NCBI GenBank assembly: GCA_018402085.1
Contig: JAGYJM010000002.1
Coordinates: 1,426,001-1,490,000, forward strand
Origin: Flavobacteriales bacterium
GTDB lineage: Bacteria > Bacteroidota > Bacteroidia > Flavobacteriales_D > Sanyastnellaceae
Length of the DNA stretch: 64,000 nucleotides
Reading direction: 5' to 3'
The translations under genes and the position numbers were made by a program. The notes under the pieces were generated by a model. That model saw nothing but the letters and a program-made list of their open reading frames with translations, made no database searches and was not told where the DNA came from. Below are positions 1 through 64,000 of the stretch, one piece after another (the stretch's first letter is position 1; every line of letters starts with the position of its first letter).

Positions 1-683
1 GTGAACTGCTGCATGAGCGAAGAGCGGTTGTAGTTATTATGGCGCTGGTTCAATTCGGGTGTCCCTGCAAGCAACGGATCGTTGAATGCGAATTCATTTC
101 TGAACCGGTCAACCTGCGCGGTAGTGCTGCAATGCCACTTTTCACCCAGTGCAATACCCGCTTTGCCGTTCACAGAAAGATTCAGGAGGTCATCATAGCC
201 GATACGCAATGATTGCTGCTCTGTCGGCTCGCGACTGTCGAGCCATAGTGTACCTGCAGCGCCACCTGAATTTACAAAACCGCTGCGTGCTCCTCTGAGA
301 ATAGTGATCTGATCAAAGAGCGATGCAGGCAATGCACCCAGATCAGCAAGTCCGAGCGAGGGCGACTGTATCGGTATACCGTTCCAGAGTACATTCACAT
401 GGTCGCCTGAGAGGCCACGTCCATTGGCGGTAACAGCAGTTCCTGCCGGGCCGTACGTACGAACATTCATGGTGCTACCCAGGGCAAGGATGTCGCCCAC
501 AGAGGCGGGCGGAAGTAATTGCATAAGGAGGCTGTCAGGAACTTCCTTGAGAAAAGGATCCGGACAGACGGCTTCAATAGCCACTTCTGCATCAGGAAGT
601 TCGATGTGTGTGCGCAGTGTATCGTATTGCGCCACAGCGAAACTGCCGAGCAGGCTCGATATGATGACGAGTAGAATTCGCAT
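1..683 (-). CDS. TonB-dependent receptor, BtuB-like (N-terminal part, cut by window edge)
   Basis: Outer-membrane receptor whose first 227 residues are visible; the gene continues past the left edge. It starts at an ATG with a signal peptide (MRILLVIISSLLGSFAVAQ). A TonB plug domain follows, containing the typical stretches NVRTYGPAGTAVTANGRGLS, VLWNGIPIQSP and QITILRGARSGFVNSGGAAG. There is no carboxypeptidase-like N-terminal domain, as expected for BtuB-type receptors rather than SusC-type ones. A cobalamin riboswitch lies directly upstream on the same strand, so uptake of cobalamin or a related corrinoid is the likely role. The substrate is inferred from that context; membership of the TonB receptor family is clear. 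Confidence 0.88.
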   Translation of the reverse strand, partial: MRILLVIISSLLGSFAVAQYDTLRTHIELPDAEVAIEAVCPDPFLKEVPDSLLMQLLPPASVGDILALGSTMNVRTYGPAGTAVTANGRGLSGDHVNVLWNGIPIQSPSLGLADLGALPASLFDQITILRGARSGFVNSGGAAGTLWLDSREPTEQQSLRIGYDDLLNLSVNGKAGIALGEKWHCSTTAQVDRFRNEFAFNDPLLAGTPELNQRHNNYNRSSLMQQF

Positions 684-724
684 ACCTCCCTTACACTTGC
701 ACCGAGTGCGTTTTGGCAGTTAAA

Positions 725-905
725 GCTGAGGGCAGGTCTTCTGACTCGTTCTGTTATTGCGCCTTCCCATCTCAAGCGAGACAGTGGCTTCAGGAATGCA
801 ACAACACGTGTTGAACTTACAGCTGCGGGCACAGTTCCGGATTCTCACCGGATTCCCTTTTCATCCTCCCGAAGTGCCACTCCGGGAAGAACCGATCAGC
901 ACAGC
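725..905 (-). promoter_or_regulatory. Cobalamin (B12) riboswitch
   Basis: Read on the minus strand, the leader carries the hallmarks of the B12 riboswitch: GAATCCGGTGAGAATCCGGA, then ACTGTGCCCGCAGCTGTAAG (B12 box region), then GCCACTG, and a 3' end AGTCAGAAGACCTGCC. It ends about 40 bases before the start codon of the receptor gene and should shut that gene off when adenosylcobalamin is plentiful. The outer limits are approximate. Confidence 0.95.
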
Positions 906-970
906 AAAAGTAATGAATAGTAAATAATTAACAGTGAGTAATAAATGAGAGTGAGAATGAAAATCAATAT

Positions 971-1007
971 GTAGGCGCACACTGTAGGCGCACACTGCAG
1001 TGTGCGC
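971..1007 (+). repeat. GTAG-footed palindrome, REP-like
   Basis: GTAG at 984-987 is followed by the perfect 20-base palindrome GCGCACACTGCAGTGTGCGC at 988-1007. A second GTAG plus half-palindrome lies at 971-983. The same palindrome recurs at 1095 and at 8415. Confidence 0.8.
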
Positions 1008-1028
1008 ATGGAAATGGAATACCGGGAG

Positions 1029-1048
1029 GGACGGCCTTCCAGCCGTCC
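1029..1048. repeat. GGACGGC hairpin
   Basis: GGACGGC / loop CTTCCA / GCCGTCC. The same stem, with loop TATAA, is the hairpin in each unit of the satellite at 61.6-63.0 kb. Confidence 0.7.
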
Positions 1049-1090
1049 GCCGATTTTCGAATCACCCCGATTTTCGTGAATTAGCAATAT

Positions 1091-1114
1091 GCAGGCGCAC
1101 ACTGCAGTGTGCGC
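1091..1114 (+). repeat. GCAG-footed copy of the GCGCACACTGCAGTGTGCGC palindrome
   Basis: Perfect 20-base palindrome at 1095-1114, preceded by GCAG where the other copies have GTAG. Confidence 0.75.
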
Positions 1115-1139
1115 ATGGAAATGGAAATCGATATGGCCT

Positions 1140-1159
1140 GCGCCGCATCCTTGCGGCGC
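1140..1159 (-). repeat. AAGGAT-loop hairpin
   Basis: On the minus strand the stem GCGCCGC encloses the loop AAGGAT and closes with GCGGCGC. The satellite hairpin GCAGCGC-AAGGAT-GCGCTGC has the same loop but a different, equally complementary stem. Confidence 0.7.
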
Positions 1160-1181
1160 CGTTGTTTTAAAAGGTAAAACC

Positions 1182-1205
1182 GTAGGGACGCGATTCATCG
1201 CGTCC
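1182..1205 (+). repeat. GTAG-footed palindrome GGACGCGAT..ATCGCGTCC
   Basis: GTAG followed by GGACGCGATTCATCGCGTCC. Closely related copies with AA at the centre lie at 46225 (two mismatches) and 61516 (perfect), both in the opposite orientation with CTAC at the far side. Confidence 0.8.
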
Positions 1206-1379
1206 GTTCATTGTCAGGCAGGTTCTGTTTGGTGAATGGCTATCGAAATGGAATACCGAACAGCTTTCAGGTCATCACCGACCGCCGGAAATAGCGGCTG
1301 CAATGCGAAGGCCGCCCAAGACAGCCATAAGGAGCACAGATATACGCTTCAAAATCAACCACCGACCACCAACCACAAT

Positions 1380-2021
1380 TTACTCCCCTTCCCACTCCGT
1401 AAAGAACTGAGTGAGGTAACTCATCATAAAAGCATGTCGCTCTTCAGCCATTTTTCTTCCACTTATTGTTTGCATGCGATCTTTCAATAAGAGAAGCTTC
1501 TCGTAAAAGTGATTGATCGTATGGCCGTCATCAGTAGCGTAGTCTTCAAAATTGTCGTGAAGCCGGGGAGATCGGTCAGGATGGTACAGCAGACGTCCTC
1601 TTGAACCGCCGTAGGCGAAGGCGCGGGCAATACCGATAGCACCTAACGCGTCAAGGCGGTCAGCGTCTTGAACGCATGCGGCTTCTAAAGAAGAAACCGG
1701 GGTATCCACTCCTGCGCCTTTGAAGCTAACCTCAGCTACAATGGTGGATACCCTGCTTGCCAACGTTTCATCATCAGCAAACTGCATCACCAGCTCGTGC
1801 GCTCGTCGGGGTCCGATACTGAGGTCGTTGTCGTGAAACTTGTGATCGGCAATATCATGCAGCAGTGCTGCTAACTCCGTAATTTCCTTGTCTGCGCCTT
1901 CATTTTCAGCCAGTTTAACCGCATTGTTTCTCACGCGGTGGATGTGCCACCAATCGTGCCCGCTTCCCTCCTCTTTAAAAAGCGAACAGACATACTGTTC
2001 AAGAGACTTGATGATTTCCAT
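1380..2021 (-). CDS. HD-domain phosphohydrolase
   Basis: A 213-residue metal-dependent hydrolase of the HD superfamily, resembling the stand-alone YedJ/YpgQ group that acts on nucleotides. Metal ligands are visible as H26 in HDWWHIHRV, the H55-D56 pair in [10 protein letters not shown], and D119/D121 in [13 protein letters not shown]. The start is set at the ATG at 2021, just before MEIIKSLEQ, where homology begins; a longer reading frame to 2129 runs back into the divergent rpsP promoter and is unlikely. The substrate cannot be told from sequence. Confidence 0.88.
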
Positions 2022-2076
2022 GTTGCACAAAATAAGCTGAAACCTACATCCATTAAAATTATTTGGAGCCATATAT

Positions 2077-2105
2077 TTGTCGTTCGCAGAAAAATGCGAT
2101 CTTTG
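2077..2105 (+). promoter_or_regulatory. rpsP promoter, Bacteroidota type
   Basis: TTG at 2077-2079, an 18-base spacer, then GATCTTTG at 2098-2105, close to the TAnnTTTG -7 consensus of this phylum. It lies about 65 bases before the rpsP start codon. Confidence 0.6.
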
Positions 2106-2171
2106 CACCCCTCTAATGGGAGAATTCACTCATTAATTAACAGGGTTTCGGACCCTTCTAAAACAATTAAT

Positions 2172-3035
2172 ATGGCGGTTAGAATCCGACTCCAACGTCA
2201 AGGTAAGAAAGGTAAACCCTTCTACCACATTGTAGCAGCAGATGCACGTGCAAAGCGTGACGGACGTTACATCGAGCGCCTCGGCTCTTACAACCCAAAC
2301 ACCAATCCGGCAACCATTCTCCTCGACCAGGACCGTGCGTTGTACTGGCTTCAAAATGGTGCAGAATCAAGTGATACAGCGCGTGCGATTCTTTCGTACA
2401 AAGGCGTTCTATATCGCAATCACCTCCTTAAAGGTGTGAAAAAAGGTGCGCTTACCGAACAAGACGCCGAGAAGAAGTATGAAGAGTGGCTGGCTGACAA
2501 AGAATCCAAGATTCAGGCCAAGCGCGACGCTCTTAAGCATGCGACTGAAAAAGACCTCACTGACCGCCTCACCCGTGAGCGTGAAATAAATGAGGCTCGT
2601 GCGAAAGAAATTTCGGCTGCCAATGCCGAACTCGCCGGAGAAGTGGAATCAGTTACAGAAGAGGTTCAGACCGAAGTTGAAGAGGAAACACAGGCAGTTG
2701 AGCCCCCTCAAACCGTAGAAGAGCCCAAGGCAGAAGAAGCTCCGGTAGAAGAGCCCAAGGCAGAAGAAGCTCCGGTAGAAGAGCCTAAGGCAGATGAAGC
2801 TCCGGTAGAAGAGCCCAAGGCAGAAGAAGCTCCGGTAGAAGAGCCCAAGGCACAAGAAGCTCCGGTAGAAGAGCCTAAGGCAGAAGAAGCTCCGGTAGAA
2901 GAGCCTAAGGCAGAAGAAGCTCCGGCGGAAGAGCCCAAGGCAGAAGAAGCTCCGGCAGAAGAGCCTAAGGCAGAAGAGCCCAAGGCAGAAGAAGCTCCGG
3001 TAGAAGAGCCGAAAGACGAAGAAAAGAAAGATTAA
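2172..3035 (+). CDS. rpsP: 30S ribosomal protein S16 with long repetitive acidic tail
   Basis: The first 80 or so residues are a complete S16, starting [20 protein letters not shown] and containing [21 protein letters not shown]16 binds 16S rRNA during small-subunit assembly. The full protein is 287 residues against about 80-90 for the core family. After a charged helical region (about 90-175) comes a tail built from nine near-identical decapeptides [10 protein letters not shown] encoded by a 30-base tandem repeat at about 2713-3010, ending in EEKKD. The start is the ATG at 2172; the reading frame stays open upstream but that part overlaps the promoter and the divergent gene. The repeat number is likely to vary between strains by slippage. 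Confidence 0.96.
2713..3010 (+). repeat. 30-bp tandem repeat inside rpsP
   Basis: About nine head-to-tail copies of a 30-base unit with only scattered substitutions (GAA/GAT, CCC/CCT, GTA/GCG) encode [11 protein letters not shown]. One copy is partly deleted ([14 protein letters not shown]). High identity at synonymous sites points to recent expansion. Confidence 0.9.
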
Positions 3036-3061
3036 TCCGGATACGGATTAACATAGAGAAA

Positions 3062-3084
3062 GGGAGCCAATGGCTCCCTTTTTT
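3062..3084 (+). terminator. Terminator after rpsP
   Basis: Perfect hairpin GGGAGCCA-A-TGGCTCCC followed by six T. Confidence 0.92.
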
Positions 3085-3128
3085 GCTTTAAACAATGTCT
3101 GAGGTTTTCTCTTTACCACCTTAGCACT

Positions 3129-3136
3129 TAGCTTTG
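3129..3136 (+). promoter_or_regulatory. -7 box TAGCTTTG for the zinc-ribbon gene
   Basis: Exact match to TAnnTTTG, 24 bases before the ATG at 3161. It covers the alternative upstream start of that frame at 3134, which argues for the downstream start. Confidence 0.6.
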
Positions 3137-3160
3137 CAACACTCTCAAGACAAATACGGT

Positions 3161-3994
3161 ATGGGAAAATGTAAATTTTGCGGCGAACGTGCCGGTTGGT
3201 TCCGTAAAGAACACAAGGCGTGCAGAGAGAAGCACCAAATGGGACAAACGCTGGCACGCGATAAAGTCAGAGACGCGATTCTCGAGGATCAGGATTATAA
3301 CAGCATGAACAGCGCACTGGATGAAATCGCCGGTGCTCATTTTCTCCGTCCTGATCAGATCCAACGACTCAAGGTACTCGGGTTCAATGAAGCCGTAGAT
3401 CATGCTTTAGATGATCATCTCCTTTCTGCTGAAGAGGAAAAATTGTTCGGTAAATTTTTGTCTGAAAGCGGATTGTCAAAGTCTGAACTCAATACCGACG
3501 GTAAAGTAAACCGACTGGTACAGGCGGCTGCCTTGCGTGATCTTTCTGAAGGAAAGATACCTACCGACCGCCTCACCGTTAACATGCACCTGCCGTTTAA
3601 TTTCCAGAAAAGTGAAGAGCTTATCTGGGTTTTCGCAGATGTGGAGTTCTATGAACAACGCACCCGGACGGAGTTTACGGGCGGACACCAAGGCGTCAGT
3701 TTTCGAGTCACCAAAGGCGTATATTACCGCACCGGAAGTTTCCGCGGACGCCCGATTAAAGTAGAAGAAATGCGATACATTGACACCGGAGTGGCTGCAA
3801 TTACCACCCGACACTTCTACTTTTCATCGTCAAGTAAAAACTTCCGGACACGCATTGATCGAATTGTGACCCTCGACCCTTACGAAGATGGTATCGGAAT
3901 GCAGAAAGAAGGTGTATCTTCAAGACCACAGATCTTTAAAAACGTCGATGGCTGGTTCACCTACAACGTCATTTCGCACCTCAATCAACTCTGA
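3161..3994 (+). CDS. Zinc-ribbon protein of unknown function
   Basis: A 277-residue cytoplasmic protein with no signal peptide. The N terminus has a compact metal-binding pattern: C4-x2-C7, then H18, C21 and H25 in KCKFCGERAGWFRKEHKAC. The middle (30-150) looks helical. The C-terminal third is beta-rich, with FRVTKGVYYRTGSFRG and RHFYFSSSSKNFRTRID, and resembles the pleckstrin-like C-terminal part of other bacterial zinc-ribbon proteins, though no family can be named safely. It is the first gene of a tightly spaced trio with the GRDP-like gene (31 bases downstream) and the Gly/Cys-tail gene, so a shared role is likely. Confidence 0.8.
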   Translation: MGKCKFCGERAGWFRKEHKACREKHQMGQTLARDKVRDAILEDQDYNSMNSALDEIAGAHFLRPDQIQRLKVLGFNEAVDHALDDHLLSAEEEKLFGKFLSESGLSKSELNTDGKVNRLVQAAALRDLSEGKIPTDRLTVNMHLPFNFQKSEELIWVFADVEFYEQRTRTEFTGGHQGVSFRVTKGVYYRTGSFRGRPIKVEEMRYIDTGVAAITTRHFYFSSSSKNFRTRIDRIVTLDPYEDGIGMQKEGVSSRPQIFKNVDGWFTYNVISHLNQL

Positions 3995-4025
3995 ATCTAC
4001 GGGTCACATTAGTGACCGTAACAAA

Positions 4026-4508
4026 ATGATTCATAGAATTCTAAAGCTTGAGTTAGACGATCCTGACGCAGTCTTTTCTTTTACAGATCGCCTCGCTCGT
4101 GAAAACGGATGGTCGCTCGACAAAGCGCTGCGTGCCGTTCTTGAATACAAGCGTTTCATCTGCCTGGTTGCGCTTACGAACGCCCCACTGACGCCGTCTG
4201 ATGAGGTTGATCAGGTTTGGCACTTGCACCTGCTATATACGCAGTCATATTGGCATGACCTCTGCCGCGAAATTCTTGGATTTGAACTGCATCATGGCCC
4301 TACGAAAGGAGGCCAGAACGAGCGTGTGCGCTACGGCGATCAGTACCGCTATACGTTGCAGCGCTATCAAGAGGTTTTCGGCGCAAAAGCGCCGGATGAT
4401 TTATGGCCTCCTGCTGAAAAACGCTTCCGTGAGCTGCGCTTCAGGAGAGTAAACCTCCACCGCAACTGGATTCTCCCAAAACTCAGGATGCCATGGATGA
4501 AAAGCTGA
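4026..4508 (+). CDS. GRDP-like (glycine-rich-domain-protein-like) protein
   Basis: A 160-residue protein matching the conserved core of the GRDP-like family: ALTNAPLTPSDEVDQVW followed by HLHLLYTQSYW, with the W65-H66-x-H68 signature and a following YHD-like element. The biochemical role of the family is unknown. The start is the ATG at 4026; the frame is open further upstream but overlaps the preceding gene. Its last 16 bases overlap the start of the next gene, which indicates translational coupling. A dispersed hairpin repeat lies in frame at 4379-4398, encoding GAKAPDD. Confidence 0.75.
   Translation: MIHRILKLELDDPDAVFSFTDRLARENGWSLDKALRAVLEYKRFICLVALTNAPLTPSDEVDQVWHLHLLYTQSYWHDLCREILGFELHHGPTKGGQNERVRYGDQYRYTLQRYQEVFGAKAPDDLWPPAEKRFRELRFRRVNLHRNWILPKLRMPWMKS
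4379..4398 (+). repeat. Dispersed GATG hairpin, copy 1 (coding)
   Basis: CGGCGC-AAAA-GCGCCG then GATG, inside the GRDP-like gene, read G-A-K-A-P-D. Confidence 0.75.
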
Positions 4509-5239
4509 GCCCGGAGAAAGCGCTGCTTTTACTCAACCCACAAAGACCCAAGGCCAAAGATATTTCACGATACACCTTGCTGAGTCTGCTCGATAAGGAT
4601 GTACTCCGGATTGAAAACGAGGTTCTGAACGATTCACCGGTTACTTACGTGGTTGCCGGTAAGCATCTCATGACTTATGACGCCGAAGTGCACGAGCTCT
4701 ATTTTTTACTGCTGCATCGCAAAGATCCTCAAATCCGTGTGCTGTTTTCGCAATACGTGAAGTCTGTCTGGAATCGCAGTGGCGCAGGCGCTCTGGTTAT
4801 CAATACGCTCGCCAGAAAGTCAGACCTTCGCTCTTCCTTCAGACTGGGGTGGTTTTCCATTTTTCAATCCGGATTCAGACCTAGCGAAAAAGGTGTGCAA
4901 ATGCGCCTGAGCATTCAAAAGGAAATCAATCAATTGTCTGAACGCTTGAAAAATGCCTCCAAGCAAGAAAGACTTGATTTACTGGCTACGTATGGGGCCT
5001 TTGTCTTTTTAACCGGACAAATAGCTGACCCCTTGGATCCGATCCTGGAAACCCTTTTGACAGATTTATGGCGCAGTAACTCCTGGTTTGACAGTGGGGG
5101 ATCATTTCAGGATAGCCAGCGGTTTATTCAGGATTTCGATGATGCTGCTGATGCCGGCTCTGACGGAAGCGACGGAAGCGGTGATGCAGGCTGCAGTGGT
5201 TGCGGAGGTTGCGGGGGGTGCGGGGGGTGCGGCGCTTAA
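4493..5239 (+). CDS. Protein with glycine/cysteine-rich tail (TIGR04222-like arrangement)
   Basis: A 248-residue protein. Residues 1-200 form a helical domain starting SPEKALLLLNPQRPKAKDIS and LSLLDKDVLRIE, reminiscent of the domain that precedes low-complexity Gly/Cys tails in TIGR04222-type proteins; unlike typical members, no membrane helix is evident. The C terminus is an Asp/Gly/Ser linker followed by CSGCGGCGGCGGCGA. The cysteines could bind metal or be modified after translation. The start overlaps the GRDP-like gene by 16 bases, and the stop overlaps the stop region of the convergent gene by 4 bases. The family assignment is tentative. Confidence 0.7.
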   Translation: MDEKLSPEKALLLLNPQRPKAKDISRYTLLSLLDKDVLRIENEVLNDSPVTYVVAGKHLMTYDAEVHELYFLLLHRKDPQIRVLFSQYVKSVWNRSGAGALVINTLARKSDLRSSFRLGWFSIFQSGFRPSEKGVQMRLSIQKEINQLSERLKNASKQERLDLLATYGAFVFLTGQIADPLDPILETLLTDLWRSNSWFDSGGSFQDSQRFIQDFDDAADAGSDGSDGSGDAGCSGCGGCGGCGGCGA

Positions 5240-6936
5240 GGCTTTGTGCAGAGATAAAACGTGAGCATATCGAAGCTTCCTTCACCATGCTCCTGCTCTT
5301 GCTTTTGTAGGCTTGACGGTCGACTTTGCAAAATAAACGCCCTACGGTTCAGACGTCCTATTTCCTTTACTTCATAAGGCTCAAGAAATGGCTCAAACAG
5401 CGCAGCATGTGCTTCATTGACCTGAACAAACACAAAGCTGTCAGTTTCTAAGGCCAGCTGAGTAAAGTAATCTTCAGTAAGGTTGGCTTCATACCAGAGA
5501 ATACGTCCGGGATATTGCTTGTCTGACAAGTATACTTCTGACATAAACCGAGCAGACCCTATCACGTATGGCGTTTCAACACGCGAAAGTATGGTGCGCA
5601 CCTCACCGTAGTATGCCGCAGCTTCGGGTGTTACGAGCAAAGTGCGTTCTGTGTACGGTACTTCTATGGCTTCGGTGCAATTTCTCAAGGGCGCTTGCCG
5701 ATATGGATCTGTGAATACGGCGCTCCAAACCGCGAGCGGTACAAATACTGCTAAAAATGCGCCGGTCAAAACAGTGGTGAGCCGATCTAACATAAAGACT
5801 GCAGCCAAAGGAAACTGAAGCATCACCATCGTACTGAGCGTGATCGGGTTATTGGTGCCAAAGGCCACTATTAAGGGTACGAAAACCAGCCATACAATTA
5901 CGGGCCATTCATTCCAATACCGCTTTCGCCTCACTAACAATGAAGCCGCCAAAAATGCAGAGCCAAAAACAAGGAAAAGCCCCCAACTCAACGCTACACC
6001 AGTCCACATGACCAGAAACAGCAATAGCACTGCAGCCGCACTGTTGAGAAGTGCTGCTTTCATGCGGCGCTGAGTTTGAACGTACGACTGTGTCAGCACC
6101 GCAGCAACCGCACCGGCACTCATTGCTCCCAACAACTGAAATTTATGCTTCGCTGTAGCAATGATCAACTCTTTGACCGAATGACCGGCATCAGGGTTCA
6201 GTCTGAGGTATTCTATGTAGTCGGCCGGACTGACTTTGTAGCCTAATGCAAGGTGTACAGCTATGAGTATTGCGGCCACGACGATCATCAATGCGCTGTG
6301 CACAAACATTTTTCTGAAAAGGACCTTTCGTGAGGCACTTCTGTGAAAATATACATGCAAAGCAAACATGACCATCGAAACGAGCGGCAATACTACTGCC
6401 ACCGTAAATTTGGTGATCCAGAGAACGAATACGACAACACCGAGCAGCATTGCCTGCCAGGCTTTTGGAGACCTCCACCAGAGCAGATAGATCCCAACGA
6501 AATACTGGGCGCCAAAGAAAGCCAGCGCATTGTACCCCGGAGTCTGTATGCTGCCAACGGCGGTATAATTCAGCCATCCTGCCATCAGCAGAAATACGAG
6601 TGTGTCAATACCCCTGCGCCGCAAAGGCATCCATTGCCGAAGACCGTTCCAAAGTATGAGCGAACCGGCGATCGTACCAATAATTCTGAGATAGCGTAAA
6701 CTAAAAATATCTACAGCTAACCCGAAAAGGTCATGAAGGTGACCGAATAGAAGGTTGTAGTGAATGAGCGAAAAATAGCTGTAATCAACCGGAGAACTCA
6801 GGAGAAGATACAAGCCTTCATCAGTTGCATCAAGCCCTCTCCCGGCTGCAAGCACGAAGAATACAATCAGGATAAGGTTCAATACTGTGAGTAGTATCGA
6901 AGAAAACCGGACGAGCTTCGGAAGAAGTGTGCGCAT
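5236..6936 (-). CDS. Polytopic membrane protein, GT-C glycosyltransferase-like
   Basis: A 566-residue integral membrane protein with about ten to twelve hydrophobic helices and a soluble C-terminal domain (about 430-555). The first outer loop carries DATDEGLYLL, an Asp/Glu pair placed as in polyprenol-phosphate-dependent GT-C transferases of the ArnT/PMT fold. It would transfer a sugar from a lipid carrier to an envelope acceptor; the actual substrate is unknown. It is transcribed alone, convergent with the Gly/Cys-tail gene. The protein at 25740-27275 is a similar type. Confidence 0.68.
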   Translation of the reverse strand: MRTLLPKLVRFSSILLTVLNLILIVFFVLAAGRGLDATDEGLYLLLSSPVDYSYFSLIHYNLLFGHLHDLFGLAVDIFSLRYLRIIGTIAGSLILWNGLRQWMPLRRRGIDTLVFLLMAGWLNYTAVGSIQTPGYNALAFFGAQYFVGIYLLWWRSPKAWQAMLLGVVVFVLWITKFTVAVVLPLVSMVMFALHVYFHRSASRKVLFRKMFVHSALMIVVAAILIAVHLALGYKVSPADYIEYLRLNPDAGHSVKELIIATAKHKFQLLGAMSAGAVAAVLTQSYVQTQRRMKAALLNSAAAVLLLFLVMWTGVALSWGLFLVFGSAFLAASLLVRRKRYWNEWPVIVWLVFVPLIVAFGTNNPITLSTMVMLQFPLAAVFMLDRLTTVLTGAFLAVFVPLAVWSAVFTDPYRQAPLRNCTEAIEVPYTERTLLVTPEAAAYYGEVRTILSRVETPYVIGSARFMSEVYLSDKQYPGRILWYEANLTEDYFTQLALETDSFVFVQVNEAHAALFEPFLEPYEVKEIGRLNRRAFILQSRPSSLQKQEQEHGEGSFDMLTFYLCTKP

Positions 6937-6977
6937 AGCACAAAGGTAGCGATGTAAGACCGTCTGAGAGGAAAGAA

Positions 6978-7505
6978 TCAGCGTTTGCTCAGAAGATCTA
7001 CAATTGCCTGGTGTCCGCCCGCTTCAGCGCGCTCTTTCGCTGTTAGTCCCCTGCTGTCACGAAGGGAAACATCGGCGCCTTCTTCAATAAGCACAGCCGC
7101 AACTCCGCCATTTCCGAAAGAACTCGCATACATGAGCGCAGTCTCTTCTTTTCTATTTCTGAGGTCGGGATCAGCGCCGCTTTCGAGCAAGAGTTCTGCC
7201 ATCTCCTCACTGCCTTTAAATGAAACGCCCATCAAAGCGGTATTTCCCGATGCGTCTTGCGCGTTCACATCAGCGCCTTTTTCGATCAGGGCACGAGCGG
7301 CTTCGAGGTGATTGTTGTAGCAGGCCAATGTCAAAGGTGTAAATCCACGGGTGTCTGCCGTATTGACCCAATCCGGGTGATCATTGAGTGCTGCAATTAC
7401 TGCAGCGGCATCCCCATCACGCACGGAAGACCAGAACGCATCATCCTGCGCTTTTGCGCAGAAAAAGAAAGAAAGAGAAAACGTGAAAAGAATCAGGCGT
7501 TTCAT
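6978..7505 (-). CDS. Secreted ankyrin-repeat protein
   Basis: A 175-residue periplasmic protein. The signal peptide MKRLILFTFSLSFFFCAKAQ is followed by four to five ankyrin repeats from residue 22, for example RGFTPLTLACYNNHLEAARA, NTALMGVSFKGSEEMAELLL and ETALMYASSFGNGGVAAVLI. Ankyrin proteins mediate protein binding, and periplasmic ones in other bacteria support catalase activity; here a peroxiredoxin gene lies upstream on the same strand, but a terminator separates them. The cleavage-site codons (C-A-K-A-Q-D-D) are formed by a copy of the dispersed hairpin. Confidence 0.88.
   Translation of the reverse strand: MKRLILFTFSLSFFFCAKAQDDAFWSSVRDGDAAAVIAALNDHPDWVNTADTRGFTPLTLACYNNHLEAARALIEKGADVNAQDASGNTALMGVSFKGSEEMAELLLESGADPDLRNRKEETALMYASSFGNGGVAAVLIEEGADVSLRDSRGLTAKERAEAGGHQAIVDLLSKR
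7442..7461 (-). repeat. Dispersed GATG hairpin, copy 2 (coding, signal-peptide cleavage site)
   Basis: On the gene strand: CTGCGC-AAAA-GCGCAG then GATG, read C-A-K-A-Q-D at the signal-peptide end of the ankyrin protein. The 20 bases are identical to copy 7 at 27963. Confidence 0.8.
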
Positions 7506-7555
7506 AAGCTTCGATTGTCTGTACGAATGTAAGAGAATTCAGCCGAAATGACTAT

Positions 7556-7602
7556 CAAAAGGAAAGGCCTGTGGCGAACCACAGAGCCTTCTCTCCTTTC
7601 CT
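7556..7602 (-). terminator. Terminator after the peroxiredoxin gene
   Basis: On the minus strand AAGGCTCTGTGG-TTCG-CCACAGGCCTT is followed by TCCTTTTGA, an imperfect but long hairpin with a T-rich tail. Confidence 0.65.
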
Positions 7603-7619
7603 TAACCAAACTTACCTGC

Positions 7620-8273
7620 TCAGAGCGACTTCTTGGCGAGGTAGAAATCAACCTTTTCAATACTGTCGTCAGCAAGACGAGCGTCCATTTCTTCAAGGGT
7701 TTTAGGTGGCGGAACGATCACCTTATCGCCTTTCTTCCAGTCGAGCGGCAAGGCCACCTTATGTTCATCGGCCACCTGCAGAGCCTCCAGCGCGCGGAGG
7801 ATTTCATCCATGTTTCGCCCAACATTCAGCGGGTAGTACATGATCAGACGAATCTTCTTTTTGGGATCGATGAAAAAGACGGCACGCACCGCAGCCGTTT
7901 CAGCTTCATTCGGCTGCAGCATTCCGTACTTCTTCGAGACTGACATATCGAGGTCAGCGATGATCGGGAAATCGAAGTATACTCCGGTGTTGTTGCGAAC
8001 GTTGTTCACCCAGCCGAGGTGAGCATGGATGCTGTCAATACTCAATCCTATGAGCTCTGTGTTCAAGGCATCGAATTCTGCTTTACGTTGAGCGAAGCCG
8101 CTCATCTCAGTGGTGCACACTGGGGTAAAATCGGCAGGGTGTGAGAAGAATACGACCCACTTGTCTTTGGCGAAATCGCTGAACTTGATTCTACCTTTTG
8201 TAGTTACGGCCTCAAAATCGGGAGCGTCATCGCCGATGCGCGGCATACTGATTACGTTTTCTGATGTTTCCAT
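7620..8273 (-). CDS. 1-Cys peroxiredoxin (Prx6 class)
   Basis: A 217-residue thiol peroxidase that reduces hydrogen peroxide and organic hydroperoxides in the cytoplasm. The active site is HPADFTPVCTTE, with conserved Pro, Thr and peroxidatic Cys. No second cysteine exists in the protein, and the C-terminal extension (LPLDWKKGDKVIVPP) is the Prx6 type, so it is the 1-Cys class. The start is placed at METSENVISMPRIG (8273); the longer frame to 8333 would add a segment not seen in the family. Confidence 0.95.
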   Translation of the reverse strand: METSENVISMPRIGDDAPDFEAVTTKGRIKFSDFAKDKWVVFFSHPADFTPVCTTEMSGFAQRKAEFDALNTELIGLSIDSIHAHLGWVNNVRNNTGVYFDFPIIADLDMSVSKKYGMLQPNEAETAAVRAVFFIDPKKKIRLIMYYPLNVGRNMDEILRALEALQVADEHKVALPLDWKKGDKVIVPPPKTLEEMDARLADDSIEKVDFYLAKKSL

Positions 8274-8414
8274 AGCGTTTTTTGTTTTGTTTACTTGAAT
8301 TTGACAGTACAAAGGTGCTGCGGATATACTCATCGATCAAATAGATAAGAATTATTTGTATATAGTCTGTATCTATGAGAGGGTCCGGAATTGCGGCGAC
8401 CATTGCGATTCTGT

Positions 8415-8490
8415 GCGCACACTGCAGTGTGCGCCTACAATGTGCGCCTACAGTGTGCGCCTACAGTGTGCGCCTACAATGTGCGCCTAC
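8415..8490 (-). repeat. GTAG-footed palindrome with 13-bp tandem repeat
   Basis: The palindrome GCGCACACTGCAGTGTGCGC at 8415-8434 is followed by CTAC (GTAG on the minus strand). Four tandem copies of a 13-base unit A(A/G)TGTGCGCCTAC follow at 8439-8490, each a half-palindrome plus foot. It stands between the peroxiredoxin and the sigma-factor operon. Confidence 0.85.
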
Positions 8491-8568
8491 AACCCCATTT
8501 ACTATTCGATCTTTACCAGGGATTAAACCTTTTTATCTTTTGTCGGTCAAAAAACGAATACCACAGGT

Positions 8569-9117
8569 TTGGAGCAACAACCCAACGATAGCGCATTGAT
8601 CCAAATGATACGTGATCCGCAGCAGCGAACACGTGCCTTTGAGTGGATGGTACGCCTGTATAAAGAGCAGGTGTACTTTCACGCAAGGCGCATGGTGGTA
8701 GATCACGCCGATGCTGACGATGTTGCCCAGAACACTTTTATTAAAGCGTGGAAAGCCCTGGCTGATTTCAGGGGTGAGAGCAAGATCAGCACCTGGCTCT
8801 ATCGCATCACTACAAACGAAAGCCTTACCCTGATTGAGAAACGAAAACGTGTAGCAGGCATACCAATGGATGAAGTGGTGCACCGGCTCGAATCTCACCT
8901 TGAGGCAGATGAATATTTCAGCGGTGATGCCATCCAAAGAAAGTTGCAAAGCGCACTGTGTACATTGCCTCCTAAGCAGAAAGCTGTTTTTCTGATGCGG
9001 TACTACGACGAAAAACCCTATCAGGAAATCAGCGAAATTACCGGCACGAGTGTAGGCGCTCTGAAAGCTTCTTACCATCATGCCGTACAAAAGATTGAAG
9101 CCTTTTTAACCCGTTGA
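8569..9117 (+). CDS. ECF-type RNA polymerase sigma factor
   Basis: A 182-residue group 4 sigma factor. Region 2 includes HARRMVVDHADADDVAQNTF and the -10-binding WLYRITTNESLTL. Region 4 is a helix-turn-helix with LPPKQKAVFLMRYYDEKPYQ and EISEITGTSVGALKASYHHA. It begins with a TTG codon; the position fits the usual 10-15 residues before region 2, and the next ATG (8605) would cut into it. It is the first gene of a three-gene operon with a putative anti-sigma factor and a periplasmic sensor-like protein, overlapping the next gene by 4 bases. Confidence 0.95.
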   Translation: MEQQPNDSALIQMIRDPQQRTRAFEWMVRLYKEQVYFHARRMVVDHADADDVAQNTFIKAWKALADFRGESKISTWLYRITTNESLTLIEKRKRVAGIPMDEVVHRLESHLEADEYFSGDAIQRKLQSALCTLPPKQKAVFLMRYYDEKPYQEISEITGTSVGALKASYHHAVQKIEAFLTR

Positions 9118-9779
9118 GCAACGTGAAAACAGACAAGCCAACATATCATCAAGAACAAGAAGTGCTGAAAAAAGACGCCCCTTCCCTTTTCAGCCTTGAC
9201 AAAACCGAAGGGTTTACCGTACCTGAAGGTTATTTCGAAAATCTTGCCGGGCAACTCCGGCGGCAGGCGCTGCCTTTGAGTGATGGATTTGAGGCTCCGG
9301 AACACAGCCTCGAAAAGCTCGAAAATGCTATCTTCTCCAAGACGACAGCCGCTGGTGCCTCATCTGAAAGCGACGGTTTCAACATTCCTGATGCCGGCTT
9401 CCCTGACCGGCTTGAAGAGGCAATTTTATTGCAAACAACACAAGCAGGTGATACCGTTGAAGTGCCTGCCGGCAAAGGTCGGGTGCTGAAGCTGGTCACT
9501 CGTTTCGCCATCGCTGCGGCAGCTGCCGTCTTCATCTGGCTGGCTGCAACGCCGTTGTTTCAACCTGAGAAGGCACACTGCAAAACCTTCAGTTGTTTGC
9601 TGAAAGAAACCGAACTTACCAATGAAGAGCTGCTCATGCTGTACGACGAGGAGGTTGTGAATGAGCTTTTACCTGACCACGAAGGCTTCGAGCAGATGAT
9701 TTCGGAAGACGAAGCGATGGAATACCTCCTTGATGCTGAACTTGAATTGAATGACTTGCTTGAAAATGAAACACTTTAA
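9114..9779 (+). CDS. Putative anti-sigma factor, single-pass membrane protein
   Basis: A 221-residue protein with an acidic N-terminal cytoplasmic part, one membrane helix at about 128-147 (FAIAAAAAVFIWLAATPLF) and an acidic C-terminal domain. No zinc-binding HxxxCxxC motif is seen. Two similar short motifs recur in the N-terminal part (GFTVPEGYFENLAGQL and GFNIPDAGFPDRLEEA). Position after an ECF sigma gene and before a Spy-like sensor suggests anti-sigma function. The start may be the TTG at 9114, inside the upstream stop, or the GTG at 9123. Confidence 0.7.
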   Translation: MSNVKTDKPTYHQEQEVLKKDAPSLFSLDKTEGFTVPEGYFENLAGQLRRQALPLSDGFEAPEHSLEKLENAIFSKTTAAGASSESDGFNIPDAGFPDRLEEAILLQTTQAGDTVEVPAGKGRVLKLVTRFAIAAAAAVFIWLAATPLFQPEKAHCKTFSCLLKETELTNEELLMLYDEEVVNELLPDHEGFEQMISEDEAMEYLLDAELELNDLLENETL

Positions 9780-10200
9780 CACCTTTTGCCTCACCCTTGC
9801 GCTCGTTTTTACCGGGTTCTGTGCGAAAGCCCAACCCGGAGAGCGCATAGAGCAGCTGCGCATTGCCTTTCTGTCTGAAGAGCTTGACCTGACGACGCAG
9901 GAAGGACAGGCTTTCTGGCCGCTGTTCAATGAGTACAACGATCAGCGCAAAGACCTCGAAAAATCTGCCCGGCGCGCCGAGCGTGACCTTGACTCGAAAT
10001 CATCTCCGTCAGAGGAAGATGTGCTTGAAGTTGCGAAGCTACAAACCGCAAATATGCGGAAGCAAGCAGATTTGTTAGATGACTATCTTCCTAAATTCAT
10101 GGATATCCTCGGTCCGAAACGAACAGTCAGGCTTATGCGATCAGAAGAAGAGTTCAAGCGAAGAATGCTGGAGCGTATACGCGATCGCAGACGCCCTTAA
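9766..10200 (+). CDS. Spy/CpxP-like periplasmic sensor protein
   Basis: A 144-residue secreted protein with the signal peptide MKHFNTFCLTLALVFTGFCA and mature start KAQPGERIEQ. The mature part is helical and carries a variant of the LTxxQ motif, DLTTQEGQAFWPLFNEYNDQ, and a basic C terminus (KRRMLERIRDRRRP). In Bacteroidota such proteins are commonly encoded after ECF sigma factors and sense envelope or metal stress. The ATG at 9766 overlaps the end of the anti-sigma gene by 14 bases. The signal-peptide end (FCAKAQ) matches two other secreted proteins here. Confidence 0.82.
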   Translation: MKHFNTFCLTLALVFTGFCAKAQPGERIEQLRIAFLSEELDLTTQEGQAFWPLFNEYNDQRKDLEKSARRAERDLDSKSSPSEEDVLEVAKLQTANMRKQADLLDDYLPKFMDILGPKRTVRLMRSEEEFKRRMLERIRDRRRP

Positions 10201-10220
10201 ACCTCTCGCCTGAGCAAGGT

Positions 10221-10508
10221 ATGATACCCAACTTCTGCAAGCGGAAATCAGGCATCGAGACCGGCTTCATCCTTAGCGATCACGACCTGGTGACCTCTTA
10301 GGCAAACGATACATTTGATGAAATATACCTCAAATGGATGGTTGATGATGTTGAAGGCATTCTCGGCACGATTTGCGCCGTAAAAACGGCGGATGGTACA
10401 GTGCTCAGTCTACCTGAAAATACAGACTCTTACCAGCGCCTCAAGGTGATCAATATGCCTGACGGTGTGGTACTCGACGTGAGTTCAATGATCAAGGACA
10501 GCCCCGGT
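10221..10508 (+). pseudogene. Disrupted open frame of unknown origin
   Basis: One reading frame runs from an ATG at 10221 (MIPNFCKRKSGIETGFIL) through a TAG at 10299 and then continues (ANDTFDEIYLKWMVDDVEGI) until it enters the 3' end of the convergent glycosyltransferase gene. Composition looks protein-like on both sides of the stop, so this may be the remnant of a gene with a nonsense change; it could also be chance. A dispersed hairpin lies in it at 10376. No family is recognised. Confidence 0.3.
10376..10395 (+). repeat. Dispersed GATG hairpin, copy 3
   Basis: CGCCGT-AAAA-ACGGCG then GATG, within the disrupted frame, read A-V-K-T-A-D. Confidence 0.75.
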
Positions 10509-10510
10509 AA

Positions 10511-11461
10511 TCAGATTTCTTCTGCGATGGTGTACGTATTGCGGTTGGGAGAATTGCGCGACACCAGTTCTGCAACAAATCCTGCCATGAAAAACTGCGT
10601 ACCGATGATCATGGCCGTGAGAGCGATGTAAAAACTCGATACCTCTGTAATGTTGCGGGCAGCTACTGACTGGTAGAGCGCCCAGAGTTTTTGTCCGCCG
10701 ATCCATGCGAACAGAAAGAAACCGAATATGAACATCAGCACACCTAAAGAGCCGAAGAAGTGCATGGGTTTCTTCCCGAAACGGGTGATGAAGGTAATTG
10801 TCAGCAGGTCGAGAAAGCCATTGATGAAGCGTTCCAATCCAAACTTTGAAGTCCCGTAAGGACGGGCCCTGTGTTCTACCACCTTTTCACCGATACGACC
10901 GAAGCCTGCGCGTTTGGCGATAACGGGGATGTATCGGTGCATCTCGCCATACACTTCGATGTGTTTGACCACTTCATTGCGATAAGCCTTGAGTCCGCAA
11001 TTGAAATCATGCAAGTGAATCCCTGACATTTTGCGGGTGGTCCAGTTGTACAGTTTGGTGGGCAGCGTCTTTGTAATTGGGTCATAGCGCTTTTTCTTCC
11101 ACCCGCTGACAAGGTCAAAGCCTCCCTCGCGGATCATCGTTACCAGTTCAGGTACTTCGTCAGGGGAGTCTTGCAAATCGGCATCCATAGTGATCACCAC
11201 CTCACCTTTCGCCTGGGCGAATCCGGTATTGAGCGCAGCGCTTTTACCGTAATTGCGCAAGAATCGGATGCCACGCAGGTTTTCAGGGTGCTCTTTTTTG
11301 AGTGCATTGATGACCTCCCAGGAGGCATCGGTAGAGCCATCGTCTACGAAGATGACCTCAAAAGACAGGTTGTTGGCTTTGAGCACGCGCTGAATCCAGT
11401 CGTACAACTCGCGAAGAGATTCCTCTTCGTTCAACAGGGGAATGACAAGGCTTACGTCCAT
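10511..11461 (-). CDS. Glycosyltransferase family 2, DPM1/GtrB-like
   Basis: A 316-residue membrane-bound transferase that probably charges a polyprenyl phosphate with a sugar. The N-terminal GT-A domain shows SLVIPLLNEEESLRELYDWI, FEVIFVDDGSTDASW and VVITMDADLQDSPDEVPELV (DxD). Two C-terminal membrane helices follow at about 235-260 and 280-302 (PMHFFGSLGVLMFIFGFFLF and ALTAMIIGTQFFMAGFVAEL). It abuts the DUF4199 gene with zero spacing, a pairing frequent in Bacteroidota. Confidence 0.94.
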   Translation of the reverse strand: MDVSLVIPLLNEEESLRELYDWIQRVLKANNLSFEVIFVDDGSTDASWEVINALKKEHPENLRGIRFLRNYGKSAALNTGFAQAKGEVVITMDADLQDSPDEVPELVTMIREGGFDLVSGWKKKRYDPITKTLPTKLYNWTTRKMSGIHLHDFNCGLKAYRNEVVKHIEVYGEMHRYIPVIAKRAGFGRIGEKVVEHRARPYGTSKFGLERFINGFLDLLTITFITRFGKKPMHFFGSLGVLMFIFGFFLFAWIGGQKLWALYQSVAARNITEVSSFYIALTAMIIGTQFFMAGFVAELVSRNSPNRNTYTIAEEI

Positions 11462-11968
11462 TTATGTATCGGCGTCGAGCACCTCGTTCTTTTTCTCACT
11501 ACGTTGAACGAACAGTGCAACCAACAGCGAAAATACCAAACCGAGAGCGATCGTCAAGAAAAAGTCCATCGCGGCATATGTCCATGGGTTACCGAGTGCC
11601 TCCACCATTGCTTGTGAAGTCTCATCAGTTCCTGCGTCTTTTCCACTTTCCAGTGCTGCTTGTCCGTCAGCGTACATCTTCTCCAGTAACTCCGGCTGCA
11701 GCCACTTGAGCCGGATCGCGGTGAAGACCATGGAGATCAATCCGGCGATGAACACAATGGCGAATCCCTTCCGGAATGCAGAACCAAAGCGAATGAATCC
11801 GCCGTTTTTACGGCGGATATCACTGACGCCCATAAAAAGGCAGGCTCCGATGATGGCGTAGCCTGCAGATTCAATCTGCGTTTCATCTGAAAGCACATAG
11901 GCATTGATGAGCTGCAGACCGATGAGAAGAGCGCCGGTGGTGAGTCCCCATTTTGAACTGGTAGACAT
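11462..11968 (-). CDS. DUF4199 membrane protein
   Basis: A 168-residue protein with four membrane helices arranged as in the DUF4199 family: two N-terminal helices, GSAFRKGFAIVFIAGLISMV, a soluble loop (100-130), then AAMDFFLTIALGLVFSLLVA. Function is unknown; the recurrent linkage to the downstream GT2 gene hints at glycolipid or envelope work. Its stop codon is immediately followed by the ATG of that transferase. A symmetric copy of the dispersed hairpin lies within it at 11797-11818. Confidence 0.88.
   Translation of the reverse strand: MSTSSKWGLTTGALLIGLQLINAYVLSDETQIESAGYAIIGACLFMGVSDIRRKNGGFIRFGSAFRKGFAIVFIAGLISMVFTAIRLKWLQPELLEKMYADGQAALESGKDAGTDETSQAMVEALGNPWTYAAMDFFLTIALGLVFSLLVALFVQRSEKKNEVLDADT
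11797..11818. repeat. Dispersed hairpin, copy 4 (symmetric, coding)
   Basis: ATCCGCCGT-TTTT-ACGGCGGAT: the GGAT foot is present on both arms. In the DUF4199 gene it is read in a different frame (I-R-R-K-N-G-G). Confidence 0.6.
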
Positions 11969-11973
11969 GGCGA

Positions 11974-12534
11974 GCTAAGCGTTATCGAGGAGAGGATCTT
12001 GCCTTACAGGAGGATTTCTCTTAATGATCAGAGCGATAATTATCGAGAGTAGCGCCCACCAAAACGCACTCCAAATCACGCTCATAAGCTGACCACCTAT
12101 CGTGAACCCCTGTTTAACACCGTCTCTGGCATCTTTCAGCGCTTGTTACGTCAGATCTGCCCTGCAGATCTTTCCATGCATGGAATACGCCTGTCCGAGT
12201 GCCTCATCAGCCAGTATAGTCTTCCTTATATTCAACGTCAATGACATGGAAGAGCATGAATCTGCCACACAGTAGCCACCAGACTCATCGTGCCGCCAGC
12301 AACCAGAGCAGTAACGATCAATCCTCGAGCGCCTTTCCATAGCTGAACTCTGTCATGTTCACGGCGCATTTGCCATGACCCGCCAGCACAAGCACGGCTA
12401 TCGAGTGGAATAATCCAGCTTACCACGCCATACCAGCCGGCTTCATAGATTTCCGGGTTAATCGTGTACACGAGTACACTCAGCGCGGTGACGACCAAAC
12501 CACCGATCACTCCATAGGTTATGGCTGTCTTCAT
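11974..12534 (-). pseudogene. Decayed second DUF4199 gene
   Basis: Minus-strand fragments in changing frames resemble a DUF4199 paralogue of the gene just downstream. The N terminus MKTAITYGVIGGLVVTALSV runs from 12534, then AGWYGVVSWIIPL, then in the same frame WKGARGLIVTALVAGG, and in a shifted frame the end GGQLMSVIWSAFWWALLSII to ALIIKRNPPVRQDPLLDNA and a stop near 11974. Frame changes between the pieces and a loss of conserved spacing indicate a broken gene. A promoter-like TACTTTCG lies upstream on the same strand. Confidence 0.65.
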
Positions 12535-12665
12535 GTCATTTTGATTTTGGGTTGACACGAAAGTAAGTTCTTTTGTCTTATGCTACTGCTGAATGTGATA
12601 AGCGCGTTAAGTACGTGCCGAGCGGATTAACGTAGCCGGATGCTGTGCAGATGTGAAAAATCCGT

Positions 12666-12673
12666 TAACTTTG
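12666..12673 (+). promoter_or_regulatory. -7 box TAACTTTG for SRP RNA
   Basis: Exact TAnnTTTG match; transcription would start about seven bases later, at the first paired base of the SRP RNA. Confidence 0.65.
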
Positions 12674-12677
12674 CAGC

Positions 12678-12776
12678 GTGGCAAGTCTTACACGACCAGC
12701 TCCTGTTGAACTCCCCCAGGACCGGAAGGTAGCAAGGGTAGACGGTTGTAGCGGTGCGATGTGAGTAGCTTGCCAC
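12678..12776 (+). ncRNA. ffs: Signal recognition particle RNA, small bacterial type (4.5S-like)
   Basis: A 99-base RNA folding into one long hairpin: the ends GTGGCAAG and CTTGCCAC pair, and the tip holds the conserved Ffh-binding segment CCAGGACCGGAAGGTAGCAA with GGTAG asymmetric loops. It directs nascent membrane proteins to FtsY and the translocon together with Ffh. A T-run follows directly from 12777. Confidence 0.95.
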
Positions 12777-12861
12777 ATTTTTTTTGCCTTTTTTTTGCGT
12801 GAGAAAACCTCATGATACCGAAACCATTGGTCAAGACAAAAAGGGTGTTAAATTGCCTGCA

Positions 12862-13533
12862 ATGAATTGGTTACGTAGATTTTTTGGCAATAGAGGATTT
12901 GTCTCGGGAGACTACTGGCAAGGTCGATATACCAGTGGCGGCAACAGTGGCGCCGGATCCTATGATCAGCTCGCGTCTTACAAGGCGGCATTCATCAATG
13001 AACGCACAGAACGCTATAATCTGCGCTCCATCACCGAACTCGGCTGTGGCGACGGAAACCAGCTCGGCATGTTCACAGTGGGAAAGTACACCGGACTTGA
13101 CGTTGCCAGAGCGGCCGTAGAGCGATGTAAAATGTTGTATCGCGGTGTTCAAGGACGACGATTCGCCTTATACAAACCCGGCAAAACAGATCCTCTCAAA
13201 TTCATGGCCGACGCCTCCCTGTCGCTTGACGTACTCTACCACCTCATTGAAGAAGACGTTTATGAGCAACACCTCACTGACCTCTTTGCCATCGGCAAGC
13301 GCTACGTCATCATTTACGCCTGGAATAAAGACGCTGCAGACTTGAAACTGCCCGTGCACGTGTTACCCAGAAAATTTACCGATTACATCAGTGAGCATTT
13401 CGCGGAATGGGAGCTTATTGAGCATGAGAAAAACCCTTTTCCTGCGTCGAGTTTTGGTCAGGAAAAGGGCAGCAATGCCGAGTTTTTCGTGTACAGGCAC
13501 CAAGTAGAATCTGCCAAATTGAGCCAGAAGTAG
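12862..13533 (+). CDS. SAM-dependent methyltransferase
   Basis: A 223-residue class I methyltransferase-like protein. The SAM-binding glycine loop is seen in SITELGCGDGNQLGMF (about 76-91), followed by the acidic strand end in YTGLDVARAAVERC and a motif IV-like MADASLSLDVLYHLIEE. The substrate is unknown; the family resembles glycan or small-molecule methyltransferases. The ATG at 12862 is chosen because the upstream extension would start with a TTG inside the SRP RNA terminator. Confidence 0.82.
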   Translation: MNWLRRFFGNRGFVSGDYWQGRYTSGGNSGAGSYDQLASYKAAFINERTERYNLRSITELGCGDGNQLGMFTVGKYTGLDVARAAVERCKMLYRGVQGRRFALYKPGKTDPLKFMADASLSLDVLYHLIEEDVYEQHLTDLFAIGKRYVIIYAWNKDAADLKLPVHVLPRKFTDYISEHFAEWELIEHEKNPFPASSFGQEKGSNAEFFVYRHQVESAKLSQK

Positions 13534-13592
13534 CAGGTTCTGAGCACCTGCCGCCTGCCTGCATAAATCATTCTCCGCCCCTGAAAATTGCG

Positions 13593-13600
13593 TACTTTTG
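13593..13600 (+). promoter_or_regulatory. -7 box TACTTTTG before the dehydrogenase gene
   Basis: Exact TAnnTTTG match, 40 bases before the start codon at 13640. Confidence 0.55.
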
Positions 13601-13639
13601 CCCCCCCGCGGGGAGGTGTCCCGCCACAAACGACAGAAA

Positions 13640-14749
13640 ATGATCGGAGTGAACCAAAACGGTGCTGCAACGGACAGCACCACACGCAGTGTCATCGAAC
13701 AGATGACAGCCATGGAACATGAGCAAGTTTTGTTCTGCCAAGACAAAGCAACCGGCCTGAAGGCGATCATCGCCGTGCACAACACTGTTCTCGGACCGAG
13801 TCTCGGTGGTACCCGAATGTGGAACTATGCCACCGAAGAAGAAGCCCTTACCGACGTGCTGCGTCTTTCAAGGGGCATGACCTACAAGTCTGCACTGGCA
13901 GGGCTCAACCTGGGAGGAGGCAAAGCCGTGATCATCGGCGACAGCCGCACACAGAAGAACGAGGCGCTCATGCGTCGCTTCGGAAAGTTCGTGAACAGCC
14001 TCGGAGGTAAGTACATTACCGCTGAAGATATGGGTATTGGTACCCGCGACATGGAATGGGTGAACCTTGAGACAGAGCATGTAGCCGGGCTACCCGAATA
14101 CCTCGGGGGGTCAGGTGATCCTTCTCCTGTAACCGCCTACGGCGTATATATGGGAATGAAAGCTGCAGCCAGGCACCAGTGGGGTTCAGAGAGCCTCGAA
14201 GGTCGAAAAGTGGCTGTACAAGGGGTAGGAAGTGTTGGCGCCACCCTGGTGGAATACCTTGTCAAAGAGAACGCTAAAGTGACCATTGCCGACATCTGGG
14301 AGCCTGGAGTTAAGGCGCTTGTAAACGAATTTGGCGTATCGGCAGTTGCTCCGGAGGCCATTTATGATGTTGAGATGGACATCTACGCGCCTTGTGCATT
14401 AGGGGCTACCGTGAATGACGAGACCCTGCCAAAGTTAACATGCGCTATTATCTGTGGAGCTGCAAATAACCAACTTGCCAGCGAAGAGAAGCATGGCCGG
14501 GCGGTCATGGAGAAAGGCATCCTGTATGCACCTGACTACCTCGTCAATGCCGGCGGCATCATTAATTGTTACTGGGAAGTCATCGGTTACCACCGGGATG
14601 CAGCGCTTCGTCAAGCGGAAGACATCTACACGACTGCTGCAGAGATTTTCAAAGTGGCAAGCGAACGTAACATCCCGACATTTCTGGCGGCAAATGAACT
14701 GGCAGAAGAACGGCTGGAGCGAATCGGAAGAGTTAAGCTACCGATGTAA
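13640..14749 (+). CDS. Glu/Leu/Phe/Val dehydrogenase (leucine dehydrogenase-like)
   Basis: A 369-residue NAD-dependent amino-acid dehydrogenase that deaminates branched-chain or related amino acids to 2-oxoacids. Active-site glycine and lysine segments are visible in SRGMTYKSALAGLNLGGGKA, substrate-side AEDMGIGTRDMEW, and the Rossmann motif VAVQGVGSVGATLVEYL. The fold and length match leucine/valine dehydrogenases rather than glutamate dehydrogenase (over 400 residues). Starting at 13640 leaves about 25 extra N-terminal residues before the family core (QMTAMEHEQVLFCQD). Confidence 0.93.
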   Translation: MIGVNQNGAATDSTTRSVIEQMTAMEHEQVLFCQDKATGLKAIIAVHNTVLGPSLGGTRMWNYATEEEALTDVLRLSRGMTYKSALAGLNLGGGKAVIIGDSRTQKNEALMRRFGKFVNSLGGKYITAEDMGIGTRDMEWVNLETEHVAGLPEYLGGSGDPSPVTAYGVYMGMKAAARHQWGSESLEGRKVAVQGVGSVGATLVEYLVKENAKVTIADIWEPGVKALVNEFGVSAVAPEAIYDVEMDIYAPCALGATVNDETLPKLTCAIICGAANNQLASEEKHGRAVMEKGILYAPDYLVNAGGIINCYWEVIGYHRDAALRQAEDIYTTAAEIFKVASERNIPTFLAANELAEERLERIGRVKLPM

Positions 14750-14801
14750 GCTATTTCATCTTGAACACCCTATATTCGTTACAGCTTAAATTGGAAATTA
14801 T

Positions 14802-15752
14802 ATGTTAAACAGAAGGCACATTCGCATCAAGGTGATGCACGCGTTGTATGCGCACTACACCGTGAATGAGGGCGATGCAGTGAAAAGTGAAAAAGCACTG
14901 ATGTTCTCATTCGACAAAATGCATGAAATGTACCTCTACCTCTTTCTCCTCCTGGTAGAAATGCAAGGTGCCGCGATTGAAAAAATTGAGGCCGGGCTAC
15001 AGAAAAAGCTTCCAACAGAAGAAGATTTGAAGCCGAATACCAAGTTTGTTACAAACCCGGTTGTACGGATTTTGGTAAACAGCAAGCATCTGAAAAAAGC
15101 ATTGGAGCAAAGCGGCGTGAGCTGGGCTGATCAAAAGGATCTGGTAAAGAAACTCTTCCGCCAGCTCATCGAGACAGATGACTACAAAGAGTATATGGTC
15201 AGTGATGATCGCAGTTTTCAGCACCATCGGGAGTTTCTGCTGCGGTTTTTCAAACGCCATCTGATCAATATGGAACTCCTCCATGATTTCTTTGAAGAGA
15301 AAAGTATCTTCTGGAATGATGATCTTGACCTTGTAGCTTCTATGGCCATCAAAACCCTCAAGACGATTGAAGAGAATGATGCAGACATCGAACTGCTTGA
15401 CCTCTGGAAAGATGGCAAAAACGACGAAGAGAAGATCTTCGCCCAGGATTTGTTTCGCAAAACACTGGTTCACTCTGAAGCCCATGAAAAGCTCATTCAG
15501 GAAAGCACCAAAAACTGGGAGATTGAGCGAATTGCCACCATTGATACCATATTAATGAAGATGGCGCTGGCAGAGGCCAAAACCTTCGAGACCGTGCCGT
15601 TGAAGGTCACACTGAACGAGTATATCGAGCTTTCGAAATACTACAGCACTCCAAAAAGCAATGGCTTTATCAACGGTGTACTCGACCAGCTTTTTTCTAA
15701 GATGAAAGCCTCAGGTGACATTAAGAAGATCGGACGAGGATTACTGCAATGA
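14802..15752 (+). CDS. nusB: Transcription antitermination factor NusB
   Basis: A 316-residue NusB of the long Bacteroidota type. The N terminus MLNRRHIRIKVMHALYAHY and the C-terminal NusB core, from ERIATIDTILMKMALAEAKT to KVTLNEYIELSKYYSTPKSN with SNGFINGVLDQL, are unmistakable. NusB with NusE binds boxA of rRNA leaders to stop premature termination. First gene of a compact operon nusB - DUF1573 lipoprotein - yajC - ybbR; it overlaps the next gene by 4 bases. Confidence 0.96.
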   Translation: MLNRRHIRIKVMHALYAHYTVNEGDAVKSEKALMFSFDKMHEMYLYLFLLLVEMQGAAIEKIEAGLQKKLPTEEDLKPNTKFVTNPVVRILVNSKHLKKALEQSGVSWADQKDLVKKLFRQLIETDDYKEYMVSDDRSFQHHREFLLRFFKRHLINMELLHDFFEEKSIFWNDDLDLVASMAIKTLKTIEENDADIELLDLWKDGKNDEEKIFAQDLFRKTLVHSEAHEKLIQESTKNWEIERIATIDTILMKMALAEAKTFETVPLKVTLNEYIELSKYYSTPKSNGFINGVLDQLFSKMKASGDIKKIGRGLLQ

Positions 15753-16219
15753 GTAGACCATTCACTTACATAATTTTGCCTGTCATTGCGCTGCTCATGG
15801 CATGCGACACTGAAGAGGAGAAGGTTACTACTGACATGATTTACTTTCCTTCATCAGCGGGCAGCGCCGAAGATGATCGTCCGAGGCCCGAAATGACCTT
15901 CGAAGCAGATTCGATTCACTTTGGAGTACTGGCTCAGGGAGAAAAAGTGCGTCATACCTACCGATTTAAGAACACTGGCGATGCTCCGCTGGTGATCGCG
16001 AAGGTAGAAACTACCTGCGGTTGCACGGCACTTAAAGACTGGCCTAAAGAGCCTATTGCCCCCGGTGACAAAGGAGAATTCACGGTTGAATTTGACAGCC
16101 ACCTGCGTTCCGGAATCCAACGTAAATTTGTGACAGCGATGGCGAATACCGTGCCGTCAAAAAACCGCGTGTTGCTGACCGGAGAAGTGGTCGCACCCGC
16201 AGCTAATGAACCCCAATGA
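15749..16219 (+). CDS. DUF1573 lipoprotein
   Basis: A 156-residue lipoprotein with lipobox IALLMAC (Cys19). The mature part holds one DUF1573 immunoglobulin-like domain: TFEADSIHFGVLAQGEKVRH, TYRFKNTGDAPLVIAKVETT, CGCTALKDWPKEPIAPGDKG. The paired Cys in TCGCT are typical. The role is unknown, but the position between nusB and yajC is conserved in Bacteroidota. The start overlaps nusB by 4 bases, and the stop overlaps yajC. Confidence 0.92.
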   Translation: MSRPFTYIILPVIALLMACDTEEEKVTTDMIYFPSSAGSAEDDRPRPEMTFEADSIHFGVLAQGEKVRHTYRFKNTGDAPLVIAKVETTCGCTALKDWPKEPIAPGDKGEFTVEFDSHLRSGIQRKFVTAMANTVPSKNRVLLTGEVVAPAANEPQ

Positions 16220-16563
16220 TGACAAACCTTCTTTTTATTTTACTTGAAGCCGACGGCGCAACTGGCGCTGATCAGGGCGGCGGAATGCAATTCTTCATCC
16301 TCCTCGGGGGAATGTTCCTGATCATGTACTTCTTCATGATTCGTCCGCAAATGAAACGCCAGAAAGATGCAAAGAAATTTCGCGAGGCACTGCAGAAGGG
16401 CGACGCAGTGGTCACCATCGGCGGTATTCACGGCAAAGTGATTGAAATCGGTGAAACGGCGGTCGTTATATCATGCGAACAGGGAAAGCTGCGCATTGAT
16501 AAGTCTGCCCTCTCTCCTACCCAGGGCACTGACGAGCAGGAGCTTCAGAAAAAGAGCCGCTAA
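16216..16563 (+). CDS. yajC: Preprotein translocase subunit YajC
   Basis: A 115-residue inner-membrane protein with one helix, MQFFILLGGMFLIMYFFMIR, followed by the signature PQMKRQKDAKKFREALQKGD and VVTIGGIHGKVIEIGETAVV. It joins SecD/SecF as an accessory to SecYEG. The ATG at 16216 overlaps the preceding TGA. Confidence 0.96.
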   Translation: MMTNLLFILLEADGATGADQGGGMQFFILLGGMFLIMYFFMIRPQMKRQKDAKKFREALQKGDAVVTIGGIHGKVIEIGETAVVISCEQGKLRIDKSALSPTQGTDEQELQKKSR

Positions 16564-16568
16564 ACCGG

Positions 16569-17546
16569 ATGGGCCTCTTCCAGCGACTGAGGCACCGGAT
16601 TAAACATCTGAACCGACGCGACCTGAGGGCGCTGTTGGTGTGTATTCTCATTTCTGCTACGATCTGGTCATTGCGCACCCTCACAGAAGACAGTACGGAC
16701 GTCTTGCAGGTGCCGCTTGCCTATGTCATAGAGGCTGAAGGACTTCAGCCTGTGGGTATTCGCAACCGCTTCATTGAGATTGAAGTGAAGGCGTCAGGTT
16801 TTGGGATCATCGGTCAGCGGTATTTCAGGAGAGACCGTGAAGCAGAGGTGCGTGTAACCGATGCGGCCACAGCTGAAGAGCGGGTGTCTATTCCAACTTC
16901 CAATCTGAGGGATCAGCTGCGTAATCTGGTGGGAGCCGACCGCGACATTGTCAAGATCCGCCCTGACACCTTGCATTTCTTCGTTAGCCGTACCATCGAA
17001 AAAGAGATTCCCCTGTTCGCTCGCTTCTCCGAAGACCTTGGCGAGTTCGCTTACCTGCGCGACACACCCACCATCACGCCGGCTAATATCCGCGTAAAGG
17101 GCCCCAGGCTTATACTCGATACTTTATCAGGCATTTTCACCAAGCCGTTTGAAATCAACGGCGCTGAACGTGCGACTGTGAATCCTATGGCGCCAGAACC
17201 ACTTGAAGTGATTGACAATCGCGTTTTTGAAGCCGTGTGGTCAATTGATCGCTGGAGCACCACCACCATTAAAGTGCCTGTGCTGCTTCCTCAGACCATT
17301 GAAAGTGGCATGCTCACCTTCTTACCCGACTCGGTTGAGGTTTCTTTTATTGCCGGAACCTCCAGACAAGAGCAACTCAGTGCCGATGACTTTCGCGTTA
17401 TTCCCGTGGCGAACACTTTACACGAGTTTGCGCTTGAAAGTCGGCATAAAGTGAGTCTCAAAATTGATAGCATACCCAACGGTGTAAGAGACCTCTCACT
17501 GACACCGGGAAGGGTTGAATTTTTGATATACCGAAAAGCAGAATGA
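16569..17546 (+). CDS. YbbR-domain protein
   Basis: A 325-residue protein with one N-terminal membrane helix (about 19-37, LRALLVCILISATIWSLRTL) and an extracytoplasmic region of YbbR-like repeats, for example VQVPLAYVIEAEGLQ-type and ITPANIRVKGPRLILDTLSG. In Firmicutes, YbbR (CdaR) regulates the diadenylate cyclase CdaA; here cdaA is elsewhere in the window (56869), so that link is only suggestive. Five bases separate it from yajC. Confidence 0.85.
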   Translation: MGLFQRLRHRIKHLNRRDLRALLVCILISATIWSLRTLTEDSTDVLQVPLAYVIEAEGLQPVGIRNRFIEIEVKASGFGIIGQRYFRRDREAEVRVTDAATAEERVSIPTSNLRDQLRNLVGADRDIVKIRPDTLHFFVSRTIEKEIPLFARFSEDLGEFAYLRDTPTITPANIRVKGPRLILDTLSGIFTKPFEINGAERATVNPMAPEPLEVIDNRVFEAVWSIDRWSTTTIKVPVLLPQTIESGMLTFLPDSVEVSFIAGTSRQEQLSADDFRVIPVANTLHEFALESRHKVSLKIDSIPNGVRDLSLTPGRVEFLIYRKAE

Positions 17547-17678
17547 CTTGCTGCCACAAAATGCCTTGGCGGCTGCAAGGCTTCAACAGGTAAATTACAA
17601 CGACCTCCTCTGACTTAAGCATGCTTTGTATCCTTGCGCTTTGAAGACTCCGTATATTCGCATTTCAAACCTTTGCCA

Positions 17679-19160
17679 ATGACTGAGCGCTCCCCTTCTT
17701 TGCTGGTTTCGTTTTTGCCTATTGTGGTGCTGATTGCAATGCTTGCGCTGGATGTCGCTTACTTTGGTGAAGATTCGTCTTACGGAGCCAACCAAATTGC
17801 CTTGCTCACCGCCGGAGGCGTTGCCGCTTTGCTCGCCATGCTTGGCGGTATAAAGTGGCAGAATATTTACAAGGGCATTGAAGAAAGCATCTCATCGGCG
17901 CTGGGTGCTATCCTCATTCTTCTGATGATCGGCGCGCTGGCAGGAACATGGTTAATCAGCGGTGTCATTCCGGCAATGATTTACTATGGCCTTGAAATCC
18001 TCAACCCAACCATCTTTCTCCTCGCTACGTGCGTGGTTTGTGCCATCGTCTCGCTCGCCACTGGTAGTTCATGGGGCACCATTGCGACCATCGGGGTTGC
18101 ACTGATCGCCATTGGCGGCACACTCGGTGTTTCAGAAGGATGGGTCGCCGGAGCTATCATTTCAGGTGCCTACTTCGGTGATAAAATGTCTCCGCTTTCT
18201 GATACGACAAACCTCGCTCCTGCCATCGCCGGAACAGACCTGTTTACGCACATTCGCTACATGATATACACGACCGGCCCCTCTATTGCGATCTCCCTGC
18301 TGGTTTTTTTAGTGGTCGGACTCACCCTGGATGTGGGGCAGACAGACACCAATGTTGCAGAAATGCAGCATGTGATGGACGGGCGCTTCAACATTGGCTG
18401 GCACCTGTTTCTGGTGCCGGTTGTGGTTATTGTGATGATCGCACGTAAAGTGCCTGCCGCGCCGGCCTTATTTCTTGGTTCACTTTTCGGTGGCATCTTC
18501 GCCATCATTTTTCAGCCGGAGATTATCCGTGAACTCGCAGGCAGCGAGGTGAGCTATGCCCGGGCAGCGTACAGTGTTGTGGTAGAGGCGATGGCGCTTG
18601 AAACCTCTGTTACTACCGGCAATGTCACCGTTGACGCCCTCCTCGGCTCAAGCGGCATGCAAGGCATGCTCAATACCGTCTGGCTCATTATCTGTGCGCT
18701 CACCTTCGGAGGTATCATGCAGGCGGGTGGCTTTCTTGAGCGCATCACCAGGGCGATACTGTCAGGTGTGCGCAGTGCGGTAGGACTGATCGCTTCAACG
18801 GCCGGAACCTGTGTGCTCTTCAATGTGCTTGCAAGCGATCAGTACCTCGCCATTGTGGTTCCCGGCAAGATGTTTTCTGATGCCTATAAAAAGCAAGGAT
18901 TGGCTCCTGAAAATCTCAGTCGAACACTTGAAGACAGTGGTACTGTCACGTCAGTGTTGATCCCATGGAATACCTGCGGAGTCGCGCAGGCCGGTATCTT
19001 GGGCATTTCTACCATGACGTATGCACCCTATTGCATCTTCAATATAGTGAGTCCGTTTATGACCATCTTGTTTGCGCTGATGGGCTGGAAGATTCGTAAA
19101 CTTGAAGATACTGTTGAAGGTGACGCCGCAGAAGCGGCGGATGCTAAAATGCACGCTTAA
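17679..19160 (+). CDS. nhaC: Na+/H+ antiporter, NhaC family
   Basis: A 493-residue inner-membrane antiporter with about eleven helices. Diagnostic stretches are SLATGSSWGTIATIGVALIA, GAIISGAYFGDKMSPLSDTT (core motif) and LAPAIAGTDLFTHIRYM, plus EDSGTVTSVLIPWNTCGVAQ near the end. It exports sodium in exchange for protons. The start is the ATG at 17679 (MTERSPSLLVS); an upstream TTG lies within a promoter-like TATCCTTG at 17629-17636. The C terminus (DAAEAADAK) is encoded by a copy of the dispersed hairpin. Confidence 0.94.
   Translation: MTERSPSLLVSFLPIVVLIAMLALDVAYFGEDSSYGANQIALLTAGGVAALLAMLGGIKWQNIYKGIEESISSALGAILILLMIGALAGTWLISGVIPAMIYYGLEILNPTIFLLATCVVCAIVSLATGSSWGTIATIGVALIAIGGTLGVSEGWVAGAIISGAYFGDKMSPLSDTTNLAPAIAGTDLFTHIRYMIYTTGPSIAISLLVFLVVGLTLDVGQTDTNVAEMQHVMDGRFNIGWHLFLVPVVVIVMIARKVPAAPALFLGSLFGGIFAIIFQPEIIRELAGSEVSYARAAYSVVVEAMALETSVTTGNVTVDALLGSSGMQGMLNTVWLIICALTFGGIMQAGGFLERITRAILSGVRSAVGLIASTAGTCVLFNVLASDQYLAIVVPGKMFSDAYKKQGLAPENLSRTLEDSGTVTSVLIPWNTCGVAQAGILGISTMTYAPYCIFNIVSPFMTILFALMGWKIRKLEDTVEGDAAEAADAKMHA
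19124..19143 (+). repeat. Dispersed GATG hairpin, copy 5 (coding)
   Basis: CGCCGC-AGAA-GCGGCG then GATG, read A-A-E-A-A-D at the nhaC C terminus. Confidence 0.75.
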
Positions 19161-19218
19161 ACCTTGTGGTGTGAACGCATCGCCCGAACAGTTGTTCAAT
19201 ACCCGGTAAGCACCGCAC

Positions 19219-22074
<2,856 letters not shown>

Positions 22075-22080
22075 AAATCG

Positions 22081-23073
22081 CTACCCGAACAACTCGAGAA
22101 AGAGCAGAAGATCCATGATGGTAACCACACCATCTTCGTTCAGGTCTGTGGTGCAGTCATCGCCCTGACAGCCTAGCTCGCCCAATAGGGTGAGCAAGTC
22201 ATCCACGTCAATGAGACCATCTGCGTTGAAGTCACCGGGTGCACCGGGGTCAGTAGTGACAAAAGCAGAAAAGCTGCCTGCTTCCAGCATGACAACCGAT
22301 TGAAGGGCGGTATCGGAACCATCGGCCATTGCCAGGCGAATATGGTAAGTTTCCCCCTCCTGGAGCCCACCTAATGAAGCGGTGAAGACATCCGTAAACC
22401 CATTCACGTTGATGTTCGGATCATCACCATTGCCATTGAAATATTCAGCATTCATTCCTGCATTCACCGAGGAAACTGTGATTGGTAGCGGAGGAATGGA
22501 GTTCGGAACATAGGCGATGTTTACGCTTCCGCCAGGAAACCCGGGTGGAGCACTATATGGCCCCTCAATACCTGGACCAGAGACGAAGAAGGCGAATACA
22601 TCGTTGAAAGAAGTATTCTCCCATGCAAAGTATTCATCCGATCCAAACACGAAATTGAACGCAAGGCTATCGCCGTAAGGAACAAAATCAAACTCAAAAG
22701 AGACTACATCATAAGTACCAAACACCCCAAAACCTAAACCAAGAAGCTGCGGAACCGAGTTGGCAACCTCAAGCAAGTCAGGATCTTGGGAAACGCTCTC
22801 ACCGAAAGGTACATCCCCACCTGTACCCATCAAGTTCAGTACATTCGATGTAGAAAGCACCAACCCGCTATCAAGGCCGTAATATTCGTCGTTGCTGAAT
22901 GATCCATACTGCACAGACGAACCGGAAACCTGCGGGTTTTCAATCAATACTCCATTCCCCAGCAGGAAATCGAAGACAAGCTCTTCGGGGGTATTGGTAG
23001 TATCTACCTGAATTTGAGCGGAAAGCGCTGATGCTACAATAGCTAGGAGTAGGGTTGCGAAAGACTTATACAT
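22081..23073 (-). CDS. Secreted choice-of-anchor L protein with dockerin-like C terminus
   Basis: A 330-residue secreted protein. Signal peptide MYKSFATLLLAIVASALSA, then a choice-of-anchor L domain with GLVLSTSNVLNLMGTGGD, NFVFGSDEYFAWENTSFNDV and FAFFVSGPGIEGPYSAPPGF. The C terminus has two EF-hand-like dockerin loops, GDFNADGLIDVDDLLTLLGE and DLNEDGVVTIMDLLLFLELF. No T9SS sorting domain is seen; the dockerin-like end may serve as the anchor. The function is unknown, probably adhesion or matrix. The start at 23073 is chosen because the signal peptide begins there. Confidence 0.85.
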   Translation of the reverse strand: MYKSFATLLLAIVASALSAQIQVDTTNTPEELVFDFLLGNGVLIENPQVSGSSVQYGSFSNDEYYGLDSGLVLSTSNVLNLMGTGGDVPFGESVSQDPDLLEVANSVPQLLGLGFGVFGTYDVVSFEFDFVPYGDSLAFNFVFGSDEYFAWENTSFNDVFAFFVSGPGIEGPYSAPPGFPGGSVNIAYVPNSIPPLPITVSSVNAGMNAEYFNGNGDDPNINVNGFTDVFTASLGGLQEGETYHIRLAMADGSDTALQSVVMLEAGSFSAFVTTDPGAPGDFNADGLIDVDDLLTLLGELGCQGDDCTTDLNEDGVVTIMDLLLFLELFG

Positions 23074-23156
23074 AATACTTCGGTTCTGGTTGTACAAAAT
23101 ACACAGAATCAAGTGAATACCCTAATTCTGCAACATTGATACACATACCACACTCG

Positions 23157-23176
23157 CATCCGGCGCTTTTGCGCCG
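23157..23176 (-). repeat. Dispersed GATG hairpin, copy 6 (intergenic)
   Basis: CATC then CGGCGC-TTTT-GCGCCG, between the choice-of-anchor gene and the TonB receptor gene. Same stem as copy 1. Confidence 0.75.
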
Positions 23177-23271
23177 CAAAATGATATACTAAAACAAACA
23201 CGGAAAAAGGAGAACCAAAAAACTAGAAAAAGACGCTCTAACATCATGAATCATGCATTGTGAATCATGCA

Positions 23272-25641
23272 TCATCGCACCCGTCCGGTATAGTTCATGG
23301 CCTCCCCTTTGCCGAAGCTGTAGCTAAACCCGAGGGTGAGGAATCGGCCGCGTTGCGACCAGTCATACAAGTAGAATTGCTGATTGTCGATCACGACCTC
23401 CTGGATACGAGAAGCAAATAAATCGCGTACCCCTGCACTTACCACGCCTCTGCCCTTCCAGAGCTTCCAGCGGATACCGGCATCCATGAAGGCGAAACCG
23501 GACTGGCGACCTTGCACCGTCACAAAAGGGGATTCATAATTACCGATCAGTTCAACATCGAGCTTTTTCGAAATCTTGAACTTCGTGTTCAAGCGAAGCG
23601 TCCACTGATCACCGGTGAAATTAAAATCCTGATCCTGGAAGGTTCCCCTCCTCACGAACAGGCCGTAATTGAAGTCGCCCGTCATGGTAATCCATTCAGC
23701 CGGATCGTACTTTCCATTGAATTCAAAACCGGTTTTGTTGTTTGTACCTATGTTAACCGGCATGGTAATGTTGACATTTTCTTCAAAGAAAGCCACACGC
23801 TCAATGACATTGGTGGTGTAGAGATGATAGATACTCGCGTTGAGTGAGGCCTTTTCGAGAAGATAGATCCACGTCAGCTCGTATGAATCGGCAAATTCAG
23901 GTTGTAAATCGGGGTTGCCCATACGGATATTGAACTGGTTCCGGATGTTGAAGAAGGGGTTGAGATCCCAGAGGCGCGGACGAAAGATTCTGCGTGAGTA
24001 ACCGGCCTGAACCGACATAACATCGCTCATTTTCAATGAAGTGTGCAACGTTGGGAAGAGATTGGTATAATTCTGGTCATTGCGTTCATCAGTGTTGATC
24101 AGGCGTGTTTTCAAGTCAGTATTCTCGACCCTCAGCCCCAGTTTCACGCCCCAGCGATCTCCTTCAAAGGATGCTGTCGTATAAGTCCCTAGCACTTTTT
24201 GATTCCACTCAAAGGTATTGGTGAAATTGCTGTCAATCACAAAAGCACCGTTTTCCTGATTGAAAACAGCGAACTCATTTCCGACATTGTTAATGTCGTA
24301 TTGCGCACCAGCTTCAATGGTAATCAACTCATTGAATGGCTTCGTATAGTCGATTTTGAAGGTATAATCTGCGCGATAAAAACTCGTGGCCGTGCTGTCA
24401 AAAGTGGCCGGACCAGAGCCGTCAAGGGGCTCATTGGTAAACAGCGACTCAAGGTCTTTTCCGAAAAACCGCCCCAGGGCACTCATCACCAGCTTGTGGT
24501 CTTCATCATCCTGAAACTCCTTTTCGTATTGCACATCGTATTGCCATTTCGGGTTGATCGCTGAAGTCTCTTCGGTGCGGCGGCTAGTAGGCATGGCCTC
24601 CGACTCGAGGTCGTAAATCATGAACTCTGTATCCGAGGGCTGCCTCTCCAGCTCGAGTGCATAACTCCCGGAAAGCGTCAGCGTGTTGAATTCATTGAGA
24701 AAGAAGTCAGCGCCCATGCGAATATTGTAAAACTGCTCATTGCGAAACTCTTCGCCTTCGCTGGCCACTGCGGATCCTGTTTCTTTATTGATATTCAGGG
24801 CCTCGCGAAAGCGAGGGATGCTTCGGTAGCCTGCACCAAACTGAGTGAAGACGTTCATGTGTTCGGTGCGGTAATTCAGGCTCGCCCCGATACTGTGGTT
24901 ATCCGGCAAGCCTGTATTTCCGGAAATCGACCCGTTGAAGCCTTTCTTCTCTGCTTCTTTCAGGATGATGTTGATGATGCCCGACGTTCCCCCTGCCTCA
25001 TATTTGGCTGAGGGATTGGTGATGACCTCTACCCGATCAATCATGTCAGCAGTAATCGTACCCAGCGCCAGTGCGCCATCATCTGAAAGTACGGAAGGCT
25101 TTCCATTGATGAGAATTTGTACTCCGGCATTTCCTCTCAATCGGATGTTCCCCTCGATATCAACGGTGACTGATGGCACATTATTAAGCACCTCGATCGC
25201 ACCGGCTCCTGTGCTGCTGATGTCTTTTCCCACATTGAACACGCGTTTATCAAGCTTGAACTCCACCACAGACCGCTCTGCTCTTACCTCTGCTTCGTCA
25301 AGTTCGAGTGAACTTTGCCTCAATTCAATCGTTCCGAGATCAATCACCTGACCGCCCTGTTCAACATCACGGATCACCTGTTTCGAATAGCCAATGAAAC
25401 TTATGTCTACCACGAAGGCTTGGTCTGGCGCTGTTATTTCAAACCTTCCGTTAGCGTCGGTAGAAGCTCCATTGATCATTTGGCTTGTCTCCGGATTCAA
25501 CAAAACAACCGTAGCGTAGGGAATGGGCTCCCGGGTAGCTTCATCGACTACAAGCCCCTTTAGTACAGGAGCTTGACTGAAAACGGCTTGTGCACAAAAG
25601 AAAAAACAGAGCGTAAAAAGCGCTTGAAGAACAAATCGCAT
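23272..25641 (-). CDS. TonB-dependent receptor, CarboxypepD_reg / OMP_b-brl_3 type
   Basis: A 789-residue outer-membrane protein. Signal peptide (1-22, ending CAQAVFSQ), then a carboxypeptidase-regulatory-like domain (26-110: LKGLVVDEATREPIPYATVV), a plug domain (120-225: VEVLNNVPSVTVDIEGNIRL and VEVITNPSAKYEAGGTSGII), and a large beta-barrel ending in GFSYSFGKGEAMNYTGRVR. The type is common in Bacteroidota and not a SusC. No SusD partner or regulator adjoins it, so the substrate is unknown; siderophore or peptide uptake is possible. Confidence 0.92.
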   Translation of the reverse strand: MRFVLQALFTLCFFFCAQAVFSQAPVLKGLVVDEATREPIPYATVVLLNPETSQMINGASTDANGRFEITAPDQAFVVDISFIGYSKQVIRDVEQGGQVIDLGTIELRQSSLELDEAEVRAERSVVEFKLDKRVFNVGKDISSTGAGAIEVLNNVPSVTVDIEGNIRLRGNAGVQILINGKPSVLSDDGALALGTITADMIDRVEVITNPSAKYEAGGTSGIINIILKEAEKKGFNGSISGNTGLPDNHSIGASLNYRTEHMNVFTQFGAGYRSIPRFREALNINKETGSAVASEGEEFRNEQFYNIRMGADFFLNEFNTLTLSGSYALELERQPSDTEFMIYDLESEAMPTSRRTEETSAINPKWQYDVQYEKEFQDDEDHKLVMSALGRFFGKDLESLFTNEPLDGSGPATFDSTATSFYRADYTFKIDYTKPFNELITIEAGAQYDINNVGNEFAVFNQENGAFVIDSNFTNTFEWNQKVLGTYTTASFEGDRWGVKLGLRVENTDLKTRLINTDERNDQNYTNLFPTLHTSLKMSDVMSVQAGYSRRIFRPRLWDLNPFFNIRNQFNIRMGNPDLQPEFADSYELTWIYLLEKASLNASIYHLYTTNVIERVAFFEENVNITMPVNIGTNNKTGFEFNGKYDPAEWITMTGDFNYGLFVRRGTFQDQDFNFTGDQWTLRLNTKFKISKKLDVELIGNYESPFVTVQGRQSGFAFMDAGIRWKLWKGRGVVSAGVRDLFASRIQEVVIDNQQFYLYDWSQRGRFLTLGFSYSFGKGEAMNYTGRVR

Positions 25642-25739
25642 GAAAAAATCGATGTTTATGGCTTGAACAAAGTCAGTACAAAGGTCGCGATATTTTGTTC
25701 AGGTTTCCGACGCCCGCCGGCGCTAGTGAGCAGAGATTC

Positions 25740-27275
25740 TCAGGTGTGATTGCTCAGTGACTGGCGCTTTCTCCAATAGGTCGCTATCAGGTCTCCTGCG
25801 CGCACAGCCAGCGCAATGCCCCCTGTTACGGCCGGAATCATTCCGTACTTAAACTCCTGAATCGGAATCAAGAATGCGAAGACTCCTATAATCGTTAATA
25901 GCGCTGCAAACAGAAATCGTTCTGCAAAATGTGCGTGCCCCGTGAAGGTTATCAGCAACAAATAAAGCAGTCCTAAGGCGTACATCAACAAGACGCCCAA
26001 TCGCCAAACCGAGCTTAATGGATCGCTCATCCCAAATGCAGGCATGGGCCAATCTGAAGTAACATTGCGAAAGAACAAGTTTTTCACCCGCCTCAGTGGC
26101 GCAGCTAATTGTGACGTCAGCGGCTGCGCTGCTTTGGTCTTCGCGATGGTTTGATTGATGTCTGCGAGTAGCTCCTTCTCGATCAGCAGCTGGTCTTCGA
26201 AAGCCCTTCCCTCTGCATAACTGTTGCGAACAGCGTGCTTCAATTGCTTGAAATCATGCGTAAGGTCCGGGTCGGCTGTAATCCATTTTGGGAAGTGCTC
26301 CCTGAAATAAGCATCAGAAGCGGCCTCACCTTCAATCGGGATCATAAACCACCGCAATTCTGAGTTGGTGTATGGATGAAAATTATCTCCCCCCCAAAGG
26401 TTGACCACATTGCGTAATTGAATGATCGTAGGCTTGTACGAGCTGCCAAAACCGTAATACTTACTGAACACGTTATTATCTGCATTCTCTCCGGTCGAAA
26501 TGCCGGTATCCTGCAGGGGTATGAATTTCTCGTGATAGTGGTAATTGCGCAATACCCACGCACTTTCCGCAATGACAAGCGGTAAGAAGAAAACGGTTGC
26601 AGTGATCAATAACCTCCTAATAGATTGTTTTCGCCATTCAGCCAAGGCTATAATTCCAAAAAGAAACAGAAAAAAAGGTCCGTAGAAACCTCTCAAAAAA
26701 AACAGCCAGGTAAAAAGAGCACCAGAGAGTAGGTACATGCCGGTCGATTGACCGTGACCTACTGACGATCTTGCTTTGCTAAATGCAACCAACCCGAGCA
26801 TAAATGCCGATAAAGCCAGAGAATCCGGATAAGTGCGATGCTCCCACGGCAGAGAAAACACAAAGAAACAGCCGATGATCAGTCCGCTTATCAACCCGCC
26901 ACGCGACCTCGCCAGTAGTCTCGCAAACAAGGTCAATGCAAGTGACGATAAGGCGATTTGAAACACTACAAGTAAAAACCTGGCTGTTTCCGGTCCGGAA
27001 AAAAGCCGCAAAAACACATAAGGAAAACCGTATCCTGGCAGTCTCGCCGCATAAGCGAAGCCTGCACCCCTGGTGCGTTCATAAGCCCCGTAGTCAATCC
27101 AGTTATCAACCGGACCAAGCAACTCACCATCATCGCCGGCTAAAGCCACTCCATATGGCGTGTATGTGATGGTACCCAACTGTTCAGCGTATTCAACGAA
27201 TACCCCCCACATCAGCAGTTTTAAGATAAAAACAAGCGAGAAGATGATCAGAATGTGGCGTCGGGTCAGTGGCAT
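25740..27275 (-). CDS. Polytopic membrane protein, GT-C glycosyltransferase-like
   Basis: A 511-residue integral membrane protein with about eleven hydrophobic helices, starting MPLTRRHILIIFSLVFILKL. A long soluble loop (about 255-375) separates the N- and C-terminal helix blocks. The general plan is that of dolichyl/polyprenyl-phosphate sugar transferases of the GT39/PMT type, but the acidic catalytic pair is not obvious, so the function is uncertain. It appears to be transcribed alone from a promoter near 27480. Confidence 0.6.
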   Translation of the reverse strand: MPLTRRHILIIFSLVFILKLLMWGVFVEYAEQLGTITYTPYGVALAGDDGELLGPVDNWIDYGAYERTRGAGFAYAARLPGYGFPYVFLRLFSGPETARFLLVVFQIALSSLALTLFARLLARSRGGLISGLIIGCFFVFSLPWEHRTYPDSLALSAFMLGLVAFSKARSSVGHGQSTGMYLLSGALFTWLFFLRGFYGPFFLFLFGIIALAEWRKQSIRRLLITATVFFLPLVIAESAWVLRNYHYHEKFIPLQDTGISTGENADNNVFSKYYGFGSSYKPTIIQLRNVVNLWGGDNFHPYTNSELRWFMIPIEGEAASDAYFREHFPKWITADPDLTHDFKQLKHAVRNSYAEGRAFEDQLLIEKELLADINQTIAKTKAAQPLTSQLAAPLRRVKNLFFRNVTSDWPMPAFGMSDPLSSVWRLGVLLMYALGLLYLLLITFTGHAHFAERFLFAALLTIIGVFAFLIPIQEFKYGMIPAVTGGIALAVRAGDLIATYWRKRQSLSNHT

Positions 27276-27479
27276 GAGGTCAGTGCTGCGGTTAGCGTCT
27301 CAAGTGGTCACAAGGTAGCTTGAAATGGCAGCAAAGGTCTCAAAATTTTCGTCTTGCTTCACTTCGAGACAGTCCACCAGTCGTTGAATGAAAATCGACC
27401 AACTGCAGAATTGCAGGGATAAACAGATGAACAAAATCAGACATACTCCGGTAACTTTTGCAAACACGGAACGTAGCGC

Positions 27480-27487
27480 CAAATATA
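27480..27487 (-). promoter_or_regulatory. -7 box TATATTTG (minus strand)
   Basis: Exact TAnnTTTG match on the minus strand, about 205 bases before the membrane-protein gene starting at 27275. The leader has no other supported gene. Confidence 0.4.
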
Positions 27488-27903
27488 ACCGCGTGCATCT
27501 TGGATTATAGCAAGCTCATTGCCTATATGGTTGAAAGGTAGATGCACTCCACGCCAATCCGACGATTGAGAACTCAACAGCCTTTTACAACCATGTGAAC
27601 CTCTTCATTCGCGAGTACTTCCGGCACATGGACGAAGAAGAGACGCAGATGAATGAAGTCATCTGGAACAACTTCGAAGATCAGGAGATCCTCGGTTGGC
27701 AAGGGAAGATTCTCTCAGAACTGACTCCTGAGCAATTCTTCAAGTGGTTCAAGTACATCATTCCTGCGCTGCAGCCGCATGAACAGAACGCTATGCTCGG
27801 TGGCTTCAAGGCTAACGCGCCGGCTGAGGCTTTCAACGCTACCATCCAAGGCCTTCGTCCGTTCGTAAGCGATGCCCAGTTTACTCATATTTCTAACATC
27901 TAA
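27485..27903 (+). pseudogene. 5'-truncated, frameshifted hemerythrin-domain gene
   Basis: The C-terminal part of a hemerythrin-like protein is preserved: IENSTAFYNHVNLFIREYFR, HMDEEETQMNEVIWNNF, ILSELTPEQFFKWFKYIIPA, and MLGGFKANAPAEAFNATIQG. Upstream, KVDALHANPT continues in the same frame to a TGA at 27532. The preceding homologous-looking piece ILDYSKLIAYMVER lies in another frame, and nothing resembling the first half of the domain is found before 27485. Hence a frameshift plus loss of the N-terminal half. Translation from the GTG at 27595 could still give a 102-residue fragment. Confidence 0.68.
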
Positions 27904-27912
27904 ACCAAGGTT

Positions 27913-28275
27913 ATGAAAGCGCTGACATTATTTGTAACCATCATGATGCTGTCTGTTGCTTTCTGCGCAAAAGCGCAGGATGCGAGTCTGAAGGAGCCAT
28001 TAAATATGATGGTCAAGGTTGAAGCTACCGATATTGATAAGTGGATGACCCAGACTTTTCCGGCTGACGCAGATATCCGCAATCAGATTTGTGATGATTC
28101 TCAAACAGAGTTGAAACGGGTCTCAAATGAAGAAGCGATCATGTTTCTCTATGACGTTGACCTCGAGGCGATTGATGCCATGATCCGTGAAGGACTTGAT
28201 TTCACGAACCGTGGGGCAGATAATCCGGAAGCTGTATACAATTTCTACACCTTCGAGGCTATTGCTGAGTGGTGA
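27913..28275 (+). CDS. Small secreted protein of unknown function
   Basis: A 120-residue protein with signal peptide MKALTLFVTIMMLSVAFCAK and cleavage around KAQ-DASL. The mature part is acidic and has two cysteines at most; no family is recognised. It lies nine bases after the decayed hemerythrin gene, so the two were probably one operon, and it ends at a good terminator. The signal-peptide end is encoded by a hairpin identical to the one in the ankyrin gene at 7442. Confidence 0.75.
   Translation: MKALTLFVTIMMLSVAFCAKAQDASLKEPLNMMVKVEATDIDKWMTQTFPADADIRNQICDDSQTELKRVSNEEAIMFLYDVDLEAIDAMIREGLDFTNRGADNPEAVYNFYTFEAIAEW
27963..27982 (+). repeat. Dispersed GATG hairpin, copy 7 (coding, signal-peptide cleavage site)
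   Basis: CTGCGC-AAAA-GCGCAG then GATG, read C-A-K-A-Q-D, identical over 20 bases to copy 2. Confidence 0.8.
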
Positions 28276-28295
28276 TCAACATCCAAAAGATGCAC

Positions 28296-28324
28296 AAAAA
28301 GGGGCAATCTGCCCCTTTTTTTAT
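28296..28324 (+). terminator. Terminator after the small secreted protein
   Basis: GGGGCA-ATC-TGCCCC flanked by A5 and T7, usable in both directions. Confidence 0.9.
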
Positions 28325-28632
28325 TTTTCTTCCCAAGACGTTCGTATATTTCTTCGGGAATAGTGATACTTAGAACGCTCTGATACAGTTATCGAGTGAG
28401 GTCTTAATTGGAGAGAGGCGCGGAAGTAGATTACGTTTTGTGTCAGTTGTTTTTCATTCAAAACTGACGCAATGGCCGTAATTAATGAGCTCAGTAGAGC
28501 AGCCTTCCTCGATCGATTTGGCGCAGATATTCACTTTTGCCTTACTCAGAAAATAAGAAGAGGTAACAGACTTGAATGCATTGTTCGTGGGCACATGGCC
28601 GTTCACAAGGGTAACATCTCTTTCACGAGCGC

Positions 28633-28640
28633 TACTTTTA
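28633..28640 (+). promoter_or_regulatory. -7 box TACTTTTA before the orphan lipoprotein
   Basis: One mismatch to TAnnTTTG, 12 bases before the ATG at 28652. It argues against the longer reading frame beginning at 28472. The stretch 28325-28632 holds no supported gene. Confidence 0.45.
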
Positions 28641-28651
28641 CCAATACTATT

Positions 28652-29287
28652 ATGACGATCGGAAGCAAACCTCTTTTTGTTCTTCTCATTTTACTTCTTT
28701 CGAGCTGCCAATTCAGCACCCGCCTTCTTACGGGCATGAATACGAAGAAGCAGTTTGAGATAGAGGATGTTGAGAAGTTCTATGCAAGATCAGGAATTCC
28801 AAAGTCGCAAGCATACATTGCAAATGACACCTTATTCAATCTGCTTGTATCTAGATTGGAGTCATCAAAAGACCCTTCTTTGTACCTTGACATCAAGAAT
28901 CACCATCAGCCTATTCAAATCATTTTTCCTGACGACAATGCAGACCATATTCATTACAATAACTGTTCTGCACGTGGCATCCGTAAGCTCGATTACAATC
29001 ACGTAGGTTCTTTCAATCAATATCCACCGCAACCTTGCTTCGAGCAATCTAGTCTCTACTCTATTGACGAGTATTACGAAAACATCGTACCAGTTTATCC
29101 CGACTTGAATGGCACGTTAGACCTCAAAAAAGACCGACCTATTCTTGTGTTATGGTCTCTAAATATGAGGCGACATAGTAAAGATATGTTGGAGTATTTC
29201 CAAGAATACTTCGCCGCACATAATCTGGAAGATAGTGTTATTTACGTCCACAACTCATTCGTTTACAAGCTTTTCAACGAATTATAA
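28652..29287 (+). CDS. Orphan lipoprotein
   Basis: A 211-residue protein with a lipoprotein signal, MTIGSKPLFVLLILLLSSC (Cys19). No family is recognised. The mature part has a Cys/His/Tyr-containing middle (DHIHYNNCSARGIRKLDYNH) and a C-terminal stretch PILVLWSLNMRRHSKDMLEY. The start at 28652 is set by the lipoprotein signal and a promoter-like box; 60 further codons upstream are open but not signal-like. The region looks richer in A+T than its neighbours and is flanked by gene-poor DNA, so recent acquisition is possible. Confidence 0.65.
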   Translation: MTIGSKPLFVLLILLLSSCQFSTRLLTGMNTKKQFEIEDVEKFYARSGIPKSQAYIANDTLFNLLVSRLESSKDPSLYLDIKNHHQPIQIIFPDDNADHIHYNNCSARGIRKLDYNHVGSFNQYPPQPCFEQSSLYSIDEYYENIVPVYPDLNGTLDLKKDRPILVLWSLNMRRHSKDMLEYFQEYFAAHNLEDSVIYVHNSFVYKLFNEL

Positions 29288-29544
29288 GTACGCTGTACTC
29301 CAATTCACCTTTGTAATACTTAGGCTTTTCCAAAAGCGCTTATTTAGCTTACTTCTATCGATTCTATCGCATTTACCACTTTCAGGCAATCTTCAATGAA
29401 GGTTAGGTGCTCTGCTGCCATTAAACCTCTCCGATAACCTTCTGATCAAGCTCAGGTTGTGGGACGGGAATCCTGACGTGATCCCATAGAGGGGGGGGGC
29501 GTCAAAGCATCAGAACACGCGTCCTTCGGTGGGTTTCATGCCAT
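29288..29544. other. Gene-poor stretch
   Basis: No gene supported. It contains a run of nine G near 29491 and the string GCATCAGAAC near 29506, whose reverse complement GTTCTGATGC follows the terminator at 29573-29583, so both flank the terminator as an inverted repeat. Confidence 0.5.
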
Positions 29545-29570
29545 GAAAAAAGCCCCGCAAATGCGGGGCT
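29545..29570 (-). terminator. Terminator of tRNA-Ser
   Basis: AGCCCCGC-ATTT-GCGGGGCT followed by TTTTTC on the minus strand. Confidence 0.88.
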
Positions 29571-29586
29571 TTGTTCTGATGCTTTG

Positions 29587-29671
29587 CGGAGAGAGAGGGA
29601 TTCGAACCCCCGGAGGTGTTACCCTCAATGGTTTTCAAGACCACCGCAATCGACCACTCTGCCATCTCTCC
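29587..29671 (-). tRNA. tRNA-Ser (TGA)
   Basis: An 85-base class II tRNA. The acceptor GGAGAGA pairs with TCTCTCC, the discriminator is G, the D-arm region reads GGCAGAGTGGTCGATTGC, the anticodon loop is CTTGAAA (anticodon TGA), there is a long variable arm (GAGGGTAACACCTC), and the T loop is GGTTCGAATCC. CCA is not encoded. Confidence 0.97.
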
Positions 29672-29788
29672 GCGGCAAAATTAGGTAATTTTTTCAGTTC
29701 ACCGCAAAGAATGGAACAGGATTTGCCACGTTCTCAACCAAAATCCCCCCTACCTTTTTGGTACCTTTAGGGTTACGAAAACAAAAAA

Positions 29789-31252
29789 ATGCTGCAAAGA
29801 AGTCTTTACGCCATAGTAGTCTGTCTGTTACTCAGCACGTTCGCGCATGCTGGCATTCGGGCGACTTTCGATCACAAACAGTTTCTCATTCCGGGTGAAG
29901 GAGCTTTTCTTGAAACGTTGCTGTCTTTTGACGGGAAAACGCTGTCTTGGGCAATCGTAGACGAGCAAAACGTTCAATCCACGGTTGAAGCCACGATCGT
30001 TGTTTTACGAAATGGTGAAGTGGTTGATTTTAAAAAGAGCCGCATCAGTTCACCCGTGCAGCCCAATGGAAAGTACGTTGACTTTATTGATGTGCAACGC
30101 TTCCTGCTGCCACCGGGTTCCTACCAGCTCGATATCGAACTCGTAGACCTGAACGATGAAACTACTGAAAAGGTCACCCTGAGCCGAACCATTGAAATCT
30201 CTTTGAAACAAAATGAGCCGGGAATCTCATCTGTAACCTTTGTTCAGGCATATGCAAAATCGAAGCAACCCAATGAACTGACTAAATCAGGATACGACCT
30301 TTTACCTCTCGTATCTGATTTCTTCCCCCGCGACGCGAAGAAAGTGGTCTTCTACACCGAACTATATAACACTGATCAGGTTTTCGGTGAAGAAGGCAAA
30401 TTTTTACTCTCATACGCCGTATGGAACGACAAGGGCGCCATTGAAACCACACGTAAGTACTTCCGCAAAGATGCGGCTCCGGTCATTCCGCTACTCGAGA
30501 CACTCGACCTCACCACCCTACAGGAAGGGCGTTATCAGCTCGTCATTGAGATAAAAAACAAAGAAAACGAGGAGATAAAATCAGAAGCCATCGGATTCTT
30601 TCGTTCAGGTGAATCAGAAGCACCTTTTACAGCTTTAACGCAAGACTACGTTACGAAGCCAGGTCTCGCTTTTCACAATCCTGACAGCATACTCGATTAT
30701 GTAAGCTGCATCTACCCCATTGCTATGAATGTAGAACAAGGAACCATTCGAAACCTTGAAAAAAACGGGGCACAAGAAACCCTGTTGACCTATTTTGAAT
30801 CTTTCTGGATGAATCGCGCACCTGATAACCCGGTTGAATCGTGGCTCGAATACCGCAAAGAAGTCTGGAAAGTAGAAGATATGTTCGCCACACCTGTGAG
30901 AAAGGGCTACGATACAGATCGCGGACGGATTTGGCTACAGTATGGAGAGCCCAATACACGCATTACCCGCTACAACGAGACGGAAGTCTTTCCTTACGAA
31001 ATCTGGCACTATTACAAAATCAGTCGGTTTAACGATAAGCGCTTCCTCTTCTATTCACGTACCGTGGTCAACTATGATTTCGAACTTTTACACTCCGATA
31101 TGCCCGGTGAAGTGCAGAACGAAAACTGGCCACACATCATGAGAACAAAAAATAACGATCTTCGCCCGACGGATACACAGCTCAACCGAATGAACCCGCG
31201 CGACACTTATTCGCGTGATGAGCTGGAAGACCTCTTCTACAATCCACGATAA
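29789..31252 (+). CDS. GWxTD-domain protein
   Basis: A 487-residue secreted protein with signal peptide MLQRSLYAIVVCLLLSTFAHA. An N-terminal beta-rich part is followed by a C-terminal GWxTD-type domain (about 335-460), seen in WMNRAPDNPVESWLEYRKEV, RKGYDTDRGRIWLQYGEPNT and YEIWHYY. The domain is widespread in Bacteroidota and Acidobacteria with unknown function, often found with glycosyltransferases or two-component systems; here a GT2 gene follows directly. A TACCTTTA box lies about 20 bases upstream. Confidence 0.9.
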   Translation: MLQRSLYAIVVCLLLSTFAHAGIRATFDHKQFLIPGEGAFLETLLSFDGKTLSWAIVDEQNVQSTVEATIVVLRNGEVVDFKKSRISSPVQPNGKYVDFIDVQRFLLPPGSYQLDIELVDLNDETTEKVTLSRTIEISLKQNEPGISSVTFVQAYAKSKQPNELTKSGYDLLPLVSDFFPRDAKKVVFYTELYNTDQVFGEEGKFLLSYAVWNDKGAIETTRKYFRKDAAPVIPLLETLDLTTLQEGRYQLVIEIKNKENEEIKSEAIGFFRSGESEAPFTALTQDYVTKPGLAFHNPDSILDYVSCIYPIAMNVEQGTIRNLEKNGAQETLLTYFESFWMNRAPDNPVESWLEYRKEVWKVEDMFATPVRKGYDTDRGRIWLQYGEPNTRITRYNETEVFPYEIWHYYKISRFNDKRFLFYSRTVVNYDFELLHSDMPGEVQNENWPHIMRTKNNDLRPTDTQLNRMNPRDTYSRDELEDLFYNPR

Positions 31253-31259
31253 ACCGGGC

Positions 31260-32291
31260 GTGAACGACATAGCTGTTGCCATACTTAACTGGAACGGAAT
31301 CCATTACCTTCAGGAATTCCTCCCCAATGTAGTCGCCAACAGCGAAAACGATGCCAACATCTGGATCATCGATAATGGCTCCGAAGACAATTCGGTTCAA
31401 TGGGTTGAACAGCATTTCCCTCAAGTGAACATTCTTCTGAATGGCGATAATTACGGTTTTGCCAGAGGCTATAATGAAGGACTCCGACGCATTGACGCAA
31501 AGTATTTCGTGTTGCTCAACAGCGATGTTGAAGTCACCCAAAACTGGATACCACCGGTAATCCAGTTTATGGAAAGGGATCAAATGGCCGCCTGCCAACC
31601 GAAAATCCGCGACTACAATCGCCGTGAGTGGTTTGAGCACGCCGGTGCCACCGGCGGATTTATTGACCGCTTCGGATACGTTTTTTGTGCCGGACGTATC
31701 TTCGACGCTTTCGAGAAAGACGCCGGGCAGTACGAAGACAATAAAGAAGTGTTCTGGGCCAGTGGTGCCGCGCTCTTTATACGTTCTGACGCCTGGGACG
31801 AGGTAGGCGGACTCGATGAAGACTTTTTCGCCCACATGGAAGAAATCGATCTCTGCTGGCGACTTAAGAATAAAGGCTACCGCATTGGTGCCTGCGGCCA
31901 AAGTACCGTTTATCACGTGGGGGGGGGAACCCTTGACAAACTCAATCCGTTCAAGACCTACCTGAACTTCCGCAACAATCTTTTTATCCTGGTTAAAAAC
32001 TACCACGATGGTTCACTCTGGTGGCTGCTGCTTCGCCGCATGCTCCTCGACGGAATTGCCGGCATCCGCTTCTTAAGCGAAGGGAAACTCAGCTATACAC
32101 GGGCTGTCTTGCGCGCCCATGGCTCATTTTACCGCCAGTACCGAACAATGTGCCGAAAGCGTGAAACGCTCAGCATCAACCGAACACCCAATCGCTGCGG
32201 ATGGTACAAACGAAGCATCATCTACGACTACTATTTCTTAAAAAAAGACCGCTTTAATAAACTCGATCCGTCTGACTTTCACCATTCGTAA
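31260..32291 (+). CDS. Glycosyltransferase family 2
   Basis: A 343-residue cytoplasmic transferase of the rhamnosyltransferase-like GT2 group. Motifs: VAILNWNGIHYLQEFLP, IWIIDNGSEDNSVQWVEQHF, NYGFARGYNEGLR, YFVLLNSDVEVT (DxD-like) and DEDFFAHMEEIDLCWRLKNK. It probably decorates cell-surface glycans. I choose the GTG at 31260 because homologues begin right at the first beta-strand; ATGs at 31215 and 31218 would add 15 residues and overlap the GWxTD gene by 38 bases. Confidence 0.93.
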   Translation: MNDIAVAILNWNGIHYLQEFLPNVVANSENDANIWIIDNGSEDNSVQWVEQHFPQVNILLNGDNYGFARGYNEGLRRIDAKYFVLLNSDVEVTQNWIPPVIQFMERDQMAACQPKIRDYNRREWFEHAGATGGFIDRFGYVFCAGRIFDAFEKDAGQYEDNKEVFWASGAALFIRSDAWDEVGGLDEDFFAHMEEIDLCWRLKNKGYRIGACGQSTVYHVGGGTLDKLNPFKTYLNFRNNLFILVKNYHDGSLWWLLLRRMLLDGIAGIRFLSEGKLSYTRAVLRAHGSFYRQYRTMCRKRETLSINRTPNRCGWYKRSIIYDYYFLKKDRFNKLDPSDFHHS

Positions 32292-32369
32292 ATCAGATCC
32301 GCTCATCTGTAAATCGCTTGTCGAGGCTCCCTGTTTCATCGATACTTTCGTCGCAAAACAGGCATTGAT

Positions 32370-34349
32370 ATGCACCTCCCTCTGGCCATTCCTTTCTTTG
32401 CGATGCTCGCGGGATGTCTCATTGGTTTAAATGAGAGCATGCCGGCCATCCTCTTTGTTGTAGCCATCTTGATAACAGCTGCGTGGTTACTGCATCGCTT
32501 CAGGAGCTCATCACCCATCCTCTACCCTTTGCGCACCGGCGTGTTGATCCTCGTATTTTGTTTCACCGGAATCATGGCGTGTTCACTGAGCAAAGTTCCT
32601 CCCGAAATCACAGCGCGAACCCTGACCGGTGAAATCGAAATCACAGGCAATGTCCGCAATAAACCAAAGGTATCCCGCGCTTTCGCGCGGATCAGACTCA
32701 CCGACAGCCTTCAAAACATACTCAACCATGAGGTGCTGCTTGTATATTTTCCAGACGCTGGGTTCAACGGACTTAAGGCAGGGCACAGGTATAGGTACAT
32801 CGGCGAACTTAAGCCCTTCAATCGATTGAGAAACCCGGGCAATTTCGATGCTCGAGCATATTACCGCAGCCGCGGAATATCAGGAGAACTCGTTGCAGAT
32901 TCACTCACCCTGCTGTCTTCTATACCTCCGAAAGCAAGTCTACGTGACCGCGGAAAAGCCTTATTAACGGCCCAGCTTCAACGACTCCCACACGAACGAT
33001 CGAGAGCGCTGTTCACAGCTTTATTGTCAGGTGATAAACAACATGTTGACGGTGAAACGCGTGAAGCCTTCGCCCGATGCGGCATGATGCACCTCTTGGC
33101 CGTGAGTGGTTTACACACCGGATTGTTGGCTGCCTTACCCCTACTCTGGCTTCGCAGATCAAGGAATACAGGCTGGAGAATCTGTGCCCTGGTGGTGGCT
33201 CTCAGCATCGTATGGGCCTTCGCCTGGTTTACAGGCTTTCCTGCCAGTGTGCGCAGGGCTTCAGCAATGTTGAGTTTACTCTGCGTCGGGCTCACTATGA
33301 AAAAACGTACTTCCGGTCTGAACCTGATGTTTGGTGCAGGCGTATTGATGCTGACTGATGATCCGGAGCTCATACATGACATAGGTTTTCAGCTCTCGTT
33401 CGCAGCCGTTGCAGCTATTCTATATTGGGGTCCGACTGTTGCCTCATGGATTGAAAGCCGCCGCAGATGGGTAAACCGACTGGTTTGTGGCCCGGCAGCC
33501 GTCTCGTTGACGGCCCAGGCCGGAACGACCCCTTTCAGCCTCTATTACTTTCAGCAGTTCCCCCTCCTTTTTTTGCCTGTCAACCTCATTGCCGTGCCTT
33601 TCGCAACCCTCCTGCTCTACGCGATGCTCATCAGGTTGTTGCTGGCTGCGTTCGGACTGCACCCGCCTTATGTGGATGCCATGATTTCGGGAGCGGCGAA
33701 TCTGTTGATTGAAGCCGCAATTCTCGTTGGGAAATGGAAATGGAGCGCCATTCAGGGCATTGAAATAAGCTGGATTGAGGCTTTGCTATGGGCTTGCCTC
33801 GCTTTTTTGATTTTTCGGCGAAAACCATTGGACAACCGCATAGCCTTCGCAGGCATCTGCCTTTGCGCGGTAGTGCTCACCGCATTGGTTGACCTCCGCA
33901 TCGATCGTCGTCCGGAGATTGTCTTGTTTAGTGGCATGGATCCGCCCCTGATCGGCTACCGAAATGATTCAGAAGCGATATTGATAAAGCACTACGAAAG
34001 ACAGAGCGAATGGCTCGCCGGTGGATGGAAAAGAAAAAATGATGCGCAGATTTGTGTTCTCGATAAAGACACAACTTACCGATCAGGAGACGTGCTTTTG
34101 ATGAGAAGTGGAGAGCTGATTGCAATAAACGAACTGCTGGTTGTACCTACTGACACCCTTCTGCTTCAATGGCCGGCGAACAAGCTTTCATGGACGGCTG
34201 AAGAGTGGCTGCTCAATGGCGAGTCTGTTGGCAAGCGAAACCAATCAGCCCTGACAGTGAGGCTCAACTCAACTGGACAAGTTGGCGCAATGTACACTCT
34301 ACATAGGCCTCCCATTCCGGAAGCTCCCGAAGCGGACGGATTTGATTAA
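32370..34349 (+). CDS. comEC: ComEC/Rec2-family DNA uptake protein
   Basis: A 659-residue inner-membrane protein. N-terminal helices and a DUF4131-like domain (FNRLRNPGNFDARAYYRSRG) precede the competence domain with CGMMHLLAVSGLHTGLLAAL and GFPASVRRASAMLSLLCVGL. The C-terminal soluble part (about 515-659) lacks the HxHxDH motif of the metallo-beta-lactamase domain, as is common in this phylum. It would carry single-stranded DNA across the inner membrane. Its last 86 bases overlap a convergent small gene. Confidence 0.92.
   Translation: MHLPLAIPFFAMLAGCLIGLNESMPAILFVVAILITAAWLLHRFRSSSPILYPLRTGVLILVFCFTGIMACSLSKVPPEITARTLTGEIEITGNVRNKPKVSRAFARIRLTDSLQNILNHEVLLVYFPDAGFNGLKAGHRYRYIGELKPFNRLRNPGNFDARAYYRSRGISGELVADSLTLLSSIPPKASLRDRGKALLTAQLQRLPHERSRALFTALLSGDKQHVDGETREAFARCGMMHLLAVSGLHTGLLAALPLLWLRRSRNTGWRICALVVALSIVWAFAWFTGFPASVRRASAMLSLLCVGLTMKKRTSGLNLMFGAGVLMLTDDPELIHDIGFQLSFAAVAAILYWGPTVASWIESRRRWVNRLVCGPAAVSLTAQAGTTPFSLYYFQQFPLLFLPVNLIAVPFATLLLYAMLIRLLLAAFGLHPPYVDAMISGAANLLIEAAILVGKWKWSAIQGIEISWIEALLWACLAFLIFRRKPLDNRIAFAGICLCAVVLTALVDLRIDRRPEIVLFSGMDPPLIGYRNDSEAILIKHYERQSEWLAGGWKRKNDAQICVLDKDTTYRSGDVLLMRSGELIAINELLVVPTDTLLLQWPANKLSWTAEEWLLNGESVGKRNQSALTVRLNSTGQVGAMYTLHRPPIPEAPEADGFD
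32671..32690 (-). repeat. Possible dispersed hairpin, copy 15 (coding, weak)
   Basis: TATC then CCGCGC-TTTC-GCGCGG and ATC. The stem and four-base loop fit the family but the foot is TATC; read S-R-A-F-A-R in comEC, in another frame than most copies. Confidence 0.4.
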
Positions 34350-34518
34350 CCCGATTGTTGTTTCGGGAATAAAGAGCCTCCACATAGAAATCTTCTAGGT
34401 GAAAGATACACACGATGAACTTCTCTGGATGCAAACGCTGACCGATGCAGACGCCGTAATCCCATAAATAATTTGTCTTCTCATCGAGAGGAAGCGCAGT
34501 AAACTCTTCTAAGGTCAT
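34264..34518 (-). CDS. Small conserved-looking protein of unknown function
   Basis: An 84-residue protein starting MTLEEFTALPLDEKTNYLWD and containing GVCIGQRL, FHLEDFYVEALYSRNNNRVN and IRPLRELPEWEAYVE. Composition and the opening motif fit a family of small cytoplasmic proteins in Bacteroidota that I recall but cannot name. It overlaps the 3' end of comEC by 86 bases in the opposite direction, which is unusual for a real pair; the coding quality of both frames suggests both are genuine. Confidence 0.65.
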   Translation of the reverse strand: MTLEEFTALPLDEKTNYLWDYGVCIGQRLHPEKFIVCIFHLEDFYVEALYSRNNNRVNQIRPLRELPEWEAYVECTLRQLVQLS

Positions 34519-34601
34519 AGCACTACAGGTTGGTAATTATCCAACTGCACGAACCAACTTCACACTACCTTATACGGAGATACTATACCCAGGGTTTCTG
34601 C

Positions 34602-34979
34602 TCAGGCAACCATTTCTTCGGGGCGTGTAAAAAACCGGCTGATCAGATGCGGAAGATTGATGTAGTCCATCCTTTTGCTAATGAAAAGAGAGACGCCCAG
34701 GCTCTGTGCCTCCATCCGTGTTACGGTGTCATCTTCAGAGGTCAGAAACCCGAATGGCACATCGATGTAACAGCGCCGCATCAGCTTGAGAATATCGAAA
34801 CCACCCAAACCGCGCAAGCGCGTGTCAGAGAGCACCAGGTCGTATTCCGGATGGTTGAGTCGGTCGAGGGCCTCTTTGCCTTCTTGAGCAATCGATACCT
34901 CATAGCCGTAGTTCTTCAGAAACTTTGAAGTGAGCTTGGCCGTGACCGGATCTGAATCGATGAGTAGGATAGTCTTCAT
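34602..34979 (-). CDS. Single-domain response regulator
   Basis: A 125-residue stand-alone receiver (CheY-like) domain. Visible residues: the acidic pair in ILLIDSDPVTAKL, the phospho-acceptor Asp in YDLVLSDTRLRGLGGFD, the Thr/Ser in GFLTSEDD, and the Lys in LFISKRMDY. No output domain and no adjacent kinase gene. The ATG at 34979 (MKTILLIDSD) is the natural start; the upstream extension enters the divergent promoter. Confidence 0.92.
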   Translation of the reverse strand: MKTILLIDSDPVTAKLTSKFLKNYGYEVSIAQEGKEALDRLNHPEYDLVLSDTRLRGLGGFDILKLMRRCYIDVPFGFLTSEDDTVTRMEAQSLGVSLFISKRMDYINLPHLISRFFTRPEEMVA

Positions 34980-35003
34980 AAGCGGTAATTCAAGGTGTAA
35001 ATC

Positions 35004-35011
35004 TATCTTTG
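35004..35011 (+). promoter_or_regulatory. -7 box TATCTTTG
   Basis: Exact TAnnTTTG match, 66 bases before the HMG-CoA lyase start at 35078, in the gap to the divergent response regulator. Confidence 0.55.
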
Positions 35012-35077
35012 CTCTACTGACAAAGGTGTAGGATGCTTCCACTTACACCATGTAAGATAATTCCTACGAATACGCCT

Positions 35078-35926
35078 ATGAAACTCATTGAATGTCCGAG
35101 AGATGCCATGCAGGGTATCAAAGAATTGATTCCTACAGAGAAAAAAATTGAATACATCAGTCAGCTATTGAAAGTGGGCTTTGACACCATTGATTTCGGG
35201 AGTTTCGTTTCACCGCGTGCCATTCCTCAGATGAAAGATACGGCCGAGGTACTGAGCGGGCTTGACCTTGACGGCGCAGAGAGTAAGCTGTTGGCGATCG
35301 TAGCCAATAAGCGCGGAGCCGACGATGCTTGCCAATTTAGTGAAATCAGCTTTCTGGGATACCCTTTTTCGATTTCTGAGACCTTTCAGCAACGCAATAC
35401 CAACGCTTCAATCGATGAGTCACTGAGTCGTGTAGAGGAAATTTCAACGCTTTGCCAGAAGCACGGCAAAGAAGCGGTCATCTACATTTCAATGGCATTC
35501 GGTAATCCTTACGGTGAGCACTGGCACCCGGATATTGCCAGTCACTGGAGCGAACGCCTTCACAAAGAGCTAGGCATCGGCATTATCGCATTGAGTGATA
35601 CGATAGGCGTTTCAGAGCCTGCAAATATCACTCCGATGTTTCGCAGCGTAATAGCTGAACTGCCTGAAGTTGAGTTTGGGGCACATCTGCACACTACACC
35701 AGATTCGTGGAAAGAAAAGATTGAAGCAGCCTACCACGCAGGATGCCGCAGGTTTGACGGGGCATTAAAAGGCTATGGAGGATGTCCGATGGCTAAAGAT
35801 GACCTTACCGGAAATATGCCAACTGAGCTTATGATCGGCTGGTTTAACGATCAAGAGATTGATCTGGGTATCAACGCAAAAGCGTTGGATGCTTCGTTAG
35901 CTCAATCGGCCAACATCTTTGCCTGA
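35078..35926 (+). CDS. Hydroxymethylglutaryl-CoA lyase
   Basis: A 282-residue TIM-barrel lyase that splits HMG-CoA into acetoacetate and acetyl-CoA in leucine breakdown. Motifs: ECPRDAMQGIKELIPTEKKI (catalytic Arg-Asp), VGFDTIDFGSFVSPRAIPQM, FGAHLHTTPDSWKEKI (metal-binding HLH), and GALKGYGGCPMAKDDLTGNM (active-site Cys loop). The ATG at 35078 is chosen; an upstream start at 35033 lacks family support. A dispersed hairpin encodes I-N-A-K-A-L-D-A near the C terminus. Confidence 0.93.
   Translation: MKLIECPRDAMQGIKELIPTEKKIEYISQLLKVGFDTIDFGSFVSPRAIPQMKDTAEVLSGLDLDGAESKLLAIVANKRGADDACQFSEISFLGYPFSISETFQQRNTNASIDESLSRVEEISTLCQKHGKEAVIYISMAFGNPYGEHWHPDIASHWSERLHKELGIGIIALSDTIGVSEPANITPMFRSVIAELPEVEFGAHLHTTPDSWKEKIEAAYHAGCRRFDGALKGYGGCPMAKDDLTGNMPTELMIGWFNDQEIDLGINAKALDASLAQSANIFA
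35872..35891 (+). repeat. Dispersed GATG hairpin, copy 8 (coding)
   Basis: CAACGC-AAAA-GCGTTG then GATG, read N-A-K-A-L-D in the HMG-CoA lyase gene. The A-T pairs in this stem show that it covaries. Confidence 0.78.
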
Positions 35927-36273
35927 TCAGTTCAGGCAATGGTTGAATTCTTCGAAAGAGAATCGGTTTCGGTATAAACGGATAGATTCGAACTTTCGAA
36001 CATTGATGCGTATTCTACAGCGTTTCACTTTGTCGTCGTTATCAGTTAGGATGAGATTCCTCCTTCTGTTACGGCAAAGCATGAAACGGGTTACACTGAA
36101 ATCAATTCAGGTAATGAGCGAATACCATAATCTGGCGCGAAGAGCGCTTCTTGATAAAGATAAATTCAACCTTTTCGTTGACGAGTTTTGTACTGTGTGC
36201 TTTCATAGCAAGTAATTTATATTCATTCAGTTAAGATCAAATATCATTCCAAACGCCTCCAGGCTCTTTAGGT
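35927..36273. other. Gap without a supported gene
   Basis: An A+T-rich stretch with a 98-codon open frame (35919-36215) of basic, unfamiliar composition that overlaps the HMG-CoA lyase stop. No promoter box, family or signal supports it as a gene. Confidence 0.45.
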
Positions 36274-36585
36274 TCAGGAGCCGGCTTTGTGTTTGTTGCG
36301 AGCCTTCACGATCGATTCTTGCCAACTCCGGCGATCATCGACTACAAAGTGGATCATGTCTCCGTTTCTGATAAAAAGGGTAAGCCCGTTGGGAATAATC
36401 GACAAGGTCTTAAAGTAATCGACATCGTCTACATCCTGAAGGTCAATGCAGATCGGGTCTAGTTCCGGACCTGTGGCCCTGAAGTCAAAGCGTATCTCTT
36501 CTCTTGTCAACGTCAGCGTACCTGGTTTCGCAATGAACCCATCTACGCAACTCGCACCCTCTTTTCGTAACACTTTCACGATCAT
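36274..36585 (-). CDS. Small GRAM/PH-like protein
   Basis: A 103-residue cytoplasmic protein whose strand pattern resembles a GRAM/pleckstrin-like fold: GFIAKPGTLTLTREEIRFDF, CIDLQDVDDVDYFKTLSIIP, NGLTLFIRNGDMIHFVVDDR, then a C-terminal helix RRSWQESIVKARNK. Such proteins may bind lipids or peptides. Stand-alone gene; the function is unknown. Confidence 0.7.
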   Translation of the reverse strand: MIVKVLRKEGASCVDGFIAKPGTLTLTREEIRFDFRATGPELDPICIDLQDVDDVDYFKTLSIIPNGLTLFIRNGDMIHFVVDDRRSWQESIVKARNKHKAGS

Positions 36586-36700
36586 TGTTTCTTAAAGGTA
36601 ATACATTGAATCGAGAAAACACCCTATAATTGCCGATATTCGACGAATAAACATCGATCAAAGTTGATTTATTATCGACGAATATACCCACCCCTCTATG

Positions 36701-37474
36701 TCAGAGGGTGAGAGCTGCCACGATCATGCCAATAATCACCACCGCGAGCTTACGGCTATTAAAACGGTGACCGTCAGAAGTTTCGAAGATAATGGTGGTG
36801 GAGATATGAAAGAGAATACCAATCATTAAGGCAGTAAGCACCTGAATGATTGCGGTAGGATCCATTGATTCTGAATGTATCAGGGCATCTCCTGCCCACA
36901 TTCCAAGAACCGGCATGGCAGCAAAAATCAGTATACCCATCCAGCGCTTTTGCGCTGAAAGCCCTGAAGTAAGCAAGAGCCCCCCAAGTACGAGGGCAAC
37001 AGGAAACTTGTGAATCATGATACCCAACAACAGAGAACTACCTTCAAGGTGCATGTGTACGTGGGCGTGCGCATGATGATCATGGTGCATCCCCCCTGCG
37101 AGGGGCATGGCTTCAATAAAAGCATGAACGCTCAAGCTGAGCAGCACCGTCACCGGAAAGCCACTTCCCGGGCTAGCCGGGTGGTAATGCCCGTGCTCCA
37201 CACCTCCACTGAGGTATTCGAGAATCAATTGCAAGAGAAATCCTCCCAGCACAAGAAAGCCTGCTTCCCGAATGCTTATTCCGGAGTCGCCTGCAGCACT
37301 GATGAAAACTTCGGGCACCAAATGAAGAAACGCAAGCCCGATCAGATAAGCGCCGCCGAAAGCAAGAATAAGATTCAGATGACGAATCAACCGCTCTCCG
37401 AAAAGCTGTACGACGACTCCTCCGGCCACTGCTGTGCCACTTAGGCAAAGGGCGTAAATCAGAAATTCATTCAT
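36701..37474 (-). CDS. ZIP-family metal transporter
   Basis: A 257-residue inner-membrane protein with eight helices. The metal-binding helices IV and V carry LSVHAFIEAMPLAGG and GIMIHKFPVALVLGGLLL, and the loop between them is histidine-rich (MHHDHHAHAHVHMHLEG), as in ZIP importers of zinc, iron or manganese. The stop of the upstream methyltransferase overlaps this start by 4 bases. A dispersed hairpin lies inside (36938). Confidence 0.92.
   Translation of the reverse strand: MNEFLIYALCLSGTAVAGGVVVQLFGERLIRHLNLILAFGGAYLIGLAFLHLVPEVFISAAGDSGISIREAGFLVLGGFLLQLILEYLSGGVEHGHYHPASPGSGFPVTVLLSLSVHAFIEAMPLAGGMHHDHHAHAHVHMHLEGSSLLLGIMIHKFPVALVLGGLLLTSGLSAQKRWMGILIFAAMPVLGMWAGDALIHSESMDPTAIIQVLTALMIGILFHISTTIIFETSDGHRFNSRKLAVVIIGMIVAALTL
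36938..36957 (-). repeat. Dispersed GATG hairpin, copy 9 (coding, different frame)
   Basis: CATC then CAGCGC-TTTT-GCGCTG, same strand as the ZIP gene but read in another frame (S-A-Q-K-R-W-M). Confidence 0.72.
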
Positions 37475-38217
37475 TGTAATTGTGTGATGAGGATCAAACG
37501 AGGCGACTCGTGCTTGATGAAAGAGTTCAACTCGTAATCACCATAAGTATGCAACACCTTTAATCCGGCCGTTTTCAGCATTCTTTCGAGTTCTTGCACC
37601 GAAAAGAGCTGCACGCGCTCGGTAAACTGCTGCACGCCTTTGTCGCCGGTAAAGGTAATATGCTTTAGTACGAATCCGTCTCGGCATTCACGCCGAATAT
37701 GGAAGTTCACCCCCTCGCGCTCCACTTGTTCTTCAGGCACCAGGTCACGCATGACCTTGTGAGCATTTAGATAATCCATCACGAAAAGCCCACGTTCGCT
37801 CAAGTGACGCACGACTGAATCAAGCACCTTTTCATTTTCTTCAACTCTCTCGAAGTAGCCGAAGCTTGTGAACAAATTGAAGATGGCGTCGTAATCATTG
37901 TGCAGCGAAAATGTGCGCATATCTGCGACCTCAAATCGGATGGCTTCAGGTGATAGCGCTCTTGCCCGGCGAATACTGTTGACCGAAAGGTCGATGGCAG
38001 TGACATCCATTTTCAGTGAGTGCATCACACGCGCATGCCTGCCTGCACCGCAGGCAAGATCAAGCACCCGGCTGCCGGGCACCAGCTTCAGCTTCTTTAT
38101 CAGTATCTGAATAAAGCGATCGGCCTCATCTTCGTCACGGTGAGCGTACAGCTTGTGATAGAACGGAGAATCAAACCACGCTGCAAACCAGTCTGCAGAA
38201 CTATTTTCTGACGCCAT
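37471..38217 (-). CDS. Class I SAM-dependent methyltransferase
   Basis: A 248-residue methyltransferase. SAM-binding motif I is VLDLACGAGRHARVMHSL, with motif II-like VTAIDLSVNSIRRARAL, motif IV-like YDAIFNLFTSFGYFERVEEN and a typical LFVMDYLNAHKV. The substrate is unknown. The start at 38217 (MASENSSADWF) follows homology; the 77 open codons upstream overlap the divergent siaB promoter region. Translationally coupled to the ZIP transporter by a 4-base overlap. Confidence 0.88.
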   Translation of the reverse strand: MASENSSADWFAAWFDSPFYHKLYAHRDEDEADRFIQILIKKLKLVPGSRVLDLACGAGRHARVMHSLKMDVTAIDLSVNSIRRARALSPEAIRFEVADMRTFSLHNDYDAIFNLFTSFGYFERVEENEKVLDSVVRHLSERGLFVMDYLNAHKVMRDLVPEEQVEREGVNFHIRRECRDGFVLKHITFTGDKGVQQFTERVQLFSVQELERMLKTAGLKVLHTYGDYELNSFIKHESPRLILITQLQ

Positions 38218-38329
38218 ATATAAGTAAAATCTTACACGATTTGGGCAACGAAAATAGGAATACCCCCGTAAACGAAGCCGCTTACTACTACTTGATATGC
38301 TGTTGTGGCTCCCAAAAAAGACCACAATT

Positions 38330-38875
38330 ATGATCCATCCCTTTATGACCAATCCGGATTCAGGGCACTTACTGTTCGCAATGAACGGCTCTATCAACGG
38401 AAATTTACAGAATGCCATTCTTGAAGTGGCTGAGCACGGCCTCTGCAACCTTCCTTGCAGTACGCGCCTGCGGAAACGAGCATTTCATATATTGGTTGAA
38501 TGCCTGCAGAATGTGATGCTTCACGGAGAGAAGCTTTCAGAGCAAAAGTATTCGCAAGGACAAGTTATGATCACGGCTCTTTCAGACGGTATTCTTATAC
38601 GCACCGGAAATGAAGTATCAGAAGCCCAGTCATCAGCTATTCGCAAGAAGCTTCAAAGGCTTGAAGGATGCGCTCAGGATACGCTTCGCAGCACATATAA
38701 AAAGCAGCTTGTGGAAGGAAAGTTGTCTGAAGAAGGCGGGGCAGGTCTCGGATTTGTCGATATTGCACGAAAATCAGGCAATGACATCAATTATCGGTTC
38801 TATCCTCTTGGCCAAAACCGATACTTTTTTAGTTTGATCGTTAAAGTAGCAAGCAATGGAAGATATTCAGATTGA
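38330..38875 (+). CDS. siaB: SiaB-family protein kinase
   Basis: A 181-residue GHKL-type kinase-like protein (DUF6272). The N-box-like helix is AFHILVECLQNVMLHGEK and the glycine-rich nucleotide loop is EEGGAGLGFVDIARKSGNDI. In Pseudomonas, SiaB phosphorylates SiaC on Thr and SiaA reverses it, steering diguanylate cyclase activity. Here siaC overlaps by 20 bases, while no SiaA phosphatase or cyclase gene is in the window. The ATG at 38330 is chosen. Confidence 0.88.
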   Translation: MIHPFMTNPDSGHLLFAMNGSINGNLQNAILEVAEHGLCNLPCSTRLRKRAFHILVECLQNVMLHGEKLSEQKYSQGQVMITALSDGILIRTGNEVSEAQSSAIRKKLQRLEGCAQDTLRSTYKKQLVEGKLSEEGGAGLGFVDIARKSGNDINYRFYPLGQNRYFFSLIVKVASNGRYSD

Positions 38876-39230
38876 AGGAACCCCAAAGACGCCGTCTGTC
38901 AAATTCATCGCAAGCGAGGGCTCACTTGAAATCAAAGGGCGTTCTATACCGGAGAACTCTATTGAGTTTTACAAGCCTCTGATGGATTGGATCGAGCAGT
39001 ATTCTGCTTCTCCACAAAAAGAGACCGTAGTGAATATTCAGCTTGAGTACTTTAACACCAGCTCATCGAAGTGTATTCTCGATTTGTTCAAAAAGCTTGA
39101 AGTCATCAATGACCAGATTGTCATCAACTGGTACTACGAAGAAGACGATGAAGACATGCTTGAAGCGGGCGAAGACTATGATGCCATCATCAATATCCCG
39201 TTCAAGATGATTGAGATTGAAGAGATTTAA
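38856..39230 (+). CDS. siaC: SiaC-family regulatory phosphoprotein (DUF1987)
   Basis: A 124-residue protein matching SiaC: EGTPKTPSVKFIASEGSLEI, GRSIPENSIEFYKPLMDWIE, and the phospho-site region LEYFNTSSSKCILDLFKKLE with the predicted Thr in NTSSSK. It is the partner-switching target of SiaB. It ends in an acidic tail (YYEEDDEDMLEAGEDYDAII) followed by a terminator. Confidence 0.93.
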   Translation: MEDIQIEGTPKTPSVKFIASEGSLEIKGRSIPENSIEFYKPLMDWIEQYSASPQKETVVNIQLEYFNTSSSKCILDLFKKLEVINDQIVINWYYEEDDEDMLEAGEDYDAIINIPFKMIEIEEI

Positions 39231-39252
39231 AACCCAACAGGTTCATAGAGAG

Positions 39253-39279
39253 GCCATCCGTCGGGGTGGCTTTTTTTTT
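39253..39279 (+). terminator. Terminator after siaBC
   Basis: GCCATCC-GTCG-GGGTGGC (one G-T pair) followed by nine T. Confidence 0.85.
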
Positions 39280-42200
39280 ACCACATCCAGAGACCTAACG
39301 CACGTTTTTTGAGCATTCTTCCGATCAAGACGGAGCCTTCCGAGATAAATTCGATCACATGACGCAGTCCGTCTAAAAACAAAATACCCGCCATAAGCAT
39401 CGTCATCAGCCAGATGACCATGAGATTTGCAGAGAGGGTGGTTATTTGTTTTCCGAAAAGGTTTTTTGACGGCGCGTAGAAGTGAGCCTCAAAGAACGAT
39501 TTATGCCTGGGAATCTGATAAATAGGGTCGAGTTTCTGCACGATCTCTCCTTCTGAGGTCACGAGTCTTTTCAAGTCATTGTCATTGGTCACAAACTCCT
39601 CTACCCTGTCATTGTGGTGCGTATTTTTCAGCGCGATCATTTCATCGCGCTTTTCTGAAGAATTGGTCAGACGACTGTTGAGTGCATCTTTCGCTTTCGT
39701 CACTTGCCGGTAGTTGGCTTTGTAATATTCATTGAGACGCTCAATAGACTTTTCAGCGCTGTCTACAAGGTTTTCGGTGATGCTGCCGGGGGCCAACTCG
39801 GCAATCGGCTGAAACGAGAAGCCCTTTACTTCTTCTATCTCTTTCCGGAACTCATTGCGCAGGATTTCGAGGTTCAGCGCCAGTTTATCCGGGTCATCTC
39901 CATCAATGGACTTCCGCACATCTTGCACCACGGAGCGCATTTCTTTGATCCAGAAATCACGTTTCCATCCGTACCTGCTGGCTTTGGTATCGTAGGTAAA
40001 GAACCGATTATCGTATTCGTTATTCTTATACTGATACACCATCATAGCCTCATAGGCCCAGCGAGAAGCCATAATATTTCCGATCCAAGGCACACCTGAT
40101 TGGCTTGCGAAGGTTGGGTGCAACTTGTCAAACTTCACGATAACACCACTGAAAAGTAGCTGGGGGATGATCAAAATCGGAATGATAATGTAAATGACCT
40201 TCGCTGAATTAAAGCTCGCAGAGATGTTGAGGCCGAGGAGATTGGCAAAGCAAGAGGTGCTAAAAAGCACTGCCCAGAAGGGCAGGAACATATGTTGAAT
40301 CTCAAGAATAGAATTTCCGATCAGGGTAAACAAGAAGGTCTGAATAGCTGAAATCGCAAACATGACCCCAATTTTCGCAAAGAGATAGGATCCTTTCGAG
40401 AGGTTCAGGAAGCGCTCGCGTTTAAGCATCTTCCTGTCACGGATGATCTCCTCGGCACTGACCGTTAAACCCAGAAAAAGCGCAACGATCACAGCGATGA
40501 AGAGGAACTGGGGAATGTTTTCACTCTCACGAAATACATAACTCATGTCTTCTCCCCTGTCGCTTTGAAAATACTTCAGGAAAAAGCTCAGCACCATTGC
40601 AAGCATCGGAGCCTCGAGCATATTGATGAGCATATACTGCCGGTTTGACAGCTTGCTCAAGACATCGCGCTTCAGAAAAACATTAAGCTGGCGAAGCACT
40701 CCCGGAATATTGAACGAAGATCTCGGCGCTTCAATGCGCTCATCCGGCGAGTCAAGGTGATTGCCTATAATGACGTTGAAGAAGTTGTTCCATTCACGTG
40801 GACTAATCTTCCGGTACCTCGTGAGGTTTCCATATTCGTCAACGACCTTAGACTCAATGATATTGAAGACCTGCTCGGGATTTACATTGCCACACCTCGG
40901 ACATTCACTTTCTTCGAGGTTGACGTGGTTTACAAGTCGCTTAAAGTAGATAATGCTCTCAACCGGGTTACCATAATAGATAGGATAGCCGCCCTGGTCG
41001 AGCAGAAAGAGTTTATCAAACATCTTGAAGATGTCTGAAGAAGGTTGGTGAATGACCACAAAGACGAGTTTTCCCCGAAGCGTGAGCTCTTTGAGAAGGT
41101 CCATGATGTTCTCGCTGTCACGAGAAGAAAGTCCGGAAGTCGGTTCATCCACGAACAACACACTGGGCTCCCGGATCAGCTCCAGGGCGATATTGAGTCG
41201 CTTACGCTGTCCGCCCGATATAGTCTTTTCCAGCGGCGACCCCACCTTAAGATCACGCGTTTCGTAAAGTCCGAGTTGCTGTAGCGTTTGCAGTACTACT
41301 TTTCGTATCTCTTCATCATCTTTCTGTGCAAAGCAGAGCTTTGCGTTGTAATAGAGGTTTTGGAAGACCGTCAGTTCTTCGATCAAGAGATCATCCTGTG
41401 CAACGTAACCGATTACCCCTTCAAGCTGATCACCTTCGTGGTGCACGTCAATACCGTTGATGGTTACCTTACCATAAGTGGGGTCATAGTTGCCATTGAG
41501 AACATTCAGCAAGGTCGACTTTCCTGAGCCGCTCCCCCCCATAATACCGATCAGGTTACCACTTTCTTCAATAATGTTGAGTTGATGCAGCGCCTGCTTG
41601 CGTCCGCGCTTGAAATAGTACGAAACGTTCTCAGCCCTGAATCGGATTTGCGTGCCCTCTGTAGCGGTTAGAAAACTGTGAATGACATCACTGTAATAAA
41701 TCGGCTGAATCTTAGCTCCTCTGATGGAGGCACCCTGCGTAAAAACGTGGGTACGGTCAGCCCCAAGCACTTGTCCGTTCAGCATCAGGTCATCGGTGCC
41801 AAAGTAGCGCAGAAAGAACTGGTTTTCTTTCTCAATGCGGTATAACAGCAATAGACCGTTGAGCTGTTCTGACTTGATGAATCGGGTATGCTCAGATAAT
41901 AAACCATCAGAAGACTGTACGAACAGGAACTGGTCACCATTCGGCAGGTTCTCGGCATCGGCGGTAATGAGCATTTTAATGCCGAGGTAAATGTCAGATT
42001 CGATATTGAAGGTGTCGGCAACGGTTTGCACGAACTCCCAGTCTTGGGCGGTAGACTCTTCAAAAGACGTAACGAATTCCAGCAGCCTAACGAGCACGAA
42101 GTACTTTTCTTTCTGAGCAAGTTCTTCATTAATGCGCGTGCATATGCGCAGAATCTTTGTCGAGCTTACTGCGAGTCGTTTCTTACTGCTGTCGTCTTTC

Positions 42201-42397
42201 TTGTTTTTTCTTGCGGTGAGTTCTGTGAGGTATCCTTCGTAGAGTTCGAGGTATTTACCTACCAACTCTTTGTTGAGCTGTTGACGCAGGAATACAGCCA
42301 CGATATCTCCCCCATTTTTCTGGTGAGAGTAGCTTTCACTTCCGCGTGCAATAATCGCGAAAAGCTGCATTAGTGCACGTAAAATGCCTGCGCTCAT
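39278..42397 (-). CDS. ABCG-like ABC transporter fusion with extra N-terminal domains
   Basis: A 1039-residue protein. Residues 1-110 resemble a TerB-like helical domain (MSAGILRALMQLFAIIARGS). About 150-245 look like a FHA-type beta domain (FFLRYFGTDDLMLNGQVLGA). The ATPase at 255-480 has Walker A GIMGGSGSGKSTLLN, signature SGGQRKRLNIALEL and Walker B SVLFVDEPTSGLSSRDSEN. An ABC2-type membrane part with six or seven helices (about 580-1030) includes a large loop at 780-950. The order ATPase-then-permease in one chain is that of ABCG half-transporters. Substrate unknown. Confidence 0.88.
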   Translation of the reverse strand: MSAGILRALMQLFAIIARGSESYSHQKNGGDIVAVFLRQQLNKELVGKYLELYEGYLTELTARKNKKDDSSKKRLAVSSTKILRICTRINEELAQKEKYFVLVRLLEFVTSFEESTAQDWEFVQTVADTFNIESDIYLGIKMLITADAENLPNGDQFLFVQSSDGLLSEHTRFIKSEQLNGLLLLYRIEKENQFFLRYFGTDDLMLNGQVLGADRTHVFTQGASIRGAKIQPIYYSDVIHSFLTATEGTQIRFRAENVSYYFKRGRKQALHQLNIIEESGNLIGIMGGSGSGKSTLLNVLNGNYDPTYGKVTINGIDVHHEGDQLEGVIGYVAQDDLLIEELTVFQNLYYNAKLCFAQKDDEEIRKVVLQTLQQLGLYETRDLKVGSPLEKTISGGQRKRLNIALELIREPSVLFVDEPTSGLSSRDSENIMDLLKELTLRGKLVFVVIHQPSSDIFKMFDKLFLLDQGGYPIYYGNPVESIIYFKRLVNHVNLEESECPRCGNVNPEQVFNIIESKVVDEYGNLTRYRKISPREWNNFFNVIIGNHLDSPDERIEAPRSSFNIPGVLRQLNVFLKRDVLSKLSNRQYMLINMLEAPMLAMVLSFFLKYFQSDRGEDMSYVFRESENIPQFLFIAVIVALFLGLTVSAEEIIRDRKMLKRERFLNLSKGSYLFAKIGVMFAISAIQTFLFTLIGNSILEIQHMFLPFWAVLFSTSCFANLLGLNISASFNSAKVIYIIIPILIIPQLLFSGVIVKFDKLHPTFASQSGVPWIGNIMASRWAYEAMMVYQYKNNEYDNRFFTYDTKASRYGWKRDFWIKEMRSVVQDVRKSIDGDDPDKLALNLEILRNEFRKEIEEVKGFSFQPIAELAPGSITENLVDSAEKSIERLNEYYKANYRQVTKAKDALNSRLTNSSEKRDEMIALKNTHHNDRVEEFVTNDNDLKRLVTSEGEIVQKLDPIYQIPRHKSFFEAHFYAPSKNLFGKQITTLSANLMVIWLMTMLMAGILFLDGLRHVIEFISEGSVLIGRMLKKRALGLWMW

Positions 42398-42441
42398 CTA
42401 TTGTTGAGAATACGTCAGAAACACGTTGTGTCTCTCTTTCC

Positions 42442-42852
42442 TTATTGTTTGAAGCCAATAAGCAGTACAGCGCATCCGCTTTCCTGCCGATTGAGATCGA
42501 GCTGAGCCTCGATGGTGCAATTCATGGTATTTTCCACCACGAAATCCCAGTATGGAGCATTGCTGTATTCACTATTGGTGAACAGCAGATTTTTATCTTG
42601 ATCGTAAATTCGGAAAACGAGGTTACCTTCCTGCTCTCCGCTGCATGCTGCAATGCGGTAAGTGTTTCCGCCGAAGAGTGAGGTCTCAAACTCTGCAACC
42701 TGGTCGTTGTACAGCAAAGCCCGGTAGAATTGTCCGTCTGAGATAAAATGATCTTCAAAATGGTCTGCGCATACTTCGGCGATATTATCGCATTGCGCTG
42801 ATGCCGCTATGAAAGAGACTGAAAGAATAAGGGTCGAAATGAGCGTTTTCAT
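42442..42852 (-). CDS. Small secreted protein of unknown function
   Basis: A 136-residue protein with signal peptide MKTLISTLILSVSFIAASA and a mature start QCDNIAEVCADHF. It appears beta-rich, with several cysteines (two near the N terminus, AACSGEQEG, TMNCTIE, SGCAVLLIGF), so disulfide bonds are likely. The ATG at 42852 is chosen because the signal peptide starts there; it lies 20 bases after the lipoprotein gene, in the same operon. Confidence 0.78.
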   Translation of the reverse strand: MKTLISTLILSVSFIAASAQCDNIAEVCADHFEDHFISDGQFYRALLYNDQVAEFETSLFGGNTYRIAACSGEQEGNLVFRIYDQDKNLLFTNSEYSNAPYWDFVVENTMNCTIEAQLDLNRQESGCAVLLIGFKQ

Positions 42853-42872
42853 CGGGAGGATAGCTTGAGGGG

Positions 42873-43775
42873 TCATTGAATAATGAACTGACGGATCTCC
42901 GCAATGCGGTCATTGATGATCGCAAGTTGCTTATCGCTGAGTTCAACGTCTGATTTACTATTGAGGTAAGTCACACGTTCAGAAGCATCCGTGATGGGCT
43001 TGACATATTCATACTGGTACTCCACATCTTTGAAGTCGGAAGCCAACTGGGCCAGTTTCGAGGCCAGTTTGAGCGTTTCGGGGTCTTCGATCTTACTAAG
43101 CAGATTCACGAGGCTTCGCGCTGCAATTCCTTGCTCTCCGATGCGCTTACGCAAATCCGGGTTTTCATCTGCCGCTTTCACTGCAAGGTAGAGCGCCTCG
43201 ACCCAGCCACCGGCCAGAATCAAAGAAGCGATCTGTGTATCTTCTGTCTCTTTCAGGTAGCGATCAGCAGCTTGAAAAAGCCTTGCGTTCAAAGCGTAGA
43301 GTGAATCCTGGTTATCGATATTGGCCGCAAAACGGTCAATGATCGATTGGTCGATATTCCCACGGATATTGAGGTCTCCGGCCAGCTGATCCACTACTTT
43401 AAAATAATCAAGCTTCAACTGAGCGTTGTTGTAGTTCGAGAGGTAGGCCAGATCGGCTCCATAAACGCCCATATTGAGCGACTTCTTGAACTGATTAATA
43501 TAGAGTTCTTCGTTGCTGATCGGGTTCAGCAGCGCCTCATCGAAGTCGACCTCATTCTTCTCGAGCAGCAGCGCGGTTTGTACCGGTGACGGCAGCGAGA
43601 AAATTTCGCTTTCAATTTTCAGCACATTCGGGGTGACGGCATTTTCATTGGCCTCCTGTACGGAAACTTCTTGAGGTTCGTCGTTTTTTTCATCAGACGT
43701 CTTTTCATCTGCGCATGAAAACAGCAGCAATGAGAAGACTGGCCAAACCAAATGGAATGTTCCAGAGCGTTTCAT
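42873..43775 (-). CDS. Lipoprotein of unknown function
   Basis: A 300-residue lipoprotein with the signal ending LLLFSC (Cys21). After an acidic linker (23-47), the rest is mostly helical, with LYINQFKKSLNMGVYGADLA, SNYNNAQLKLDYFKVVDQLA, and ETEDTQIASLILAGGWVEAL. It resembles a group of Bacteroidota lipoproteins with no known function. The ATG at 43775 is chosen for the lipobox spacing. Confidence 0.8.
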   Translation of the reverse strand: MKRSGTFHLVWPVFSLLLFSCADEKTSDEKNDEPQEVSVQEANENAVTPNVLKIESEIFSLPSPVQTALLLEKNEVDFDEALLNPISNEELYINQFKKSLNMGVYGADLAYLSNYNNAQLKLDYFKVVDQLAGDLNIRGNIDQSIIDRFAANIDNQDSLYALNARLFQAADRYLKETEDTQIASLILAGGWVEALYLAVKAADENPDLRKRIGEQGIAARSLVNLLSKIEDPETLKLASKLAQLASDFKDVEYQYEYVKPITDASERVTYLNSKSDVELSDKQLAIINDRIAEIRQFIIQ

Positions 43776-43857
43776 AGGGTAGATGGTTTTCCCGTAACAG
43801 TTTACGTTCACTGCCTCGGAATGTTTCTCAAATTACCGATTTTTTTGAGGTTCTTTT

Positions 43858-43877
43858 CCCCGCAAAAGCGGGGGATG
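43858..43877 (+). repeat. Dispersed GATG hairpin, copy 10 (intergenic)
   Basis: CCCCGC-AAAA-GCGGGG then GATG, in the gap between two lipoprotein genes. Confidence 0.75.
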
Positions 43878-43924
43878 TTAACATCTTCCTGTGGCAAAGC
43901 TATTTAGAGGTGCTTGGCAAAGGT

Positions 43925-45421
43925 TCAGTCACCGTCTGTTTCGTAGCATCCTTTTCTTCCGGGAAGGTTTCGGGTGAGTGCATCAAGGTCTTGCAGAGGG
44001 GTAAATGAAGGCGATACAAACCCTGCATTCCAGGTGCTTGTTGAAGCAGACAAGTGAAAATCCGCCGCTTCTGCGGCGACAAAAGGAGGATTCACACCAT
44101 TCACCATCTGATTGAACCTCAAGGGGTCACTTAAATCCTGATCGGTATCTACGGCACAAAACTCAAAGCGATAATCTTGAAATTGTTCTTGCTCTATGTC
44201 GACGAAAAACTCATTGAAATCGCTTAATGCTGCGTTGTTTCCGTAAATAATACAATTGTGGAACCAGGTGTTATTGAGCGTGCGCACCTGAAGCACATCG
44301 TTGACGTCAAAGTAATAGTTATTCAGCACGAATGTGGGCGACTGCCGGTTGCCTCCTCCGGTGAAGTAATTGGCGAAGGTAGAGTATGCAAACTGGTATC
44401 GTCCCCCTATGGTAAAGGCAGCACATGACTGCCCGCAATTGGCGATGAGGGTATTTTCACCTGAAATGTGTGCACCCTGACCGAGTAAACCAATCACGCC
44501 CATATTCTGAATGATCGTATTGCGGAGCTGCAAGGCATCACCCGATGTGCCGGTGGTATCTACCTGCACGCCGATATTGCCATTTTTAATGATCGCCCAG
44601 TCGATCTCAGAGCCGGAAGACTCCATGAGCCAGATACCTCCGCGCGCCACGGTAGCTTGTTCAACACCAAATTCTGTCTCAAACTCGAATGCCAACTCAA
44701 TGCCCCATTGTCCCGGGAGGTCATTGAAATCAGGTTCAAGGCGATCTCCCTGAAAAACGACCTCATTCATGTGCGCTCCATTAACGTCAAGGGTTCCTTT
44801 GAACACATAAATACCGGAACGAGCATGGCAATATACCTGTGTGCCCTCATTGATCGTGAGGTTGCACCCTTCATCTACGGCTACGATGCCATAGACCACG
44901 TGGGGCTTATCCGCATTCCAGACTTCGTTGCAATCAAGCACAGTGAGGGCACCGGGGCCTCCGTGAAAGTGAGCGTCCTGGCCCCAGCCCACCAGTTCAA
45001 CGCTTTGTTCATTGCCATTAGTAGTAAAACGGATACGATCTTCTACAATAAAGGGGGTATTGATATTGCCGGGGTCTACCGTTACTTCGATGAACATCCA
45101 GAGGCTATCACCAGCGGCAATCTCGACATCGGTGAAGTTGTCACCGGGAATTCCGTCAAGATTGATGCGATAGGGTGAATTGACGCCACCTTCAAGCTCG
45201 ACATTGCTGACCACAACCGGGCGGTTGTTATTGTTGTAAATGCGCAGTGCTTTGGTAGTGGATCCGATGGTAGCGAATACGGTATCAAAAAAGACGGTGT
45301 CTTGCGAAAATGCAAGCCTTGCCCCCGGGTCAGTACTCACGTTATTCTTGCGACAGGCATTGAGACCAATAGCGAGGGCTGCGATGAGCAGTAAGAATAG
45401 AATACGGATATCGGTTTTCAC
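43925..45421 (-). CDS. Lipoprotein with beta-helix-like repeats
   Basis: A 498-residue lipoprotein with the signal ILFLLLIAALAIGLNAC. After an immunoglobulin-like N-terminal part (DTVFFDTVFATIGSTTKALR) comes a region with right-handed beta-helix character (about 180-430: GIYVFKGTLDVNGAHMNEVV, WLMESSGSEIDWAIIKNGNI, LRNTIIQNMGVIGLLGQGAH). Probably surface-exposed. The frame can start at GTG 45445, but a promoter box at 45427-45434 lies inside that extension, so I place the start at GTG 45421, which would make the message almost leaderless. Confidence 0.78.
   Translation of the reverse strand: MKTDIRILFLLLIAALAIGLNACRKNNVSTDPGARLAFSQDTVFFDTVFATIGSTTKALRIYNNNNRPVVVSNVELEGGVNSPYRINLDGIPGDNFTDVEIAAGDSLWMFIEVTVDPGNINTPFIVEDRIRFTTNGNEQSVELVGWGQDAHFHGGPGALTVLDCNEVWNADKPHVVYGIVAVDEGCNLTINEGTQVYCHARSGIYVFKGTLDVNGAHMNEVVFQGDRLEPDFNDLPGQWGIELAFEFETEFGVEQATVARGGIWLMESSGSEIDWAIIKNGNIGVQVDTTGTSGDALQLRNTIIQNMGVIGLLGQGAHISGENTLIANCGQSCAAFTIGGRYQFAYSTFANYFTGGGNRQSPTFVLNNYYFDVNDVLQVRTLNNTWFHNCIIYGNNAALSDFNEFFVDIEQEQFQDYRFEFCAVDTDQDLSDPLRFNQMVNGVNPPFVAAEAADFHLSASTSTWNAGFVSPSFTPLQDLDALTRNLPGRKGCYETDGD
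44059..44078 (-). repeat. Dispersed GATG hairpin, copy 11 (coding)
   Basis: On the gene strand CGCCGC-AGAA-GCGGCG then GATT, read A-A-E-A-A-D near the C terminus of the beta-helix lipoprotein. Confidence 0.7.
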
Positions 45422-45426
45422 AGGGG

Positions 45427-45434
45427 CAAAGATG
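45427..45434 (-). promoter_or_regulatory. -7 box CATCTTTG
   Basis: One mismatch to TAnnTTTG on the minus strand; the expected transcription start is at about 45420, next to the GTG at 45421. Confidence 0.4.
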
Positions 45435-45504
45435 CGAAAGTTCACTGTCTAAAACGGAGAAAGCAGCATCTTAGCATACACCCGCGCGGAAAAGCGATCA
45501 TTCA

Positions 45505-46107
45505 ATGAGAGAAACTGCACTTCTTCCCTATTTCAGAGAGCGAGATCAACGTGTAGCATCGTTGATCGAGCGATACGGAGATCTGACTGCACCTCAGGTG
45601 CAACATCCGTTTGAAGCTCTGACTGGTGCCATTGTGAGCCAGCAGTTGTCTTCTAAAGCTGCCGCTACCATCTTCGAAAGGTTCAAAGCACTGGTCAACT
45701 GCCGGCTTGAGCCGGAAAGCATTCTTGCGTTGGCAGATTATGAATTTACTTCAGTTGGCATTTCACGGCAGAAGCAGGGTTACCTGCGCGCACTGGCGGA
45801 GCATTTCACTAAGCACCCTGTTGATCGTAAGTGGGAAAAGATGAGCGATGCAGAAATCATTAGCGAACTGACCACTGTCAAAGGGATTGGGGTTTGGACG
45901 GTACAAATGTTTCTGATCTTTCAACTCTTGCGTCCGGATGTTTTCCCTATCGATGACCTTGGAATTCGCCAGGGCATGATTCATCTCTACCGTGTGGAAG
46001 GTACGCCCCGAGAACAGCGGAAAGAACTCGTCAATATTGCCGAGCTCTGGCGACCACATCGCACTGTTGCCTGCCGCTACATTTGGAGGTACTACGGTGA
46101 CCTGTGA
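45505..46107 (+). CDS. DNA-3-methyladenine glycosylase II-like (AlkA/HhH-GPD)
   Basis: A 200-residue base-excision glycosylase that removes alkylated purines. The helix-hairpin-helix is TTVKGIGVWTVQMFLIFQL and the catalytic Asp lies in DVFPIDDLGIRQGM. The upstream helix HPFEALTGAIVSQQLSSKAA is typical. Length fits the short AlkA group without the N-terminal beta domain. Confidence 0.94.
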   Translation: MRETALLPYFRERDQRVASLIERYGDLTAPQVQHPFEALTGAIVSQQLSSKAAATIFERFKALVNCRLEPESILALADYEFTSVGISRQKQGYLRALAEHFTKHPVDRKWEKMSDAEIISELTTVKGIGVWTVQMFLIFQLLRPDVFPIDDLGIRQGMIHLYRVEGTPREQRKELVNIAELWRPHRTVACRYIWRYYGDL

Positions 46108-46430
46108 CGTGTGCATGCTGCAGTTGTGCTTATAGAAATAGGACAGAACAGCCCCTTGCAACAACTATTTGTGACTCCCCGACCTACGAGCGAAGTGCAT
46201 TCTCGCCTTGGAACCACCATTCCCGGACGCGATAAATCGCTTCCCTACATTAACAAAGAACGCTCCCGGTTTCCCAGTCTCCCAGTTTCCCGGTAAGTTG
46301 ATGGGGCCACAGGTCCATGAGTCCATCGGTCGAGGTACTTTGCTTCAATAGAATAGCAGCATTAGCACTGCCTGCAGTAGGCAGGTATCGCCACACTGGA
46401 CTCCTGACTCCAAAGCGGAGCACCGGGAAC
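46108..46430. other. Intergenic stretch with repeats
   Basis: No gene is supported. It holds a GTAG-type palindrome (46225-46248), a short direct repeat of TTTCCCAG/TCTCCCAG near 46270, and the palindrome CTGCCTGCAGTAGGCAG near 46369. Confidence 0.55.
46225..46248 (-). repeat. GTAG-footed palindrome, degenerate copy
   Basis: GGACGCGATAAATCGCTTCC followed by CTAC; related to the copies at 1186 and 61516, with two mismatches in the outer stem. Confidence 0.7.
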
Positions 46431-46457
46431 AAAAAAGCCGCCTCGAGGGCGGCTTTT
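46431..46457 (-). terminator. Terminator of rpoD
   Basis: On the minus strand AAAAGCCGCCCTCGAGGCGGC followed by TTTTTT, 20 bases after the rpoD stop. Confidence 0.9.
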
Positions 46458-46477
46458 CATCTTGTGATCGGGGGAAA

Positions 46478-47347
46478 TCACCCGAGATAAGATTTCAAAA
46501 TTTTACTGCGAGAAGTGTGCTTGAGACGGCGGATGGCCTTCTCTTTAATTTGGCGCACACGTTCACGGGTCAGATCGAAACGTTCACCAATTTCTTCGAG
46601 GGTCATCGGGTGTTCACCGTTCAGACCGAAATAGAGACGAATCACGTCTGCTTCGCGCGTTGTGAGTGTTCTCAATGAACGTTCGATTTCGCGTCGCAGA
46701 GACTCGTTCATCAAGTCGGTATCTGGAGAAGGGGTGTCTCCAGTCTGAAGCACATCGTACATCGTACTCGAGCTGTCGTCGCCATCTTTAAGTGGCGCAT
46801 CCATAGATACGTGACGTCCGGCGTTCTTCAGCGACTGCTTTACTTCATCGAGTGTCATTTCGAGTACTTCAGCTAGTTCAGCAGCCGTAGGCGGACGTTC
46901 ATATTCTTGTTCGAGTTTGGCAAATGCCTTATTGATTTTGTTGATCGATCCGATTTTATTCAGCGGCAGGCGCACAATACGGGATTGTTCTGCGAGTGCT
47001 TGCAGAATAGATTGTCGGATCCACCAAACGGCGTACGAGATGAACTTGAAGCCACGGGTTTCATCGAAGCGCTGAGCGGCTTTGATGAGGCCGAGGTTTC
47101 CCTCATTGATCAAGTCGGGGAGTGAAAGCCCCTGATTTTGGTACTGTTTGGAAACAGACACAACGAACCTCAAGTTTGCTTTAGTAAGTTTTTCGAGGGC
47201 TACCTGGTCTCCCTGCTTAATTCGGCGAGCGAGCTCTACCTCTTCTTCAGCAGTGATGAGGTCTACCCTTCCAATTTCTTGCAAATACTTGTCAAGAGAG
47301 GCTGTCTCTCTGTTAGTGACCTGTTTGGTTATCTTTAACTGTCTCAT
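46478..47347 (-). CDS. rpoD: RNA polymerase primary sigma factor
   Basis: A 289-residue sigma-70 of the short Bacteroidota form that lacks region 1.1. Region 1.2 begins [20 protein letters not shown], region 2 has [40 protein letters not shown] and [20 protein letters not shown]. Region 3 is [20 protein letters not shown] and region 4 ends [20 protein letters not shown]. It directs transcription from the TTG/TAnnTTTG promoters seen throughout this window. Monocistronic, with its own terminator. Confidence 0.98.
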
Positions 47348-47458
47348 TGGCTTTCCTTGCGAACTTTAAGTAGTGATCCGTTCATTGAGGATTTCTTCCC
47401 TTAGTATAACGGAGAAACCCGTGATTTAAGACGTTAAAACATCAAAAATCGTGCAAAC

Positions 47459-47490
47459 CGAGCAGCCTGACATGATGTCACGGCTGCTCT
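47459..47490 (-). terminator. Terminator-like hairpin after pnp
   Basis: On the minus strand GAGCAGCCGTGACAT and ATGTCAGGCTGCTC pair; the following bases are only mildly T-rich. Confidence 0.6.
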
Positions 47491-47500
47491 GCTTGCGTTT

Positions 47501-49735
47501 TCAGTCTTCGTTTCGACGACCACGGTCGCGTCGATCGCGGTCGCGATTACGGTCGCGGTCACCACCTCCACGGCGATCGCCGCCACTCTCGCGCTCCTGA
47601 TACCCTTCTGGTTTTGGCAGCAACACTTTTCGAGAGAGTTTAATTTTGTTTGTTTTCGGGTCGCGTCCGGTGACTTTAAATTTCACCAGTTCTCCTTCAG
47701 TGAGGACATCTTCAACGTTTTGAACGCGTTTCCAATCCAATTCAGATACGTGCAGTAATCCGTCTTGACCAGGAACGATTTCAACGAAAGCACCATACGG
47801 CATAATCGTTTTCACCACTCCTTCATATGTTTCACCGATTTCAACCGTTGGAGGGAAGGCAATGTTTCGAATGCGCTTTACGGCTGCGGTGATGGTATCA
47901 AGGTCAGAGGCTGAGACTTCAACGATACCTTTATTATCAATTTCGTCAATGCTTACGACTGCTCCGGTATCTGCCTGAATTTCCTGAATGATACGTCCGC
48001 CAGGTCCGATAACTGCTCCGATCATATCTGTTGGAATTTCAAAGCTCTCGATACGTGGTGCGTGCGGTTTGTAATCTTCACGCGGTTTATCGATTGTTTT
48101 GAGCATTTCATTCAGGATGTGATGACGTCCTTCACGAGCTTGATAAAGTGCCTCTTTCAGTGTCTGGAATGAAAGGCCGGCGATTTTGATATCCATCTGG
48201 CAGGCAGTGATTCCTTTACTGGTACCGGTCACTTTAAAGTCCATATCACCCAGGTGATCCTCATCACCAAGGATATCGCTGAGGATAGCATATTTTCCAC
48301 TCTCAGCATCCGTAATGAGTCCCATTGCAATTCCGGAAACGGGCGCTTTGATAGGCACCCCACCATCGAGCATTGCCAATGTACCTGCGCATACGGTGGC
48401 CATTGAAGAGGAGCCGTTAGACTCAAGGATTTCAGAGACGAGGCGAAGGGTATACGGACAATCTTCTGTTGCGGGTAAAACTGGCTTTAGTGCACGCAGA
48501 GCGAGATTTCCGTGACCAACTTCACGACGGCTAGTTCCTCGAAGCGGGCGCTCTTCACCTGTCGAGAATGGTGGAAAATTGTAGTGCAGGAGGAACTTTT
48601 CGCTGCGTTTTTCAAGTGCTCCATCGATGGTTTGCTCATCGAGCTTGGTTCCGAGTGTCAGCGTAGTCAGGGATTGGGTTTCGCCGCGAGTGAAAATTGC
48701 AGAGCCATGGGTTCTGGGGAGGTAATCGACCTCGCACCAAATCGGACGAATGTCTGTGGTTTTACGTCCGTCAAGGCGAATTCCTTCATTCAGCACCAGC
48801 TTGCGCACTGCCTCTTTTTGGGCTTCTTTCGCATAGATACTGATCAAGGCTCCTTTCTCTTCGAGTTCTTCGTCGGAGAAGCTCGCTTTGTATTCATCTT
48901 TGATGGCACTAAACTGAGCGCTGCGCTCTTCTTTGCTCAGCGCTTGCTTTGCAACATCATAATATTTTTGGTAGAGTGCCTCGATCACCTGATTACGCAG
49001 GTCGTGATCGTGAGTTTCGTGAGAATACTCACGTTTGGGCTGGCTTGACTCAACCATTTCGGCGAGTTCACGCTGTGCCTGGCACTGCACACGTATAGCG
49101 GCATGAGCTGCTTCAATGGCGTCAACCATTTCATCTTCGCTTACCTCGCTCATTTCACCTTCCACCATTACGATGCTATCATCAGAACCAGCGATGATCA
49201 TGTCCATATCGGCCTCTTTGAGCTCCGAGTGCAGGGGGTTAATCACAAACTTACCGTTGATGCGCGCAACGCGTACTTCACTGATCGGGCCGTTGAACGG
49301 GATATCAGAAACACAGAGAGCGGCTGAAGCAGCTAGTCCGGCAAGCGCGTCAGGCATATGCTCTTTATCAGCGCTCATCACTTGAATCATCACTTGCGTT
49401 CCTGCGTGGTAATCACTTGGGAATGTGGGTCTCAGCGCGCGATCAACAAGTCGCATTACGAGCACTTCGTCATCAGAGGGCCGTGCTTCACGCTTAAAGA
49501 AACCACCGGGAAAACGACCGGTAGACGCGTACTTTTCACGGTAATCTACCGTGAGTGGAAGGAAATCGACACCTTCTCCGGCTTCGTGGCTAGAGACAGC
49601 TGTTGCGAGCAACATGGTGTCACCCATTCGAACAACGACAGAGCCGTGAGCTTGCTTGGCAAGCTTACCGGTCTCGATGGTAACGGGCTTTCCGTCACCG
49701 AGGTCGATCGTTTTAGATTTTAGTGTGTAGTTCAT
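47501..49735 (-). CDS. pnp: Polyribonucleotide nucleotidyltransferase (PNPase)
   Basis: A 744-residue 3'-5' exoribonuclease that degrades RNA with phosphate. Two RNase PH domains ([20 protein letters not shown], then [20 protein letters not shown]), with [20 protein letters not shown] near the active site, are followed by a KH domain ([20 protein letters not shown]) and an S1 domain ([20 protein letters not shown]). It ends in an Arg/Asp/Gly-rich tail of about 40 residues ([19 protein letters not shown]). It lies downstream of rpsO, the usual neighbour. Confidence 0.98.
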
Positions 49736-49764
49736 ACGGTATTATAGGGTCATCTAACGCCAAA

Positions 49765-49800
49765 AGGGAGCAATGGTATGCACACCTATTGCCCCCTCAG
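49765..49800 (-). terminator. Terminator-like hairpin between rpsO and pnp
   Basis: On the minus strand GGGGGCAATAGGTG and TACCATTGCTCCC pair, then TTTTGG. It may attenuate read-through from rpsO into pnp. Confidence 0.6.
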
Positions 49801-49836
49801 GTCGTTTAAAAATTATATCGTCTCAATCGCAGTCAA

Positions 49837-50106
49837 TTATCTACGCAGGCCGAGTTTCTTAACGATCGCACGGTAGCGCTCAATATCTTTGTTTTTCAGG
49901 TAATCGAGAAGCTTACGGCGTTTACCAACAAGGCTAATCAGCGCTCGTTGGGTGTTGTAATCCTTGCGGTTCATTTTGAGGTGTTCCGTAAGGTGCGAGA
50001 TGCGGTAAGTGAACATTGCGATTTGTCCTTCCGCAGAACCGGTATCGTCTTGTGACTTCCCGTGTTCTTTAAAGATTTCACGTTTTTTTTCTGGGCTCAG
50101 ATACAT
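49837..50106 (-). CDS. rpsO: 30S ribosomal protein S15
   Basis: An 89-residue complete S15: GSAEGQIAMFTYRISHLTEH, LKMNRKDYNTQRALISLVGK, RRKLLDYLKNKDIERYRAIV. It binds the 16S rRNA central domain. Upstream of pnp on the same strand. Confidence 0.98.
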   Translation of the reverse strand: MYLSPEKKREIFKEHGKSQDDTGSAEGQIAMFTYRISHLTEHLKMNRKDYNTQRALISLVGKRRKLLDYLKNKDIERYRAIVKKLGLRR

Positions 50107-50189
50107 TCCAATATCGTATTAGATCATTTTTATGTACTCCGACTTTCGGAACCGCAAAGGTATTTCTAATTTTCTGAAATACCGAATGC

Positions 50190-51032
50190 TCAGCACATCA
50201 TTTTGAGTGTAAGAGCAATTTTGTTTTTCAGGTCTTTGCGTTCTACGATAAAGTCAAGGAAGCCGTGTTCCAGTAAGAATTCGGAACGCTGAAAGCCCTC
50301 AGGAAGGTCTTTACCAATGGTTTCTTTGACCACCCGCGGGCCAGCGAAACCGATGAGTGCATTTGGCTCAGCGATGTTCAGGTCTCCGAGCATCGCAAAG
50401 CTTGCGGTGACCCCTCCTGTGGTAGGGTCTGTGAGCACCGAGATGTAAGGGAGGCCTGCTTCAGCAAGTTGAGAAAGTTTAGCAGATGTCTTGGCCATCT
50501 GCATCAACGAGAAGCCGGCTTCCATCATGCGGGCACCGCCTGATTTGGAAATACAAATAAACGGACATTTATTCTTGAGGGCATAATCAACTGACCGGGC
50601 GAACTTCTCTCCTACCACTGAGCCCATTGACCCCCCGATGAATTTAAAATCCATTGCCGCAATCACCACCTGCCGATCTTCGATTTTACCCGAAGCACAA
50701 CGCATAGCGTCTTTCAATCCGGTTTTGTTCACGGAAGACTCTAGCCTGTCAGTGTATTTCTTAGTGTCTTCAAATTCAAGTGGATCATCTGAATAGAGGT
50801 TTGCGAACAGCTCGCGGTGTTTTCCCTCGTCAAAGAGGATCGAGAAATATTCAGCTGAGCCGATACGCTCATGATAGCCGCATTCATGGCATACCCAGAA
50901 GTGCTCGGCATGATCTTGTGAAGTGATCATACTCTTGCATTCTTTGCACTTGTACCAAACGCCTTCGGGGATTTCCTTCTTCTCCGTTGACTTGGTCGTA
51001 ATGCCGTCTTTTATACGTCTGAACCAACCCAT
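50190..51032 (-). CDS. accD: Acetyl-CoA carboxylase carboxyltransferase subunit beta
   Basis: A 280-residue subunit that makes malonyl-CoA together with AccA. The N-terminal zinc ribbon has two Cys pairs (YKCKECKSM and [13 protein letters not shown]). The crotonase-like part has [40 protein letters not shown] and [20 protein letters not shown]. Complete and of normal length. Confidence 0.98.
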
Positions 51033-51118
51033 GCTTCATGTTTAGTTGGGGCAAAGATAGCAAAGCGTGCATGCTGACAAGTTCACGTGACCGGAAACCT
51101 CCAACAGGCATCATTTCG

Positions 51119-51126
51119 TACTTTTG
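51119..51126 (+). promoter_or_regulatory. -7 box TACTTTTG before prfC
   Basis: Exact TAnnTTTG match, 19 bases before the ATG at 51146. Confidence 0.6.
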
Positions 51127-51145
51127 CTAATTAACGCTGTCTATT

Positions 51146-52750
51146 ATGTCTCTGAAGCAGGAAATCCAGAAAAGAAAAACCTTTGCGATCATCTCCCACC
51201 CGGATGCCGGCAAAACAACCCTGACCGAGAAGCTCTTGCTTTTTGGGGGGGCGATCCAGACCGCAGGAGCTGTGAAGAACAATAAAATTCGTAAAACAGC
51301 GGCGTCTGACTTTATGGAGATCGAGCGCCAGCGGGGCATCTCAGTTGCCACCTCAGTTATGGGCTTTGAATACCAGGATTTGCTCATCAACCTGCTCGAC
51401 ACTCCCGGCCACAAAGATTTTGCTGAAGATACCTACCGCACGCTGACTGCCGTTGACAGTGTGATTCTCGTTGTTGACAGCGTGAAAGGCGTTGAGGAAC
51501 AAACCGAACGACTGATGGAAGTGTGCCGAATGCGCGATACACCGGTCATCATCTTTGTCAATAAAATGGACCTTGAAGGTCGTGACCCATTTGAGTTGCT
51601 TGATGAGCTTGAAGAAAAATTAGACATCAAGGTGCGACCGCTCAGCTGGCCGATCAGTGGCGGCCATACCTTCAAAGGCGTTTACAATCTTTTTGAAAAG
51701 GGTTTGAACCTTTTTTCTGCGAACAAAACCAAGATTGAGCGCGACGTTGTAAAGGTGGAGGCACTTGACGCTGTTGAGCTTGACGAGATGATCGGAACAG
51801 AGTACGCCGACCAGCTTCGTGAAGATGTTGACCTTATCGAAGGGGTTTACGACGTTCTCGATAAAGAAGCGTATCTCGCCGGTAAGATTGCCCCGGTCTT
51901 CTTTGGCAGCGCGGTGAACAACTTTGGAGTTCAGGAGATGCTAGACACCTTTGTGCGTCTGGCCCCTACCCCTTTGCCCAGACTGACCAACCTTCGCAGT
52001 ATCGCCCCGAATGAGGAACGTTTTACGGGCTTTGTTTTCAAAATTCACGCCAATATTGACCCGAAACACCGTGACCGGATCGCCTTCCTGCGCATTTGCT
52101 CAGGCACCTTTGAGCGAAACAAGTTTTTCTATCATACCCGCCTTGACAAGAAACTCAAATTTGCCAACCCTGCCACCTTCATGGCCCGCAGCAAAAACGT
52201 GATTGATACGGCATATCCAGGAGATGTTGTCGGTTTGTATGACACCGGTAATTTCAAAATAGGTGACACTCTGACCGAAGGGGAAGATTTACAATTTCAG
52301 GGTATTCCGAGCTTTTCACCTGAAATCTTCAAGGAACTGATCAACAAAGACCCTATGAAGAGCAAACAGTTGGAGAAAGGAATCCAGCAGCTCACTGATG
52401 AGGGGGTTGCGCAGCTCTTTATTAGAGAAGCCGGTAGCCGTAAAATTGTGGGCACGGTTGGCGAGCTGCAGTTTGAGGTAATCCAGTACCGTCTCGAACA
52501 TGAGTACGGTGCGAAATGTGAATTCCAGCCAAAAAACTACTATAAGGCATGCTGGATTACGAGTGACCACGCACAAAAATTAGACGAGTTCAAGCGCATC
52601 AAGGCCACGGATATTGTGACCGATAAAGACGGTAACGACGTATTTCTGGCACCATCTAAGTTCTTGCTGGATATGGAACGGCAGAACTTTCCGGAACTTG
52701 AATTTCATTTCACGAGTGAATTCAAAACCGCTGTCGATTCAGCGGGGTAA
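51146..52750 (+). CDS. prfC: Peptide chain release factor 3
   Basis: A 534-residue translational GTPase that recycles RF1 and RF2. P-loop [20 protein letters not shown], switch [33 protein letters not shown], and [20 protein letters not shown]. The length and the domain III signature ([20 protein letters not shown]) identify RF3 rather than EF-G. Its stop is 6 bases from the stop of the convergent permease gene. Confidence 0.98.
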
Positions 52751-52756
52751 GCGTTT

Positions 52757-53992
52757 TCAGCTATAGAGCCTGACCCGTGGGTCGATCCAGGCGTATAACA
52801 CATCTGTCAGGGTATTGATCACCACAAAAATCGCTGCGATAACGATCACAGCGCCCATGACTACCGGTAAATCGTTTTTCTCGAGTGAACGAAAAACCTC
52901 CAGTCCCAGACCTTTATACCCGAATACAAACTCTACAAAAACGGCACCGGCAAGCATTGAAGCTAACCATCCGCTGGCGGCGGTCACTACCGGGTTGAGT
53001 GCATTGCGCAATACGTGTCGCATAACTACCGCCCGCTCTGAAAGTCCTTTTGCCCGCGCTGTTCTGACATACTCCTGCCCCATCACTTCGAGCATACTAT
53101 TGCGAAGCAGCTGACTTACGACAGCAAGCGGACGAATCCCCAAGGTGAGTGCGGGCAAAATTAAATGCGAAAGTGCGAGCTTCTTGCCCTCCCACACGTC
53201 AACCTCATACAAGCTGCCATTCATGGGTAAGCCTGTGCCCGGCAGACGGATACTTGAAGGAAAGACTACCCAAAGCGCAGCACACACGGAGGCAAGCACC
53301 AGCCAGCCAGTTTTCTTCGCCTTTGGGGAAGTGAACTTTACAAGGCGGCTACACACGACCATTAAAGCTAAGAATGCAAGCAGCCAGACACTAAAATTCA
53401 CCTGCTCATGCCAGAGGTAACCTCCGGCCCAGGCGATGAGTATGGCCATAAAGAATGAAGGACCGCTCATTCCGACAGACGAAAAGAGAAGGATCAACCG
53501 GTCAGGTGCCCCTCCCGCGTTGAGCGCAGATACGATGCCCAGAAGTATTCCTGTAATCATCGCGAAAGCGATGGAAGCTAATGCGAGAATGAACGTACCC
53601 GGGAGCGCGTCAGCGAGAATAGCGCTTACCGACCGCTCGCTCAGGAAGGATCGCCCTAAATATGGTGGCTTCAGCACCCACACATGTTCATGCCTTTCCG
53701 CTATCAACGTGTAACCGATGGTCAGGTCATCTATGGATTTTCGCGATTCCGGATTGCGATCATAGATACCAACGGGCGACAAGTCATTCAGAAAGAGTAC
53801 ATAGCGCTCTCCCAGTGACAAATCAAGCCTGAACTTTTTGCGGATAGCCTCAACGACTTCCTCCGACTCGGTTTGACCAGCCAGTTCGCGCGAAGGATCC
53901 GGTACCAAACCGAAGAGAAAGAACACCAGCGTCACCACGCCAAACAGTACGGTGAGTCCGTACAGAAACCGACGTAAGAAGAAGGTGAGCAC
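52757..53992 (-). CDS. ABC transporter permease, DppB/OppB type, enlarged
   Basis: A 411-residue inner-membrane permease of the peptide/nickel class. The N terminus FLRRFLYGLTVLFGVVTLVF and the EAA loop EYVRTARAKGLSERAVVMRH with VLRNALNPVVTAASG are diagnostic. Family members have about 300-330 residues; the extra length comes from a periplasmic loop (about 75-125) and an additional hydrophobic block (about 205-245, WLLAFLALMVVC and GWLVLASVCAALWVVF). Neither the second permease, the ATPases nor the binding protein is adjacent. Confidence 0.92.
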   Translation of the reverse strand: MLTFFLRRFLYGLTVLFGVVTLVFFLFGLVPDPSRELAGQTESEEVVEAIRKKFRLDLSLGERYVLFLNDLSPVGIYDRNPESRKSIDDLTIGYTLIAERHEHVWVLKPPYLGRSFLSERSVSAILADALPGTFILALASIAFAMITGILLGIVSALNAGGAPDRLILLFSSVGMSGPSFFMAILIAWAGGYLWHEQVNFSVWLLAFLALMVVCSRLVKFTSPKAKKTGWLVLASVCAALWVVFPSSIRLPGTGLPMNGSLYEVDVWEGKKLALSHLILPALTLGIRPLAVVSQLLRNSMLEVMGQEYVRTARAKGLSERAVVMRHVLRNALNPVVTAASGWLASMLAGAVFVEFVFGYKGLGLEVFRSLEKNDLPVVMGAVIVIAAIFVVINTLTDVLYAWIDPRVRLYS

Positions 53993-55357
53993 TTAAGGCA
54001 TGAGTTCTTTGGCCTCCTCCCAGGTCGGGATTTCGCGCCATGCCCATTTCTCGATCACCACGCCACCCTTCAACAGCACCAGACCGGGGTTGCTACGGAT
54101 GATGATTTTCAGCTCTGTCTGATCACATACATAAAAAGGATAAGCTGCCTGATGTTTGTGGCGATAGTCTTCAGCCACATCGTATCCGGCATTCGTAATG
54201 GCGTAAAACGACGCGTTCGCATCCGCCGCTTTTGCGGCGAGCTCATTCAAGGCCCCCTGAACAGACTCTTCTGTTTTCTCAAGCGTGTGCGAGATATGCA
54301 AGAAGACATACCCCGGATCTTCAACAATGTCATAGGTGTGATCTACCCCTTCGTAATCAAGCACTTCAAAGTCTTTAATCGGCGCTTCGTAACCGTCACT
54401 GACCTTCACTGAAGGTCCATCCCAAGAGACCTCTTCATAGCCATTCTTGAACCACTCTTTATTGTAGATCTCGCTGTAATCAGTAGAGAGAATCACCGTG
54501 TCTTGCCCGGTAGCCTTGCTTCTGAAGGTGTATTCGGTAGCATAACGAGGCGGCTCAAGTCCGAGTTCGTCAGCGCTCATCATATTCTTGCTAATATTTT
54601 CACCCATGGCGTAAGGGCGGTAATCTTTCATGGGAAGATAAGCCAGCGTGCTGTACTGGAAGACACCGCAAACCAGCAGTGCGCCAACAGCCATCATATA
54701 TTGCTTGGCCTCGCCCTTCACACGGCGTTGAATAAATGACGCCACCAGCAGCAGAAGAGCCGTAAACAGCGGCGGGAACATCCAATTGAGCATCGTCATG
54801 GCAAAGATGGCTGTAATCAGGATGCTCAGGGTATACATATATATTGACTCTTTCGTGGTATTCAGCGAAACGAGTCCGCGGAAGGCACCGAAGAAGATCG
54901 GCAGCACGAAAATGAGCAGCACCACATCTTTCAGGAAGCTTTCATGCGGGGTCAGCGGTATAGCGTTGCCGAAGCAGCCGCACTCCAGCACACACTGGTT
55001 TGGGATTTCTTCTGTCACGCCCTGCTCATTGATGATGGTTTTGGTGCCCATCGGGTCGCAGTTATCGGTGTAATAGGTCAGCCATGTGAAGAACAGCATC
55101 AACATGAGCGTCAACGTACTTGTCAACTTCGGCAGAGCGCCGACCAGCAGCGCAACCCCGAGCAGAATCTCACCAATTACAATGAACACCGCGAGCGGAA
55201 GTGCGTAGGGCGCCAGCCACTCCAGATTCAGGGCTCCGGGCTCGAAATACTCTTCAAGTTTATACATGAAGCCGATCACATCATTTGATTTGATCAGTCC
55301 GGAAATGATGAACAGCGAGCCTACAAGCAGGCGGCAAATGTTAATGATGATGCGCAT
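53993..55357 (-). CDS. BT_3928-type DoxX-like membrane protein
   Basis: A 454-residue protein. The N-terminal part (1-150) is a DoxX/MauE-like four-helix unit with GSLFIISGLIKSNDVIGFMY and a Cys-rich loop, NQCVLECGCFGNAIPLTPHE. More helices follow (to about 250), and then a soluble C-terminal domain (265-454) with YAITNAGYDVAEDYRHKHQA and a thioredoxin-like feel but no CxxC. A role in envelope redox chemistry is inferred. Its stop directly abuts the permease start. A dispersed hairpin lies in frame at 54220. Confidence 0.85.
   Translation of the reverse strand: MRIIINICRLLVGSLFIISGLIKSNDVIGFMYKLEEYFEPGALNLEWLAPYALPLAVFIVIGEILLGVALLVGALPKLTSTLTLMLMLFFTWLTYYTDNCDPMGTKTIINEQGVTEEIPNQCVLECGCFGNAIPLTPHESFLKDVVLLIFVLPIFFGAFRGLVSLNTTKESIYMYTLSILITAIFAMTMLNWMFPPLFTALLLLVASFIQRRVKGEAKQYMMAVGALLVCGVFQYSTLAYLPMKDYRPYAMGENISKNMMSADELGLEPPRYATEYTFRSKATGQDTVILSTDYSEIYNKEWFKNGYEEVSWDGPSVKVSDGYEAPIKDFEVLDYEGVDHTYDIVEDPGYVFLHISHTLEKTEESVQGALNELAAKAADANASFYAITNAGYDVAEDYRHKHQAAYPFYVCDQTELKIIIRSNPGLVLLKGGVVIEKWAWREIPTWEEAKELMP
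54220..54239 (-). repeat. Dispersed GATG hairpin, copy 12 (coding)
   Basis: On the gene strand CGCCGC-AAAA-GCGGCG then GATG, read A-A-K-A-A-D in the DoxX-like gene. Confidence 0.78.
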
Positions 55358-55441
55358 TCCTTAAGTGTTATGATTTGAACTGTGAGCTCTAATTTCGGTG
55401 AGTTCTCGGTCGGTCGTTTTCTTTTTAACAGGGCTTTAACA

Positions 55442-55990
55442 TCAGGGTTTCACGCCCTCCCCCATCAGGATAAGCGCGAAAGCAGCGTAATTGATGATAT
55501 CCTGGTAGTTGGCGTCTACGCCTTCGCTCACGAGCGTATTACCTTGATTGTCTTCGATTTGCTTAATTCGGAGCAGCTTCATCAGAATGAGATCAGTCAG
55601 CGAGCTGATCCGCATTTCGCGCCACGCTTCGCCGTAATCATGGTTCTTCTTCTGCATCAGTTCCCTCGTCGCTTGCCGGTGTTTACGATAATTCGCCAGC
55701 GTGGTTTCTGCATCCATTTCGAGTGGTGCGTCTTCCCCCAGCTCAAGTTGGATCAACGCCATGATGGCATAGTTGATAATACCTATAAATTCACCTTCGA
55801 TCCCCTCTCCAACCTTGTTCTCGCGAGTCTCCTGCAAGGTGCGGATTCGTTTGGCTTTGATGAAGATCTGATCGGTCAGTGAAGATGTGCGCAGAATACG
55901 CCATGCAGTGCCATAGTCTTTAGTTTTCTTAAAGAAAAGTTCTTCACATTCTCTCGCGACTGCATCGTATTGCTGGTTGGTATCCGCCAT
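55442..55990 (-). CDS. DUF1599 protein
   Basis: A 182-residue cytoplasmic protein made of two tandem DUF1599 units: KKTKDYGTAWRILRTSSLTD with IFIKAKRIRTLQE and, again, KKNHDYGEAWREMRISSLTD with LILMKLLRIKQIED. Each repeat ends with IINYAIMALIQLE or IINYAAFALILMG. The function is unknown; in this phylum it is usually encoded with the DoxX-like gene and opposite folP, as here. The ATG at 55990 is chosen; 25 open codons upstream overlap the folP promoter region. Confidence 0.9.
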   Translation of the reverse strand: MADTNQQYDAVARECEELFFKKTKDYGTAWRILRTSSLTDQIFIKAKRIRTLQETRENKVGEGIEGEFIGIINYAIMALIQLELGEDAPLEMDAETTLANYRKHRQATRELMQKKNHDYGEAWREMRISSLTDLILMKLLRIKQIEDNQGNTLVSEGVDANYQDIINYAAFALILMGEGVKP

Positions 55991-56035
55991 TGTCGTGGTA
56001 TCTTTCGGCGCGAAAGATACAATGCTGAGAGCATT

Positions 56036-56872
56036 TTGAAGCCCCTTGTTTTCCGATACCGCCAAACGCTGAAGCGTTTTGATCGCCCGCTCATCATGGG
56101 CGTCCTCAACGCGACGCCTGATTCATTTTTTTCAGGCAGTCGCGCAAGTCAGCTAGATGAAGCACTGAAGGCTGCAGAGCATATGCTCAATTCTGGTGCG
56201 GATATTCTTGACATTGGCGGACAAAGCACGCGTCCGGGTGCGGAGTGGATTTCAGCAGAAGAAGAGCGGATGCGTGTGATTCCAGTGATCGACGCGGTTG
56301 CAACTCGTTTTCCAGATGCGATGATCAGTGTAGATACTTTTTACGCCGCAATAGCGGCGGATGGAGTTTCAGCCGGAGCCGGCATTGTGAATGACGTATC
56401 AGCGGGAGGCATCGACAAGGATATGTTCAGCACAGTTGCCCGGCTCCGGGTTCCGTACGTGCTTATGCACATGCAGGGAACTCCGGAGACTATGCAACAA
56501 AATCCGCAATACGATGATGTGGTCAATGATACCCTTAGGATGCTTTCAGGCAAGCTCCAACAGTTGCGCAAGCTGGGAGTGGCGGATGTATGGATCGATC
56601 CGGGGTTCGGTTTTGGCAAGACGCTTGAGCACAATTATCAGCTACTGAAGCGCCTGAATGAGTTCAGCGTTCTGGATTGTGCAATGCTTGCGGGCGTGTC
56701 ACGAAAAGGCATGATCTGGAAGCTACTGGGCACTTCGCCGGATGCTGCCTTGAATGGCACCAGCGTTGTGAACACCATAGCCTTGTTGAACGGGGCTTCC
56801 ATCCTCCGAGTACACGATGTGAAAGAGGCGCGTGAAGTGATGAAAATCGTTAGTTTCGCTCAAAGCCTATGA
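56036..56872 (+). CDS. folP: Dihydropteroate synthase
   Basis: A 278-residue TIM-barrel enzyme that joins pterin pyrophosphate and p-aminobenzoate in folate synthesis. Motifs: LIMGVLNATPDSFFSGSRAS, GADILDIGGQSTRPGAEWIS, ISVDTFYAAIAADGVSAGAG, VNDVSAGG, DVWIDPGFGFGKTLEHNYQL and MLAGVSRKGMIWKL. The TTG at 56036 gives a normal length and lies after a TATCTTTC box at about 55999; no ATG in frame fits. The conserved barrel strand after ISVDT carries a dispersed hairpin at 56344. The stop overlaps the cdaA start. Confidence 0.95.
   Translation: MKPLVFRYRQTLKRFDRPLIMGVLNATPDSFFSGSRASQLDEALKAAEHMLNSGADILDIGGQSTRPGAEWISAEEERMRVIPVIDAVATRFPDAMISVDTFYAAIAADGVSAGAGIVNDVSAGGIDKDMFSTVARLRVPYVLMHMQGTPETMQQNPQYDDVVNDTLRMLSGKLQQLRKLGVADVWIDPGFGFGKTLEHNYQLLKRLNEFSVLDCAMLAGVSRKGMIWKLLGTSPDAALNGTSVVNTIALLNGASILRVHDVKEAREVMKIVSFAQSL
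56344..56363 (+). repeat. Dispersed GATG hairpin, copy 13 (coding)
   Basis: CGCCGC-AATA-GCGGCG then GATG, read A-A-I-A-A-D in folP just after the conserved SVDT strand. Confidence 0.75.
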
Positions 56873-57654
56873 TGAACTATCCGTTGGCCTTTATTGATTT
56901 CACGTTGATCGACTTGTTAGACATCTTGTTGGTCGGGTTTATCATTTTTCAGCTTTACAAACTGACGCGCGGCACGGCAGCCATTCGGATTTTCTTCGGG
57001 ATACTGGCTATTTATTTGCTTTGGAAGCTCGTGAGCGCCATGCAGATGGAAATGCTTGGTGAAATTCTCGGGCAATTCATCGGAGTTGGGGTCATTGCGC
57101 TGATGATCGTTTTTCAGAAGGAGTTGCGGCGTTTTCTCCTTTTCATAGGAAACCGTGAATTTCTGAACCGTCGAGGGCCCTTGCTTCAGGGGCTTTTTGG
57201 CAGTAAGACTTCCGTCAATAGCGATCGTTATGACGCAGTTGTTACTGCCTGTGAGCACTTCGCTCAAACAAAAACAGGCGCACTCATCATCATCGCGCGC
57301 GATTCTGATCCTGCTGCATTTATAAGGTCTGCACGCAAGATTGATGCGCGCCTTTCATCGGTTTTGCTCGAATCTATTTTCTTTAAAAATAGTCCGCTTC
57401 ACGACGGCGCTGTGCTGATCAGAAGCCGCAGAATTGTGAGTGCAAGTGGTGTATTGCCGGTGACCGAGAATGAGAACATGCTGCAAAACCTGGGCATGCG
57501 CCACCGTGCAGCATTGGGCATCAGTGAACAGACTGACGCCATTGCAGTGGCGGTATCGGAAGAAACAGGGGCCATTGCATACGCTATCGACGGCTCACTG
57601 CACCGTGATGTGAGTCTGACTGAGCTCCAGAATGTACTGAACCCGAATGAATGA
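56869..57654 (+). CDS. cdaA: Diadenylate cyclase CdaA
   Basis: A 261-residue membrane-bound enzyme that makes cyclic di-AMP from two ATP. Three N-terminal helices (about 10-95) precede the DAC domain with NSPLHDGAVLIRSRRIVSAS (DGA motif), MRHRAALGISEQTDAIAVAV (RHR) and SEETGAIAYAI. Overlaps folP by 4 bases and the transporter gene by 8, so all three are probably one transcript. A YbbR (CdaR-like) protein is encoded at 16569. Confidence 0.97.
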   Translation: MMNYPLAFIDFTLIDLLDILLVGFIIFQLYKLTRGTAAIRIFFGILAIYLLWKLVSAMQMEMLGEILGQFIGVGVIALMIVFQKELRRFLLFIGNREFLNRRGPLLQGLFGSKTSVNSDRYDAVVTACEHFAQTKTGALIIIARDSDPAAFIRSARKIDARLSSVLLESIFFKNSPLHDGAVLIRSRRIVSASGVLPVTENENMLQNLGMRHRAALGISEQTDAIAVAVSEETGAIAYAIDGSLHRDVSLTELQNVLNPNE

Positions 57655-58555
57655 GGTAAGCCTGCAATTTAGTCCGGAAAGCCTCACCATTCTCAATATC
57701 TGCCTGGCTTTTATCATGTTCAGTGTGGCTTTGCATCTTCGCTGGGAGGCCGTCCGCTATGTATTGACCAACCCTAAATCGGTAGCGGTCGGACTGACTT
57801 CTCAACTGATTTTTCTTCCGGCGCTGACGTTGTTACTGATTTATGTGCTGGATCCTCATCCTGCCGTGGCATTGGGAATGGTGTTAGTAGCTGCTTGTCC
57901 GGGCGGCAACGTATCAAACTTTTTCACCTTACTGGGTCGGGGCAACATTGCATTGAGCATTACCTTGACCACGATCACCAGTTTAACCTCAGCTTTCACC
58001 ACTCCCCTCCTTTTCTTAGTGTTGTCGCGTTTTGTTTTACGAGGTGGAAATGACATTGCTTTTGAGCTTCCCTTTTTGGATACGCTTGTCACCATTTCGC
58101 TGATCCTGGTTGTGCCTGCACTGAGCGGTATGTTGTTTGCGCATCGTTTTCCCAAATTGACCAATAAGTTAAAAAGCCCGCTTCAGGCAATGTCTATGCT
58201 TGTTTTGATTGGTTTCATTGCCTTTGCACTTCGCGCAAACTTCAGCGCATTTTTGGCGCATTTCACCCTCTTTTTCTGGATTGTTGCGCTTCACAATATG
58301 CTGGCGTTCATTGGCGCTTACGGCTGGGCTCGCCTGTGGAGGCGTCCGAAACCTGACAAGTTGACCATTGGTTTGGAGACATCGATACAGAATACAGCAC
58401 TCGGACTCGTGATTACCTTCAACTTTTTTGACGGTAACGGCGCCATGGCGATTATCCTTGCCTGGTGGGGTGTATGGCACCTTGTAAGCGGTTACCTTTT
58501 TGCAGTGTTGATCGGCCGTGGGCTGCTGAGCGTTGGAAAATCAAAGACTGTCTGA
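57647..58555 (+). CDS. Bile acid:sodium symporter family (BASS) protein
   Basis: A 302-residue inner-membrane protein with nine to ten helices. BASS signatures: ICLAFIMFSVALHLRWEAVR, ALGMVLVAACPGGNVSNFFT, and GLETSIQNTALGLVITFNFF. It imports an organic anion with sodium; the real substrate in bacteria is often pantoate, pyruvate or another carboxylate and cannot be told here. Starts inside the end of cdaA. Confidence 0.93.
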   Translation: MNEVSLQFSPESLTILNICLAFIMFSVALHLRWEAVRYVLTNPKSVAVGLTSQLIFLPALTLLLIYVLDPHPAVALGMVLVAACPGGNVSNFFTLLGRGNIALSITLTTITSLTSAFTTPLLFLVLSRFVLRGGNDIAFELPFLDTLVTISLILVVPALSGMLFAHRFPKLTNKLKSPLQAMSMLVLIGFIAFALRANFSAFLAHFTLFFWIVALHNMLAFIGAYGWARLWRRPKPDKLTIGLETSIQNTALGLVITFNFFDGNGAMAIILAWWGVWHLVSGYLFAVLIGRGLLSVGKSKTV

Positions 58556-58586
58556 CGAGAAGGTTTGCGTGTACATACCGGGTTCG

Positions 58587-58606
58587 CATCCGCCGTTTTC
58601 ACGGCG
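58587..58606 (-). repeat. Dispersed GATG hairpin, copy 14 (intergenic)
   Basis: CATC then CGCCGT-TTTC-ACGGCG, between two converging genes; same stem as copy 3. Confidence 0.72.
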
Positions 58607-58647
58607 GAGAAAAGCGTCTTTGAACTCGACTAGATTCAAGAACTATC

Positions 58648-60780
58648 TCACTGCTTAATCACCTGCTGCACTGCAGGCTGATTGCCCTGAATCATCAGGA
58701 AATACTTCCCGTTCGCCTGGCCGCGCAAGTCAAGCACATAGCGAAGGTTGGTGAGGGTATGCTCTTCAATGAGTTGACCCTGAGCATCAAAAACCTGAAG
58801 CTGTTGGCCGACCTGCTTTTCATTCAATTCGAGGTTATAGATGCCATTACCGGGGTTAGGGAATACCACGAACAAGTTCTGGACGGCATCGTCAACGTCC
58901 ACGGTGAGCACATCCACAGACAGACATATCTCATCTCCTTCGCAGCCATCGCTGTTTTCTTCGATGACGCAGATCGAAGTTGTTCCGGCCCCCGGATCCC
59001 AGATGACTTCAACGGTATTGGAGCCCTGTCCGGAAACAAGGTCGCCGCCGGTAACCGACCACTGATAGGTACTGCCCTCGTTGTTGGCATATATATAGGT
59101 ATACGCTTCGGAGTTCATGGCGATTGTTGGCCCGAGCACGTTGAAATGACTGATGTATGCACAGCTGCCGTCATCACAGCTTGCATTGGCAACAAAGTTA
59201 CACGCCAACGGATCGGTACATCCGTTCGGCATAATGCACGAACCGTCATCACAGCCTGCGGCCTGATTGAAATTACAAGCTTCAGGATCGGTGCAACCAT
59301 TGGTATAATTGCAAGGGCCTTCGCAGACGCTATCGGGGTCAAAATTACAGGCTGTGGGGTCTGAACAGTCGGTTCCGTATGTGCAGGAATTGTCGTCAGC
59401 AGCGGCCTCCGGTTCAAAGTTGCATGCAGTTGGGTCGGTGCATCCGTAGTAGAGGCAGCTGGTAGTAAGCTCTTCACAATTGGTGTAGCAATCGCCCCAG
59501 GTTGAAATGGCCGGAATCAATGCTTCATCAATTACAACGGGGTGAAGCTCAAGCACTTTGCTACCTCCGGCGATCGCATGGCAGTAGCTCATGATGGTGC
59601 CCAGTTGTGCCTGCACATCATTGGTGCAGTCACCCTCTGCTTCGGCGCAATTGTCAATGGTACCGTTCGACCAACCACACCAATGTGTGTGAGGTGAGCC
59701 GAAATTATGTCCGAGTTCATGCGCTACCACGTCAAGGTTCCATGCGTAATTCGAGAGGTTGTAGCTGGTTTGTGGCGAGAGGTAAGAACTGAAAGCCGTT
59801 CCCCAATTGTTGGAGCAATTCACATCGAGATAGGCTATACCACCGGTTCCTGTATTTGTACGCCTGGTGAGGAGGTGCACCAAATCACGATCAATTACTG
59901 AGAAGTTATCATTGTTCAGCCACTCCTGTCGAAGCCCGTTCAGCATATCATTTGCCTCTTCGACGTACTCGGCGTAGGGGTCTTCATCCTGCCACACGTG
60001 AATGTAGGTTGCCTGAATATTGATTAGGTCATCGAGGTCGGCAACGTAAATGTCGTTTACACCTGCGAGCAAGGCGAGCGTCCATTCGATTGCAGCAGGG
60101 CAATCACTACCAAAGGCTTCGAAAGTGAAAAAGTCGATATCAATCGCCATTTCTACACAGCCACCACCACTTGCAGCTTCTGAGGATCTCCCCGGCTGCA
60201 ACTCACTTGCGGCATCTTCTACCCCGCAGACGAATCCGGAGGGGTGCACACCTGCGTCAACAGGCACGATGACGTGCAAGCCCATTTCCCCTTCTCGTGT
60301 TGTACTAATTTCATATTGGCGCTTTTGGTAGATGAAAGTTCCCATTACGTAGTTCTCCATGAGGATCATCGTACCTTTAATTTCGGCTCCACGTAGGCGG
60401 TAACAGAGCAATTGCGGGGTGTAGTTTTCTTCTTTGAATTGGCCGCCGGGCAGGGTTGTGCCGAAGGTAAAATCAGTCGACCAGGGGACAAAGAGTTCAG
60501 CGTCGAGGACAACAGTTTGATTGCCCGGCAGTGGAAGTGCCAACTTCATAGAGTTGTATTTGAATGCACGCAGATCAGCGAATACCTCAGGCTCGAGTTG
60601 CAGCCCCTGCACTCCGTCGAAATCGGATACCCACTCACCCAGGCGTTGAGCGCTAACGGTTTCAAAGAGGTGTTGCACATCGGTAGCTTCAGTGCACGAT
60701 TCTGTATTGGATTGGGCAGCAAGGAGATTGCTCAAAAGCAGCGCCCCGCAGGCGAGGGCGACAGGGTACAGTCTACGCAT
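58648..60780 (-). CDS. Secreted reprolysin-like zinc metalloprotease with T9SS sorting domain
   Basis: A 710-residue secreted protease. Signal peptide MRRLYPVALACGALLLSNLLA, a propeptide-like region, then an M12B-type domain with the zinc site VAHELGHNFGSPHTHWCGW and Met-turn GTIMSYCH. After it come five Cys-rich modules of the form GCTDPxACNFxxxxxCDDGSC (about 465-575), a beta domain (580-665), and a T9SS C-terminal domain from VVFPNPGNGIYNLELNEKQV to GKYFLMIQGNQ. It should be exported by the Por system and attached to or released from the surface. A TACTTTTA box lies at 60796-60803. Confidence 0.94.
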   Translation of the reverse strand: MRRLYPVALACGALLLSNLLAAQSNTESCTEATDVQHLFETVSAQRLGEWVSDFDGVQGLQLEPEVFADLRAFKYNSMKLALPLPGNQTVVLDAELFVPWSTDFTFGTTLPGGQFKEENYTPQLLCYRLRGAEIKGTMILMENYVMGTFIYQKRQYEISTTREGEMGLHVIVPVDAGVHPSGFVCGVEDAASELQPGRSSEAASGGGCVEMAIDIDFFTFEAFGSDCPAAIEWTLALLAGVNDIYVADLDDLINIQATYIHVWQDEDPYAEYVEEANDMLNGLRQEWLNNDNFSVIDRDLVHLLTRRTNTGTGGIAYLDVNCSNNWGTAFSSYLSPQTSYNLSNYAWNLDVVAHELGHNFGSPHTHWCGWSNGTIDNCAEAEGDCTNDVQAQLGTIMSYCHAIAGGSKVLELHPVVIDEALIPAISTWGDCYTNCEELTTSCLYYGCTDPTACNFEPEAAADDNSCTYGTDCSDPTACNFDPDSVCEGPCNYTNGCTDPEACNFNQAAGCDDGSCIMPNGCTDPLACNFVANASCDDGSCAYISHFNVLGPTIAMNSEAYTYIYANNEGSTYQWSVTGGDLVSGQGSNTVEVIWDPGAGTTSICVIEENSDGCEGDEICLSVDVLTVDVDDAVQNLFVVFPNPGNGIYNLELNEKQVGQQLQVFDAQGQLIEEHTLTNLRYVLDLRGQANGKYFLMIQGNQPAVQQVIKQ

Positions 60781-60795
60781 GGTTTTGATTTGTGC

Positions 60796-60803
60796 TAAAA
60801 GTA
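60796..60803 (-). promoter_or_regulatory. -7 box TACTTTTA of the metalloprotease gene
   Basis: One mismatch to TAnnTTTG on the minus strand, 15 bases before the start at 60780. Confidence 0.45.
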
Positions 60804-60995
60804 CGGAAAACACTAAAGCGAGGTTGTAAGTGAGTGGCCTATTCGTGTGGCGATATGGAATTGCTAGTGGAGTGGGTCGGTGTGTACCTCGCCGCAATCA
60901 GGTGTCTTGATGTGCCCTAAGCCCTATCATATGGCTTTTATTTATCTACAAATCAAGCACCTATGCTCCAAATCATTCCAGTAGGAAAAAATTTC

Positions 60996-61027
60996 TTGCG
61001 CCCTTTTCAGAAATTCACCTATCTTTG
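60996..61027 (+). promoter_or_regulatory. Promoter of the tRNA-Asp locus
   Basis: TTG at 60996-60998, a 21-base spacer, then TATCTTTG at 61020-61027. Transcription would run through the first altered tRNA copy before the intact tRNA-Asp. Confidence 0.7.
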
Positions 61028-61136
61028 CAACCGCTTTGGAAGCAAAGCAGTAGCGTCACGGATTTGAATTTAACACTCTCGGCTTACACCGCCGTGGCGC
61101 ATATGATGAGGAGTACAGCGATGTATGACTCTGAAT

Positions 61137-61221
61137 GGTCTGGTAGTTCAGTTGGTTAGAATATCCCGACTTCGTCGGGAGGGTCGCAAGACAGCTAGCC
61201 ATCGGTTCGAAAGATCGAAAT
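61137..61221 (+). pseudogene. tRNA-Asp-like copy with exchanged anticodon arm (upstream)
   Basis: The first 28 or so bases (GGTCTGGTAGTTCAGTTGGT and TAGAATA) and GGGTCGC after the anticodon arm are identical to the intact tRNA-Asp. In between, the 17-base arm is replaced by TCCCGACTTCGTCGGGA, also 17 bases, with no U33. The T arm and acceptor 3' side are replaced by unrelated sequence containing CGGTTCGAAAGATCG. Not a functional tRNA. Confidence 0.75.
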
Positions 61222-61295
61222 GGTCTGGTAGTTCAGTTGGTTAGAATACCTGCCTGTCACGCAGGGGGTCGCGAGTTCGAGTCTCGTCCAGACCG
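61222..61295 (+). tRNA. tRNA-Asp (GTC)
   Basis: A 74-base tRNA. The acceptor GGTCTGG pairs with CCAGACC, the discriminator is G, the anticodon arm is CCTGC-CTGTCAC-GCAGG with anticodon GTC, and the T arm is GCGAG-TTCGAGT-CTCGT. CCA is not encoded. A terminator follows. Confidence 0.98.
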
Positions 61296-61306
61296 CTGAA
61301 TGTTTT

Positions 61307-61341
61307 GAGAAGCCCTCGCAATGTCGAGGGCTTCTCTTTTT
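61307..61341 (+). terminator. Terminator after tRNA-Asp
   Basis: Perfect 12-base stem GAGAAGCCCTCG / CGAGGGCTTCTC with loop CAATGT, followed by five T. Confidence 0.93.
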
Positions 61342-61347
61342 CCCAAT

Positions 61348-61434
61348 TCTTCAGTTGGTTAGAATATCCCGACGCAGTCGGGAGGGTCGCGAGTTCGAGT
61401 CTTGCCGATGAATCGGCACAAGCTTTCCAGACCG
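61348..61434 (+). pseudogene. tRNA-Asp-like copy with exchanged anticodon arm and extra hairpin (downstream)
   Basis: TTCAGTTGGTTAGAATA and GGGTCGCGAGTTCGAGTC match tRNA-Asp. The anticodon arm is TCCCGACGCAGTCGGGA, the same stem as in the upstream copy with loop triplet GCA. Between the T arm and the acceptor 3' end (CCAGACCG) an extra hairpin TGCCGATGAATCGGCA has been inserted. The 5' acceptor strand is lost. Confidence 0.75.
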
Positions 61435-61445
61435 CTGAAACTTTG

Positions 61446-61472
61446 AAAAAAGCCCCGAACCGGGGCTTTTTT
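61446..61472 (+). terminator. Second terminator of the tRNA locus
   Basis: AAAAAAGCCCCG-AAC-CGGGGCTTTTTT, bidirectional. Confidence 0.9.
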
Positions 61473-61515
61473 CGTCTGGAGTCGGGTATCTGGGGTCTGG
61501 GGCTTTAACCTGATC

Positions 61516-61539
61516 GGACGCGATAAATCGCGTCCCTAC
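61516..61539 (-). repeat. GTAG-footed palindrome GGACGCGATAAATCGCGTCC
   Basis: Perfect stem with CTAC (GTAG on the minus strand) at the right side; 24 bases before the satellite begins. Confidence 0.8.
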
Positions 61540-61562
61540 AGGTTTGCCGTTGAGACCAAATC

Positions 61563-62987
61563 AGCGCAAGGATGCGCTGCAAAAGACCCCCATCCCCGAT
61601 CACCGATCCACCATCCATGGACGGCTATAAGCCGTCCTCTCAGAATGGTGGAGGGGATGAATTAGCAGCGCAAGGATGCGCTGCAAAAGGCCCCCATCAC
61701 CGATCCCCGATCCACCATCCATGGACGGCTATAAGCCGTCCCCTCAGAATGGTGGAGGGGATGAATTAGCAGCGCAAGGATGCGCTGCAAAAGGCCCCAT
61801 CCCCGATCCCCAATCCACCATCCATGGACGGCTATAAGCCGTCCCCTCAGAATGGTGGAGGGGATGAATTAGCAGCGCAAGGATGCGCTGCAAAGACCCC
61901 ATCCCCGATCCCCAATCCACCATCCATGGACGGCTATAAGCCGTCCCCTCAGAATGGTGGAGGGGATGAATTAGCAGCGCAAGGATGCGCTGCAAAAGAC
62001 CCCCATCCCCGATCACCGATCCACCATCCATGGACGGCTATAAGCCGTCCTCTCAGAATGGTGGAGGGGATGAATTAGCAGCGCAAGGATGCGCTGCAAA
62101 GCATCCCCATCCCCGATCACCGATCCACCATCCATGGACGGCTATAAGCCGTCCCTCAGAATGGTGGAGGGGATGAATTAGCAGCGCAAGGATGCGCTGC
62201 AAAAGATCCCCATCCCCGATCACCGATCCACCATCCATGGACGGCTATAAGCCGTCCCCTCAGAATGGTGGAGGGGATGAATTAGCAGCGCAAGGATGCG
62301 CTGCAAAAGATCCCCATCCCCGATCACCGATCCACCATCCATGGACGGCTATAAGCCGTCCCCTCAGAATGGTGGAGGGGATGAATTAGCAGCGCAAGGA
62401 TGCGCTGCAAAGACCCCATCCCCGATCCCCGATCCACCATCCATGGACGGCTATAAGCCGTCCCTCAGAATGGTGGAGGGGATGAATTAGCAGCGCAAGG
62501 ATGCGCTGCAAAGATCCCCATCCCCGATCACCGATCCACCATCCATGGACGGCTATAAGCCGTCCCCTCAGAATGGTGGAGGGGATGAATTAGCAGCGCA
62601 AGGATGCGCTGCAAAGACCCCATCCCCGATCACCCGATCCACCATCCATGGACGGCTATAAGCCGTCCCCTCAGAATGGTGGAGGGGATGAATTAGCAGC
62701 GCAAGGATGCGCTGCAAAAGACCCCCATCCCCGATCACCGATCCACCATCCATGGACGGCTATAAGCCGTCCCCTCAGAATGGTGGAGGGGATGAATTAG
62801 CAGCGCAAGGATGCGCTGCAAAAGACCCCCATCCCCGATCCCCGATCCACCATCCATGGACGGCTATAAGCCGTCCCCTCAGAATGGTGGAGGGGATGAA
62901 TTAGCAGCGCAAGGATGCGCTGCAAAAGACCCCCATCCCCGATCCCCGATCCACCATCCATGGACGGCTATAAGCCGCCCCCCCCTC
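61563..62987. repeat. Tandem satellite, about 14 units of 102-104 bp
   Basis: Fourteen AAGGATGCGCTGC landmarks are spaced 102-104 bases apart from 61568 to about 62913. Each unit has two hairpins: GCAGCGC-AAGGAT-GCGCTGC and GGACGGCTATAAGCCGTCC, joined by a C-rich strand (CCCATCCCCGATCACCGATC) and a G-rich one (AGAATGGTGGAGGGGATGAA). Units differ by single-base indels in C-runs and by CACCG/CCCCG alternation. Open frames through it are fortuitous. The last unit degrades before the promoter of the next gene. Confidence 0.95.
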
Positions 62988-63089
62988 AAGTGTGCGGAGA
63001 GGGGTGGCATGCAGCGGCACAATTACCAACCATCTATGATATCATTGAAATATACTACCTTCCGTCTCGATAACCTCTAAAACACGCGC

Positions 63090-64000
63090 TATGCGAAAAA
63101 TTTTACTCTGCCTCATTGCGGTATCAGCAATGAACTTTTCAAATGCACAAACCACCCTTTTCTTTGATGATTTTGAAGGGTATACGCCCAACGAAGGTAT
63201 CTCTGGTCAAAGCGATACAGACCCGTGGTTTTTATGGAATGTCAGCAACGACGATTTCGATGCCAATATCGTAGACAGCATCGCTTTCAGCGGTACGCAA
63301 TCGGTGGTACTCGATCAATCGGTAACCGATGACATCGTCTATCTCGCTGATGAAACCGCCATCAGTTCAGGAGTTTACAGTGTGAGCTTTAAGATGTACA
63401 TCCCGACCGGACAAGAAGGTTACTTCAATTGCATGCACCTGTGGGACTACGAAACGACCACCAACTATGAGTGGGCAGTGGATGCCTTCTTCGGTGATGG
63501 AAATATGACCTGGGTTGTTGGCGGACAGCCAGGCGGTGCTCTTTCGTTCAACCATGACGAATGGTTTGATATCTCGGTGTTTATTGATATCGACAATGAC
63601 AATGCCATTCTGCTACTCAATGGAGAAGAAGCGGTTACTTTCCAGTGGTCACTTGATAATGCTGACGGACAATCGGGCAGCAATACCTGGCAAGTGGTGA
63701 ACTTCTTCGCTTATGGGCCATCTGAAACGAACGGACTCTACTACATCGATGATTTCACCGTCATTCAGGATCCTGCCACCAATGTGCGTGAAATTTCACA
63801 AGAGCTCAGCGTTTGGCCAAATCCGGCGAATGACGCGATCAATGTTGAGCTGCCGGCAACAGAAGCTAAGCTTGTTCGACTTGTCAGCGCAGATGGCAGG
63901 ATTGTTCACGAGCAGCAAAACCTCTCGTTACAGGGCATCCACACCATTCAGGTAAATGATCTCGCACCGGGCAATTACTTCTTGCAAGTGATGACAGACA
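63090..64000 (+). CDS. Secreted protein with T9SS type A sorting domain (cut by window edge)
   Basis: 303 residues are visible and the gene is nearly complete. Signal peptide MRKILLCLIAVSAMNFSNAQ, then a lectin/concanavalin-like beta-sandwich region (about 22-225: TLFFDDFEGYTPNEGISGQS, LYYIDDFTVIQDP), typical of glycan-binding or PKD-linked secreted proteins. The T9SS C-terminal domain starts at LSVWPNPANDAINVELPATE and reaches LAPGNYFLQVMTD at the edge. Probably Por-secreted and surface-bound; ligand unknown. Confidence 0.88.

Follow-up and report, generated by a model that had tools for sequence, protein, structure and literature searches.

The window, a stretch of 64,000 nucleotides from a Flavobacteriales genome, holds near its 3' end an intact tRNA-Asp gene that, on reading the sequence, is flanked by two partial copies of itself (61137-61436). 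Both copies carry a hairpin of the form TCCCGAC-NNN-GTCGGGA exactly in place of the anticodon arm (Table 1). The initial annotation had described this arrangement from the letters alone, and its coordinates and sequences proved correct, with every piece that it described present in the DNA. U33 is indeed absent from both copies, as the loops hold only three bases, and the extra hairpin that it placed before the downstream acceptor strand is there (TGCCGATGAATCGGCA at 61403-61418). ARAGORN calls only the central tRNA-Asp in this stretch, an Rfam search of window positions 60000-64000 returned nothing above the gathering score except that gene, and no match to a GIY-YIG nuclease was found beside the swapped copies of the window. 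The GGGTCGCAAG that follows the upstream hairpin stands behind the hairpin in relatives G017 and G027 as well, and L010, L147, L251, L252, L281 and L309 likewise show, by eye, a second hairpin in the T arm or close to it.

Table 1 Features of the tRNA-Asp locus in the window and of the dispersed repeats discussed in the text
Feature	Position	Strand	Basis or remark
Upstream copy, complete 5' half of tRNA-Asp (acceptor 5' strand and D arm)	61137..61163	+	Identical to 61222-61248 of the intact gene, by reading
Upstream-copy hairpin TCCCGAC-TTC-GTCGGGA (TCCCGACTTCGTCGGGA), replaces anticodon arm	61164..61180	+	7-bp stem folds
Upstream copy, GGGTCGCAAG (start of variable loop and T arm)	61181-61190	+	Reading
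Upstream copy, 3' side: GGGTCGCAAG and short spacer	61181..61218	+	No T arm or acceptor recognisable; without nuclease gene
Intact tRNA-Asp(GTC)	61222..61296	+	ARAGORN; Rfam RF00005, 67.9 bits
Anticodon arm of intact tRNA-Asp, CCTGCCTGTCACGCAGG	61249-61265	+	
Terminator-like hairpin and T run behind intact tRNA-Asp	61307..61341	+	By reading
Downstream copy, D-arm remnant TTCAGTTGGTTAGAATA	61350..61366	+	Reading
Downstream-copy hairpin TCCCGAC-GCA-GTCGGGA (TCCCGACGCAGTCGGGA), replaces anticodon arm	61367..61383	+	
Downstream copy, 3' half of tRNA-Asp as far as T loop	61384..61402	+	Reading
Downstream copy, second hairpin TGCCGATGAATCGGCA in T arm	61403..61418	+	Reading; fold
Downstream copy, 3' acceptor strand CCAGACC	61427-61433	+	Reading
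3' acceptor strand, then second terminator-like hairpin	61427..61475	+	By reading
CTGAGT-hairpin-GTATCGAAGG repeats with covarying hairpins	G000 C2:2841683, 2926241, 3461394, 3467793 (L317-L320); L037, L038		

A leader before the tRNA-Asp gene (61029-61120; ACCGCTTTGGAAGCAAAGC ... CTCGGCTTACA) looks structured, and a similar leader precedes tRNA-Asp in relatives G002, G003, G007 and G016. Further downstream (61560-62030) lies a tandem array with units of about 110 bases that contain hairpin-like words (GACGGCTATAAGCCGTC, GCGCAAGGATGCGC). In relative G007 (L010, 1660-1830) there are two tandem tRNA-Asp 3' remnants, in which it is not the anticodon arm but the 3' side of the T arm that has given way to a hairpin, TCCCGAAGTTTCGGGA.

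A search of the 3.78-Mb genome for further tRNA fragments with the CCCGAC/GTCGGG arm returned 18 occurrences of TCCCGACNNNGTCGGGA and none of a reversed control pattern. Sixteen of the 18 have a tRNA context with GGGTC behind the arm, and they are spread over three tRNA loci, Asp, Asn and Val. Two of these are the copies in the window, one lies directly behind a GIY-YIG gene at tRNA-Val (C2:2615190), and 13 are arrayed behind tRNA-Asn at intervals of about 111 bases (C2:3246979-3248327); the remaining two occurrences are part of a dispersed repeat. The downstream hairpin of the window is identical to the hairpin beside the tRNA-Val GIY-YIG gene (C2:2615191-2615207).

Arm swaps also occur beyond the window, in relatives and in many other Bacteroidota genomes. 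The pattern ATCCCGN{2,12}CGGGAGGGTC is present in 10 of 60 genomes, this one included, and its control in none. A blind scan of the species genomes of a public collection with AGAGCATCCCGN{2,12}CGGGAGGGTC returned at least 118 stretches and, among the matches listed, 106 of 118 come from Bacteroidota, 9 from other named phyla and 3 from genomes with no phylum assigned. The scan detects only tRNAs with AGAGCA and GGGTC, and the same swap was observed outside its pattern at tRNA-Asp and at tRNA-Leu, where TCCCGATAAAATCGGGA occupies the exact position of CTGGATTCAAAATCCAG (L212). A stricter pattern was found in 11 of 395 genomes of a phylum-wide sample, a figure that gives no estimate of prevalence because the sample is heavy in one family (f29). 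Two of the 118 listed loci, L182 and L188, are by eye probably genuine tRNAs whose arm is similar; they were retained for the hairpin and GIY-YIG linkage counts below. L084 and L174, which have neither a GIY-YIG match nor a right-strand tRNA nearby, may be chance matches.

Outside chromosomes, a scan of IMG/VR returned two stretches (L249 and L250), and a tblastn search of plasmid and phage records with one GIY-YIG query returned no match. The first stretch, on a contig filed as viral that may be bacterial, has within positions 1-900 a tRNA-Lys with three swapped copies upstream of it, a GIY-YIG frame, and one swapped copy downstream whose hairpin loop contains an insert. The second was rejected as a true swap, having no tRNA by eye and looking like a chance match.

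Existing tools see these copies in part. Such an arm is contained in 30 of 360 ARAGORN calls; apart from L182 and L188 these calls look by eye like swapped copies, and the labels that the program gives to swapped copies include tRNA-Cys, -Phe, -Gly and stop tRNAs. Odd-anticodon calls in L092, L114, L125, L138, L155, L160 and L167 are a possible source of wrong annotation. At the gathering threshold, Rfam gave 15 matches in 14 loci, all of them tRNA and none to another family, one of the 15 being a swapped copy in L046 (32 bits). The titles and abstract openings that we searched, which take in little of the subscription journals and preprints, describe neither hairpin-swapped tRNA copies nor tRNA-linked GIY-YIG cassettes of Bacteroidota, which may be in print elsewhere. 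Arm-swapped tRNA copies are a real, recurrent and lineage-wide phenomenon that is linked to a nuclease gene.

The hairpin itself is conserved as a paired structure. Among the matches listed its base is constant, its inner pairs vary with compensation, and 122 different apices occur. The search pattern demands five pairs. Of the next two, counted over distinct locus-apex cases and again among the matches listed, pair 6 forms in 137 of 144, where shuffling gives a mean of 95.6, and pair 7 forms in 115 of 133, where 2000 shuffles give a mean of 57.1 and at most 74; without L182 and L188 the values are 137 of 142 and 113 of 131. Pair 6 includes A-T, C-G, G-C and T-A. As both pairs are formed far above the shuffled level, the hairpin is kept as a hairpin.

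The swapped copies fall into two classes with opposite losses. In copies before the intact tRNA (U, n=66), the per-position match to the tRNA is 0.85-1.00 through the 5' half, about 0.5 in the leader, and behind the hairpin only some 6-9 bases match. In copies behind the intact tRNA (D, n=75), about 12 bases match before the hairpin and then the 3' half, and in young copies the match extends to the terminator and more. In the class averages the T arm and 3' acceptor are missing from U copies and the 5' acceptor from D copies; L155 and L175 retain nearly the entire tRNA, with the arm as the main change. The flanks are closer to the local tRNA than to other isotypes in 67 of 75 D copies on the left and 69 of 74 on the right, and in 65 of 65 and 63 of 66 U copies, respectively, with the qualification that copies inside one array are not independent.

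Two simpler origins for the window copies can be set aside. The arm does not come from a second genuine tRNA family, because the flanks fit the local tRNA and 122 different apices are found. The two copies are also not the duplication of one decayed ancestor, because they keep opposite halves and have different loops. The argument of the initial annotation that random decay would not produce such copies holds, because a perfect arm is exchanged for a perfect arm at exact boundaries, repeatedly and at many isotypes, with compensatory change inside the hairpin. The weight that it gave to the equal length of the exchanged arms (17 bases for 17) does not, as arms span 15-22 bases in 172 hairpins elsewhere, with 17 in only 35 of them, and the equality is therefore a coincidence.

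tRNA genes are common sites of integration, and tRNA duplications decay, which gives some footing to the idea that the copies are ordinary tRNA pseudogenes in tandem, or remnants of the attachment sites of integrase elements. This reading is scarcely credible, and it is already contradicted by the pattern across genera, where the same hairpin base is found in many genera and isotypes. In addition, the four integrase matches of this genome all lie away from the three tRNA loci and, to our knowledge, attachment repeats do not replace an anticodon arm.

At full length, the element is a cassette that consists, in order, of the 3' half of the target tRNA, a terminator, a single-domain GIY-YIG gene, a tRNA 5'-half remnant, the hairpin (TCCCG-N-CGGGA) that stands in for the anticodon arm, and finally the original 3' half in its displaced position. 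The linkage of hairpin and nuclease gene is tight. Among the matches listed, the 281 kb of sequence no more than 1.5 kb from a hairpin contain 79 GIY-YIG domain matches, each fragment counted on its own, and the other 537 kb contain none; 79 of 79 agree in strand with the nearest hairpin. The profile used was built from phmmer domains in loci from L081 onward and in L036 and L045, and is thus tuned to these loci, and its threshold was the same near and far from hairpins. Of 135 hairpins with 400 bases of upstream sequence, 47 have a domain end at most 200 bases upstream on the same strand and 0 on the other strand, compared with 607 of 27,000 random positions. A match is present in 61 of 118 loci among the matches listed; of the 64 loci in which every hairpin is more than 600 bases from an end, 36 have a GIY-YIG match and 28 have none.

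The small GIY-YIG proteins are likely DNA-cutting enzymes, a judgement to which conserved residues, Pfam and a predicted fold all contribute. The residues Y, G, R, H, E and K are at least 93% conserved in 68 rows, and nuclease-like residues are also present in 34 rows. Pfam recognises a GIY-YIG domain in both proteins that were scanned (54.6 and 63.9 bits); NCBIfam gave no match for two proteins, and a sequence search of the PDB none for one. The two genes that were translated encode 85 and 84 residues from ATG. The predicted fold of the domain (mean pLDDT 87.6) is nearest to the solved folds of HIGLE, UPF0213, Slx1 and I-TevI, a moderate likeness with a best Z of 7.6, and a Foldseek search with it returned no match below an E value of 0.001. 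No PHROG family named homing endonuclease or endonuclease matches more than 4 of 34 members, and those matches are weak. In nine nuclease pairs dN/dS is at most 0.40, where L204/L200 come from the clade that is not linked to tRNA genes and two of the nine are one pair (L230 and L251 being one genome). The gap from the domain end to the hairpin is 2-36 bases in 44 of 48 cases measured, so there is mostly no room behind the domain for a separate DNA-binding domain.

It could be argued that the swapped copies are instead selected as RNA, as tRNA-like decoys or regulators without an anticodon, with the nuclease gene as a passenger. Compensation conserves the hairpin pairs, and some copies are almost full-length tRNA bodies with a changed arm (L155, L175), as such selection might leave them. 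We nonetheless find this explanation quite unlikely: no common cloverleaf is kept, because U copies lose the T arm and 3' acceptor and D copies the 5' acceptor, so that each class falls off on one side, and a passenger gene does not sit well with 79 of 79 nearby nuclease matches on the same strand and none beyond 1.5 kb.

The nuclease clades follow the isotype of the adjacent tRNA. On a tree of 92 GIY-YIG domains, made by a quick method from few columns and with many weak forks, the isotype changes 10 times among 49 loci; the shuffled mean is 16.6 with a minimum of 14, and 0 of 1000 shuffles were as low as 10. Loci at tRNA-Lys (4 of 5 rows), tRNA-Met (3 of 4) and tRNA-Arg (2 of 2) group on the tree. 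The isotype label is that of the nearest upstream tRNA and is wrong or missing where the cassette precedes the tRNA (L090, L103, L156, L212). To judge from these sequences, the tracking fits a nuclease that knows its own tRNA gene, and shared descent may be a partial cause. Apex letters change 16 times on the same tree (shuffled mean 21.2; 1 of 1000 shuffles as low). Within tRNA-Val they do not track the nuclease clades, with 149 of 1000 shuffles as low, and we therefore do not claim a co-evolution of apex and nuclease.

Comparison of orthologous loci establishes that the cassette is present in some relatives and absent from others at the same site. At the orthologous tRNA-Val locus in the genus of G088, hairpin and nuclease are present in 3 of 30 fetched loci, and in the genus of G168 a nuclease match is found in 8 of 30; some fetched loci end at contig ends or matched the upstream gene only. 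When occupied loci were aligned with empty ones, two indicated a displaced 3' flank. In L281, compared with its nearest empty locus L282, the flank after the swapped copy scores 133 and that after the intact tRNA 35, and of all 24 usable empty loci 15 speak for displacement, 7 against it, and 2 are ties; in L304 the flank behind the swapped copy scores higher with 24 of 24 empty loci. The scores of these two loci indicate that the cassette brought its own 3' flank and that the flank of the host was pushed downstream. The same tally is 10 for, 13 against and 1 tie in L309 (24 empty loci), and 4 for, 5 against and 1 tie in the window (10 relatives). By eye, the two upstream swapped copies in L281 are spaced by sequence like the inter-tRNA spacer of L282, as if a former tRNA copy had had its arm converted.

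We propose, with somewhat more confidence than doubt and on the evidence of sequence comparison, a GIY-YIG cassette of the homing type that resides in tRNA genes, has a hairpin for the anticodon arm, and spreads by recombination through the tRNA flanks. The nuclease would cut tRNA genes of its own isotype in or near the anticodon arm, and the hairpin would occupy the position of the arm as the part that escapes cutting. The break would then be repaired from a swapped copy by way of the identical D-arm and variable-loop flanks, which would convert the arm into the hairpin and give rise to tandem copies; such repair would replace the arm exactly because template and target differ mainly there. 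Tandem units would arise if the tRNA 5'-half remnant that follows the nuclease gene recombined with the tRNA, and selection would retain one intact tRNA per array. An objection is that the intact tRNA of the cassette should still be cut unless it is protected. The two copies in the window are, on balance, probably nuclease-less members of this mobile cassette family in Bacteroidota tRNA genes. The open GIY-YIG frame beside tRNA-Val, whose hairpin is the one found in the downstream copy, might work in trans on the arrays at tRNA-Asp and tRNA-Asn.

The initial annotation had read the locus as the work of a mechanism that replaces hairpin by hairpin. The recurrent, exact exchange supports this in part, but a dedicated swapping enzyme is not needed, since ordinary recombination by way of the identical tRNA flanks can account for the precision. 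A version with such an enzyme can still be formulated: an SLX1-like nuclease would cut the bases of extruded hairpins in tRNA genes and dispersed repeats alike, and the swap would proceed without extended homology. It would account for exact arm boundaries across many isotypes, for a predicted fold near Slx1, a nuclease for branched DNA, for the second hairpins seen by eye in the T arm, and for a sister GIY-YIG clade that is enriched beside CTGAGT-hairpin-GTATCGAAGG repeats. However, flank recombination yields the same boundaries once one swapped copy exists, and the fold match is moderate (best Z 7.6), with the homing enzyme I-TevI also among the matches. We consider a dedicated exchange of this kind unlikely.

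The sister clade comprises 17 other GIY-YIG frames, which form a clade of their own on the tree of 92 domains. No tRNA is called in 16 of its 17 loci, and in L219 a tRNA-Leu lies some 330 bases from the gene on the opposite strand. Repeats of the form CTGAG-hairpin-GTATC, -GTCGAAG or -TATCGAA with a stem of at least 5 occur 9 times in 47 kb of sister-clade loci (4 of 17 loci), compared with 3 times in 817 kb of tRNA-linked loci (3 of 118 loci, among the matches listed); without the stem condition the counts are 24 and, among the matches listed, 33. The pattern CTGAGTN{8,32}GTATCGAAGG is found 4 times in this genome (G000; control 0) and in 7 of 60 genomes with 39 copies (2 hits for the reversed control) and, among the matches listed, two genomes, G000 and G032, have a CTGAGT repeat next to a GIY-YIG gene. 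In G000, one repeat lies 27 bases before a sister-clade gene, and in another the hairpin is TCCCGACAGCGTCGGGA, which has the stem found in the tRNA copies. In L206 (1300-1900), two oppositely oriented CTGAG-hairpin-TATCGAAGG repeats flank a GIY-YIG gene on either side.

We treat the link between the sister clade and the CTGAGT repeats as a lead that these sequences suggest. The initial annotation had inferred the same behaviour for the swapped arms and for covarying dispersed repeats; the enrichment beside sister-clade genes and the repeat next to such a gene in this genome speak indirectly for that connection. The window has no repeat of the CTGAGT frame with a stem of at least 5. A wider form of the idea, which we regard as doubtful, is that hairpin exchange is a general kind of mobility in Bacteroidota, driven by small SLX1-like GIY-YIG nucleases. 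Each clade would have its own constant frame, tRNA genes for one and the CTGAGT..GTATCGAAGG repeats for a sister clade; a hairpin would be cut at its base and another would take its place, and REP-like covarying repeats and swapped arms would come from one process.

REP elements have a constant frame with covarying hairpins, and the resemblance raises the alternative that hairpins of the REP type are spread by a Y1 (RAYT-like) transposase and stand beside GIY-YIG genes by chance. The genome does contain a Y1 transposase match, but this sole match, at C2:1309048, is some 178 kb away from the closest of the three tRNA loci and not near any swapped copy, and the GIY-YIG linkage is far above the random-position control, which makes this origin highly unlikely. 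What the cassette shares with REP/RAYT systems is short hairpins in a constant frame with covarying stems and a small nuclease gene beside them; unlike in those systems, the nuclease here is GIY-YIG instead of Y1 and the frame is a tRNA gene. Integrative elements, which use tRNA genes and restore their 3' end, offer another parallel, in that a new 3' flank was supplied and the old one displaced in the two Bacteroidota cases above. Here, however, the junction is at the anticodon arm and not at the 3' end, and a left-over copy carries a foreign hairpin; moreover, none of the four integrase matches of this genome lies near the three tRNA loci. Slx1, HIGLE and UPF0213 are the nearest solved folds to the predicted domain, and we know of no tie between them and tRNA genes or repeats.

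The cassette is closest, among known systems, to SegB, described as a free-standing GIY-YIG homing endonuclease that lies beside tRNA genes in T-even phages (PMC13096335, PMC2988022). Tandem amplification of a unit of tRNA and nuclease has been proposed with tRNA-Tyr in phage T6, by a recombination for which microhomology of the tRNA 5' region with the 3' region of segB is suggested (PMC13096335). As far as these descriptions go, both systems share a free-standing GIY-YIG gene beside tRNA genes and tandem units, and the tRNA 5'-half remnant directly behind the nuclease gene of the Bacteroidota cassette parallels the microhomology. As in SegB-like elements, the GIY-YIG domain has conserved catalytic-type residues, and the intergenic gene is present in some relatives and absent from others at the same site. 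Unlike SegB, compared here by its published description, the Bacteroidota genes are chromosomal and small, one copy has a hairpin for the anticodon arm, and the clades track the isotype. SegB-like enzymes are described as having a DNA-binding module joined to the catalytic domain (PMC2988022), for which the Bacteroidota genes mostly have no room, and we therefore regard the cassette not as a SegB homologue but only as working alike.

tRNA genes are among the most conserved targets open to a selfish element, and the cassette shows one way to inhabit them, in which an intact tRNA is kept and a copy with a foreign hairpin is left. The finding explains odd tRNA calls, in which swapped copies appear as tRNA-Cys, -Phe, -Gly or stop tRNAs, and it offers a chromosomal counterpart to tRNA amplification driven by SegB. 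Many stand-alone GIY-YIG genes of Bacteroidota would thereby acquire a target and a role, and the finding points to one way in which covarying hairpin repeats might have originated.
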